Origin: a virus
Direction: 5' to 3' (one strand)
DNA length: 33,292 nucleotides
Virus record (IMG/VR): IMGVR_UViG_3300037558_000714
Location: 1 to 33,292 of that record
How positions within the stretch are numbered: the first letter of the stretch is position 1; each line of letters opens with the position of its first letter. This document shows, piece after piece, positions 1-33,292 of the stretch. The notes beneath the pieces were generated by a model. That model made no database searches, was not told the origin of the DNA, and saw only the letters and a program-made list of their open reading frames with translations. Both the position numbers and the translations under genes were made by a program.

Positions 1-1700
1 TCACAGCAACTAACGGCTCAGACATCGTGCTGGCGTCAGGGGCTGCTGAAAACGATATTCTGGATGTAATTTCATATGCCACGTTTGAGATAAACAGTCA
101 GACGTTTACTGGTACGACTACTATGACTGACGTTGTAGCTGCAACATTAGACATATCAGGTAACATTGATATTAATGGAACAACAAACCTAGATGTTGTG
201 GACATTGACGGTGCTGTTAACATGGCAACGACTGCCCTTGTTACAGGTGTTCTCACTACAACAGCAGCTACTGTGTTCAACGGTGGGTTTGCTAGTAATG
301 CTGCTTCTACAATAACAACTGCTGATAACTCAAACACACTTTCTCTTGTGTCTACTGATGCAGATGCAAGTTCTGGGCCAAACCTTAGAATGTACCGCAA
401 CTCTGGTTCACCTGCTGATGTAGATGAAATGGGTAATATTCTTTTTGTAGGACGAAATGACAACTCTCAAGATGTTACATATGGTGAGATAGAAGTCTAT
501 GCAATGGATGTTAGTGATGGTTCAGAAGACGGGTTATTAAATATCAATACTATAACAGCAGGTTCTAATGTTTCTAGGATTAAATCTATTAGTGGTGAAA
601 CAGTCTTTAATGACGATTCTGTAGACGTAGACTTCCGTGTTGAGAGTAACGGTAATCAACATATGCTCTTCGTTGATGGTGGTAATGACCATGTAAACAT
701 TGGGACATCTACTGACTTAGGTGGAGTATTTAATGTAAGTGGAGCTACATCAAGTCAGTTTCACTCTACGGACAGACATTTAATGAGCCTTGTTTCTACA
801 GAAGCAGGGGCAAGTGATGGTCCAAGACTTATTTTACAGAGAGACAGTAGCTCTCCTGCTGATAATGACCAACTAGGCATACTAGAATTTTACGGAGAAA
901 ATGACGCTGATGAGGCTGTTGAATATGCCAGAATTAATGCGTCTATCATTGATGCAAGTGATGGCACAGAAGATGGTGCTTTTGCTATAAACACAAGATT
1001 AGGTGGTGCAAATGTAAATAGACTATATATGCCTCCTACAGAAACTGTATTTAATGAACATAGTGCAGACCTAGACTTTCGTGTTGAGAGTGATTCTAAT
1101 GGCGACTGTTTTTTTGTTGATGCAGGTAATGAGGTAGTTACTATTAAAAATAGTGGTGGAGCTTTTAATGGAGTTACAGCACAAAGTCTCCATGTTCGTG
1201 GTTCTACAGCAGGTAATACCACTCCCATAATGATGGTTACTGACAGCGATGATTCAGTAGAAGCTGACTCTGAACTTTTACATCTTGCTTTTACAAATGA
1301 TAGTGCTTTTGCAACCGCAATCTATGTTAGATTTAATGACCAAGGGGGGGTACAAGGCTCAATTTCTGGAGAGGGTACAGGCAGTGTAGCTTTTAATACG
1401 TCATCTGATGAACGGTTAAAGGAAAACATTGTAGACACTGAATCTAAATGGGATGTAGTTAAATCCTTACAAGTCAGAGATTATAAATGGAAGAAGTCTG
1501 ATAAAGTTGAAACAGGCTTTATTGCACAAGAATTAAACGAAAAATGGTCTGACCCTGTTTTAGTTGGGGGTGATGATGAAACACGTTCTCCTTGGTCTGT
1601 TGACTATGGTAGGCTTACACCCCTCCTTACTAAAGCCCTTCAAGAAGCAATGAAAAAGATTGAAGAATTAGAAACTAAAGTAGCAGCCCTAGAAGGATAA
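1..1700 (+). CDS. Tail fibre with C-terminal S74 chaperone domain (5' partial)
   Basis: The reading frame is open from the left edge, and GTG at 27 is only the first start-like codon in view, so the gene probably begins upstream. The visible ~557 residues are Asp/Asn/Gly/Thr-rich with no signal peptide. Two related blocks repeat (SxxPxxVDFRVES-like segments near residues 200-220 and 350-370), as expected for a beta-rich fibre shaft. The C-terminus from about residue 458 holds SSDERLKENI, the conserved core of the peptidase S74 intramolecular chaperone. It continues through the YKW and GFIAQEL signatures to a terminal coiled coil. In this family the domain trimerises the fibre and then cleaves itself off just before the SDxRLK serine. 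The role is receptor binding at the tip of the virion. The small gene downstream starts 4 bases after the stop. Confidence 0.85.
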   Translation, partial: TATNGSDIVLASGAAENDILDVISYATFEINSQTFTGTTTMTDVVAATLDISGNIDINGTTNLDVVDIDGAVNMATTALVTGVLTTTAATVFNGGFASNAASTITTADNSNTLSLVSTDADASSGPNLRMYRNSGSPADVDEMGNILFVGRNDNSQDVTYGEIEVYAMDVSDGSEDGLLNINTITAGSNVSRIKSISGETVFNDDSVDVDFRVESNGNQHMLFVDGGNDHVNIGTSTDLGGVFNVSGATSSQFHSTDRHLMSLVSTEAGASDGPRLILQRDSSSPADNDQLGILEFYGENDADEAVEYARINASIIDASDGTEDGAFAINTRLGGANVNRLYMPPTETVFNEHSADLDFRVESDSNGDCFFVDAGNEVVTIKNSGGAFNGVTAQSLHVRGSTAGNTTPIMMVTDSDDSVEADSELLHLAFTNDSAFATAIYVRFNDQGGVQGSISGEGTGSVAFNTSSDERLKENIVDTESKWDVVKSLQVRDYKWKKSDKVETGFIAQELNEKWSDPVLVGGDDETRSPWSVDYGRLTPLLTKALQEAMKKIEELETKVAALEG

Positions 1701-1704
1701 ACAA

Positions 1705-2040
1705 ATGGCAATAACTACAACTTGGAGCGTCAACGACATGACGCATAAGGACTCAGACGGGGGTGTATCTCTTGTCTACTGGTCACTAACCGCAACTAAT
1801 GGTACATACTCAGCACAAGAAGGTGGCAAGTTGCGATGCACTGCTGATCCTTCTGCATCAGACTACATTGCATATGCAGACCTAAAAGAAAGTGACGTTC
1901 TTGGGTGGGTATATGACAGCCTTAAAACAGGTGATGAAACAGCCGCTGAAGCTAAGAAACGTATTGAAGATGAACGTACAGCAAAGGTGCAAGGTCAGAT
2001 AGATCGTGCCGCTGCTACTTCTTCTGGCGTACCTTGGTAA
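1705..2040 (+). CDS. Small fibre-associated protein, paralogue of 4026-4388
   Basis: This 111-residue soluble protein begins MAITTTWSVNDM and ends in a GVPW motif. It is clearly paralogous to the product at 4026-4388 (MAITFTWSVSDM..., ending GMPWAA). Shared features are a beta-rich N-terminal half, an ASDYIAYADLKESDVLGW-type segment and an Ala-rich helical tail. Both copies lie directly after an S74 fibre gene. I recall the family as a domain of unknown function (probably DUF7936) common in marine phage tail regions. The position suggests a fibre-associated or assembly partner, but no function is established. The Shine-Dalgarno sequence (AGAAGGA) lies inside the end of the fibre gene, so translation is probably coupled. 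Confidence 0.75.
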   Translation: MAITTTWSVNDMTHKDSDGGVSLVYWSLTATNGTYSAQEGGKLRCTADPSASDYIAYADLKESDVLGWVYDSLKTGDETAAEAKKRIEDERTAKVQGQIDRAAATSSGVPW

Positions 2041-2066
2041 CATACAACACAAAAGGATAGCACATA

Positions 2067-4022
2067 ATGACCAGAGCTAGAGATCTCGCCGATAGTGCAG
2101 ACAAGGATATTGCGGGCACACTCACCCTAGATGCCGTCAATGCAAGCGGTGTAGTCACAGGTTTAACTGTTGAAGCGACAGGCGATACTGCTGCTGGTGA
2201 TAATGCAGCTATGGGTTATACTGCTGCTGAAGGTTTGATCCTAACAGGTCAAGGCTCTACAAATGATGTGACCATAAAGAATGATGCAGATGCTGATGTT
2301 ATAGAGATACCCACTGGTACAGTAAATGTTACGATGGCGGGTACTCTTGGAGTCACAGGTGTAGTCACAGCCAACGCTGGTGTTGTTGTAGATAACTTTA
2401 CGCTTGATGGAACTACTCTGACTTTAAGTTCTGGTGTTTTCGGCATAGTGAATAACGACATTAGGTTTAAAACATCAGGTGATGAAACGATGTTACGTGC
2501 TGTAGCTGATGGTTCTGTTGAACTTATGCACGATAATGCTACTAAACTCTCCACTGAAGCTGATGGCATTGACGTAACAGGTTATATTGATTATGGCCCG
2601 TCCTCTGGAAACATTGGTAAGATAGGTTCGGACAGCAATAACATCTATATTAGTGCAAGCAGTAACGCAGGTGAGGTAATCTTTAGAAACAATGTTGGTT
2701 CTACTGATGCACCACACGCTTCTGGCACTAACAAATTTGTTATTGGAGATAACGATATAAGAACACCCACATCAGGTACATCTAACGTAAGACTTGGTAC
2801 AAACGCAGGTAACTCAATAGCCTCTGGCGGTGACTTCAACGTCTGTGTGGGCGATGAGGCAGGAACGGCTATAAGTACGGGTCACCTTCATACGTTTATT
2901 GGTTATGGTGCAGGTGATGCTGTTACTACGGATGAAACAGGTCTAACGGCTGTTGGTGCAAATGCTCTTACTTCAAATACTTCTGGAACAGACAATCTGG
3001 CTATAGGAGTCAGTGCGTTAGAAGATTGCACAGAAGGTATTGGCAACATAGCCGTGGGTAGATATGCTGCTGCGGATATAGTTGATGCAGATGGTAATGT
3101 AGCCATTGGTGCTTTTGATGGTACAGTTCAACCTGCGATGCGTCTTAACACTAAGTCTCACGACAATGTTGCAATCGGATCAGGAGCTTTAGCTGCTCAT
3201 AATCTTACTGATAATTCTTCTGGAGGCAATGTAGGAGTAGGATATAGTGCAGGACTACAAGTCACATCAGCTATAGCAGGAACTTTTATAGGATTCCAAG
3301 CTGGAGCAAATGTAACCACAGGAAACACAAATACCTTTGTAGGGGCTAGTTGTGGGGTAGGTGATCCTTCTAATAAACTTACTGGAGCAAATAACACAGC
3401 ATTAGGTCAAGGTGCTGCTCAAAACCTTGAAGGTGCAGGCAATGGCAATACTTGTATAGGTAGAGATTCAGGAACTGCAATCACGACAGGTGTTTCTAAT
3501 GTTACACTTGGATACTTAAATCAAGTTTCAAGTGCAACAGTTTCAGCAGAAATAGTAATTGGTCCAGGAGTCACAGGTAGTGGTGGTAGCACTGTTACTA
3601 TAGGTTCTGGTGCAGGTAAAATTTCCAATACTTTTACTTCAAATGCTACTTGGTCACAGTCATCTGATGAACGGCTAAAAATAAATATACAAGATGATAC
3701 TCTTGGGTTGTCTTTTATAAACCGACTAAATCCTGTTACTTACAAATGGAAACCAAGCCCAGAAATTGATAAAAGTCTACCTTACTATAAAGAAACTAAC
3801 GAAAGAAACACTGATGTAACTATGCATGGTCTAGTTGCACAACAAGTTAAAACAGCTTTAGATGCCGAAGGTGTTGATACTTTTGCAGGTTGGGGAGAGG
3901 GGCTAGATGGTGTTCAAACAATTAGCCGTGAAATGTTTGTTTCTCCATTAATTAAATCCATACAAGAACTATCAACTAAACTAGATGCAGCACTCGCTCG
4001 TATTGCAACACTGGAAGGATAA
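2067..4022 (+). CDS. Tail fibre with YadA-like head repeats and S74 domain
   Basis: This 651-residue virion protein has three parts. Residues 1-230 are a Thr/Val/Asp-rich beta region starting MTRARDLADSADKDIAGTL, typical of phage fibre N-termini that attach to the tail. From about 235 to 520 there are repeated segments of the type NVAIGxxAL, NTFVGxxCG and NTALGQGAA, resembling the YadA-type left-handed beta-roll. From about 531 comes SSDERLKINI followed by YKWKPSP and MHGLVAQQV, an S74 chaperone with a longer insert than in the upstream fibre, then a coiled coil ending ARIATLEG. The domain order implies a trimeric, self-processed receptor-binding fibre. AAAAGGA lies 11 bases before ATG. It is probably a second adhesin with a different receptor from the first, which is inference from the divergent shafts. 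Confidence 0.85.
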   Translation: MTRARDLADSADKDIAGTLTLDAVNASGVVTGLTVEATGDTAAGDNAAMGYTAAEGLILTGQGSTNDVTIKNDADADVIEIPTGTVNVTMAGTLGVTGVVTANAGVVVDNFTLDGTTLTLSSGVFGIVNNDIRFKTSGDETMLRAVADGSVELMHDNATKLSTEADGIDVTGYIDYGPSSGNIGKIGSDSNNIYISASSNAGEVIFRNNVGSTDAPHASGTNKFVIGDNDIRTPTSGTSNVRLGTNAGNSIASGGDFNVCVGDEAGTAISTGHLHTFIGYGAGDAVTTDETGLTAVGANALTSNTSGTDNLAIGVSALEDCTEGIGNIAVGRYAAADIVDADGNVAIGAFDGTVQPAMRLNTKSHDNVAIGSGALAAHNLTDNSSGGNVGVGYSAGLQVTSAIAGTFIGFQAGANVTTGNTNTFVGASCGVGDPSNKLTGANNTALGQGAAQNLEGAGNGNTCIGRDSGTAITTGVSNVTLGYLNQVSSATVSAEIVIGPGVTGSGGSTVTIGSGAGKISNTFTSNATWSQSSDERLKINIQDDTLGLSFINRLNPVTYKWKPSPEIDKSLPYYKETNERNTDVTMHGLVAQQVKTALDAEGVDTFAGWGEGLDGVQTISREMFVSPLIKSIQELSTKLDAALARIATLEG

Positions 4023-4025
4023 AAC

Positions 4026-4388
4026 ATGGCAATTACATTCACATGGTCTGTTAGTGATATGCACAAAGTCACTGCAACAGGTGCAGTATATAAAGTTGAG
4101 TGGTCTTGCAGTGGCGTAGATGCTGACACTAAAGTAAGTCACAGTAGGTCAGGGTCATACTTGCATACAGAATCTGTTACAGAAGACGGAAGAACTTTTG
4201 ATAAACAAGCTACACCTGACCACACAGCATCAGACTTTAAGGCATACACAGACTTAACTGAGGCAGACGTATTAGCTTGGTGTAAAGCTGACGGTGTAGG
4301 TGCATCCAATGAAGCTCTTATAACGTCTAACATTACTAATAAGATAGCTAACAGTGCTAACTCCACAGGTATGCCGTGGGCTGCTTAA
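4026..4388 (+). CDS. Small fibre-associated protein, second paralogue
   Basis: This 120-residue protein starts four bases after the second fibre's stop codon, exactly mirroring the 1705 gene after the first fibre. It shares the MAIT-TWSV start, a DFKAYTDLTEADVLAW segment and a C-terminal GMPW motif. It differs by an insertion around residues 35-60 (DTKVSHSRSGSYLHTES) and an extra AA at the end. There is no signal peptide or membrane segment. The repeated fibre-plus-partner arrangement points to a duplicated two-gene cassette in which each partner serves its own fibre. A chaperone or capping role is possible but unproven. Confidence 0.72.
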   Translation: MAITFTWSVSDMHKVTATGAVYKVEWSCSGVDADTKVSHSRSGSYLHTESVTEDGRTFDKQATPDHTASDFKAYTDLTEADVLAWCKADGVGASNEALITSNITNKIANSANSTGMPWAA

Positions 4389-4399
4389 AAACTTGACTA

Positions 4400-4528
4400 T
4401 TGCCAAAGAAATACCTGATAGAACGTAATAACAAATACATTATTGTAAACGATAAAAATAAAATCCTTATAATTACCACTAGTAAAAACGTAGCATTAAA
4501 TTTCGCCAGACGGAAACGTAAAAAATGA
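4400..4528 (+). CDS. Putative 42-aa basic protein, TTG start
   Basis: This small open frame begins with TTG at 4400, just after an in-frame stop at 4394. It encodes 42 residues starting MPKKYLIERN and ending FARRKRKK. Its composition looks coding: alternating hydrophobic strands (KYIIV, ILIITTS) followed by a strongly basic tail. Its TGA lies inside the ATGA that starts the EF-hand gene at 4525, the same stop/start overlap used throughout this genome. Against it, no clear Shine-Dalgarno sequence precedes the TTG and no ATG is available. The function is unknown. If it is not a gene, the 4389-4524 stretch holds nothing else I can recognise. Confidence 0.45.
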   Translation: MPKKYLIERNNKYIIVNDKNKILIITTSKNVALNFARRKRKK

Positions 4529-4833
4529 CTGAATTTGAGAAATATGATGCTGATGGCAACGGTCATATCGACCAAGCCGAATGGCAAAAGCTGGAACTTG
4601 AAGATCGCCGAATGCGTATCAACGATGAAAATAGCAAAAGAGATCAGCAGAGAGCCATGATCTGGTTCGCTTTAGGCGGGATGCTACTGTACCCATTCTC
4701 TATTGTTTTAACGTCCTGGGCAGGGCTAGATCAAGCTACAGAAAGTTTAACATCTATTGCTGGTGTATATTTTGTAAGTGTATCCGCATTAGTAGCGTCA
4801 TTTTTTGGATTTACTAACATAGGAAGAAGATAG
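4525..4833 (+). CDS. EF-hand membrane protein
   Basis: This 102-residue protein has a canonical 12-residue EF-hand loop at about residues 8-19 (DADGNGHIDQAE, with D, D, N, D and E at the chelating positions). A charged helix follows (about 24-45), then two predicted membrane segments (about 48-66 and 80-97) separated by a short polar loop. Small EF-hand membrane proteins next to tail genes are known from marine phage genomes, but their role is unclear. A single EF-hand on a two-pass membrane protein upstream of the lysis genes could be a calcium-dependent holin-like or superinfection protein. The sequence supports only calcium binding and membrane location. It is followed by a candidate promoter rather than by a coupled gene. 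Confidence 0.75.
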   Translation: MTEFEKYDADGNGHIDQAEWQKLELEDRRMRINDENSKRDQQRAMIWFALGGMLLYPFSIVLTSWAGLDQATESLTSIAGVYFVSVSALVASFFGFTNIGRR

Positions 4834-4836
4834 TAC

Positions 4837-4866
4837 TTGCAAAGTACCACAACTAGGTGGTATAGT
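4837..4866 (+). promoter_or_regulatory. Candidate late promoter
   Basis: TTGCAA (4837-4842) and TATAGT (4861-4866) are 18 bases apart in the only sizeable gap of this part of the late region. They lie 30 bases upstream of the acetyltransferase start. The spacer carries a perfect inverted repeat, TACCAC-aactag-GTGGTA, and a GTACTTgcaAAGTAC dyad overlaps the -35. This is sigma70-like by eye only. Confidence 0.4.
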
Positions 4867-4895
4867 TAAGCCAATCTCCAAAAATTAAGGTTTTT

Positions 4896-5363
4896 ATGAC
4901 CGTTTATGTAAGACGGCTTAGAGATACAGATCTTCCCTCAGTATTACAAATATCAAAGTGGCTACATAAAAATTCACGATACAAAGTTTTTAGCTACAAT
5001 GAAGATAAAGTTAAAAATCTACTGTCTCTAAGCTTTAAACCAAACAGCCCAGTATTCGTAATTGTGGCCCTAAATAAAGGATCAGACGATATCCTTGGTT
5101 ACTTTCACGGGTATGTAGATCCACACTACTTTAGCGACATGAAATACGCTGGCGATTGGGCTGTATGTGTCTTGCCAGAGTATCGAAGATACGCCCCAAC
5201 AATTTTAAAACAAATGGTTTTATCTTTTGAGAAATGGGCAAGAGGCATGGGCGCAGAAGAAATATCAATAGGTGCAAGCACTGAAGCATACGGAACTGGT
5301 TACAAGAAATTTTTACAAAGAATGGGCTACAGGGACGTTGGTTTCTTAGCAGTGAAAGGGTAG
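4896..5363 (+). CDS. GNAT-family acetyltransferase
   Basis: The product is a 155-residue cytoplasmic protein with the GNAT fold order: an N-terminal strand MTVYVRRLRDTDLPSV, a central VFVIVALN...ILGYFHGY strand pair, and the acetyl-CoA site near residues 88-105 (AVCVLPEYRRYAPTILKQMV). The usual Q/RxxGxG/A loop is replaced by the looser EYRRYAPT. A C-terminal FLQRMGYRDVGFLAVKG follows, typical of the last GNAT strands. The substrate cannot be read from the sequence. Its place inside the virion/lysis region suggests modification of a phage structural or host protein late in infection. It follows the candidate promoter at 4837 and precedes the structural gene at 5368 by four bases. Confidence 0.7.
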   Translation: MTVYVRRLRDTDLPSVLQISKWLHKNSRYKVFSYNEDKVKNLLSLSFKPNSPVFVIVALNKGSDDILGYFHGYVDPHYFSDMKYAGDWAVCVLPEYRRYAPTILKQMVLSFEKWARGMGAEEISIGASTEAYGTGYKKFLQRMGYRDVGFLAVKG

Positions 5364-5367
5364 ACAA

Positions 5368-6777
5368 ATGAGTTTTAATAAAACCACTGAAGTAACCAAC
5401 ACGGGTTTGGGAGATGACCAATACGCTCAGATCCAAGCCAACCAGGGTACTCTAGGGACACAAGTTCAAGAAGGCTTTGATGCTGCGGGTAACAAGTTAA
5501 ATACCATATCTGGAGAAGTTACAGGTTTAGGTGGGCGTATAGACAGTGCTGCTGAAGGTATAAACACTGGTGTAGCAAGCGGTTTTACCAACATTCAAAC
5601 ATTACTTGATAATTACAATCAGGGTATGAACACTCAGTTTGATGCCGTTAATACTGGCGTAGGCGCAAATGCCACGGCTCTAGCACAAAACAATCAGGCA
5701 CTGGGCAATTTACAAACAGATGTTACGGGTGGTTTTGATGAGGCAGGAAATAGGTTTGATACGTTAGATACCGCCACAGGAAATATCCAAGGGTCGGTGG
5801 ATCAGGGTTTTGTAGATCAAGCACAAGGTTTTTCAGACGCACAGGCAGATCGAACTGCACAGTTTGCTGCCACAGGTGAAGCTATGAACACAGGATTTGC
5901 GGATACGGGTGATGCCCTAGATCAAGGGTTTGGGGATGCCCAGACGCAGCTTACAAATACACAGGCAGAAGTTTTAGGTGGTCAAGGTAGCCTACAAGAT
6001 AGTTTAGATGTAATGTCGGATGATGCTACTACCTACGCAAACCAGCAGTTAGAAAATCAGGCAGCAATACAGACGAACCAGGAAGGCTTTCAAAGCAGTT
6101 TTGATACATATGCTGATCGATATGCGGATGATACTCAATTAGCACAACAGACACGGGCAGATATGCAGTTAGCCAATGCAAATGCTAATCAGCAGTTGCG
6201 CCAGGATATTGGTGGCTTTGCAGATGCTGCGTCCTCTCAATTGTCAGATGTAGCAAAAGGTGTGGATGCTCAAGTCAAGACGTTAGGAAATACAGTCGAA
6301 GGTGGATTTGCCAGTGTTCAAAACACTGCCCAACAGCAAGCAGCCAAAACGGCTGAAGCTGAAACAGAGTTTGCTAAAGGTCTAGCAAGTCTAGATGCAA
6401 GTCAAATAATCCAGGCTAGGGACATGGCTAAAATTGCTGCATCCCAAACAGATTTAGACATGGGAATGCGCCAAGAGTTTACGCAATTAGGTAATGCTTT
6501 TGACGATAACGGTAGATTGATTGAAAGCAGCATCGATGAGCAGGGCAATACAATCAGTCGTGCAATGGATGCTCAAGGTAACCTAATCCTAAACTCATTT
6601 GATGTTAGTGGTCAGGGTCTTGGAACAAAAACAATTAACGTCAGAACCACCCTAGATAATTTAAGTAGTTTAAACAAAACGCAGGGAGCTAATGCTTCTA
6701 TGGGCAATCTTAGTGCTGCTTCATCCAGCGCACTTCCTGCAAGTGGTTTCACTTCACCTTTTGCACAAACGAGGTAA
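5368..6777 (+). CDS. Repetitive coiled structural protein
   Basis: This is a 469-residue, Gln/Asn/Asp/Ala-rich protein without signal peptide, membrane segment or cysteine. Degenerate repeats of the form GFDxAGNxxxTL and (G)xxTGVxxGF run from about residue 35 to 200, and long heptad-like stretches follow to about residue 400. A low-complexity Ser/Ala tail ends it (SASSSALPASGFTSPF). This composition is typical of elongated phage tail-spike, fibre or internal proteins, and the location between fibre and lysis genes supports a virion role. I do not recognise a specific family. The start is preceded by AAAGGG eleven bases upstream. Confidence 0.6.
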   Translation: MSFNKTTEVTNTGLGDDQYAQIQANQGTLGTQVQEGFDAAGNKLNTISGEVTGLGGRIDSAAEGINTGVASGFTNIQTLLDNYNQGMNTQFDAVNTGVGANATALAQNNQALGNLQTDVTGGFDEAGNRFDTLDTATGNIQGSVDQGFVDQAQGFSDAQADRTAQFAATGEAMNTGFADTGDALDQGFGDAQTQLTNTQAEVLGGQGSLQDSLDVMSDDATTYANQQLENQAAIQTNQEGFQSSFDTYADRYADDTQLAQQTRADMQLANANANQQLRQDIGGFADAASSQLSDVAKGVDAQVKTLGNTVEGGFASVQNTAQQQAAKTAEAETEFAKGLASLDASQIIQARDMAKIAASQTDLDMGMRQEFTQLGNAFDDNGRLIESSIDEQGNTISRAMDAQGNLILNSFDVSGQGLGTKTINVRTTLDNLSSLNKTQGANASMGNLSAASSSALPASGFTSPFAQTR

Positions 6778-6779
6778 TT

Positions 6780-7511
6780 ATGCATCCAAAATCAATTTCT
6801 GCCAGAGGCGTAGAGTTAGTTAAAGAATTTGAAGGTCTACACGACTTAAAAGAAGACGGTATGGTCTATCCGTACAAATGCAGTGCGGGAGTACTCACAC
6901 AGGGTTGGGGAGCCACACGGGACATTGAGGAAGGTAAAGGTTGGTCAATAGATTATTGTGAAGAACGGCTAACCCATGATATTAACGAACACGCTGAAGC
7001 TATAAAGCATTGCGTAAAAGTGCCTCTTACTCAAAATCAGTATGACGCTTTAGCCTCGTTTATTTTTAATCTTGGGGCTAGTGCATTTAAATCAAGCACA
7101 GCCTTAAAAAAACTAAACAAACATTTATACGATGAGGTTCCAGAACAGTTAATGCGTTGGAACAAAGCCCGTGTTAATGGCAAGTTAATACCCCTGGCAG
7201 GGTTAACAAGACGCCGTGCGGCTGAAGCTGCCCTATTTAGTGCAGATGCTAAAATAATTACACCAGACGGTACGCCCACAATGGTGCAAGCACCCGTAGC
7301 AACCGCTACTAAGTCATTAGCTAAAAGCAAGACGATGGCAGGTGCTGGGATAGCAGGTGCAGCTACAGCAATGAACGAAGTTGCTGGTCAAATCCAGGGA
7401 CTAGTTAGTTACGCCCCTATGCTTAAAACAGTATTTCTCATCTGTGCAATTGGCGGCATAGCACTGGCAGCTTACGCCAGATTTAAGGATAGCAAAGAAG
7501 GCGTCCACTAA
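6780..7511 (+). CDS. GH24 endolysin with C-terminal membrane segment
   Basis: This lysozyme cleaves the MurNAc-GlcNAc bond of peptidoglycan. The GH24 core occupies residues 8-155. E18 (in EFEGL) is the catalytic acid. C34 stands where T4 lysozyme has D20, and T40 matches T26, giving an E-x15-C-x5-T triad. The Cys variant occurs naturally in phage lysozymes of the P21/P1 type. Downstream motifs are QYDALASFIFNLG and AGLTRRRAAEAAL. Residues 160-210 are an Ala-rich linker, and about 213-232 is a hydrophobic helix followed by RFKDSKEGVH. There is no N-terminal signal or SAR segment. A C-terminal anchor on an endolysin is unusual and might allow membrane association or holin-like release. The next gene starts on the last base of the stop codon. 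Confidence 0.88.
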   Translation: MHPKSISARGVELVKEFEGLHDLKEDGMVYPYKCSAGVLTQGWGATRDIEEGKGWSIDYCEERLTHDINEHAEAIKHCVKVPLTQNQYDALASFIFNLGASAFKSSTALKKLNKHLYDEVPEQLMRWNKARVNGKLIPLAGLTRRRAAEAALFSADAKIITPDGTPTMVQAPVATATKSLAKSKTMAGAGIAGAATAMNEVAGQIQGLVSYAPMLKTVFLICAIGGIALAAYARFKDSKEGVH

Positions 7512-7750
7512 TGTTTATTTTTGGCAAGATTAAAATGTACATCATAGCCACTTTAACACTTGCCCTGCCCATTATCTATGTGATGGGCCAGGTTAAAGGT
7601 AGAGCAAAAGAAAAGACCAAAGTTCTTGAAGACGAACTTGAAGCACAAAAAAAATCATCAACATTTTATAAGAATATGGCAGAGCATGAAAACGACAATC
7701 TTACTGATGACAAGTCTATTGCTGATCGGCTGCGGTCAAACGGTTTATAG
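7511..7750 (+). CDS. Rz: Rz-like inner membrane spanin (i-spanin)
   Basis: This 79-residue protein has an N-terminal membrane segment (about residues 7-26, MYIIATLTLALPIIYVMG) followed by a charged coiled coil (KEKTKVLEDELEAQKK). That is the topology of an inner-membrane spanin facing the periplasm. It is shorter than lambda Rz (153 aa) but within the range of small phage i-spanins. It lies directly after the endolysin, and its 3' end overlaps the lipoprotein gene in the +1 frame, the classic Rz/Rz1 arrangement. Together the pair would fuse inner and outer membranes at the end of lysis, so the host is Gram-negative. Confidence 0.82.
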   Translation: MFIFGKIKMYIIATLTLALPIIYVMGQVKGRAKEKTKVLEDELEAQKKSSTFYKNMAEHENDNLTDDKSIADRLRSNGL

Positions 7751-7931
7751 GACGCAGGTAGAAGTATACTGCCCACCCATTGCCGACTACAGCGAAGATT
7801 TTAACGCTCAACTTGCAAATGAAATTGAAAGCCTACCGCCTGAAAGTACGGCAATAAATCAGGCTATAAAAAATTATATTTACCTGCGGGACCGTGTTCG
7901 TGTCTGCAATGAAGAAAAGGATAAATTGTAA
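7686..7931 (+). CDS. Rz1: Rz1-like outer membrane spanin lipoprotein
   Basis: I chose ATG 7686 because it places a textbook lipoprotein signal at the N-terminus: MKTTILLMTSLLLIGC, with lipobox LIGC and Cys16 as the lipidated residue. A longer frame from 7626 would put 20 polar residues in front of it. The mature part is about 66 residues with three further cysteines and a final charged KDKL. Overlap with Rz is 65 bases in a different frame, so this is a partly overlapping rather than fully nested pair. The product should sit in the outer membrane and bind Rz through its periplasmic part. Confidence 0.82.
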   Translation: MKTTILLMTSLLLIGCGQTVYRTQVEVYCPPIADYSEDFNAQLANEIESLPPESTAINQAIKNYIYLRDRVRVCNEEKDKL

Positions 7932-9961
7932 TGGCTGGTTGGTGGGCAAATAACATAGGTAACGGTAATACTTTCACACAGAGTGTGGCAAATGTGATTA
8001 CGCCGAATAATGACACACAGTATGTCGGCGGAAAGCTTGAAACAATAGAAAATAATGCCAATAGAGTGGCAGCAGAAAGTATGCTATCAGTGGGTGTTAC
8101 TAGTGTCAGCGGTAATACTAATGAAAATGCTAATAACAACAATGACGGCGGTGGTGGTGGGGGTAATGATAACAATTCTACTACACAGGCTGTAGCAGCC
8201 GCTCCTGTTGTACCAGAGCCAGAATTTGACGTTGCTCAGACTATACTCGACTTTGCTTCCGCAGTGGGTATGGCTGAAAGTGATGCCCAGGTTAAAGAAA
8301 TACGAGATGATCCACAAGCTTGGCTAGAAAAAAATGGTGCTGTACTAGACGGTAAAGTTGATGCACTTGATCCCAACGCACTAGGAACTTTGCTGGATGC
8401 AAATAAAGATATATTTCAAAAAGGAGAGACTACTGCTGTTGAAGTAGAAACAGTAGACGATCTTAGCACTGTAGATACAATAGACACTCCAGATGCTGAA
8501 ACCTTTGATGCACTTACTACTGAAGATCAACTTGGGACAGATGCCACTACGGTAAATGCAGCCACAGGGGAGATACGTGACGAAAACCTGGTAGACGCTG
8601 AACAGATAGATATGACGGGTGCGGCTACGGGTGTTAACCCTGATGGCACAGTTAATGTTACTGGCGAAGCCCTCAACGACTACGCAAATATTAACATCTC
8701 TACAATGATAGATACCTCTACGGTTGCTGGGAAACTTCTTGCCGATAAACTAGCCCGTGAAGGTACAGACTTTGTAGACGCTAAAACCTCAGTTCTTTGG
8801 CAAATGAAAACCATTGCTGCGGAATTTAAGTCTGAATCGGGAGATCCAATTATACCACCCTGGGCGCAAGGTTTGGCTCGTGATGTTTCTAAAACTATTG
8901 CATTTTCAGGAATTACTGGGACAGCAGCCACGGCGGCAATGTCCAATGCTATTATGGAATCTATGCTGGGTGTAGCTGAGAAAGAGTCTACCTTTTATCA
9001 AACCCTGACTACTAAAAACCTAGACAATAAGCAGCAAGCCATAATTAACAAAGCAAATGTTTTGTCTAAATTTGAGGTGGCTAATCTTGATGCTCGACAA
9101 GCAGCGGCTGTGCAAAATGCTAAAGCTTTCTTAGAAATGGATTTAACTAATCTCACAAATGAGCAGCAAGCTGAAGTCGTAAATACTCAGGCAATGGTTG
9201 ATGCCATATTTAATGACCAAGCTGCCATAAATGCAGCCCGTTTATTTGGGGCTGAAGCTAGTAATGACATGGTAAAATTTTACGATAATCTAAATGCACA
9301 GATAGATTTACAAAATTCAGAACAATTAAATTCCATGAAGCGTTTTAATGCTGGGGAAATAAATGATGGTCGTGAGTTTAACGCAAATCTTGAGCAGTCT
9401 AGAGAAGAGTTTTATGCAAACCTTCAATACAATATAGACCTTGCTGTGGCTAAATGGCATCAGGAAGTAGCAACTACAAATACCCAAATGGAATTTGATG
9501 CAGCGTCTAAAGATGTTGAGAACCTTGTAGATATTTCAAAGGAAGCAATGTCTCGTATGTGGGACAGAGTAGATAGCACCTTAGACTACGTTTTTAAAGG
9601 TTGGAATGCAGAAGCAGATCGGGATGCTACAATCCTTGCAGCGGAAATACGGGCGCAAGCACAAAGTGGTGGCGGCGGCAATGGTATTATAGAGGGTTTG
9701 TTTTCACTAGGGGCAGCCTGGATAAGTGGGGGTATGATGCCTATATCTGACATTCGTTTAAAACAAAACATCCAATACTACGACACTGTTAGAGGCATAA
9801 AATACTACACCTGGGAATGGAATTCTGAAGGTAAGCGGGTAGGGGCAGATCAGTTTCCTACTTACGGAGTATTAGCCCAGCAAATCCAAAAGAAATATCC
9901 TAAAGCCGTTAGTAAAGGTAGTCATGGATATTTGACAGTTAACTACGGAGAAATTCAATGA
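7931..9961 (+). CDS. Large virion protein ending in a short S74-like domain
   Basis: This 676-residue protein begins MAGWWANNIGNGNT. It has an Asn/Gly-rich low-complexity patch (about residues 60-85, including a GGGGG run), an acidic Thr/Asp-rich region (150-260) and a long helical Ala/Asn/Gln-rich middle (300-560). A GGGGNG hinge precedes a C-terminal block starting at SDIRLKQNI (about residue 605) with YYTWEWN and YGVLAQQI. The last block matches the S74 chaperone core, but only about 70 residues remain. It could be a minimal self-cleaving or assembly domain. The helical body suggests an internal or tail-adaptor virion protein rather than a fibre. It starts on the last base of the Rz1 stop. 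Confidence 0.65.
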   Translation: MAGWWANNIGNGNTFTQSVANVITPNNDTQYVGGKLETIENNANRVAAESMLSVGVTSVSGNTNENANNNNDGGGGGGNDNNSTTQAVAAAPVVPEPEFDVAQTILDFASAVGMAESDAQVKEIRDDPQAWLEKNGAVLDGKVDALDPNALGTLLDANKDIFQKGETTAVEVETVDDLSTVDTIDTPDAETFDALTTEDQLGTDATTVNAATGEIRDENLVDAEQIDMTGAATGVNPDGTVNVTGEALNDYANINISTMIDTSTVAGKLLADKLAREGTDFVDAKTSVLWQMKTIAAEFKSESGDPIIPPWAQGLARDVSKTIAFSGITGTAATAAMSNAIMESMLGVAEKESTFYQTLTTKNLDNKQQAIINKANVLSKFEVANLDARQAAAVQNAKAFLEMDLTNLTNEQQAEVVNTQAMVDAIFNDQAAINAARLFGAEASNDMVKFYDNLNAQIDLQNSEQLNSMKRFNAGEINDGREFNANLEQSREEFYANLQYNIDLAVAKWHQEVATTNTQMEFDAASKDVENLVDISKEAMSRMWDRVDSTLDYVFKGWNAEADRDATILAAEIRAQAQSGGGGNGIIEGLFSLGAAWISGGMMPISDIRLKQNIQYYDTVRGIKYYTWEWNSEGKRVGADQFPTYGVLAQQIQKKYPKAVSKGSHGYLTVNYGEIQ

Positions 9962-10137
9962 AGTTTCAGGATGCTGTTAAGAAATCCATTAGAAATTTTA
10001 TGAATGGCAAAATGCCTTCTGAGACAAGCGGTATGGCTGAAGGCGAAATATTCCATACCCCAGAGTATTTTGACGAAATGGAAGAAGACCTTTTAGGGGA
10101 TAATAAGAAAAAGGAGAGCGCAGATGAAGATGTTTGA
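9958..10137 (+). CDS. Small acidic phage protein (59 aa)
   Basis: ATG at 9958 overlaps the TGA of the preceding gene (ATGA) and the frame closes with TGA at 10135-10137, inside the next gene. The 59 residues run from a basic, amphipathic start (MKFQDAVKKSIRNFMNG) to a very acidic second half (FDEMEEDLLGDN) and a lysine cluster. The double overlap with both neighbours is strong evidence for translation. Small proteins of this kind between internal virion genes may be scaffolding or connector factors, but I recognise no family. Confidence 0.65.
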   Translation: MKFQDAVKKSIRNFMNGKMPSETSGMAEGEIFHTPEYFDEMEEDLLGDNKKKESADEDV

Positions 10138-10699
10138 TGCGCCTATAGCAGGTGCTAATTACACCTCTGACACAAAGAATTATCCCTGGCATCGACCCCC
10201 CGACATTGTGAACTACGATGAAGGTGTGGACTACATGATAAATAAGATGCAAGAGCCTGAACACATTGAGCTAATATACTCCCTTTTAAAACTTGATACT
10301 CAGGTATCTACCGTTGTTTCTTCCTTATTAATGCAAGCTATATCCAAAGGTAAGTATAGCATTGACTTAGCTATCCTAATGGCAGGTCCGATAGCCCGTT
10401 ACATAGGCATTATAGCTGATGAACAGGGCATTAAGTATAACATGGGTGCTAGTGACAGTGATCGTGTAAGAATAACTCCTACATCCCTTAAAATGGCGTT
10501 GGGCATCATTGATGATGACGATACAGCAGACGCTACTGAAGAAGTAATCAAAGAAAGCACTGCTCTACCTGAAGGCGGCTTGATGGGCGCACCGTCTGCG
10601 GATGAGATGACGGCTGCTTCTGATGAAGAACAATCTGCAATGCTTGGTTTAGTTGAAGAAGAAGAAGAAGTAGAGGAGACTGAAGATGGGTTGGCGTAA
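10124..10699 (+). CDS. Conserved-looking virion-region protein with acidic tail
   Basis: The 191-residue product starts MKMFDAPIAGANYT. It has a helical core (about 40-130) with hydrophobic stretches such as VSSLLMQAISKG and IDLAILMAGPIARYIGIIADE, followed by DDDDTADATEEV and a run of glutamates near the C-terminus (EEEEEVEETEDGLA). There is no clear transmembrane helix. Start AAGGAGAGCGCAG-ATG gives an excellent Shine-Dalgarno sequence. It overlaps both neighbours by 14 bases. Context places it among the internal or ejected virion proteins, and no family is recognised. Confidence 0.6.
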   Translation: MKMFDAPIAGANYTSDTKNYPWHRPPDIVNYDEGVDYMINKMQEPEHIELIYSLLKLDTQVSTVVSSLLMQAISKGKYSIDLAILMAGPIARYIGIIADEQGIKYNMGASDSDRVRITPTSLKMALGIIDDDDTADATEEVIKESTALPEGGLMGAPSADEMTAASDEEQSAMLGLVEEEEEVEETEDGLA

Positions 10700-13520
10700 A
10701 ACGCAAGCACAAGTAGCCTCTGGGGAAAAAAGTTTTGTTCCTAAAGATGACTCTTTTGAGCAAGGATTTGCCAAATTTGCTGACATTGTGTCCACGAAAA
10801 TGATGTCGGATGCTAAAGCCAAAAGAGATGAAGAAAAAGCTGACAGAGATTATATTACTGAGCAGACACGTTTGGCAGATGAAAAAGATAAAGAACATCA
10901 AAAGAAAGCTACTGCTGCATTAGAGCAAGCAAACCTAGACCCTACTAATACAAAACTTTTTAATAAAGCATTTACTATGGCCCAAGGCGGTCAAACGATA
11001 GAGAATATTTTTTCATACTTTGACAGCGGTATAAAAGCAGGAACCATTGAACTAGGGTATGAAAAAGCAGGTCCAATGCCTGGAACCGCCACTAATCCAG
11101 TTATTGCAAAATATGAAAGTGGATCAGGTGGTGCAAACGCTCTATTAAATCAGGCCCAGAACGGTCAATTTAGCGACATAAAAGTCTCTACAATGCCTAT
11201 TGGTGAGGTCATGGCCTTTCAAGGCAGACGTGGTGAGGGTTCCTACCATGCTTGGTCTAAAGCTAATATGCCGAAAAATACCCAAGCATATCGTAGCGGT
11301 ATGGGGTCTACACCCGTTGGGACGTATCAATTTGTAGGTGAGACATTACAAGAATTAAAAAGAAACGGCACATTCGAAGCTTTAGGCATTACTGATGCTA
11401 CCGTCTTTGATGAACAGACCCAGGAAAAACTATTTGTGCGTTACGCTCAAGATAGTCTAAAAGGCAAGACTGATCCCGCAGAGCGAAGAGAAGCATTACG
11501 ATCCAAATGGGAAGGGTTAAAGAACGCTTCTGATGAAGAAGTTGACTCAGTTATTGCTTCGATTGAGACAGGAACCTTTGCTGGTGCAGATGCTTTAACG
11601 GAAGTTGATAGAGATGCTCCAGGTTTTGATATGGCGGCAGATGTTAAGTTTAAAGCTCCTAAAGAAGAATTTGATGAAATTGATATTTCTAAGATACTAA
11701 CTGCTGCGGATTGGGAAGCAGCAGATGCAAACCTTAAAGCTAACCCAAAGCGACTACGTCCAGAATTTCAGGCAATATTTGAAGCTAGGGGAGAGAATCT
11801 TAAATTACTACAGAAAACTAATAAGGTAGAAGATTTATTCTCAATAGATTTAATTACCGCAGATACTATGACAGCACAGAAACTTCAGGAACGAATTAAC
11901 CTAGCAGAAGCTAAAGAAATAACAGTTCCTAAAGAAGTTAAAAATTATGTTGCTATACTTGAAGGAAGGTCAGAGTACTCTGATAAAGATATTTTATCCA
12001 TGAGTGCAGCAGAACGTAGTTTAGTTGCTAAATTTGCTAAAACTCCAAAAACAAGAGAATTTGCACTTAGGGTTAATCAAAACGATGTTGAAGCATTTGC
12101 ATGGATTTCTCAAGCTTCCTCTAACTCAGAGTCAGCAAAGGCTAAAGCAAAAGAATTTTTTGCGGCGGGAGATCTTAAAAACTTTAACCTTGCCTCTAAC
12201 ATTGCAAGAAGCCTTGAAAAAGGTGAGCTTCCATACAAGGAGCTTATTAAAATTGATAACTTAGTAGGTAAGTCTCTTACAGATCTTAGGTCTATTAAAA
12301 GACTTGCTACTGAAGGTGGTGCTACGCCAGAAGAACTCACTTCATTACAGGGTGAACTGGATCGTGCAATACAGTTAGAAACAAATGGTGAATACCGTAA
12401 GTACGCAGAAAAAGCTACAACTTTAAAAACTGCGTCTGCTCAACTTAGCATTGCTATAAGAGAAGGTGCATCTATTGAGACAATTTCTGGCCTAAAACAG
12501 CTAGAGGCAACCCTAAGAAAACAAGAAGAAACTAAGGCTGATATTGATAAGTTTGGGTTTGCAGTAATACCAGAAGATGCGGTAATTACTTTAGCGGATG
12601 GTACACTGAAATACAGCACTGTATACCGCAAGCCTGGAGTAGAAGGGTTTACAAATAGAGCAGGTGAAACTGTTAATGCTATGCCTATGGCTCCATTAGA
12701 GTTAGATGCCTATAAAACCATTAGAACAGAAACACAAAAAATAGGTAATGAACTAGCCCTTGCTAACGTAGCTATTACAGAAGGCATGAGAACTTCACTC
12801 TCTGCAATTGAATTGGTCAGAGCCGATGAACGTGTCAAAGGGGCTGGTGGTGCAGTAGCTGGGTTTATCAGAAATACTGTTGCTGGTGGTGGTGAACTGT
12901 TTAGTGTTGCTGAAGAATTATTTAAAAATCAAGACACAATTACTATCGAAGACCTTCAAAAAGACACTAGATTTAGTAACGAAATTCTTGATGCAGTCGT
13001 ATCAGGAGATGTCCAAAACCTAGCTAACCAAACAGCAAGGTTCCAGGCCAAGATGCTATCACTAGCTTTCCAAGTTGGTCGAATGGAAGGGCAGTCTGGT
13101 AATGCAATGTCCAACCAAGACTTTAGAAAAATCATGGAAATTGTTAGCACCGCAGGTGGAGCAGAAGCCTTTGAGAAAAACCTAATAGAATATATGGGAA
13201 GCAAAATCAAAAGTTATGATGGTAAAGCGTTAGGATTTGTAAAAATAAATACAAATGTATCAACATTTGTTAACGATTATGGGTACTTGCCAATTGCACA
13301 ACCGCTTACTTTTAAGGAGTTTGTAGAAATTAGAAATGAGCCATCTCTTACTTCTGCGTTTAATTTATTTACTGGTACACAAACAGAACCAACAACCATA
13401 CCACCTAAACCACAATCAAGTGATGGATTACCTGCTCCAACCTCTAAGGCAGAAAGAGATGCACTGTCTAATACTTGGTACGTGACGCCTGACGGCTCAC
13501 TGGCTTGGAAAGGAACTTAA
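10686..13520 (+). CDS. Internal virion protein with lysozyme-like domain
   Basis: This 944-residue protein has a charged coiled-coil N-terminus (residues 20-90). From about 138 to 265 lies a muralytic-type domain: E144 in YESGSGGAN as probable catalytic acid, the segment STMPIGEVMAFQGR, and then TPVGTYQFVGETLQELK, resembling the xVGxYQF signature of phage muramidase/transglycosylase domains. The remaining ~680 residues are mostly helical with no recognised domain. Podoviruses carry such domains on ejected internal proteins to open a local hole in peptidoglycan for DNA entry, and that is the likely role. It starts 14 bases before the end of the preceding gene. Confidence 0.7.
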   Translation: MGWRKTQAQVASGEKSFVPKDDSFEQGFAKFADIVSTKMMSDAKAKRDEEKADRDYITEQTRLADEKDKEHQKKATAALEQANLDPTNTKLFNKAFTMAQGGQTIENIFSYFDSGIKAGTIELGYEKAGPMPGTATNPVIAKYESGSGGANALLNQAQNGQFSDIKVSTMPIGEVMAFQGRRGEGSYHAWSKANMPKNTQAYRSGMGSTPVGTYQFVGETLQELKRNGTFEALGITDATVFDEQTQEKLFVRYAQDSLKGKTDPAERREALRSKWEGLKNASDEEVDSVIASIETGTFAGADALTEVDRDAPGFDMAADVKFKAPKEEFDEIDISKILTAADWEAADANLKANPKRLRPEFQAIFEARGENLKLLQKTNKVEDLFSIDLITADTMTAQKLQERINLAEAKEITVPKEVKNYVAILEGRSEYSDKDILSMSAAERSLVAKFAKTPKTREFALRVNQNDVEAFAWISQASSNSESAKAKAKEFFAAGDLKNFNLASNIARSLEKGELPYKELIKIDNLVGKSLTDLRSIKRLATEGGATPEELTSLQGELDRAIQLETNGEYRKYAEKATTLKTASAQLSIAIREGASIETISGLKQLEATLRKQEETKADIDKFGFAVIPEDAVITLADGTLKYSTVYRKPGVEGFTNRAGETVNAMPMAPLELDAYKTIRTETQKIGNELALANVAITEGMRTSLSAIELVRADERVKGAGGAVAGFIRNTVAGGGELFSVAEELFKNQDTITIEDLQKDTRFSNEILDAVVSGDVQNLANQTARFQAKMLSLAFQVGRMEGQSGNAMSNQDFRKIMEIVSTAGGAEAFEKNLIEYMGSKIKSYDGKALGFVKINTNVSTFVNDYGYLPIAQPLTFKEFVEIRNEPSLTSAFNLFTGTQTEPTTIPPKPQSSDGLPAPTSKAERDALSNTWYVTPDGSLAWKGT

Positions 13521-13522
13521 TT

Positions 13523-16500
13523 ATGGCAGAAAATTGGTGGGACGCTGATGTTAAAGCAGGTGAAACTACTGAGGTAGAACCTACTAAAAATTGGTGGGAT
13601 GCTGATGTTAAAGCAGGTGAAACAGCAGAAGAAGAAAAACCTGAACCTGTAGTTAAAACTACAACAAAACCTGTGGTTGAAGAAACCATAAAATTAAACC
13701 CAGAAGTAGAAAAATATGCAAAAGAACTTATCCAAATACAGGGTGGTTATGAGTACGAAGACTTAGAAGCTGCGGGTTTTAGTGATGCTGACATAAACGC
13801 TTTTCAAACCTCTATTAACGTCCCCCTAAATCAAACGAAAGCACAAGGAGACGGCTCTGAGTTGTACATGGGTGTACCTGGCACTGATATGTATGATGGC
13901 TATAAGATGGGTTACAAAGATGATAGTTTTGAAACTAAAGAGCCTGATGCAGAAGTTACAGCTTTTGAAATATACAATGCCTATGCAGACAACGAGAATA
14001 CAGTTGTGGACACTTTATCAGGAAACCTTATTTATAATGATCCTGTTTCTGGTAAAAGTTTTATAGTATATTTTCCTTCACGGGCAGGTACATCTGTTCC
14101 TATTATTCAAGATGTTTGGAATGAAGCAGTTCGTTTTTTAAGACCCGATTATTATGCGGAGAAACCCGCAGGTGTAAATGAAGGTACACGTTTAATAAAT
14201 GAAATCTCCGACAGTGCTACTAATACAATTGAATTTGCGGCTGCTGTTGTAGATACCGTAGCCGATAAAGTATTTGATAAAGACACCTCTCTTGTGGAAT
14301 GGTCTAACACTATTCCTAGAACTTCATCTGGGTTTTCAAAGTTTGATGCTATTACAGGTGAGGGTGCAGGATTAGCCGCTTCATTTTTTACAGGTAAAAT
14401 AGCAGTAGATGCTGCTGTTGAAGGTGGCTCACGGATACTGGCTAAAAGGTTTATGTCGCCCTCTTCATCTACCTCTAAGTGGATGAAACTTGGACAACCT
14501 GTAATCGATCAAGTAGCAGAGCCAACAATTAAACTTTTAAGATACTCAGGTGGGGAATTTGGGGTTGCCGCAGGTGCTGACACTGATACTCAAACTATAT
14601 TTAAACCTTTTGGGGTAGATCCTAAAGATCCTGATGCTAAACAAATATTAGCAGCACGAATGAATATTTTTGTAGATAGTCTTATACTTTCTGGTGCGTT
14701 GGATACGGCGGCACGGGTAGGGCTTAAAACAGTAGACTTTGTTAACCAGGCATCCGTTGGGGCGTTAGCACGTTCCTTGTTTCAAAGTGCAGATGCAAAA
14801 AAAGCAAGTGCTATGGAGAATATCCTGGCAGATCTTTCCGCAGTACAGGCAGAATCAACACGACAAGAGATAGATACAGCACGTAAAAAACTTGTAGAAA
14901 CAATAAGAAGAAATAAGACACTTTTAATTGATGAAACCAAAGCTAGAGTTCCTGAAAACGAATTAGTTTTAGATGTTTTTTCTGCTTTAGAAGCAGATGA
15001 AGCTGTTACTCCTAAAACACTTGCACGGATACAACAGTTAAGAAGTGGCATTATTAGTGATCCAAAAAATAGAGGTGCATTGAACCAGGCGTCTACAAAC
15101 GTAAATGTACAGACTGATAGGATACTGCAAGAGGAAGCAACAGCCGCTTTGCCTAAAGGTGCAACAATGGAGCAAGCTACCGATACAATACTAGGTAGCA
15201 ATCAAACTAGACTTTTAGCTCAACAAAAAAAGATATTTGAAGCGCAAGAAGCTATCAAAACAGCAGATGAAGCAACTATAAATAGTATTCTTTCGGACCC
15301 TACCTTATCACCTGCATTAAATAGATTACAAAACGTGTCCTCTTCTGAGGTCAGTGCTTTATCCGTAGATAAAAAACGTGAGATAGCACGTACTTTAATA
15401 GACGAAGCTGAAAGAATGACTGCACAAAAGAATGCATTGTTTGATGCAATTCCTGAAGGTGCTAACTTTGATTATGCAGCTTTTGGTGACTTAATTGAAC
15501 AGTTGTCTAAAGAAACAGATCAATTTGGAACAGAAGGTGCAGAATTTCTAAATAAACGTCTAATTGCTACAATTAAAGCTGCCTATAAAAAGACTAGCCC
15601 AGAGAGCGTTACATCCAGTAGCACTGTGCTAGACGCATCTGGATTACCAATGGCTACTGTCCCTATGTCAGCCAAAGAATTAGCAGAGGAATTGGTAGGT
15701 GAAGGTGTAGACTTTAAGCGGTTATACAATGATATAAGACCCGCTATTGCAGATTTAGCATCTGAAGCATTTGATAATAATAGAGCAATAGTAGGGGGTA
15801 AACTTAGGCAAGTTGTTAAATTTATTGACGATCAAGTTGAGTTTGTAGCTAAAAATAATCCAGCGGCAGAAGCAGCAGCTAATGATGCAATGAATTATTA
15901 TAAAAAAGAATTTATACCTTTATGGGGAGACAACCCGCTTAAAGATACGTTTACCACGTTTACCCAGACACGGGCTAGAAATATTACACCCGTAAAAGAA
16001 GTTGTAGAGTCTCAGGCTCAAGTGGTAAATGTTCTTGAGCAAGGTGCTGCGGAAGAAGTAAATCAATTAGTAAAAGTACTTGAAGTTTCTGACATGGGTG
16101 CAAGCCCTGAAACTGTGCAAGAGTATCTTACGGCTCGTATCTTTGAAGATTTATATGCTGAAGTTTCTAGCAAAGGATTACAAAACATTAATCCAGCTAC
16201 ACTGAGCAGCAGCATACGTGCGTACAGCGACCAGTTACGAGGTAACTTTGATACATTAGCAATGGAGTTAGATTCATTAGAAGCAAGAATTTTATCTGCC
16301 AAAGATAACGGAATAGAAGTATCTGACATTTTAAAACAAGCACAAGAACAGTTTGAAACAATGAAAACAGATTCATTCTCTAAGATGATTGGGGGTCTTG
16401 TAAATAAGTATTCTCCAGGTACGCCATCTGGAAATGTGGAAAATAAGTTAACGGCTTTAATGAATACTAAAGACGGGGCAGATGGTATTGCACAGATATT

Positions 16501-17251
16501 AAAAGAAACAGATAACAATCCTATCGTTGTTGGTGGACTAAAGAAACTCTATCTAGAGGAGCTACGTGCAAAAGCATTTAATATAGCTTCAGAAACATCT
16601 ACAGGCGCACCAATTGCCAGCGTAGCTAAAATAAGAAACGTCCTTGCAGAAAATGCAGATCTAGCGGCAACAGGCAATGTGATACTTAAAGATGATCCTG
16701 AATTAGCAGCCGTCCTTAAAACCTTACTAACCTCTGCTTCAGATGCTGCGGCAAGACGAAATGCAAAAGCACTTCCTGCATCATCAGGTACACCAGAGAT
16801 ACAACAGTATCAAAACGCAATTAATACTATGATCAACGTAATCGTAGGGCCACTAAACCGTATTGGTACTCAGGCACGTACCGCAGGTCGAATTGCTGCT
16901 GAGAAACTTGACATAGCTAATCAGTACGCAATTGCTATGGACGCTGTTGTGGCAGATGCACCAAAAGCTATGGCCCTTATAGATAAGCTTGAAAGATTAA
17001 GAGCTACTAAAGGAATAGGGCCAATCAGAATACCAAAAGATCTGTATGATGAATTATTTTCTTTGGGTATAAGAATAGGTAGATATGCGGAAGCAGACAG
17101 ACGTGATGCTTACGAAACATGGGATCAATCATTAGTTAACGCTGCTGTAACAGTTGATGACGCTGTTTCAGACACACGGTCCTTTATTGAAAAGACTACA
17201 GATCAAACCCAAAATATGTTGAAAAGAGCTTTTCCAGCCATAACACAATAA
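13523..17251 (+). CDS. Giant internal virion protein (1242 aa)
   Basis: I start at ATG 13523, which has AGGA about 8 bases upstream. A TTG at 13505 would overlap the previous gene and lacks support. The N-terminus carries two copies of NWWDADVKAGET (residues 4-15 and 23-34). Next come Pro/Glu-rich sequence, a Gly/Ala-rich hydrophobic stretch around 280-310 (GEGAGLAASFFTGKIAVDAA), and then about 800 residues of Ala/Glu/Lys-rich helix to the end. No enzymatic motif is visible. Size, position at the end of the late operon and composition fit the ejected inner-core proteins of podoviruses. It ends directly at the leftward terminator. Confidence 0.65.
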   Translation: MAENWWDADVKAGETTEVEPTKNWWDADVKAGETAEEEKPEPVVKTTTKPVVEETIKLNPEVEKYAKELIQIQGGYEYEDLEAAGFSDADINAFQTSINVPLNQTKAQGDGSELYMGVPGTDMYDGYKMGYKDDSFETKEPDAEVTAFEIYNAYADNENTVVDTLSGNLIYNDPVSGKSFIVYFPSRAGTSVPIIQDVWNEAVRFLRPDYYAEKPAGVNEGTRLINEISDSATNTIEFAAAVVDTVADKVFDKDTSLVEWSNTIPRTSSGFSKFDAITGEGAGLAASFFTGKIAVDAAVEGGSRILAKRFMSPSSSTSKWMKLGQPVIDQVAEPTIKLLRYSGGEFGVAAGADTDTQTIFKPFGVDPKDPDAKQILAARMNIFVDSLILSGALDTAARVGLKTVDFVNQASVGALARSLFQSADAKKASAMENILADLSAVQAESTRQEIDTARKKLVETIRRNKTLLIDETKARVPENELVLDVFSALEADEAVTPKTLARIQQLRSGIISDPKNRGALNQASTNVNVQTDRILQEEATAALPKGATMEQATDTILGSNQTRLLAQQKKIFEAQEAIKTADEATINSILSDPTLSPALNRLQNVSSSEVSALSVDKKREIARTLIDEAERMTAQKNALFDAIPEGANFDYAAFGDLIEQLSKETDQFGTEGAEFLNKRLIATIKAAYKKTSPESVTSSSTVLDASGLPMATVPMSAKELAEELVGEGVDFKRLYNDIRPAIADLASEAFDNNRAIVGGKLRQVVKFIDDQVEFVAKNNPAAEAAANDAMNYYKKEFIPLWGDNPLKDTFTTFTQTRARNITPVKEVVESQAQVVNVLEQGAAEEVNQLVKVLEVSDMGASPETVQEYLTARIFEDLYAEVSSKGLQNINPATLSSSIRAYSDQLRGNFDTLAMELDSLEARILSAKDNGIEVSDILKQAQEQFETMKTDSFSKMIGGLVNKYSPGTPSGNVENKLTALMNTKDGADGIAQILKETDNNPIVVGGLKKLYLEELRAKAFNIASETSTGAPIASVAKIRNVLAENADLAATGNVILKDDPELAAVLKTLLTSASDAAARRNAKALPASSGTPEIQQYQNAINTMINVIVGPLNRIGTQARTAGRIAAEKLDIANQYAIAMDAVVADAPKAMALIDKLERLRATKGIGPIRIPKDLYDELFSLGIRIGRYAEADRRDAYETWDQSLVNAAVTVDDAVSDTRSFIEKTTDQTQNMLKRAFPAITQ

Positions 17252-17280
17252 AAAAACCCCTAGACCGAAATCTAAGGGCT
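17251..17280 (-). terminator. Leftward terminator at end of early operon
   Basis: Read on the - strand, CCCTTAGA-TTTCGG-TCTAGGGG is followed by TTTTTT. The stem has one mismatch. It abuts the stop of the convergent + strand gene and would end leftward early transcripts. Confidence 0.65.
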
Positions 17281-17290
17281 TTCCTAGCTA

Positions 17291-17310
17291 AACGTGGGAC
17301 CAACCACGTT
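17291..17310. repeat. Perfect inverted repeat between convergent operons
   Basis: AACGTGG and CCACGTT are separated by GACCAA, giving a perfect 7-bp stem with no U-tract on either side. It sits midway between the two opposing terminators. It could be an extra pause or processing hairpin or a protein-binding site. Confidence 0.55.
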
Positions 17311-17331
17311 ACAGATAATGTAATAAATATA

Positions 17332-17369
17332 GGCTCTCAGGTCAATAGACTTGGGGGCTTTTATATTTC
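17332..17369 (+). terminator. Rightward terminator at end of late operon
   Basis: GGCTCTCAGGTC and GACTTGGGGGCT pair over 12 bases around an AATA loop, followed by TTTTATATTT. Several pairs are G-U wobbles valid only in the + strand RNA, so it acts rightward. Confidence 0.65.
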
Positions 17370-17783
17370 TATATGTACAAAAAATAAATCTTTTTTAGGA
17401 ACATCAAAGAACATTTCACCAAATGCAATCTTCCTGTTTGGAACCTCTACACTAGGGGATCTCAGTACCTTCTCACGCCCCACAATAGCCGCTCTGGTCA
17501 TGCTATTATTAAAAATCATAAATTGTGTCGGCTGAGACAAAAACTTGGACTTACGGGCTGGTATATGAAGTGTGTCGTACATAAACTTTTGCCCATGCCA
17601 GGTAGTCTTTACTTCTACTTCGCAATAGAAACGCTTTTTATCTTTTTCTACGACTAGATCCACGTCATATTCATTAGAGTGGTCTACGCAAGTATACCCC
17701 TGAGAGGACCAAAACTTCTTGGCCTTTTCTCTTGCTGGGGCGTCATACGTGTCGAAGGTATTCTTGTGGAATACTTTGTACAT
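17361..17783 (-). CDS. PD-(D/E)XK nuclease-like protein
   Basis: I use ATG 17783 (AAGGACACTC-ATG) rather than the GTG at 17834. The resulting 140-residue protein starts MYKVFHKNTF. It contains YDVDLVVEKD followed by FYCEVEVKTTWHG, the Asp...Glu-x-Lys core of a PD-(D/E)XK fold, with D about 15 residues before the ExK. A basic, aromatic C-terminal half follows (RKSKFLSQPTQFMIFNN). It would be a small DNA-cleaving or DNA-binding enzyme. It is the last gene of the leftward early operon and its 5' end overlaps the preceding small gene by about 40 bases. The alternative is a catalytically inactive fold. Confidence 0.55.
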   Translation of the reverse strand: MYKVFHKNTFDTYDAPAREKAKKFWSSQGYTCVDHSNEYDVDLVVEKDKKRFYCEVEVKTTWHGQKFMYDTLHIPARKSKFLSQPTQFMIFNNSMTRAAIVGREKVLRSPSVEVPNRKIAFGEMFFDVPKKDLFFVHIEI

Positions 17784-17967
17784 GAGTGTCCTTATTATGA
17801 AAAAAGGCAGCATTGTAACCACGATGCCACTCACGGTTATAATGTGACCTGGGGCGATACATACAGACGGGATTGTCTAAGTAAAAATCAACCCACCCTT
17901 CTTTAAACGCCGCAGGAACCTCCCGTGCCTGATAATTCGCAAATGTCATGTGTTTCAACGTGTTCAT
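17743..17967 (-). CDS. Small RMF-like protein overlapping RNR
   Basis: The frame encodes 74 residues. ATG 17967 is preceded by GGAG at suitable spacing, and ATG 17949 is an alternative. The sequence AAFKEGWVDFYLDNP...Y...WHRGYNAAFF matches the spaced pattern of ribosome-modulation-factor-like phage proteins (AxxxGxxxxxxxxPY...WxxGWxxA). It overlaps the 3' end of the RNR gene and the 5' end of the nuclease-like gene, each in a different frame. The pattern of aromatic and glycine residues makes chance unlikely. Ribosome binding or inhibition of a host nucleoid or ribosome function is possible but inferred. Confidence 0.55.
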   Translation of the reverse strand: MNTLKHMTFANYQAREVPAAFKEGWVDFYLDNPVCMYRPRSHYNREWHRGYNAAFFHNKDTHVQSIPQEYLRHV

Positions 17968-19588
17968 CGAACTCCGTGCCTAGTTTTTCTACTGCCTCAG
18001 AATACGGTACTGAGGTCAGGGGTTGGCCCCCTCTTGATCCATCAGGGTAACAGGTAAAGCCACGTAACCTGGGCGCATATTTAGCCAGGGTCTGGGCAAA
18101 ACCTTCTACCGTACTTTCATTATTTAATTTTGATCCCCACGATGGGAGATTAATTGTTGAGGATATGCTCATATCCACATAGTCTTGAACGTCAGCTTGA
18201 AATGACATTCTCCGCTCGTAATCCTCTGCAAGATCCAAAGCACTTTCGATTGTGTCGGGCTGTGCGCCGTAACGATCAATTAGTTCTTGTGCTGCACTAT
18301 CTACTACATACTGGTACACCCAGCGATTGTTGCCTTTTAGATAACGCCGTTTATATGCCACAGCAAAAATAGGCTCAACTCCAGTAGAAGTACCAGCGAG
18401 AATACCAATACTGCCTGTCGGGGCGATTGCTCTATTGGCAACGGGTCTGGACACATTAAGTTCATCTGCTGTTTCTTTCGAAACTTTGTCAGACACTCCA
18501 CGATATACTTGTAACCAAGAATGCAGTTCTGGAGTAACTTCATATTTAGATCCTCTCTGTATCAAAAATTCATGGATACCCATTAGACCAAGACCTAATC
18601 GGCGGTTCTTTTCTCTTGTGTCGTAAACTTTTTCGTAGGGTAGTTTAGCTTTTAGGGTTCCACATATTAGAAACTTTGTTGCCAGTGAAACCACATCAGA
18701 CATTTCATCGATGTCGTTGATGCGGCCCATGTTAATAGAGCCAAGGTTGCATACGTCACTATCGTCAGCAGATGTAACTTCTGTACAGGCGTTCCGTAAT
18801 GTTTCATCCTCTTTGTCAAAGAAATTAAAGCTGAAACCTGGTTCTGCTGACTGCATGGCCTGACGCACATTCTGCATGAACACGTCACCAACTTCACCCG
18901 TTTTGTAGTAGTTTAACAGCCACTCAGTGTCATAGTTAACGCTAATATTAGTCATGTCCAAAGGCGCAGGGAAGTTAAAGTCTTCCTGCTTTATGTCCCA
19001 CAAAGTTTTACCTGTGTTACCAACTGGCATAGCTGCCCAATCTTTAGCTTTTAGGAAGTCATAAATGTCACCATGCTTCCAATTTAAAGACGCATAGATA
19101 GCGGATCTTCGACTGCCACCTTGCATAACCCGCCGACCAATCTCATTGATCATATTCATCTTTGGAATAGGGCCAGAGGCCGTGCCGCCTGTTTTAGAAA
19201 TAGGTGCGCCTGATGCACGATACACGCTGTAGTCCACACCTATGCCGCCACCCGTCATCAAACAGTTTTCTGACTTCCAAGACAACTCTGCCCAATCTTC
19301 TCTGCTATCTTGCTCTGCTCTTAATAAATAACAATTGTTAAAAAACTTATTGGGACGCCCAGCGTAATAAAGATATCGTCCACCAGGAATAAATTTTAGT
19401 TCTTTTATGTATTGTGTTAATTGTTCTATTTCTTCAGGAAATAAATGCTCACCACACACATCTTCAACAAGGGTAGTGGATAACGCATCCCACGTCTCTG
19501 CACCCTCATGGCGATACTTATGGTTAAAAATATCTTCACTAAATTTAGATCGAAATTGTGGGTTCAGGTTTGATTTAAAACTGCTCAT
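17903..19588 (-). CDS. nrdJ: Class II (B12-dependent) ribonucleotide reductase
   Basis: This enzyme makes deoxyribonucleotides using adenosylcobalamin. Start ATG 19588 has AAGGGA 9-10 bases upstream and gives 561 residues. A longer frame to 19645 adds a poor N-terminus. Visible signatures are NNC (C86), NCLMTGGGIGVDYS (108-121), GGSRRSA, NACTE (N266, C268 thiyl site, E270) and VCNLGSINM (C280). PTGSIGILAGTSTGVEP lies in the barrel, and a C-terminal redox pair C550/C559 in CELSGTGGSC ends the protein. There is no N-terminal ATP-cone and no small-subunit gene nearby, which fits class II. It recycles host ribonucleotides for phage replication. The last ~65 bases also code for the small RMF-like gene in another frame. 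Confidence 0.88.
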   Translation of the reverse strand: MSSFKSNLNPQFRSKFSEDIFNHKYRHEGAETWDALSTTLVEDVCGEHLFPEEIEQLTQYIKELKFIPGGRYLYYAGRPNKFFNNCYLLRAEQDSREDWAELSWKSENCLMTGGGIGVDYSVYRASGAPISKTGGTASGPIPKMNMINEIGRRVMQGGSRRSAIYASLNWKHGDIYDFLKAKDWAAMPVGNTGKTLWDIKQEDFNFPAPLDMTNISVNYDTEWLLNYYKTGEVGDVFMQNVRQAMQSAEPGFSFNFFDKEDETLRNACTEVTSADDSDVCNLGSINMGRINDIDEMSDVVSLATKFLICGTLKAKLPYEKVYDTREKNRRLGLGLMGIHEFLIQRGSKYEVTPELHSWLQVYRGVSDKVSKETADELNVSRPVANRAIAPTGSIGILAGTSTGVEPIFAVAYKRRYLKGNNRWVYQYVVDSAAQELIDRYGAQPDTIESALDLAEDYERRMSFQADVQDYVDMSISSTINLPSWGSKLNNESTVEGFAQTLAKYAPRLRGFTCYPDGSRGGQPLTSVPYSEAVEKLGTEFDEHVETHDICELSGTGGSCGV

Positions 19589-19610
19589 TATTATTTTCCC
19601 TTTGTTGTAA

Positions 19611-19937
19611 TTATCTATTATCGCCGCTACCGCCCAGAACCCCACGGACCATGCGACTGTTTAATTTATCCAAATTCCACTGGGCGACTTCTTCCAGACC
19701 AACACCAAGGTCTGTACAAAAATTTGCTAAATACCAGAGAGTGTCACCAGCTTCCAAGGCCAAACCTTTCCTCTGGTCAGGAGACATCATTCCATTGTTG
19801 TCACGTAAGATTTTTTTATACTTACCTGCGATTTCACCTACTTCTGAGCAAAGGCCCATCAGTGTGTAAACGACTACATCCGCATCACTGTATATCGCAG
19901 TCTTTCCAGCCTGGGTTTGGTAATCTTGCATCTTCAT
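19611..19937 (-). CDS. mazG: MazG-like nucleotide pyrophosphohydrolase
   Basis: The 108 residues show the all-alpha NTP pyrophosphatase core: SEVGE (ExxE, about residues 31-35), then about 30 residues later LALEAGDTLWYLANF (ExxD), and a C-terminal helix VAQWNLDKLNSR typical of MazG. The enzyme hydrolyses (d)NTPs, or possibly ppGpp, to monophosphates. In marine phages it is thought to tune nucleotide pools or the starvation response. It lies directly upstream of RNR in the same leftward operon, and its ATG overlaps the stop of the preceding gene. Confidence 0.85.
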   Translation of the reverse strand: MKMQDYQTQAGKTAIYSDADVVVYTLMGLCSEVGEIAGKYKKILRDNNGMMSPDQRKGLALEAGDTLWYLANFCTDLGVGLEEVAQWNLDKLNSRMVRGVLGGSGDNR

Positions 19938-20233
19938 AAATGTTCTCCCCGTTCATGCATTTCGATTAAATCTTGAATAAAAAATTTCATCTTGTTCAGG
20001 TCATAGAGTGTGTCTGTTCCCTGCTTTTCGCCCAAGCGATAACAAGCCTTAAAGATGTCACCACGGCTCTTACTCATGCCCTTGTGGCTAATTAAATGGC
20101 GTAGTTCTTTAGCGTGTTTAGGAAGGGTATAATACGATGTAGACAGTCCATCAGAAGCTACCTTTGTACGATCTGATGTAGTGTCTTTTAATTCAAAAAA
20201 CCTGGAATCGTCCAGTTGCTTCCACTCAGCCAT
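19934..20233 (-). CDS. DUF3310-like protein
   Basis: The 99-residue product has the layout YYTLPKHAKELRHLI...GDIFKACYRLGEKQGTDTLYDLNKMKFFIQDLIE. It resembles the DUF3310 pattern of phage proteins (HYxxP..EAIDxI, GNxxKYxxRxGxKGGTxDLxKAxxYLxxxIE). That family is often annotated as a nucleotide kinase-like phage protein without firm function. It overlaps the neighbours on both sides by four or one bases. Location between MazG and a nuclease gene fits nucleotide metabolism. Confidence 0.6.
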   Translation of the reverse strand: MAEWKQLDDSRFFELKDTTSDRTKVASDGLSTSYYTLPKHAKELRHLISHKGMSKSRGDIFKACYRLGEKQGTDTLYDLNKMKFFIQDLIEMHERGEHL

Positions 20234-20550
20234 TAGTGTGGCTTCTTGCTGCCGTTAATAGGGACAACTTTACTATCCGCTATTGCATCAATAAGTTCAT
20301 CATCTGCTTCAAAAGCCACCTCATTTTCATGGCTTTCTAAAAGAGTTATTACATTACCAATTGATGCTAAAAAACTACCGCCTGAGTATGCGCTAAATTC
20401 AAGACCTGAAAGCATAAGTTCTAAATAAGAACGGGTATCGTCAGGCAGGTCTTTTGAGAAGTTAGAAAAGGTATCGACAACAGGCAGCCCATCATCGTCT
20501 AACCTTACGGTCATACCAATAGTATTCGAAGCCAGGTTGTGTGAATTCAT
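20233..20550 (-). CDS. Unknown early protein (105 aa)
   Basis: The frame starts with ATG 20550 overlapping the TGA of the nuclease gene (ATGA), with GAGGA 9 bases upstream. The product is acidic, with LDDDGLPVVDTFSNF near the N-terminus and a helix-rich centre (YLELMLSGLEFSAYSGGSFLAS), and no membrane segment or cysteine. The tail VPINGSKKPH is basic. I do not recognise a family. Operon position suggests an accessory replication or recombination role. Confidence 0.6.
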   Translation of the reverse strand: MNSHNLASNTIGMTVRLDDDGLPVVDTFSNFSKDLPDDTRSYLELMLSGLEFSAYSGGSFLASIGNVITLLESHENEVAFEADDELIDAIADSKVVPINGSKKPH

Positions 20551-20900
20551 TTTGTAGTCCTCTTAATTAAATTAAAAAAATGGTCTGCGTCCATTAAAGC
20601 CAAAGGCTTACGGCGATCTGCTTTGATGATGGCTACAGGTTCGACATTGTCAGGACAGTTGGATACTGCCTGATCTAAAAATTTATAAACGGCGATCTTA
20701 TTTAAAGCTTTGCACTCGACTGAGTAGGGAAATACGTCCCTTCCTGCCTTTGACAGCAACACATCTTCCCCAGAAGCTCCCATAGAGGTGCTACGCACGT
20801 CAGAAACGTCCAAGGAAGGGAAGGTAGCCAGGATTTGATCCCTGGCCCACTGCTGTAGCTTCCTGCCCTTCGCCTTGGCACTTGAGGTGCTTATAGCCAC
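20547..20900 (-). CDS. PD-(D/E)XK endonuclease (resolvase-like)
   Basis: The 117 residues begin with a basic segment (KAKGRKLQQWARDQIL) and continue with RSTSMGASGEDVLLS...FPYSVECKALNK. This gives an Asp (GEDV) and ExK (ECK) pair in the order of a PD-(D/E)XK nuclease, followed by YKFLDQAVSNC and VAIIKADRRKPLALMDADHF. Small proteins with this layout in phage replication operons are usually annotated as Holliday junction resolvase-like or general endonucleases. It could resolve recombination intermediates produced by the adjacent RecE-like exonuclease. The start overlaps the end of that gene by 10 bases. Confidence 0.68.
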   Translation of the reverse strand: MAISTSSAKAKGRKLQQWARDQILATFPSLDVSDVRSTSMGASGEDVLLSKAGRDVFPYSVECKALNKIAVYKFLDQAVSNCPDNVEPVAIIKADRRKPLALMDADHFFNLIKRTTK

Positions 20901-21691
20901 TTAGGTTTCTCAAGGATGGATATTGGACCCCATCCTGTGCCAAAATCTTGTTTAGCTTCAGCTTCAGCTATTATTGCCAATGTTTTATGCATTTGGGCGG
21001 TGGCCCATTCCAACGCATCTGGGCTAACCATGTGCATATGACTGACAAATGGAGCCGTTTTTTCACAAGCTATAAATGCAAACCTATCTACGTCAAAACC
21101 AACTAAACGACAGATGTATACATAAACGGCAGACTGTATTAAATACGCATATTTATTACACTCAGAGGCAAACCCACGGGGACTAGCATCTGTTGTAGTT
21201 TTTACATCATAAACTGTATGTTCTGACTCAATCAACAAATCTGGGCGAGTCTTGAGTAGAAGCCCAGATTTCGGATCTTTTATAAATATGCTACACTCAT
21301 TAATTCTGTCAGGGTGCTGTAAGGCTGCTGCACAAACAGGATTATCTAAAGCACCTTTGACTATGCACTTAGCCACATTGTATTCTACCTCAGTCAGTAA
21401 AACTTGATCCTCAGTCAGTTCTTCCTTCATCTTTTTAAAGGCAGCACTGGCTTTAGTTTTTGGACCTTTAACAACTAAGTTTCGTTGTGGTTCTAACAGG
21501 TCGGCGTGAACAGCGTTGCCCATAGCAAAAGCAGCGGTTTGGACAATCTTCTGTCCCTTCCAATGCTTCAAAGATTTTTTATGTACTGTCTTAACAGCAG
21601 ACGAGGAAATACCACTTTCATTGTGGTATCCCTCATTTGTCATGTCATATATTACAGCGTTTTGAAATATGTCCTGACTAGCTGTAGCCAT
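20891..21691 (-). CDS. RecE-like exonuclease (PD-(D/E)XK)
   Basis: The 266-residue enzyme has the layout of exonuclease VIII-type proteins: ISSSAVKTVHKKSLKHW (SxSxxK-like N-terminal motif), AFAMGNAVHADLLEP (GxxxHxxLLEP), then ECSIFIKDP...KTRPDLLI and VYDVKTTTDASPRGFASECNKYAYLIQSAVY. The D (RPDLLI), DVK and Q...Y residues form the metal-binding core. It should resect double-stranded DNA 5' to 3' to start single-strand annealing. The upstream gene encodes a probable ssDNA-binding partner and the start codon shares a base with that gene's stop. Confidence 0.8.
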   Translation of the reverse strand: MATASQDIFQNAVIYDMTNEGYHNESGISSSAVKTVHKKSLKHWKGQKIVQTAAFAMGNAVHADLLEPQRNLVVKGPKTKASAAFKKMKEELTEDQVLLTEVEYNVAKCIVKGALDNPVCAAALQHPDRINECSIFIKDPKSGLLLKTRPDLLIESEHTVYDVKTTTDASPRGFASECNKYAYLIQSAVYVYICRLVGFDVDRFAFIACEKTAPFVSHMHMVSPDALEWATAQMHKTLAIIAEAEAKQDFGTGWGPISILEKPKWL

Positions 21692-22578
21692 TATGCTACT
21701 TCTTCGTAATCAGCATCTAAACTTTCGTGAAGCTCATCTAATGTAGCGGCTGCTTCAGCATCGTAAGTCTCACCCTTCAAGGCTTTATAGTACCGACCGT
21801 CTACATAGTTATTTTCACCATCAATGATTTCTTTAATCATCATAATAGTGTCGTAAAGATCCTTTTCCATAGGAAGTTGATTTTTAAAATCAGGTGCATA
21901 CTCATAAGTAAAATAAGATTTCTTCAAAGCATTCTTACGCTTCTCAGTCGTAATATTTACGTTAAAATTCCACATCGATGAGCCACGGGGAACTTTCTTT
22001 AAGTACTGTTGCTCAAAGGGGGCGAATATTTTGTCAGTCGTTTTATCGACCTGGTAATTATTTTGACCATTAAGGCGTATTAAAACAGGGTAATTTTCGT
22101 ATGTCTTTTCTTCACCCAAAGCGTTTTTACCAGTGAAACTTACTAAGCCTCTAAGTTGACGTTGATTTTTTATATCAGAGTACTTTTTACGATCTTCCTC
22201 TGGTATATCCCGCATTTCTTTTGAGGTAGGTTTGCCACAACGGAGTGTCCCCTGGGTATCCCTTGCTTCTTCAAAAAAGTCAGCGATTAGACGTGATTTG
22301 CACGTAATCTTTTGTTCATTAGTATTGTAAATTGAATACTGATGCATTTGACTAATAGGCCGAAAACTTACTGTTTTTGCGTAAAAGAAATTCTTATCGT
22401 TTTTATCTTCTTTAACAAAAATATCGCCAAGTTTTAACTCATTGCCATTATCATCATCTTCATCATAATTAATCTTTAATTCAGGCATAATTATGTTTGA
22501 AGAACCTTGACCACCAGCACCCAATTGTGCCGATAAGTCTTGTAGACTTTGTTGCTCGATTGTCGTTAGTTCACTCAT
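21691..22578 (-). CDS. Probable ssDNA-binding protein with acidic tail
   Basis: This 295-residue soluble protein has a mixed beta-rich body (NIIMPELKINYDEDDD, FFYAKTVSFRPISQMHQYS, LRGLVSFTGKNAL, SSMWNFNVNITTEKRKN). A strongly acidic C-terminus follows (ATLDELHESLDADYEEVA), similar in style to T7 gp2.5 and other SSBs that recruit partners through an acidic tail. There is a cysteine at about residue 93 and another near 114, too few for a zinc site. Position between DNA polymerase and the RecE-like exonuclease supports an SSB or annealase role, but the family is not certain. GGAG lies 10 bases upstream of ATG. Confidence 0.5.
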   Translation of the reverse strand: MSELTTIEQQSLQDLSAQLGAGGQGSSNIIMPELKINYDEDDDNGNELKLGDIFVKEDKNDKNFFYAKTVSFRPISQMHQYSIYNTNEQKITCKSRLIADFFEEARDTQGTLRCGKPTSKEMRDIPEEDRKKYSDIKNQRQLRGLVSFTGKNALGEEKTYENYPVLIRLNGQNNYQVDKTTDKIFAPFEQQYLKKVPRGSSMWNFNVNITTEKRKNALKKSYFTYEYAPDFKNQLPMEKDLYDTIMMIKEIIDGENNYVDGRYYKALKGETYDAEAAATLDELHESLDADYEEVA

Positions 22579-22595
22579 TTAGGAGTCTCCTTGTT

Positions 22596-22630
22596 CGTGA
22601 ACTTATAGAGTACCACAGTTAAGTACCATT
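22596..22630 (-). promoter_or_regulatory. Candidate regulatory region upstream of SSB-like gene
   Basis: On the - strand GGTACT occurs twice, 13 bases apart, directly before a TATAAG box. This is the only gap in an otherwise overlapping block. TGTGGTACT here is also found in the gap at 4843-4851. It may be a promoter or operator, judged by eye only. Confidence 0.3.
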
Positions 22631-24776
22631 AATCAAGAGGAATCTCCTTTTGTTCTAACCAGTTCTTACCTACTGTCATTTCTACAGCTAATGGCAAAAC
22701 TAGTTTATAATCAAAGCGTTGTTCGATTTCTGCTTCCATTTTAGACATAGCTTCAAGTAAAACTTTTTTAACCTGCGTCAATTCATCTGGATGGCAATCT
22801 ACAACAATGGAATCATGCACAGTTAGGATTAATTTTGATTTAAGTTTATGCTTACGGAAAAGACGTAACGCACGGATACAAGCTAAAGGAACCAAATCCC
22901 CAGTAGCAAAACCTTGAATCGGATAATTTACAATTTGGGTAGCGTGACTAACACGTCCATTTCGCAGCCGCACAACATCAGGCCAAAAGTACTGTCTGCC
23001 ACTTGGGGTTTGAACAATGCCATTTTTTAAGACACCATCCATAAGGCGTTTTTGATATGACCCTAGCCCTTTATAGATATTAAAGAATTCATCGTAATAC
23101 GTTTTTATATGTGGAGCTAAACCATGCCCCTGCGAACCGTAGAGAGGTGCAAACGAATGCAACTTTACCGCACCTCTAACTTCCTTAGATACTTTATCAG
23201 TTGGTATTTGGTGAATAATTGAAGCAGTCTGTTTATGGATATCTTTGCCAGCAAAAACATCTTCAATAATTTGTGGATCTCTAGAAACTTCTCCCGCCAC
23301 ACGAAATTCTAATCCGCTGAAATCCATTTCGCAGATCTTAAAGCCAAATCTAGACACAATCGCCTTGCGTACTGGAAATCCTCTTTTTGGTTGATTTTGC
23401 AGATTTACGTTAGAGGAACTAAGTCTTCCTGTAGCAGTAATACATTGATTAAAGTTTGTGTGGATTAAACCATTAGGACGAGTCCAGGTTTGTATGCCAT
23501 TAATAAAACTAGTAAGATATGTAGACAGTGCATTTAAACGACTAAGCTTCGTTAAAAATTCAACGGCGATTAAATTACCTTTGCTTTCAGCGTGTGAAAT
23601 TAAAAGCTTAATAGTAGTCTTATCTGTCTTAAAACCATTCACAGAAGCATACGGAGCGGAGAAGGGGCTTAATTTTAGTCCTGCAATTTTACCTGTAGGA
23701 TTATAAAACGCCCCTACACCTGCACATGAAGGACACTTAGATAAGTTTTTATAAGCTTCACCAGTTACCTTGTACGGAACCTTCTTTTTATACCTCGTTA
23801 TCTTCTTGTACTTTTGTATAAGACCTCTGCCATCACATTCAGGGCAGCATTCTACTGTAGTCTTTTGTATTACTTCAGTTGTGGATCTTACGGCCTTAGT
23901 AAACTCTGCTGCATTCATACGGGGCGGGTATAGGCTCTTTCCATTAGCGTCCGTACCAATGTTAAATGTTTGTATGTGGGCATCCCTATTAATCACCCTT
24001 CGACTATAAATAACCTGGGACATATCAGCCCCAGAGTTTAAGTTTACTGGGGTATCGCCCATGACTTGCTCAACAATTTCATCTAGGCGTTTACTAAGTT
24101 CGTCATGCTCATCTTGAAATTCTTTACCTATATCCGAAAGAACATCTAAATCTATTTTTACACCATTGGTTTCACACTCAACTAAAAACTCCAACATCTC
24201 GTTCATTAGGACCACTATTGGCTCCAACGATTGGTTTTGTGGCTTCTGTAAGTCTTTGCGCTGGGCAAGGTACACTTCTGCACACGATTGAACGTCTGTT
24301 TCTGCGTAGGGTAACAAAACGTCATGCAGGGACATGGCTTCAAAGCCAACGCCTGACTTAAAAAGATCATCTACCAAATCACTTTTCTTTTGTGTACTTA
24401 CTCTGCGCTGGGAAGTTTCTTTCAGCGACAGTTTTGTGCGCTGCCCTTTTGCCAGGATGTATTCGTTAATCATTGTACAGCGGATGGTCGGCGGGATAGG
24501 CATACCCATTGCAGTCAGCCAGAGAACATCAAATTTTGCATTGTGGGCAATTAGTACGTCAGCTTCTTCTAAAGCCCTTCGCATCAACTCTGGGCTATCA
24601 GGCTCATCCTTTTCATCGTGATGAAATACTAGGTTTATAACCTGATCTACTGTATCTTCACCCAGCCAACCAAAATGTGCAGACACACACTTGTTAAGTG
24701 GATTAAAAGGGCTGTTGTCTATTTTACCATCAAAGCGTTGAACTGTTGTTTCTAAGTCGAGGACCAGTACTTTCAT
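22629..24776 (-). CDS. polA: Family A DNA polymerase with internal DnaJ-like zinc module
   Basis: This 715-residue replicative polymerase has a proofreading domain with Exo I (D7, E9 in LDLETT), Exo II (AHNAKFD, to D83) and Exo III (Y157...D161). Residues about 308-356 form an insertion with CPECDGRG (311-318) and CPSCAGVG (348-355), two half-sites of a DnaJ-type zinc finger separated by a Lys-rich loop. The polymerase motifs follow: A (D485, DFSGLEFR), B (R534...K538...F542...Y546) and C (VHD, 653-655). Phe542 corresponds to E. coli Pol I Phe762. The zinc insertion between exonuclease and polymerase is the signature described for HMO-2011-type phages. There is no 5' nuclease domain. The gene follows the methyltransferase by 3 bases. 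Confidence 0.92.
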   Translation of the reverse strand: MKVLVLDLETTVQRFDGKIDNSPFNPLNKCVSAHFGWLGEDTVDQVINLVFHHDEKDEPDSPELMRRALEEADVLIAHNAKFDVLWLTAMGMPIPPTIRCTMINEYILAKGQRTKLSLKETSQRRVSTQKKSDLVDDLFKSGVGFEAMSLHDVLLPYAETDVQSCAEVYLAQRKDLQKPQNQSLEPIVVLMNEMLEFLVECETNGVKIDLDVLSDIGKEFQDEHDELSKRLDEIVEQVMGDTPVNLNSGADMSQVIYSRRVINRDAHIQTFNIGTDANGKSLYPPRMNAAEFTKAVRSTTEVIQKTTVECCPECDGRGLIQKYKKITRYKKKVPYKVTGEAYKNLSKCPSCAGVGAFYNPTGKIAGLKLSPFSAPYASVNGFKTDKTTIKLLISHAESKGNLIAVEFLTKLSRLNALSTYLTSFINGIQTWTRPNGLIHTNFNQCITATGRLSSSNVNLQNQPKRGFPVRKAIVSRFGFKICEMDFSGLEFRVAGEVSRDPQIIEDVFAGKDIHKQTASIIHQIPTDKVSKEVRGAVKLHSFAPLYGSQGHGLAPHIKTYYDEFFNIYKGLGSYQKRLMDGVLKNGIVQTPSGRQYFWPDVVRLRNGRVSHATQIVNYPIQGFATGDLVPLACIRALRLFRKHKLKSKLILTVHDSIVVDCHPDELTQVKKVLLEAMSKMEAEIEQRFDYKLVLPLAVEMTVGKNWLEQKEIPLD

Positions 24777-24779
24777 GTC

Positions 24780-25304
24780 CTACGTTCTTCCGTAGAATTT
24801 AGTGTTATAACTTTCGTCATAACGGTCAAACAAGTACCAACAGGCGTTGTCTTTACCAGCGGTCTTGTCGAACCACTTCACTCTACCAATGCTTACAATT
24901 TTGCGTAACCTGGGCATAAAACGGGTTGCTTGTTTTGTGTGTACCCAATCTGCATCAAACAATAACCAGGTTGGTCTTATGTCTGAAAAGTTTTCTATCA
25001 TAGGATGTAGGATAGAACGCTCCCAAGGCGGGTTCGTTACAATAAGATCAGCACCACCAATATCATTTTCTTCCAAGGCCAAAGCATCAAGCCTATCGAT
25101 GTTTATAGCCTGTGGTTCGATATCGTAGGCACTCGTACATCGAAGACCAATATCTATTAAGCTACGGATTAACGCCCCATCGCCAGCGCAGGGTTCGCAA
25201 AAGCTATCCACGTCCTGAATAAAGGGTCTTAGAGGTTCTACAGCTTCAACAGGTGTTCTATAGTAGTCACGGGGCTTACGCTCAAAATTAGATCGTTTCC
25301 CCAT
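24780..25304 (-). CDS. N6-adenine-type DNA methyltransferase
   Basis: The product has 174 residues. RDYYRTP (12-18) resembles the DxYxTP opening of phage Dam-like enzymes. FCEPCAGDGALI (35-46) is the SAM-binding motif I, YDIEP (60-64) the acidic motif II, and DLIVTNPPWERS (87-98) the catalytic NPPW motif IV of adenine-N6 methyltransferases. It is shorter than typical restriction-modification enzymes and has no target-recognition domain, as in orphan phage enzymes that protect DNA or mark replication. No restriction enzyme gene is adjacent. It overlaps the helicase stop by one base and lies just upstream of DNA polymerase. Confidence 0.78.
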   Translation of the reverse strand: MGKRSNFERKPRDYYRTPVEAVEPLRPFIQDVDSFCEPCAGDGALIRSLIDIGLRCTSAYDIEPQAINIDRLDALALEENDIGGADLIVTNPPWERSILHPMIENFSDIRPTWLLFDADWVHTKQATRFMPRLRKIVSIGRVKWFDKTAGKDNACWYLFDRYDESYNTKFYGRT

Positions 25305-26521
25305 CAGTCTACATACCTGGTAATATCAGCGTTTAAATTGCAGACCACCTGACCGTGCCAACCCGATAACTTGTTTTTTGATATTTGTAAGAAACGGGTA
25401 GGGTCTGGACCGTTTTCATCCTCGCCAGATGTTTTTCCGATACCACAGATTAAATCGGCCTCTGCTGCTTTACCTGTACGGCTGTTCTCCATCATAGAAA
25501 AATCTAAGCGTGTACGACCTTCTGCTTCTGCACTAGCTTGCGAAACTGCTATGATGGCACACTCATGTCGCTTGGCGAGTTCCCTGGCTTGGCGGTATAT
25601 CTCACGTAGTTTTTCGTGTGTGCCACCAAACTGACCAGATATATTAATTTTACAAAGCTGATCCACTACCAAAATGTCAGGCTTAATACGGGTCACATAA
25701 CCGTCTAACATCTCCATATCCCATTCCTGGGCATCCTTCATTATAAGACGGTCACGGATTGCTAAGTAGCGGCTACTGGCTAGATCAGGGTTGTCCTTAA
25801 TAGCTAAAGTATTCATACCCGTAAAGGATTGTATAGCTCGTAGCTTGGTACGCCTGGTAGCTTCTTCATTGCCTATGTAGAGAACCTTTGCCCCTTGCTG
25901 ACAGAAACCATCAGGTGCAGCACATAAACTAACCGCCAATGCAGATTTACCTGTTTCAGGTCGAGCAAATATAACCATAAATTCGCTAGGACCAACGCCG
26001 TAGACGTGTCTGGATAATTGGTTAATGTTAAACTTCCACCGTGCCTCATCACTAGCCTGGGCCAGTAGTTCGTACAGATCATCTGTAGTGGGTTCACCAT
26101 AATCATCAGGTAAGTAATCTTCTGATGTTCGTTCAATCAGGCTCTTTAACTTACCCATTGCATCCATGTGACCTTCAGCCAATTGAATACCCAGGTTAGT
26201 TATGTCTCTACCAGTTTCCTTACGCCATAAATCACCTATAACGTCTTTCGCAATCACAGGGGTAAGAGCTTCTTGTTGGCGTACCTCAGTTAAAAGATCT
26301 GTAAAATCCTCACGTTCAGCTTTTGTAGCTACAGGATGATTAGTAGTCCAAATTGCCAAAATGTCGTTGGTAGTAATATCCTGTTCATATTTATCTTGCG
26401 CTTGTGCGATTGTTTTAAAAACTTCTACGTTATGACCTGTAAAAAGTGACTGCCTCATTTTTGTTTTGTTTGCTTGATAGAATTCTGAAGATAGTAATGT
26501 CTTCAATAACGCTTTATCCAT
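25304..26521 (-). CDS. DnaB-like replicative helicase
   Basis: The 405-residue protein has a helical N-terminal region (1-140) and a RecA-type motor from about 165. Walker A is ARPETGKSAL (186-195), the catalytic glutamates are in YIGNEE (215-220), Walker B is DILVVDQL (282-289), and the H3-like element is IIAVSQASAEAEGR (323-336). An arginine-finger segment lies near SRTGKAAEADLICGI. The order fits a hexameric SF4 helicase of the DnaB/T7 gp4 type without the primase, which is encoded separately at 27271-28065. Upstream is its own intergenic region, and AAAGGA precedes ATG. Confidence 0.85.
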   Translation of the reverse strand: MDKALLKTLLSSEFYQANKTKMRQSLFTGHNVEVFKTIAQAQDKYEQDITTNDILAIWTTNHPVATKAEREDFTDLLTEVRQQEALTPVIAKDVIGDLWRKETGRDITNLGIQLAEGHMDAMGKLKSLIERTSEDYLPDDYGEPTTDDLYELLAQASDEARWKFNINQLSRHVYGVGPSEFMVIFARPETGKSALAVSLCAAPDGFCQQGAKVLYIGNEEATRRTKLRAIQSFTGMNTLAIKDNPDLASSRYLAIRDRLIMKDAQEWDMEMLDGYVTRIKPDILVVDQLCKINISGQFGGTHEKLREIYRQARELAKRHECAIIAVSQASAEAEGRTRLDFSMMENSRTGKAAEADLICGIGKTSGEDENGPDPTRFLQISKNKLSGWHGQVVCNLNADITRYVD

Positions 26522-26595
26522 GCTGGTCCTTTCTTAGCTATAATAGAGTGAATCTACAATCACACTATAAAGGACCATTGCAAAGGTAATCAAGA
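26522..26595 (-). promoter_or_regulatory. Leader of the helicase operon, probable promoter region
   Basis: This gap follows a leftward terminator, so the helicase block should have its own promoter. On the - strand CACTC-TATTATAGC stands close upstream of AAAGGACC-agc-ATG. A similar CACTC-TATAAAG occurs upstream of the integrase region. There is no convincing -35 element. Confidence 0.3.
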
Positions 26596-26627
26596 CAAAA
26601 AAAGACCCACGAAAAAATCATGGGTCT
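26596..26627 (-). terminator. Leftward terminator after the 68-aa gene
   Basis: On the - strand AGACCCA-tgattttttcg-TGGGTCT is followed by TTTTTT. It separates the small-gene/primase block from the helicase-to-RNR block. Confidence 0.72.
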
Positions 26628-26651
26628 ATTGTAAATTTATATGTTGTGTGT

Positions 26652-26858
26652 TTAGGTTTGTCTAAATTTCATTTTTTTCAGGTCAGGTTGAGTATCTCCC
26701 CGCCTTTCTCGCATATCTACCGTGCTATACACAATTCGTTTATTTTTAGACACAATATCATCTACGATCTTTTGTAGTGCTTTTTGTTCGTCTGCGCCTT
26801 CTATTAATCCACCATCGGGAATATCAAAGTCTAATAAAATTAAAGCTCTTAGTTTCAT
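26652..26858 (-). CDS. Small early protein (68 aa)
   Basis: ATG 26858 is preferred over 26876 because AGGATAA lies 9 bases upstream. The product MKLRALILLDFDIPDGG... has a hydrophobic first strand, a central helix (EQKALQKIVDDIVSKN), and the C-terminal segment RIVYSTVDMRERRGD...DLKKMKFR. It resembles small conserved proteins seen in T7-like phage early regions, but I cannot name a family. It is a single-gene unit between a candidate promoter (26882) and a terminator (26596). Confidence 0.65.
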   Translation of the reverse strand: MKLRALILLDFDIPDGGLIEGADEQKALQKIVDDIVSKNKRIVYSTVDMRERRGDTQPDLKKMKFRQT

Positions 26859-26881
26859 AAAAATTATCCTATACATTATGT

Positions 26882-26910
26882 GTTATAATGCAGGGTGCGT
26901 TTTGAGTCAG
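26882..26910 (-). promoter_or_regulatory. Candidate sigma70-like promoter for the 68-aa gene
   Basis: Read on the - strand, CTGACT and TATAAC are exactly 17 bases apart, a 4/6 and 5/6 match to consensus, 24 bases upstream of the start codon at 26858. Confidence 0.42.
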
Positions 26911-26922
26911 GTCCAAGACTTC

Positions 26923-26962
26923 CCTACATTTACTGATTAAAAAGTTATAAAGTAAATGTAGG
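26923..26962. repeat. 12-bp perfect inverted repeat at end of 100-aa gene
   Basis: CCTACATTTACT and AGTAAATGTAGG flank a 16-base loop and overlap the stop codon of the gene at 26945. There is no U-tract after the stem on the - strand, so it is not a standard terminator. It may stabilise the mRNA end or bind a protein. Confidence 0.7.
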
Positions 26963-27247
26963 TGTAGGTGGGGCTAAGACAGGGTGGTTGAAACTTGAAG
27001 CTCTTAACCCTGAAAGAGGGCCACTAGTGTTTAACCCAGTTTTTTGAGTATTGCACCACCCAAATTTTACGGCTGCTCCATTTCGAGCATAATGGCGTCT
27101 GCAAGCCATATTTTCAGTAGATGTCTTTTTTGCTCTTTTTTTAAATTCACGAACAGTAAGACCGCCTGGTCGAGAAACCTTTATTTTATTTAGTATATTA
27201 GACAGTTGTCCACGGTTTCGCTTAGACAAATATTCTAGTACTTGCAT
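26945..27247 (-). CDS. Unknown basic early protein (100 aa)
   Basis: A strong AAGGGGGAT sequence precedes ATG 27247, which supports translation. The first half is highly basic and helical (YLSKRNRGQLSNILNKIKVSRPGGLTVREFKKRAKK). There is a pair of cysteines at about residues 49 and 65 with nearby histidines (ACRRHYARN, FGWCNT), and the tail is Pro/Thr-rich (LAPPTPTFTL). The N-terminal part looks DNA-binding. Position directly after the primase suggests a replication or regulatory accessory. No known family is recognised. Confidence 0.6.
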   Translation of the reverse strand: MQVLEYLSKRNRGQLSNILNKIKVSRPGGLTVREFKKRAKKTSTENMACRRHYARNGAAVKFGWCNTQKTGLNTSGPLSGLRASSFNHPVLAPPTPTFTL

Positions 27248-27270
27248 TTTTTTATCCCCCTTATTCTGAC

Positions 27271-28065
27271 CTATGTATAGTTAAGGCCGTTCTTAGTAAG
27301 TAGCTCTATCAAAGAATTAATACTCATTTCTTTAATATCTACCTTAGTTATCCTTACAACTGAGGGTATAACAGAAGCCCTCAGTAAAGACATTGACTTT
27401 TGTTTTGCGTCATTGTCAAGAATAATAATGCATTTTTTATATTTTTTAAGGGATTTGTTAATGTCTTTAGTAAGGTTAGTACCTAACAATGCAACTCCTA
27501 CTTTATCTGGACAACGAGAAACCGCACAAGCAGACGCAGAATCTTCAACAAGAACAGCAACGGAACCTGAACCAACGTGTATGCCTTTTTTAGTATTTCC
27601 ATATGTCCACCACTTTGGGCCAGTAGCTTTAAGGTTGCGTCCAACACAGCCCAATCCATCCTGAGTATAAAATAAAACTCTGTTTTCTCCAGGGGCAAAT
27701 CTAATGTTGATGTACCCAGCTTCATAAGCTTCAAACGAGTTAACAGATTTAACATATTCTACCGCCTGTTTAGAATTTAATATGGACGTAGTCATTGTAG
27801 GAATAGGTGTTGTTCTTACAGAAAAATCTGTGGCATTTGTACCTGCCATGTAAGCTTTAGCTTCTTCGATAGATCTTGGACCAGAATATATTCCCTTGGC
27901 ACTGCAAGACGCCCTGTAACAATTCCACAATGTCTTACCATCAATTTTAGATATATTAAATTTCTTACGTCCACCACAAAACGGACAATCAATAGACTTT
28001 CGATCACCTTCAGTAAGGTTAATAGATTGTAAAAGTTCCCACTGATCACGATAACTAAAGTTCAT
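27271..28065 (-). CDS. DNA primase (zinc finger plus TOPRIM)
   Basis: I prefer ATG 28065 (9 bases after GGGAG) over the ATG at 28071. The 264 residues show CPFCGGRKKF (C27, C30) and NCYRASC (C49, C54), a four-cysteine primase zinc ribbon. The catalytic region contains VLVEDSASACAVS (TOPRIM glutamate) and CIIILDNDAKQK (DxD). The layout resembles the primase half of T7 gp4 without a fused helicase, so priming and unwinding are split between this gene and 25304-26521. It is the first gene of the leftward early block, next to the attachment region. Confidence 0.82.
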   Translation of the reverse strand: MNFSYRDQWELLQSINLTEGDRKSIDCPFCGGRKKFNISKIDGKTLWNCYRASCSAKGIYSGPRSIEEAKAYMAGTNATDFSVRTTPIPTMTTSILNSKQAVEYVKSVNSFEAYEAGYINIRFAPGENRVLFYTQDGLGCVGRNLKATGPKWWTYGNTKKGIHVGSGSVAVLVEDSASACAVSRCPDKVGVALLGTNLTKDINKSLKKYKKCIIILDNDAKQKSMSLLRASVIPSVVRITKVDIKEMSINSLIELLTKNGLNYT

Positions 28066-28092
28066 ATACATCCACTCCCTAGGATATTATCT

Positions 28093-28129
28093 ATGGTTAT
28101 TAAGTCATTACCTTTGGTATGGTTATTAA
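28093..28129 (+). repeat. Direct repeat near attP
   Basis: ATGGTTATTAA occurs at 28093-28103 and 28119-28129, 26 bases apart, about 100 bases from the tRNA-like core. Such pairs often serve as integrase arm-type sites. The rest of the 28072-28335 gap has no ORF. A palindrome CCAAAT-tg-ATTTGG lies at 28302-28315. Confidence 0.4.
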
Positions 28130-28223
28130 TAAAAACAATAACTTAGTGTCTAATAAAGTGCAGGTTCGTAGCCTCAATCAATGTTATTGCCCCTAACTAT
28201 ATAAAAACAAACAACTTTCTTGG

Positions 28224-28263
28224 ACCCTGAAGGTCGTAGGTTCAAATCCTACTCCCGCAACCA
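28224..28263 (+). other. attP: Probable attP core: 3' end of an initiator tRNA (fMet)
   Basis: The stretch reads as the 3' part of a tRNA. An anticodon-stem 3' strand CCTGA precedes the variable loop AGGTC. The T-arm is GTAGG-TTCAAAT-CCTAC (28236-28252), then acceptor strand TCCCGCA, discriminator A and encoded CCA (28261-28263). The combination CCTGAAGGTCG...GGTTCAAATCC...CCCGCAACCA is characteristic of bacterial tRNA-fMet. No 5' half exists upstream and the flanks are phage genes, so this is not a functional tRNA. Phages that integrate in tRNA genes carry exactly this 3' segment to restore the gene, and the integrase lies about 1 kb away. Confidence 0.8.
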
Positions 28264-28335
28264 ACTGACTGATTTTACTATAAATTATTTTTCAAAATAC
28301 CCCAAATTGATTTGGTTTGGTTATAATTGGTCGAC

Positions 28336-29073
28336 TCACCCCTGTTTTTGGTGATTTTGAAGGCTCCTTTCAGCGGCTCTACTGCGCTCATCTGAGTCCA
28401 TAGGTCTGATGGTTTTGTTGGTTGCGGATTTGTTAGGGACCAAAGCTATCCAGCTAATGGGAAATAGTTCTTTCATCTTTAAACTGATCTGATCAGCAAC
28501 AACACGGCTTTCATACTGAGTGTCTTCTGCACACCTTAAAACACACATATCTGCAAATGCATCTAAGCTTCCTGACCAGTACCATTCAGTCATCATAGAC
28601 TGTGGTAAAACAATTCTTGCTTGTTCTGGGCATACTCCATTATCTAACATATTTTCGTAGATCGATACTTGTCTACACCATTGCATATCCTGGTCGATGT
28701 AAAACGGTACGACACCGTCACTACCTTGTTTCTTGTTTGCAGATTTACCACGCCATTCATTAGGCTCATAAAACTCAGGTTTACTGTCCACATACCTTCG
28801 ACTGATTTCGTTCCAACGTAAGAACTTATGCTTGACCAATTGTCGGGCTACAAACAGTGGAGCTTTGACATGAAAGGATGCAAAGCAATGACCAAAAGGA
28901 GATGTATGTTTGTGCGCTGCTAAATACTTTATTAATTTAACGTCAGAATCTTTCAGCACATTAGGACCACCTACTCTACCATCAAAAGATGATCTTTTTC
29001 CAAAGGATACCCTAGCAGAATTACATACTGATAAGTCACTACCCATGTGATCTATATATTCTGTAGTAATCAA
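28336..29073 (-). CDS. thyX: FAD-dependent thymidylate synthase ThyX
   Basis: The enzyme makes dTMP from dUMP with FAD and methylene-tetrahydrofolate. I start at TTG 29073: AAGGA lies 9 bases upstream, the TTG overlaps the TGA of the preceding gene (TTGA), and the protein then begins (M)ITTEYIDHMGSDLSVCNSARVSF as ThyX proteins usually do. A GTG at 29118 would add a basic stretch overlapping the neighbour. The signature RHRx7S appears as KHKFLRWNEIS, followed by RRYVD, with Lys for both Arg. Downstream motifs are PEQARIVLPQSMMTEWYWSGS and LRCAEDTQYE. Length is about 245 residues, normal for the family. Together with RNR and MazG it supplies dNTPs. Confidence 0.85.
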   Translation of the reverse strand: MITTEYIDHMGSDLSVCNSARVSFGKRSSFDGRVGGPNVLKDSDVKLIKYLAAHKHTSPFGHCFASFHVKAPLFVARQLVKHKFLRWNEISRRYVDSKPEFYEPNEWRGKSANKKQGSDGVVPFYIDQDMQWCRQVSIYENMLDNGVCPEQARIVLPQSMMTEWYWSGSLDAFADMCVLRCAEDTQYESRVVADQISLKMKELFPISWIALVPNKSATNKTIRPMDSDERSRAAERSLQNHQKQG

Positions 29074-29222
29074 GAATGTGTGTCCTTTTCGTTTTTTCTT
29101 AACTCCACCCTGATGCACGTAACTAAATCTATCATACGTTCAACAATGGGTTGTACGGGTAGATTAGTTATAGCTTGTAGTTCTTTTTCTAAAGCTGCTC
29201 TAGCCTCATTTATATTGGTCAT
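29070..29222 (-). CDS. Small protein between int and thyX (50 aa)
   Basis: ATG 29222 overlaps the integrase TGA (ATGA), and the frame ends in TGA at 29072-29070 inside the TTG of thyX. The product, MTNINEARAALEKELQAITN..., is helical and charged with one cysteine (about residue 36). The double start/stop overlap shows it is part of one translated operon. The role is unknown. Small proteins beside int can be excisionases, but this one has no visible DNA-binding motif. Confidence 0.62.
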   Translation of the reverse strand: MTNINEARAALEKELQAITNLPVQPIVERMIDLVTCIRVELRKNEKDTHS

Positions 29223-30322
29223 TTTCTGTACCTTTGTAGTCTTTTATTGCTGGCATTGGTTGCCATTATAGAGGTTTTTTTAACGTAGACATTTACAACA
29301 TCTCTGGATGTATGGCCTGTTAAAGCCATTATCTCATCTTCTGTACAACCAGCTTCACCAGCTTCTGTTGCACCCGTTCTACGCAAGTCAGAAATTTTAA
29401 GTTCTTCAGGTAAACCAGCGGCTTTCCGAACTTCTGCCACAGCTTTATACGCCCATTTAGTATAGGGTCTTCCAGTGCGCTCATTAATAATTATAAAATC
29501 AGAACCGTTGCCTCTTTTTAAATTATGAAGACGTGTGTCAATAAATTCATTTGTATCCAAAATCATTAAATTGCCTTTAGGTTTTTTTACTGTGCGGCTT
29601 TTTTCTTGTACAAAAGTAAAAGTTCCATTTTCATAGTTATTCCAGGTAAGTTGACGCATATCACCAACTCGCTGACACAAATGGTAGCAAAGCAAAGCAA
29701 GTGTGCCGATTGAAGAGACATTCATTTCATCTGCTTTTTTAACAAATGCATCTATATGCTCTTCTTTCCATCGAACATCACGGGACGGTAGGGTTACTAA
29801 CCCCATTTTAGAAAAAGGATTAGAACGAGTGCGTCCTAAACGAAAACCAACAAACCAAACACGTCTAAGAACTTTGCATACATGGACTGCTCTATGTTCA
29901 CTTACATCCTTACACATTTGTGCGTGTAAAAGTTCAGCGGTTTCAGCAGTAATGTTTTGGTGAAAGGTTTCGCCGAAAGTAATATTAGAATTTCCAACAC
30001 GACAGTTACAAATGTACGTTAGTAACTGTCTGTAAGTGTTTTTACTATTTACAGATAAACGGCTCCAATTACTGGTTTGATAAAAGGCAGTAATTAACCC
30101 TGCAACAGAGCTTTCAGTAATATGTATCTGTTTATCTATGCCACGTTTATAATCTCTGTACTGTTTTTCAAAATCTAAGCATCTTTGAGTAGCTTCTTTT
30201 TTGTTGTTAAAAGATTCATAAGTAAGAAATAACTTTTCACGGAGCGGTTTACTAGGATTTGCACCCCAAGTAACAACTCCCTTTTTACTTATATGTTCTT
30301 CCAGGTATTTTATATTTGCCAT
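29219..30322 (-). CDS. int: Tyrosine recombinase integrase
   Basis: I start at ATG 30322 (GGGAG 8 bases upstream), giving 367 residues. The N-terminal part (1-70) is Lys-rich and AP2-like, and the core-binding SAM-like domain spans about 75-170. The catalytic domain shows Arg I in LCQRVGDMRQLTW, a beta-hairpin Lys (VQEKSRTVKKPK), ISDLRRTGATEAGEAG (box II Arg, with Ser where many integrases have His), LTGHTSRDVVNVY (GH and nucleophile Tyr), and then a C-terminal helix. It would integrate the phage at a host tRNA gene using the nearby attP. A TTGACT element on the - strand at 30384-30379 could belong to its promoter. Confidence 0.9.
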   Translation of the reverse strand: MANIKYLEEHISKKGVVTWGANPSKPLREKLFLTYESFNNKKEATQRCLDFEKQYRDYKRGIDKQIHITESSVAGLITAFYQTSNWSRLSVNSKNTYRQLLTYICNCRVGNSNITFGETFHQNITAETAELLHAQMCKDVSEHRAVHVCKVLRRVWFVGFRLGRTRSNPFSKMGLVTLPSRDVRWKEEHIDAFVKKADEMNVSSIGTLALLCYHLCQRVGDMRQLTWNNYENGTFTFVQEKSRTVKKPKGNLMILDTNEFIDTRLHNLKRGNGSDFIIINERTGRPYTKWAYKAVAEVRKAAGLPEELKISDLRRTGATEAGEAGCTEDEIMALTGHTSRDVVNVYVKKTSIMATNASNKRLQRYRK

Positions 30323-30403
30323 GCTACAACTCCCTAAGTTATGCGAATAGGGATACATTAGTTATGGTCATTAGTAGAAGTCAAGTATTAAAATAAAAGC
30401 TTG

Positions 30404-30509
30404 CACTTTATAGAGTGATTAGTCTAAAGTGTCAGTGTGGGTAACTCCCTGCTCACGTTTTCACTTTGTTGGAATGCCCCTGGATCTTTATCGATCTGGG
30501 GGTTTTTTT
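30404..30509 (+). ncRNA. Candidate structured small RNA upstream of int
   Basis: This gap contains no ORF but has nested pairing on the + strand: AAAGTG (30426-30431) with CACTTT (30462-30467), enclosing GTG-t-GGG and CCC-tgct-CAC. A strong terminator (30477-30509) follows. AAAGTG can instead pair with CACTTT at 30404-30409, giving two exclusive structures. Every recognised upstream gene is on the other strand, so the terminator must serve a local + strand transcript. A weak promoter is TTGCAC (30401) and TCTAAA (30423), 16 bases apart. An alternative is an operator region with a leader attenuator. Confidence 0.45.
30477..30509 (+). terminator. Strong rightward terminator
   Basis: CCCCTGGATC-TTTATC-GATCTGGGGG, a 10-bp stem with two G-U wobbles, followed by seven Ts. 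There is no U-tract on the other strand. Confidence 0.82.
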
Positions 30510-30523
30510 ATAGAATCAGTCAC

Positions 30524-30545
30524 AAAAAAAAGCCCCAAAGGGCTT
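30524..30545 (-). terminator. Leftward terminator after the 63-aa gene
   Basis: On the - strand AAGCCC-tttg-GGGCTT is followed by a T-run. It ends the single-gene transcript from 30762. Confidence 0.72.
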
Positions 30546-30563
30546 AAAATACTCGCACGTCAA
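30546..30563 (+). repeat. 18-bp direct repeat, left copy
   Basis: AAAATACTCGCACGTCAA is identical to 30803-30820. The two copies flank the 63-aa gene. Similarity continues to the left as TTA with one A of length difference. Confidence 0.85.
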
Positions 30564-30570
30564 TATGTTA

Positions 30571-30762
30571 TTAGGTCTTCGTAACATGAGCCACTATGTT
30601 GTATTCATACTTCTCTATGTCTGGGTCAGCAGGTAAACAAACCGCCTTGTTTAGTTCATCTAAATGTATGACGTAGTGATCGGTCGTGTCTTCTTCAGTG
30701 CGCTGGGCAGCATCCACTAGAGCTTCTCCAATCTCTTTTGCGATTTCTGGTTTTAGTATCAC
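30571..30762 (-). CDS. Small acidic protein (63 aa), GTG start
   Basis: The gene starts with GTG at 30762, with AAAGGA 9 bases upstream, and ends before a leftward terminator. The product has an amphipathic helix (ILKPEIAKEIGEALVDAAQRTEED), then beta-like segments (DHYVIHLDELNKAVCLP, YEYNIVAHVTKT) and one cysteine. It is acidic and likely cytoplasmic. It is a separate single-gene unit enclosed by exact 18-bp direct repeats and oriented against the accessory operon to the right. Function unknown. A small regulatory or anti-host protein is possible. Confidence 0.6.
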   Translation of the reverse strand: MILKPEIAKEIGEALVDAAQRTEEDTTDHYVIHLDELNKAVCLPADPDIEKYEYNIVAHVTKT

Positions 30763-30802
30763 TTGTATGATTCCTTTGCTGCTTTTTTTTATTCTAGTTT
30801 TA

Positions 30803-30820
30803 AAAATACTCGCACGTCAA
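30803..30820 (+). repeat. 18-bp direct repeat, right copy
   Basis: Identical to 30546-30563, in the same orientation, and directly upstream of the 63-aa gene's leader. Confidence 0.85.
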
Positions 30821-30840
30821 CCTAATTATAGGGCTAGGGA

Positions 30841-31017
30841 AGCACCAGAGTAGTGTGCTAACGCCCCGCCACCCCGTATCACCAACAATTCCTGACAAAA
30901 ATACACGGTTTTCTCAAAATTTTTATTTTGATTTTAATTAATTATTTAATTGATTCCAGTTTTTGGAATCAGTTATGGTCTTTAATATCTGGATTTAACC
31001 ACCAGGTGATTCACTAG
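30841..31017 (+). promoter_or_regulatory. Control region of the right accessory operon
   Basis: This stretch is ORF-free. It holds the hairpin AGCAC-cagagtagt-GTGCT (30841-30859), a very AT-rich block (30905-30950) and a perfect inverted repeat GATTCCA-gtttt-TGGAATC (30952-30970). TTGGAA, inside the right arm region, and TATCTG, 17 bases later, could be a weak promoter overlapped by that operator-like repeat. GTTATGGTC at 30972 also occurs at 30361 upstream of int. Confidence 0.42.
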
Positions 31018-31041
31018 CTAAACAAAAAAGGACCAAACAAA
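31018..31041 (+). repeat. Shared leader/RBS element, copy 1
   Basis: CTAAACAAAAAAGGACCAAACAAA stands just before ATG. It shares AAACAAA(aa)GGACCAAACAA with 32211-32230 and 32683-32703. GGA is the Shine-Dalgarno core. Copies 1 and 3 also share the first codons ATGAAACTT. Confidence 0.75.
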
Positions 31042-31749
31042 ATGAAACTTCTAAACACTAACGCAAGTAATACTAAAATTATGAAAACCCAAAAGGGGAC
31101 GGAATACGAAATAGCGAGTCTTTCTTTAATGCCAGACTCTTTAATATGTCCGTCTCAAGTTATCGCCCAATGTAAAAAACCTTGTTTAGTTTTTGCTGGG
31201 CGGGGGCAAATGCATTCCGTTGCTAAGTCTAGGCAAAGCAAATCGGATTTATGGCATTCTGACAAATCGCTATTTTTGGAAACTCTAACTAAAGAAATGG
31301 CGGCATTTGTTACCAGGTGCAATAAGAGGGGAAAACTTGCCGCCTTTAGACTAAACACTATTTCGGATATTCCCTGGGAAAAGTACGGAATCCCGCAGCT
31401 ATTCCCCCAGGCTTTACTCTATGATTATACGAAACTTGCAGCCAGGTTAGGACGGACTCCAGACAATTATAAATTAATGTTTTCTTATAGTGCTGCCCCA
31501 AAATATCAAAACCAGGTTAAAGCAGCCCTAAAAACTAACGTACCTATCTCTGCGGTGTTTAGGGGGGGATTACCTAAAACGTATTTAGGGCGGCCAGTAA
31601 TAGACGGGGACAAATCAGATCTAGTTAATCTATATAGTGGTCCCGTTATAGTAGGACTCAAGTTGAAGGGCGGTAAAGCTATCCAGGCAAGCAAGAGTCC
31701 TTTCATTGTCGATAACCCAGAATTAATAGAATTAGTGGGGGCGGCGTAA
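31042..31749 (+). CDS. Conserved phage/plasmid protein with Cys cluster (235 aa)
   Basis: The 235-residue protein starts MKLLNTNASNTKIMKTQKG. It carries SLICPSQVIAQCKKPCLVFAGRG (about residues 33-55), with three cysteines in a CPxxxxxxxCxxxC array followed by AGRG. Next are VAKSRQSKSDLW, AAFRLNTISDIPWEK, and FPQALLYDYTKLAARLGR. This CP...C...C...GRG / RLN..SDI.WE / F.DYTK layout matches a family of phage and plasmid proteins of unknown function (I recall gp88-like or DUF7227). The spaced cysteines hint at metal or Fe-S binding. There is no signal peptide. It is the first gene of the rightward accessory operon, under shared leader copy 1. Confidence 0.7.
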   Translation: MKLLNTNASNTKIMKTQKGTEYEIASLSLMPDSLICPSQVIAQCKKPCLVFAGRGQMHSVAKSRQSKSDLWHSDKSLFLETLTKEMAAFVTRCNKRGKLAAFRLNTISDIPWEKYGIPQLFPQALLYDYTKLAARLGRTPDNYKLMFSYSAAPKYQNQVKAALKTNVPISAVFRGGLPKTYLGRPVIDGDKSDLVNLYSGPVIVGLKLKGGKAIQASKSPFIVDNPELIELVGAA

Positions 31750-32069
31750 TGGTTATTAATTTTGATTTAAAAGATTTTGACCGACTTTGGAGTACGGGAA
31801 CAGAAATAAAACGGAATGAGCCTTGGTTTTTGGAAAGTTTTCCCCGTTGGCGATTTGAATATATTAAAGGTCGCAAAACCTTAACGGGTTTAACCTGGTT
31901 TTATTGGATAGGTGAATCCGACTTGCAAGCCCTGGTAGCTTATAAAATTTTAGTAGGGAATAAATATAAAGTAGGGCTTTTTTGGGATACCGCCCCAGTA
32001 AATAGCAATTTGAATGCCCAGCCCTGGGGTTATGTAATTGCAACTAATCACAATGGGGAGTCTAAATAA
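31749..32069 (+). CDS. Unknown aromatic-rich protein (106 aa)
   Basis: ATG shares its first base with the previous stop (TAATG). The protein is rich in Trp/Tyr/Phe (WFLESFPRWRFEYI, LTWFYWIGESD, GLFWDTAPVN, QPWGYVIATN), with beta-like spacing and no membrane helix. No family is recognised. Coupled translation with the Cys-cluster gene suggests they act together. Confidence 0.6.
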   Translation: MVINFDLKDFDRLWSTGTEIKRNEPWFLESFPRWRFEYIKGRKTLTGLTWFYWIGESDLQALVAYKILVGNKYKVGLFWDTAPVNSNLNAQPWGYVIATNHNGESK

Positions 32070-32140
32070 TGCCCAGCGCAATATATTATTTAGTCGGTTT
32101 TGTAGTGGTTTGGTACTATGTATTTAGTCACTTGTTCTAA
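32069..32140 (+). CDS. Membrane micropeptide (23 aa)
   Basis: ATG overlaps the preceding stop (TAATG), and the frame closes after 23 residues: MPSAIYYLVGFVVVWYYVFS... It is almost entirely one hydrophobic helix, flanked by short polar ends. The overlap and the composition favour a real small membrane protein. The short length leaves real doubt. Confidence 0.45.
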   Translation: MPSAIYYLVGFVVVWYYVFSHLF

Positions 32141-32145
32141 ATTAC

Positions 32146-32204
32146 ACTTTACTAAAGTTTAATAATGGTGCTTAGTTAGGGGGCGGGTCTTATGATTCGC
32201 CCTC
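32146..32204. promoter_or_regulatory. Operator-like palindrome and hairpin
   Basis: ACTTTA-c-TAAAGT (32146-32158) is a perfect 13-bp palindrome whose half-site also forms CACTTTA...TAAAGTG upstream of int (30404-30431). AGGGGGCG-ggtcttatgatt-CGCCCTCT (32177-32204) forms an 8-bp stem just before leader copy 2. They may be an internal operator and an attenuator. Confidence 0.42.
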
Positions 32205-32210
32205 TATTAG

Positions 32211-32230
32211 TTAAACAAAGGACCAAACAA
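32211..32230 (+). repeat. Shared leader/RBS element, copy 2
   Basis: TTAAACAAAGGACCAAACAA directly precedes ATG 32231. It decides the start of that gene over an upstream in-frame ATG at 32192. Confidence 0.75.
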
Positions 32231-32587
32231 ATGTTTACAATTGATCTACTAACCAACCCGCTTTTTATTATTGTTTATTTTTCTTCTACTATTCCATTAG
32301 CTTGGATTGTCTCAAGATTCATTATCAATACTCAAGATAAAAAATTACAAAAGAGATTAAAAGAAATTGCGAAAAAATCACAAGCACGAATAGCAAAAGA
32401 TAAAAAACGGCATGATGATTTTATGGCAGAAATAAATAATAAAATGGTTGTGGGCGATGCAAAATTTAAAGCCCTAATTGATTGCCCCAAATATCAAAAA
32501 CTAAAGCAAGGGATTAATTCCGAATATACCGCAATGATCCAAGGCAGAAATAAATTTAACGCTATGATCAAAGGGGGGCAATTATGA
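32231..32587 (+). CDS. Membrane-anchored coiled-coil protein (118 aa)
   Basis: Using the leader-defined ATG 32231, the protein has an N-terminal membrane segment (about 10-32, PLFIIVYFSSTIPLAWIVSRF). A long basic helix follows (DKKLQKRLKEIAKKSQARIAKDKKRHDDF), with a C-terminal polar part, and one cysteine at about residue 77. The cytoplasmic tail is strongly positive. It could be a small membrane-docking protein acting at the host envelope, such as superinfection control, but this is inference. Its TGA overlaps the ATG of the next micropeptide. Confidence 0.6.
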   Translation: MFTIDLLTNPLFIIVYFSSTIPLAWIVSRFIINTQDKKLQKRLKEIAKKSQARIAKDKKRHDDFMAEINNKMVVGDAKFKALIDCPKYQKLKQGINSEYTAMIQGRNKFNAMIKGGQL

Positions 32588-32673
32588 AAGATTGGATAGG
32601 CGATTTAATAGGCGCAATTAGTCTTTTTGGCATTATGTACTTGGTGCAATTCATACCTTTTTTATTCAATTAA
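32584..32673 (+). CDS. Membrane micropeptide (29 aa)
   Basis: ATGA overlap with the preceding gene opens a 29-residue frame, MKDWIGDLIGAISLFGIMYL..., ending FLFN. It has an amphipathic WIGDLIGA start and one membrane-spanning helix. Similar WIGDxIGAxxLFG micropeptides occur in other alphaproteobacterial phages as I recall them, which raises confidence. It is the second such peptide in this operon. Confidence 0.55.
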   Translation: MKDWIGDLIGAISLFGIMYLVQFIPFLFN

Positions 32674-32682
32674 TTTAACCCG

Positions 32683-32703
32683 CTAAACAAAGGACCAAAC
32701 AAA
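32683..32703 (+). repeat. Shared leader/RBS element, copy 3
   Basis: CTAAACAAAGGACCAAACAAA is followed by ATGAAACTT, identical to copy 1 apart from two extra A residues there. Confidence 0.75.
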
Positions 32704-32895
32704 ATGAAACTTACTTTAAAACAAATTGCCGCAGAATTAGAATATTGCGCTGCAATATTTCGAAGCACTCCAGGGGATGACCTGGAAAAGATAAAGCATG
32801 ATTTGCAATCAAATTTAACTAATTCAATTGTAAATTATAATTATGACTCCCCATTGTGGAAGCATATTGAATCCACCAGGGGGCAAAGCAAATGA
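32704..32895 (+). CDS. Small unknown protein (63 aa)
   Basis: The product starts MKLTLKQIAAELEYCAAIF and is helical, with a short acidic loop (PGDDLEKIKHD) and an Asn-rich middle. The start is fixed by leader copy 3. The first helix QIAAELEYCAA vaguely resembles part of an HTH but no full motif is seen. Its TGA overlaps the ATG of the regulator gene (ATGA), so the two are probably co-translated. Confidence 0.55.
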   Translation: MKLTLKQIAAELEYCAAIFRSTPGDDLEKIKHDLQSNLTNSIVNYNYDSPLWKHIESTRGQSK

Positions 32896-33248
32896 AAAAA
32901 CTAACACTATCCCCAGGACATATCCCTAAAGATTATAAAGATTTACACGCTAATATAGATTTTTATTTCCCCAGGGGAGAACGTCGACTCCATGCTTACG
33001 CTATCGCCGCTATGACCTGGAACCTAGCAATTAAAGAAACATATGAATCTGAAAACCAGGTACAAAAGGACGTTAGAAAAGCTTTAGACGTTCTTAATTG
33101 CTCACAAAAACAGTTAGCAAAACTTATGAGCGTTTCACCTGGGCAGGTTAGTAAATGGTTAAGACATGGCGAATATATGTCATTACGCAAATTGCAGCGT
33201 CTCAATGATTTAGTAGCGGTAGAGTCCGCATATGCTGAGGATTATTAA
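32892..33248 (+). CDS. Cro/CI-type HTH protein
   Basis: The 118-residue protein has a helical N-terminal half (residues 1-65) and a C-terminal helix-turn-helix of the Cro/CI (XRE) type: VLNCSQKQLAKLMSVSPGQVSKWLRHGEYMSLRKLQRLNDL (about 68-108). The QxxLAxxxxVSxxxVSxW pattern is clear. No repressor protease domain is present. It is the only recognised transcription factor in the window and could act on the dyads upstream of int or in the accessory operon. That link is inference. Confidence 0.75.
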   Translation: MKKLTLSPGHIPKDYKDLHANIDFYFPRGERRLHAYAIAAMTWNLAIKETYESENQVQKDVRKALDVLNCSQKQLAKLMSVSPGQVSKWLRHGEYMSLRKLQRLNDLVAVESAYAEDY

Positions 33249-33249
33249 T

Positions 33250-33292
33250 ATGGAATATTCATTAAAAGTTTTCTCACCCAATACAAATAACG
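33250..33292 (+). CDS. Start of a gene truncated by the window end
   Basis: ATG 33250 follows the HTH gene's stop by one base. It opens MEYSLKVFSPNTNN..., which runs off the right edge. Too little is visible to identify it. Confidence 0.4.
   Translation, partial: MEYSLKVFSPNTNN

Follow-up and report, generated by a model that had tools for sequence, protein, structure and literature searches.

Organization of the locus beside the integrase gene

The DNA analysed here (the window) comprises 33,292 bases of a virus record and encodes a tyrosine integrase, ThyX, a primase, a DNA polymerase A and a tail fibre; no tRNA genes were found in it. By integrase, the closest isolates are the Roseobacter phages CRP-235, CRP-212 and CRP-3, showing 43-47% identity, and this, together with the gene content, places the window among the HMO-2011-type phages. 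A search of cellular genomes did not retrieve any relative of the integrase gene, int. Phage CRP-3 belongs to subgroup III of the HMO-2011-type (PMC9038755) and uses a tRNA-Met gene of its host as integration site (PMC6918029). By position, the attP region of CRP-3 corresponds to approximately 28072-28335 of the window, which places it ahead of the primase gene rather than next to the int start.

The int gene (29219-30322, minus strand), whose start at 30322 was chosen from the position of the Shine-Dalgarno sequence and from relatives, runs leftward, and there is no plus-strand gene to the left of a strong plus-strand terminator, as a first, sequence-only reading of this DNA had noted. This intrinsic terminator (30476-30509) consists of an 11-bp stem at 30476-30503 and a T-run to 30509. 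Folding around the locus (30401-30509) likewise exceeds chance by far, with -40.7 kcal/mol for 30380-30515 (z -4.05) and none of 200 shuffles folding as well.

The terminator is preceded on the plus strand by a putative sigma-70-type promoter (30401-30428), with a -35 box TTGCAC (30401-30406), a 16-bp spacer and a -10 box TCTAAA (30423-30428). The -35 box is kept in the alignment of close relatives, and the best promoter score at the matching distance from the stem averaged 7.6 of 12 over 28 distinct relatives versus 7.54 for the largest of 100 shuffle sets, a modest excess that leaves the promoter as putative; it is also absent from the list produced by a general promoter scan of the window. 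A DNA dyad, CACTTTATAGAGTG (30404-30417; consensus CACTTNNTTAAGTG), lies over the -35 box and is kept in most close relatives, and could be a repressor site controlling the downstream RNA. With transcription starting 6-7 bases past the -10 box, we infer a small RNA (sRNA) of about 75 nt (30435-30509, plus strand), whose 5' end would be near 30435, at a conserved hairpin (30436-30457) with the C-rich loop ACUCCC (30444-30449), and whose 3' end would be set by the terminator.

Beyond the terminator, the next gene encodes a 63-aa product (gp01 of CRP phages; 30571-30762), is in the opposite orientation, on the minus strand, and is served by a separate leftward terminator (30545-30530). This gene is flanked by an exact direct repeat, AAAATACTCGCACGTCAA, at 30546-30563 and 30803-30820 (0.04 matches expected). 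Both copies are kept in relatives, and the right one, on the minus strand, supplies TTGACG as the -35 box in a promoter-like sequence; the pair is a possible paired operator. Further to the right, a leader of approximately CTAAACAAAGGACCAAACAAAATG recurs among the genes of the rightward operon (31020-31045, 32205-32235 and 32685-32707), and it also appears upstream of genes in relatives.

Conservation of the hairpin and terminator among related phages

Six relatives could be aligned over the stretch between int and the rightward operon, and the alignment shows, in this order, a conserved TTGCAC, the dyad CACTTNNTTAAGTG, the inner hairpin with its C-rich loop, the terminator and the opposite 63-aa gene. 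A unit of hairpin plus terminator occurs at the matching place in additional relatives, as well as in the isolates CRP-3, CRP-212 and CRP-235; indeed, HMO-2011-type phages with a related integrase usually contain it upstream of int. The sequence of the terminator varies among relatives while its form stays, and the hairpin stems differ wholly (for instance, GUGGGUA/UGCUCAC, GUAGUC/GACUAC, AGGCUA/UAGCCU, GGGUCU/AGACCC and GAAACA/UGUUUC) around a constant CUCC(C) loop. In a close alignment of eight sequences, stem covariation was 0.442, compared to 0.300 in shuffled alignments and at most 0.183 when the stem was slid. Co-variation, which the sequence-only reading had expected of its stems across related phages, is seen in the inner hairpin at 30436-30457; the outer AAAGTG/CACTTT stem that it had drawn is not conserved.

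A broader search with the integrase retrieved 80 loci, and we tested 81 int-upstream regions for hairpins with a stem of at least 6 bp and CTCC in the loop, using shuffles that hold CTCC in place. Such a hairpin was present in 50 of the 81 regions, which come from related sequences and are not independent, versus 5.0 ± 2.0 in shuffles. One of the 50, in L020, belongs to a terminator; leaving it aside, 28 distinct stems were counted, and this variety is a stronger argument than the counts of regions. The other 31 regions lack a hairpin at this threshold, although in several of them the motif sits on a stem that is weaker or has a longer loop. Likewise, when ten genomes were scanned blind for a hairpin with CTCC in its loop and a terminator after it, eight of them yielded a single site each, in every case next to int, and Markov controls yielded none. 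A covariance model, R1, recovered the int-adjacent hairpin from four of the searched genomes, although with 23 positions it is too short for wider use.

Comparison with relatives strongly supports a regulatory RNA gene, as had been suggested from the sequence of the window, and also backs its location, its structure and the constancy of its loop. No Rfam 15 family matched the window or 16 relatives at or above the gathering score, with only weak sub-threshold matches, and our searches of the literature did not retrieve any mention of a regulatory RNA in HMO-2011-type phages. The locus appears from these comparisons to be a stand-alone phage small RNA gene that is real, conserved and apparently undescribed. 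More distant relatives (L019, L021, L022, L023, L024 and L030) contain another conserved element upstream of int, approximately TACCCTGCGAGGGTCTTTAGCCCGAGC, and the four relatives scanned showed no Rfam match for it.

Predicted targets of the C-rich loop

Ribosome-binding sites with GGGAG are complementary to the CUCCC loop, which has the same core as the anti-Shine-Dalgarno end of 16S rRNA. An anti-Shine-Dalgarno action of the sRNA is likely. Among the 37 gene starts called in the window, the best match to the sRNA is the start region of int, where UAGGGAGUUGU (30326-30336, minus strand) shows 11-bp complementarity to GUAACUCCCUG of the sRNA, followed by the start region of the primase gene, with 8 bp (UAGGGAGU; 28074-28081, minus strand). 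Complementarity to int extends over 10 bp in relatives L011 and L085 and over 8 bp in L006. A second stretch of 10 nt, AGGGAGTTGT, within the int reading frame (30273-30282), is also complementary to the sRNA loop, perhaps by chance because it is not kept in L002.

Across the whole family, pairing of the sRNA with its own int was slightly better than with the int of other phages (p 0.03-0.056, or 0.12 with gapped duplexes), and the rank of int was accounted for by Shine-Dalgarno strength; we discarded int as a specific family-wide target. The earlier proposal that the RNA controls int is plausible for this window, but the family as a whole gives no clear sign of specificity, and int should be regarded as a good candidate target in the clade of the window only. 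In the literature searched, we found no sRNA acting on a phage integrase.

When 39 ortholog groups from ten genomes were compared, the best combined candidate was the start of the tail-fibre gene (p 1.2e-4, or about 0.005 after correction for the 39 groups with relatedness ignored; 0.065 for Shine-Dalgarno strength alone). The motif CAGGGAG was present at this start in all 11 sRNA carriers (L003, L007, L013, CRP-3, CRP-212, CRP-235, L153, L163, L164, L014 and L026; L164 and L026 were assigned by eye, the scan flagging neither beside int) and in none of nine non-carriers (HMO-2011, CRP-1, CRP-2, HTVC033P, CRP-738, CRP-13, CRP-207, HTVC115P and L195; isolates outside the clade were called from the context or absence of int and not from a whole-genome scan), in a post hoc comparison prompted by the target scan. 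In a DNA polymerase tree, non-carriers CRP-738 and L195 nest within the carrier clade, so that two concordant changes in the sRNA and in CAGGGAG are likely. The sequence of a third non-carrier inside this clade, L174, does not include the tail-fibre start, and that of the window phage itself falls outside the window. Among 44 distinct tail-fibre starts on further contigs, 22 also have CAGGGAG, but these contigs stop short of int and cannot be scored for carrier status.

The loop could instead act mainly on host mRNAs, or sequester a host RNA-binding protein, leaving phage mRNAs aside. The conservation of the loop while pairing with the own int is not clearly specific would fit this possibility, and so would the regulation of host genes by alphaproteobacterial anti-Shine-Dalgarno RNAs (PMC10746234). 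However, the tail-fibre site goes with the presence of the sRNA, and there are 10-11 bp of complementarity to int in the clade of the window, and we consider a primarily host-directed role unlikely, if still worth weighing.

Other readings of the locus and a possible role for the RNA

The sequence-only reading had also offered a leader attenuator that would act on the rightward operon by alternating between two foldings. A promoter-like site and a terminator, both on the plus strand, would suit such a leader, but neither folding is conserved. The AAAGTG of the nested outer stem is missing from the aligned relatives, except for AAAGTA in the closest one; the upstream CACTTT (30404-30409), its alternative partner, is part of the dyad CACTTNNTTAAGTG over the -35 box; and AAAGTG (30426-30431) overlaps the putative -10 box, so it is probably not part of the sRNA. 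Additionally, the next plus-strand gene starts some 530 bp beyond the terminator, past the oppositely oriented 63-aa gene, and attenuation seems to us very improbable. Equally hard to sustain is the idea of a terminator that only insulates two divergent units from each other, the folds upstream of it having arisen by chance: intergenic intrinsic terminators are common, but a CTCC-loop hairpin in 50 of 81 regions when 5 are expected, the covariation of its stem and the lack of the hairpin plus terminator in any control genome argue against it. Lastly, although the locus adjoins int, there is hardly any likelihood that it forms part of attP or contains integrase binding sites instead of an RNA gene, because the att primers of CRP-3 (MK613345; PMC6918029) fall at 2829-3662 of that genome, on the upstream side of the primase gene and over 2 kb away from where the sRNA lies, and because stems that change with pairing kept point to an RNA.

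Short phage RNAs participate in lysis-lysogeny control, such as OOP in lambda, sar in P22 and c4 in P1/P7 (PMC12197685). Unlike these, the sRNA (30435-30509) lies approximately 85 bp from the inferred start of the int mRNA, on the other strand, and overlaps neither int (29219-30322) nor its inferred 5' UTR; it is, therefore, not a cis-antisense RNA of int of the OOP/sar type. Nor did we find support for RNA-based immunity as in P4, another idea of the initial reading, the RNA being more like a trans-acting anti-Shine-Dalgarno sRNA.

In this respect, it would work like the alpha-r14/NfeR1 and cuckoo RNAs of Alphaproteobacteria. With alpha-r14/NfeR1 it shares a kept C-rich loop with an unpaired anti-Shine-Dalgarno core on stems that vary freely. 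The loops of NfeR1 pair with the translation start of ntrB and occlude it, which silences this gene (PMC10746234). Nevertheless, NfeR1 is chromosomal and contains three hairpins, each with an unpaired CCUCCUCCC, whereas the phage sRNA is encoded beside int and has a shorter motif in one main C-rich hairpin, followed by the terminator. The Cuckoo/CcsR RNAs of the Rhodobacteraceae, from the same bacterial group, also have C-rich loops. CcsR RNAs are processed from a transcript that includes a DUF1127 gene (PMC10253847); at the locus there is no upstream plus-strand gene, and the proteins encoded nearby lack a DUF1127 domain. From prophage BTP1 of Salmonella, STnc6030 pairs with the tailspike mRNA and gives superinfection exclusion (PMC12197685), resembling our case as a phage sRNA with a tail-gene mRNA as target, here a predicted one.

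In all, we regard as reasonably probable that the locus is a stand-alone gene for a trans-acting anti-Shine-Dalgarno sRNA that blocks ribosome entry on phage mRNAs of the GGGAG type. Transcription from the sigma-70-type promoter, divergent from int, would produce an RNA of about 75 nt with a short CUCCC-loop hairpin, a linker and the intrinsic terminator. We infer that its loop would pair in trans with phage mRNAs containing GGGAG ribosome-binding sites, and would reduce their initiation by analogy with NfeR1; the candidate targets, predicted from complementarity and through helices that are each short, would be int and primase in the clade of the window, and the tail fibre, with its CAGGGAG start, across the group. 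Repression of int would favour lysis, and that of the tail fibre might restrain late expression or lead to superinfection exclusion, as with STnc6030. It is possible, if rather doubtful as a whole, that temperate HMO-2011-type phages contain an undescribed family of anti-Shine-Dalgarno sRNAs that silences their own tail-fibre and integration or replication genes, and that the loop and the ribosome-binding site of the tail fibre coevolve, as an RNA switch for lysis-lysogeny or superinfection exclusion.

If true, such a switch would operate in a virus group that is dominant and widespread in the ocean (PMC9038755), and it would be a case of a phage using an anti-Shine-Dalgarno sRNA design known from alphaproteobacterial hosts. 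The conserved RNA gene sits beside the integrase gene in phages that have been cultivated, among them CRP-3, which integrates into its host (PMC6918029), and this makes RNA control of the phage life cycle testable.
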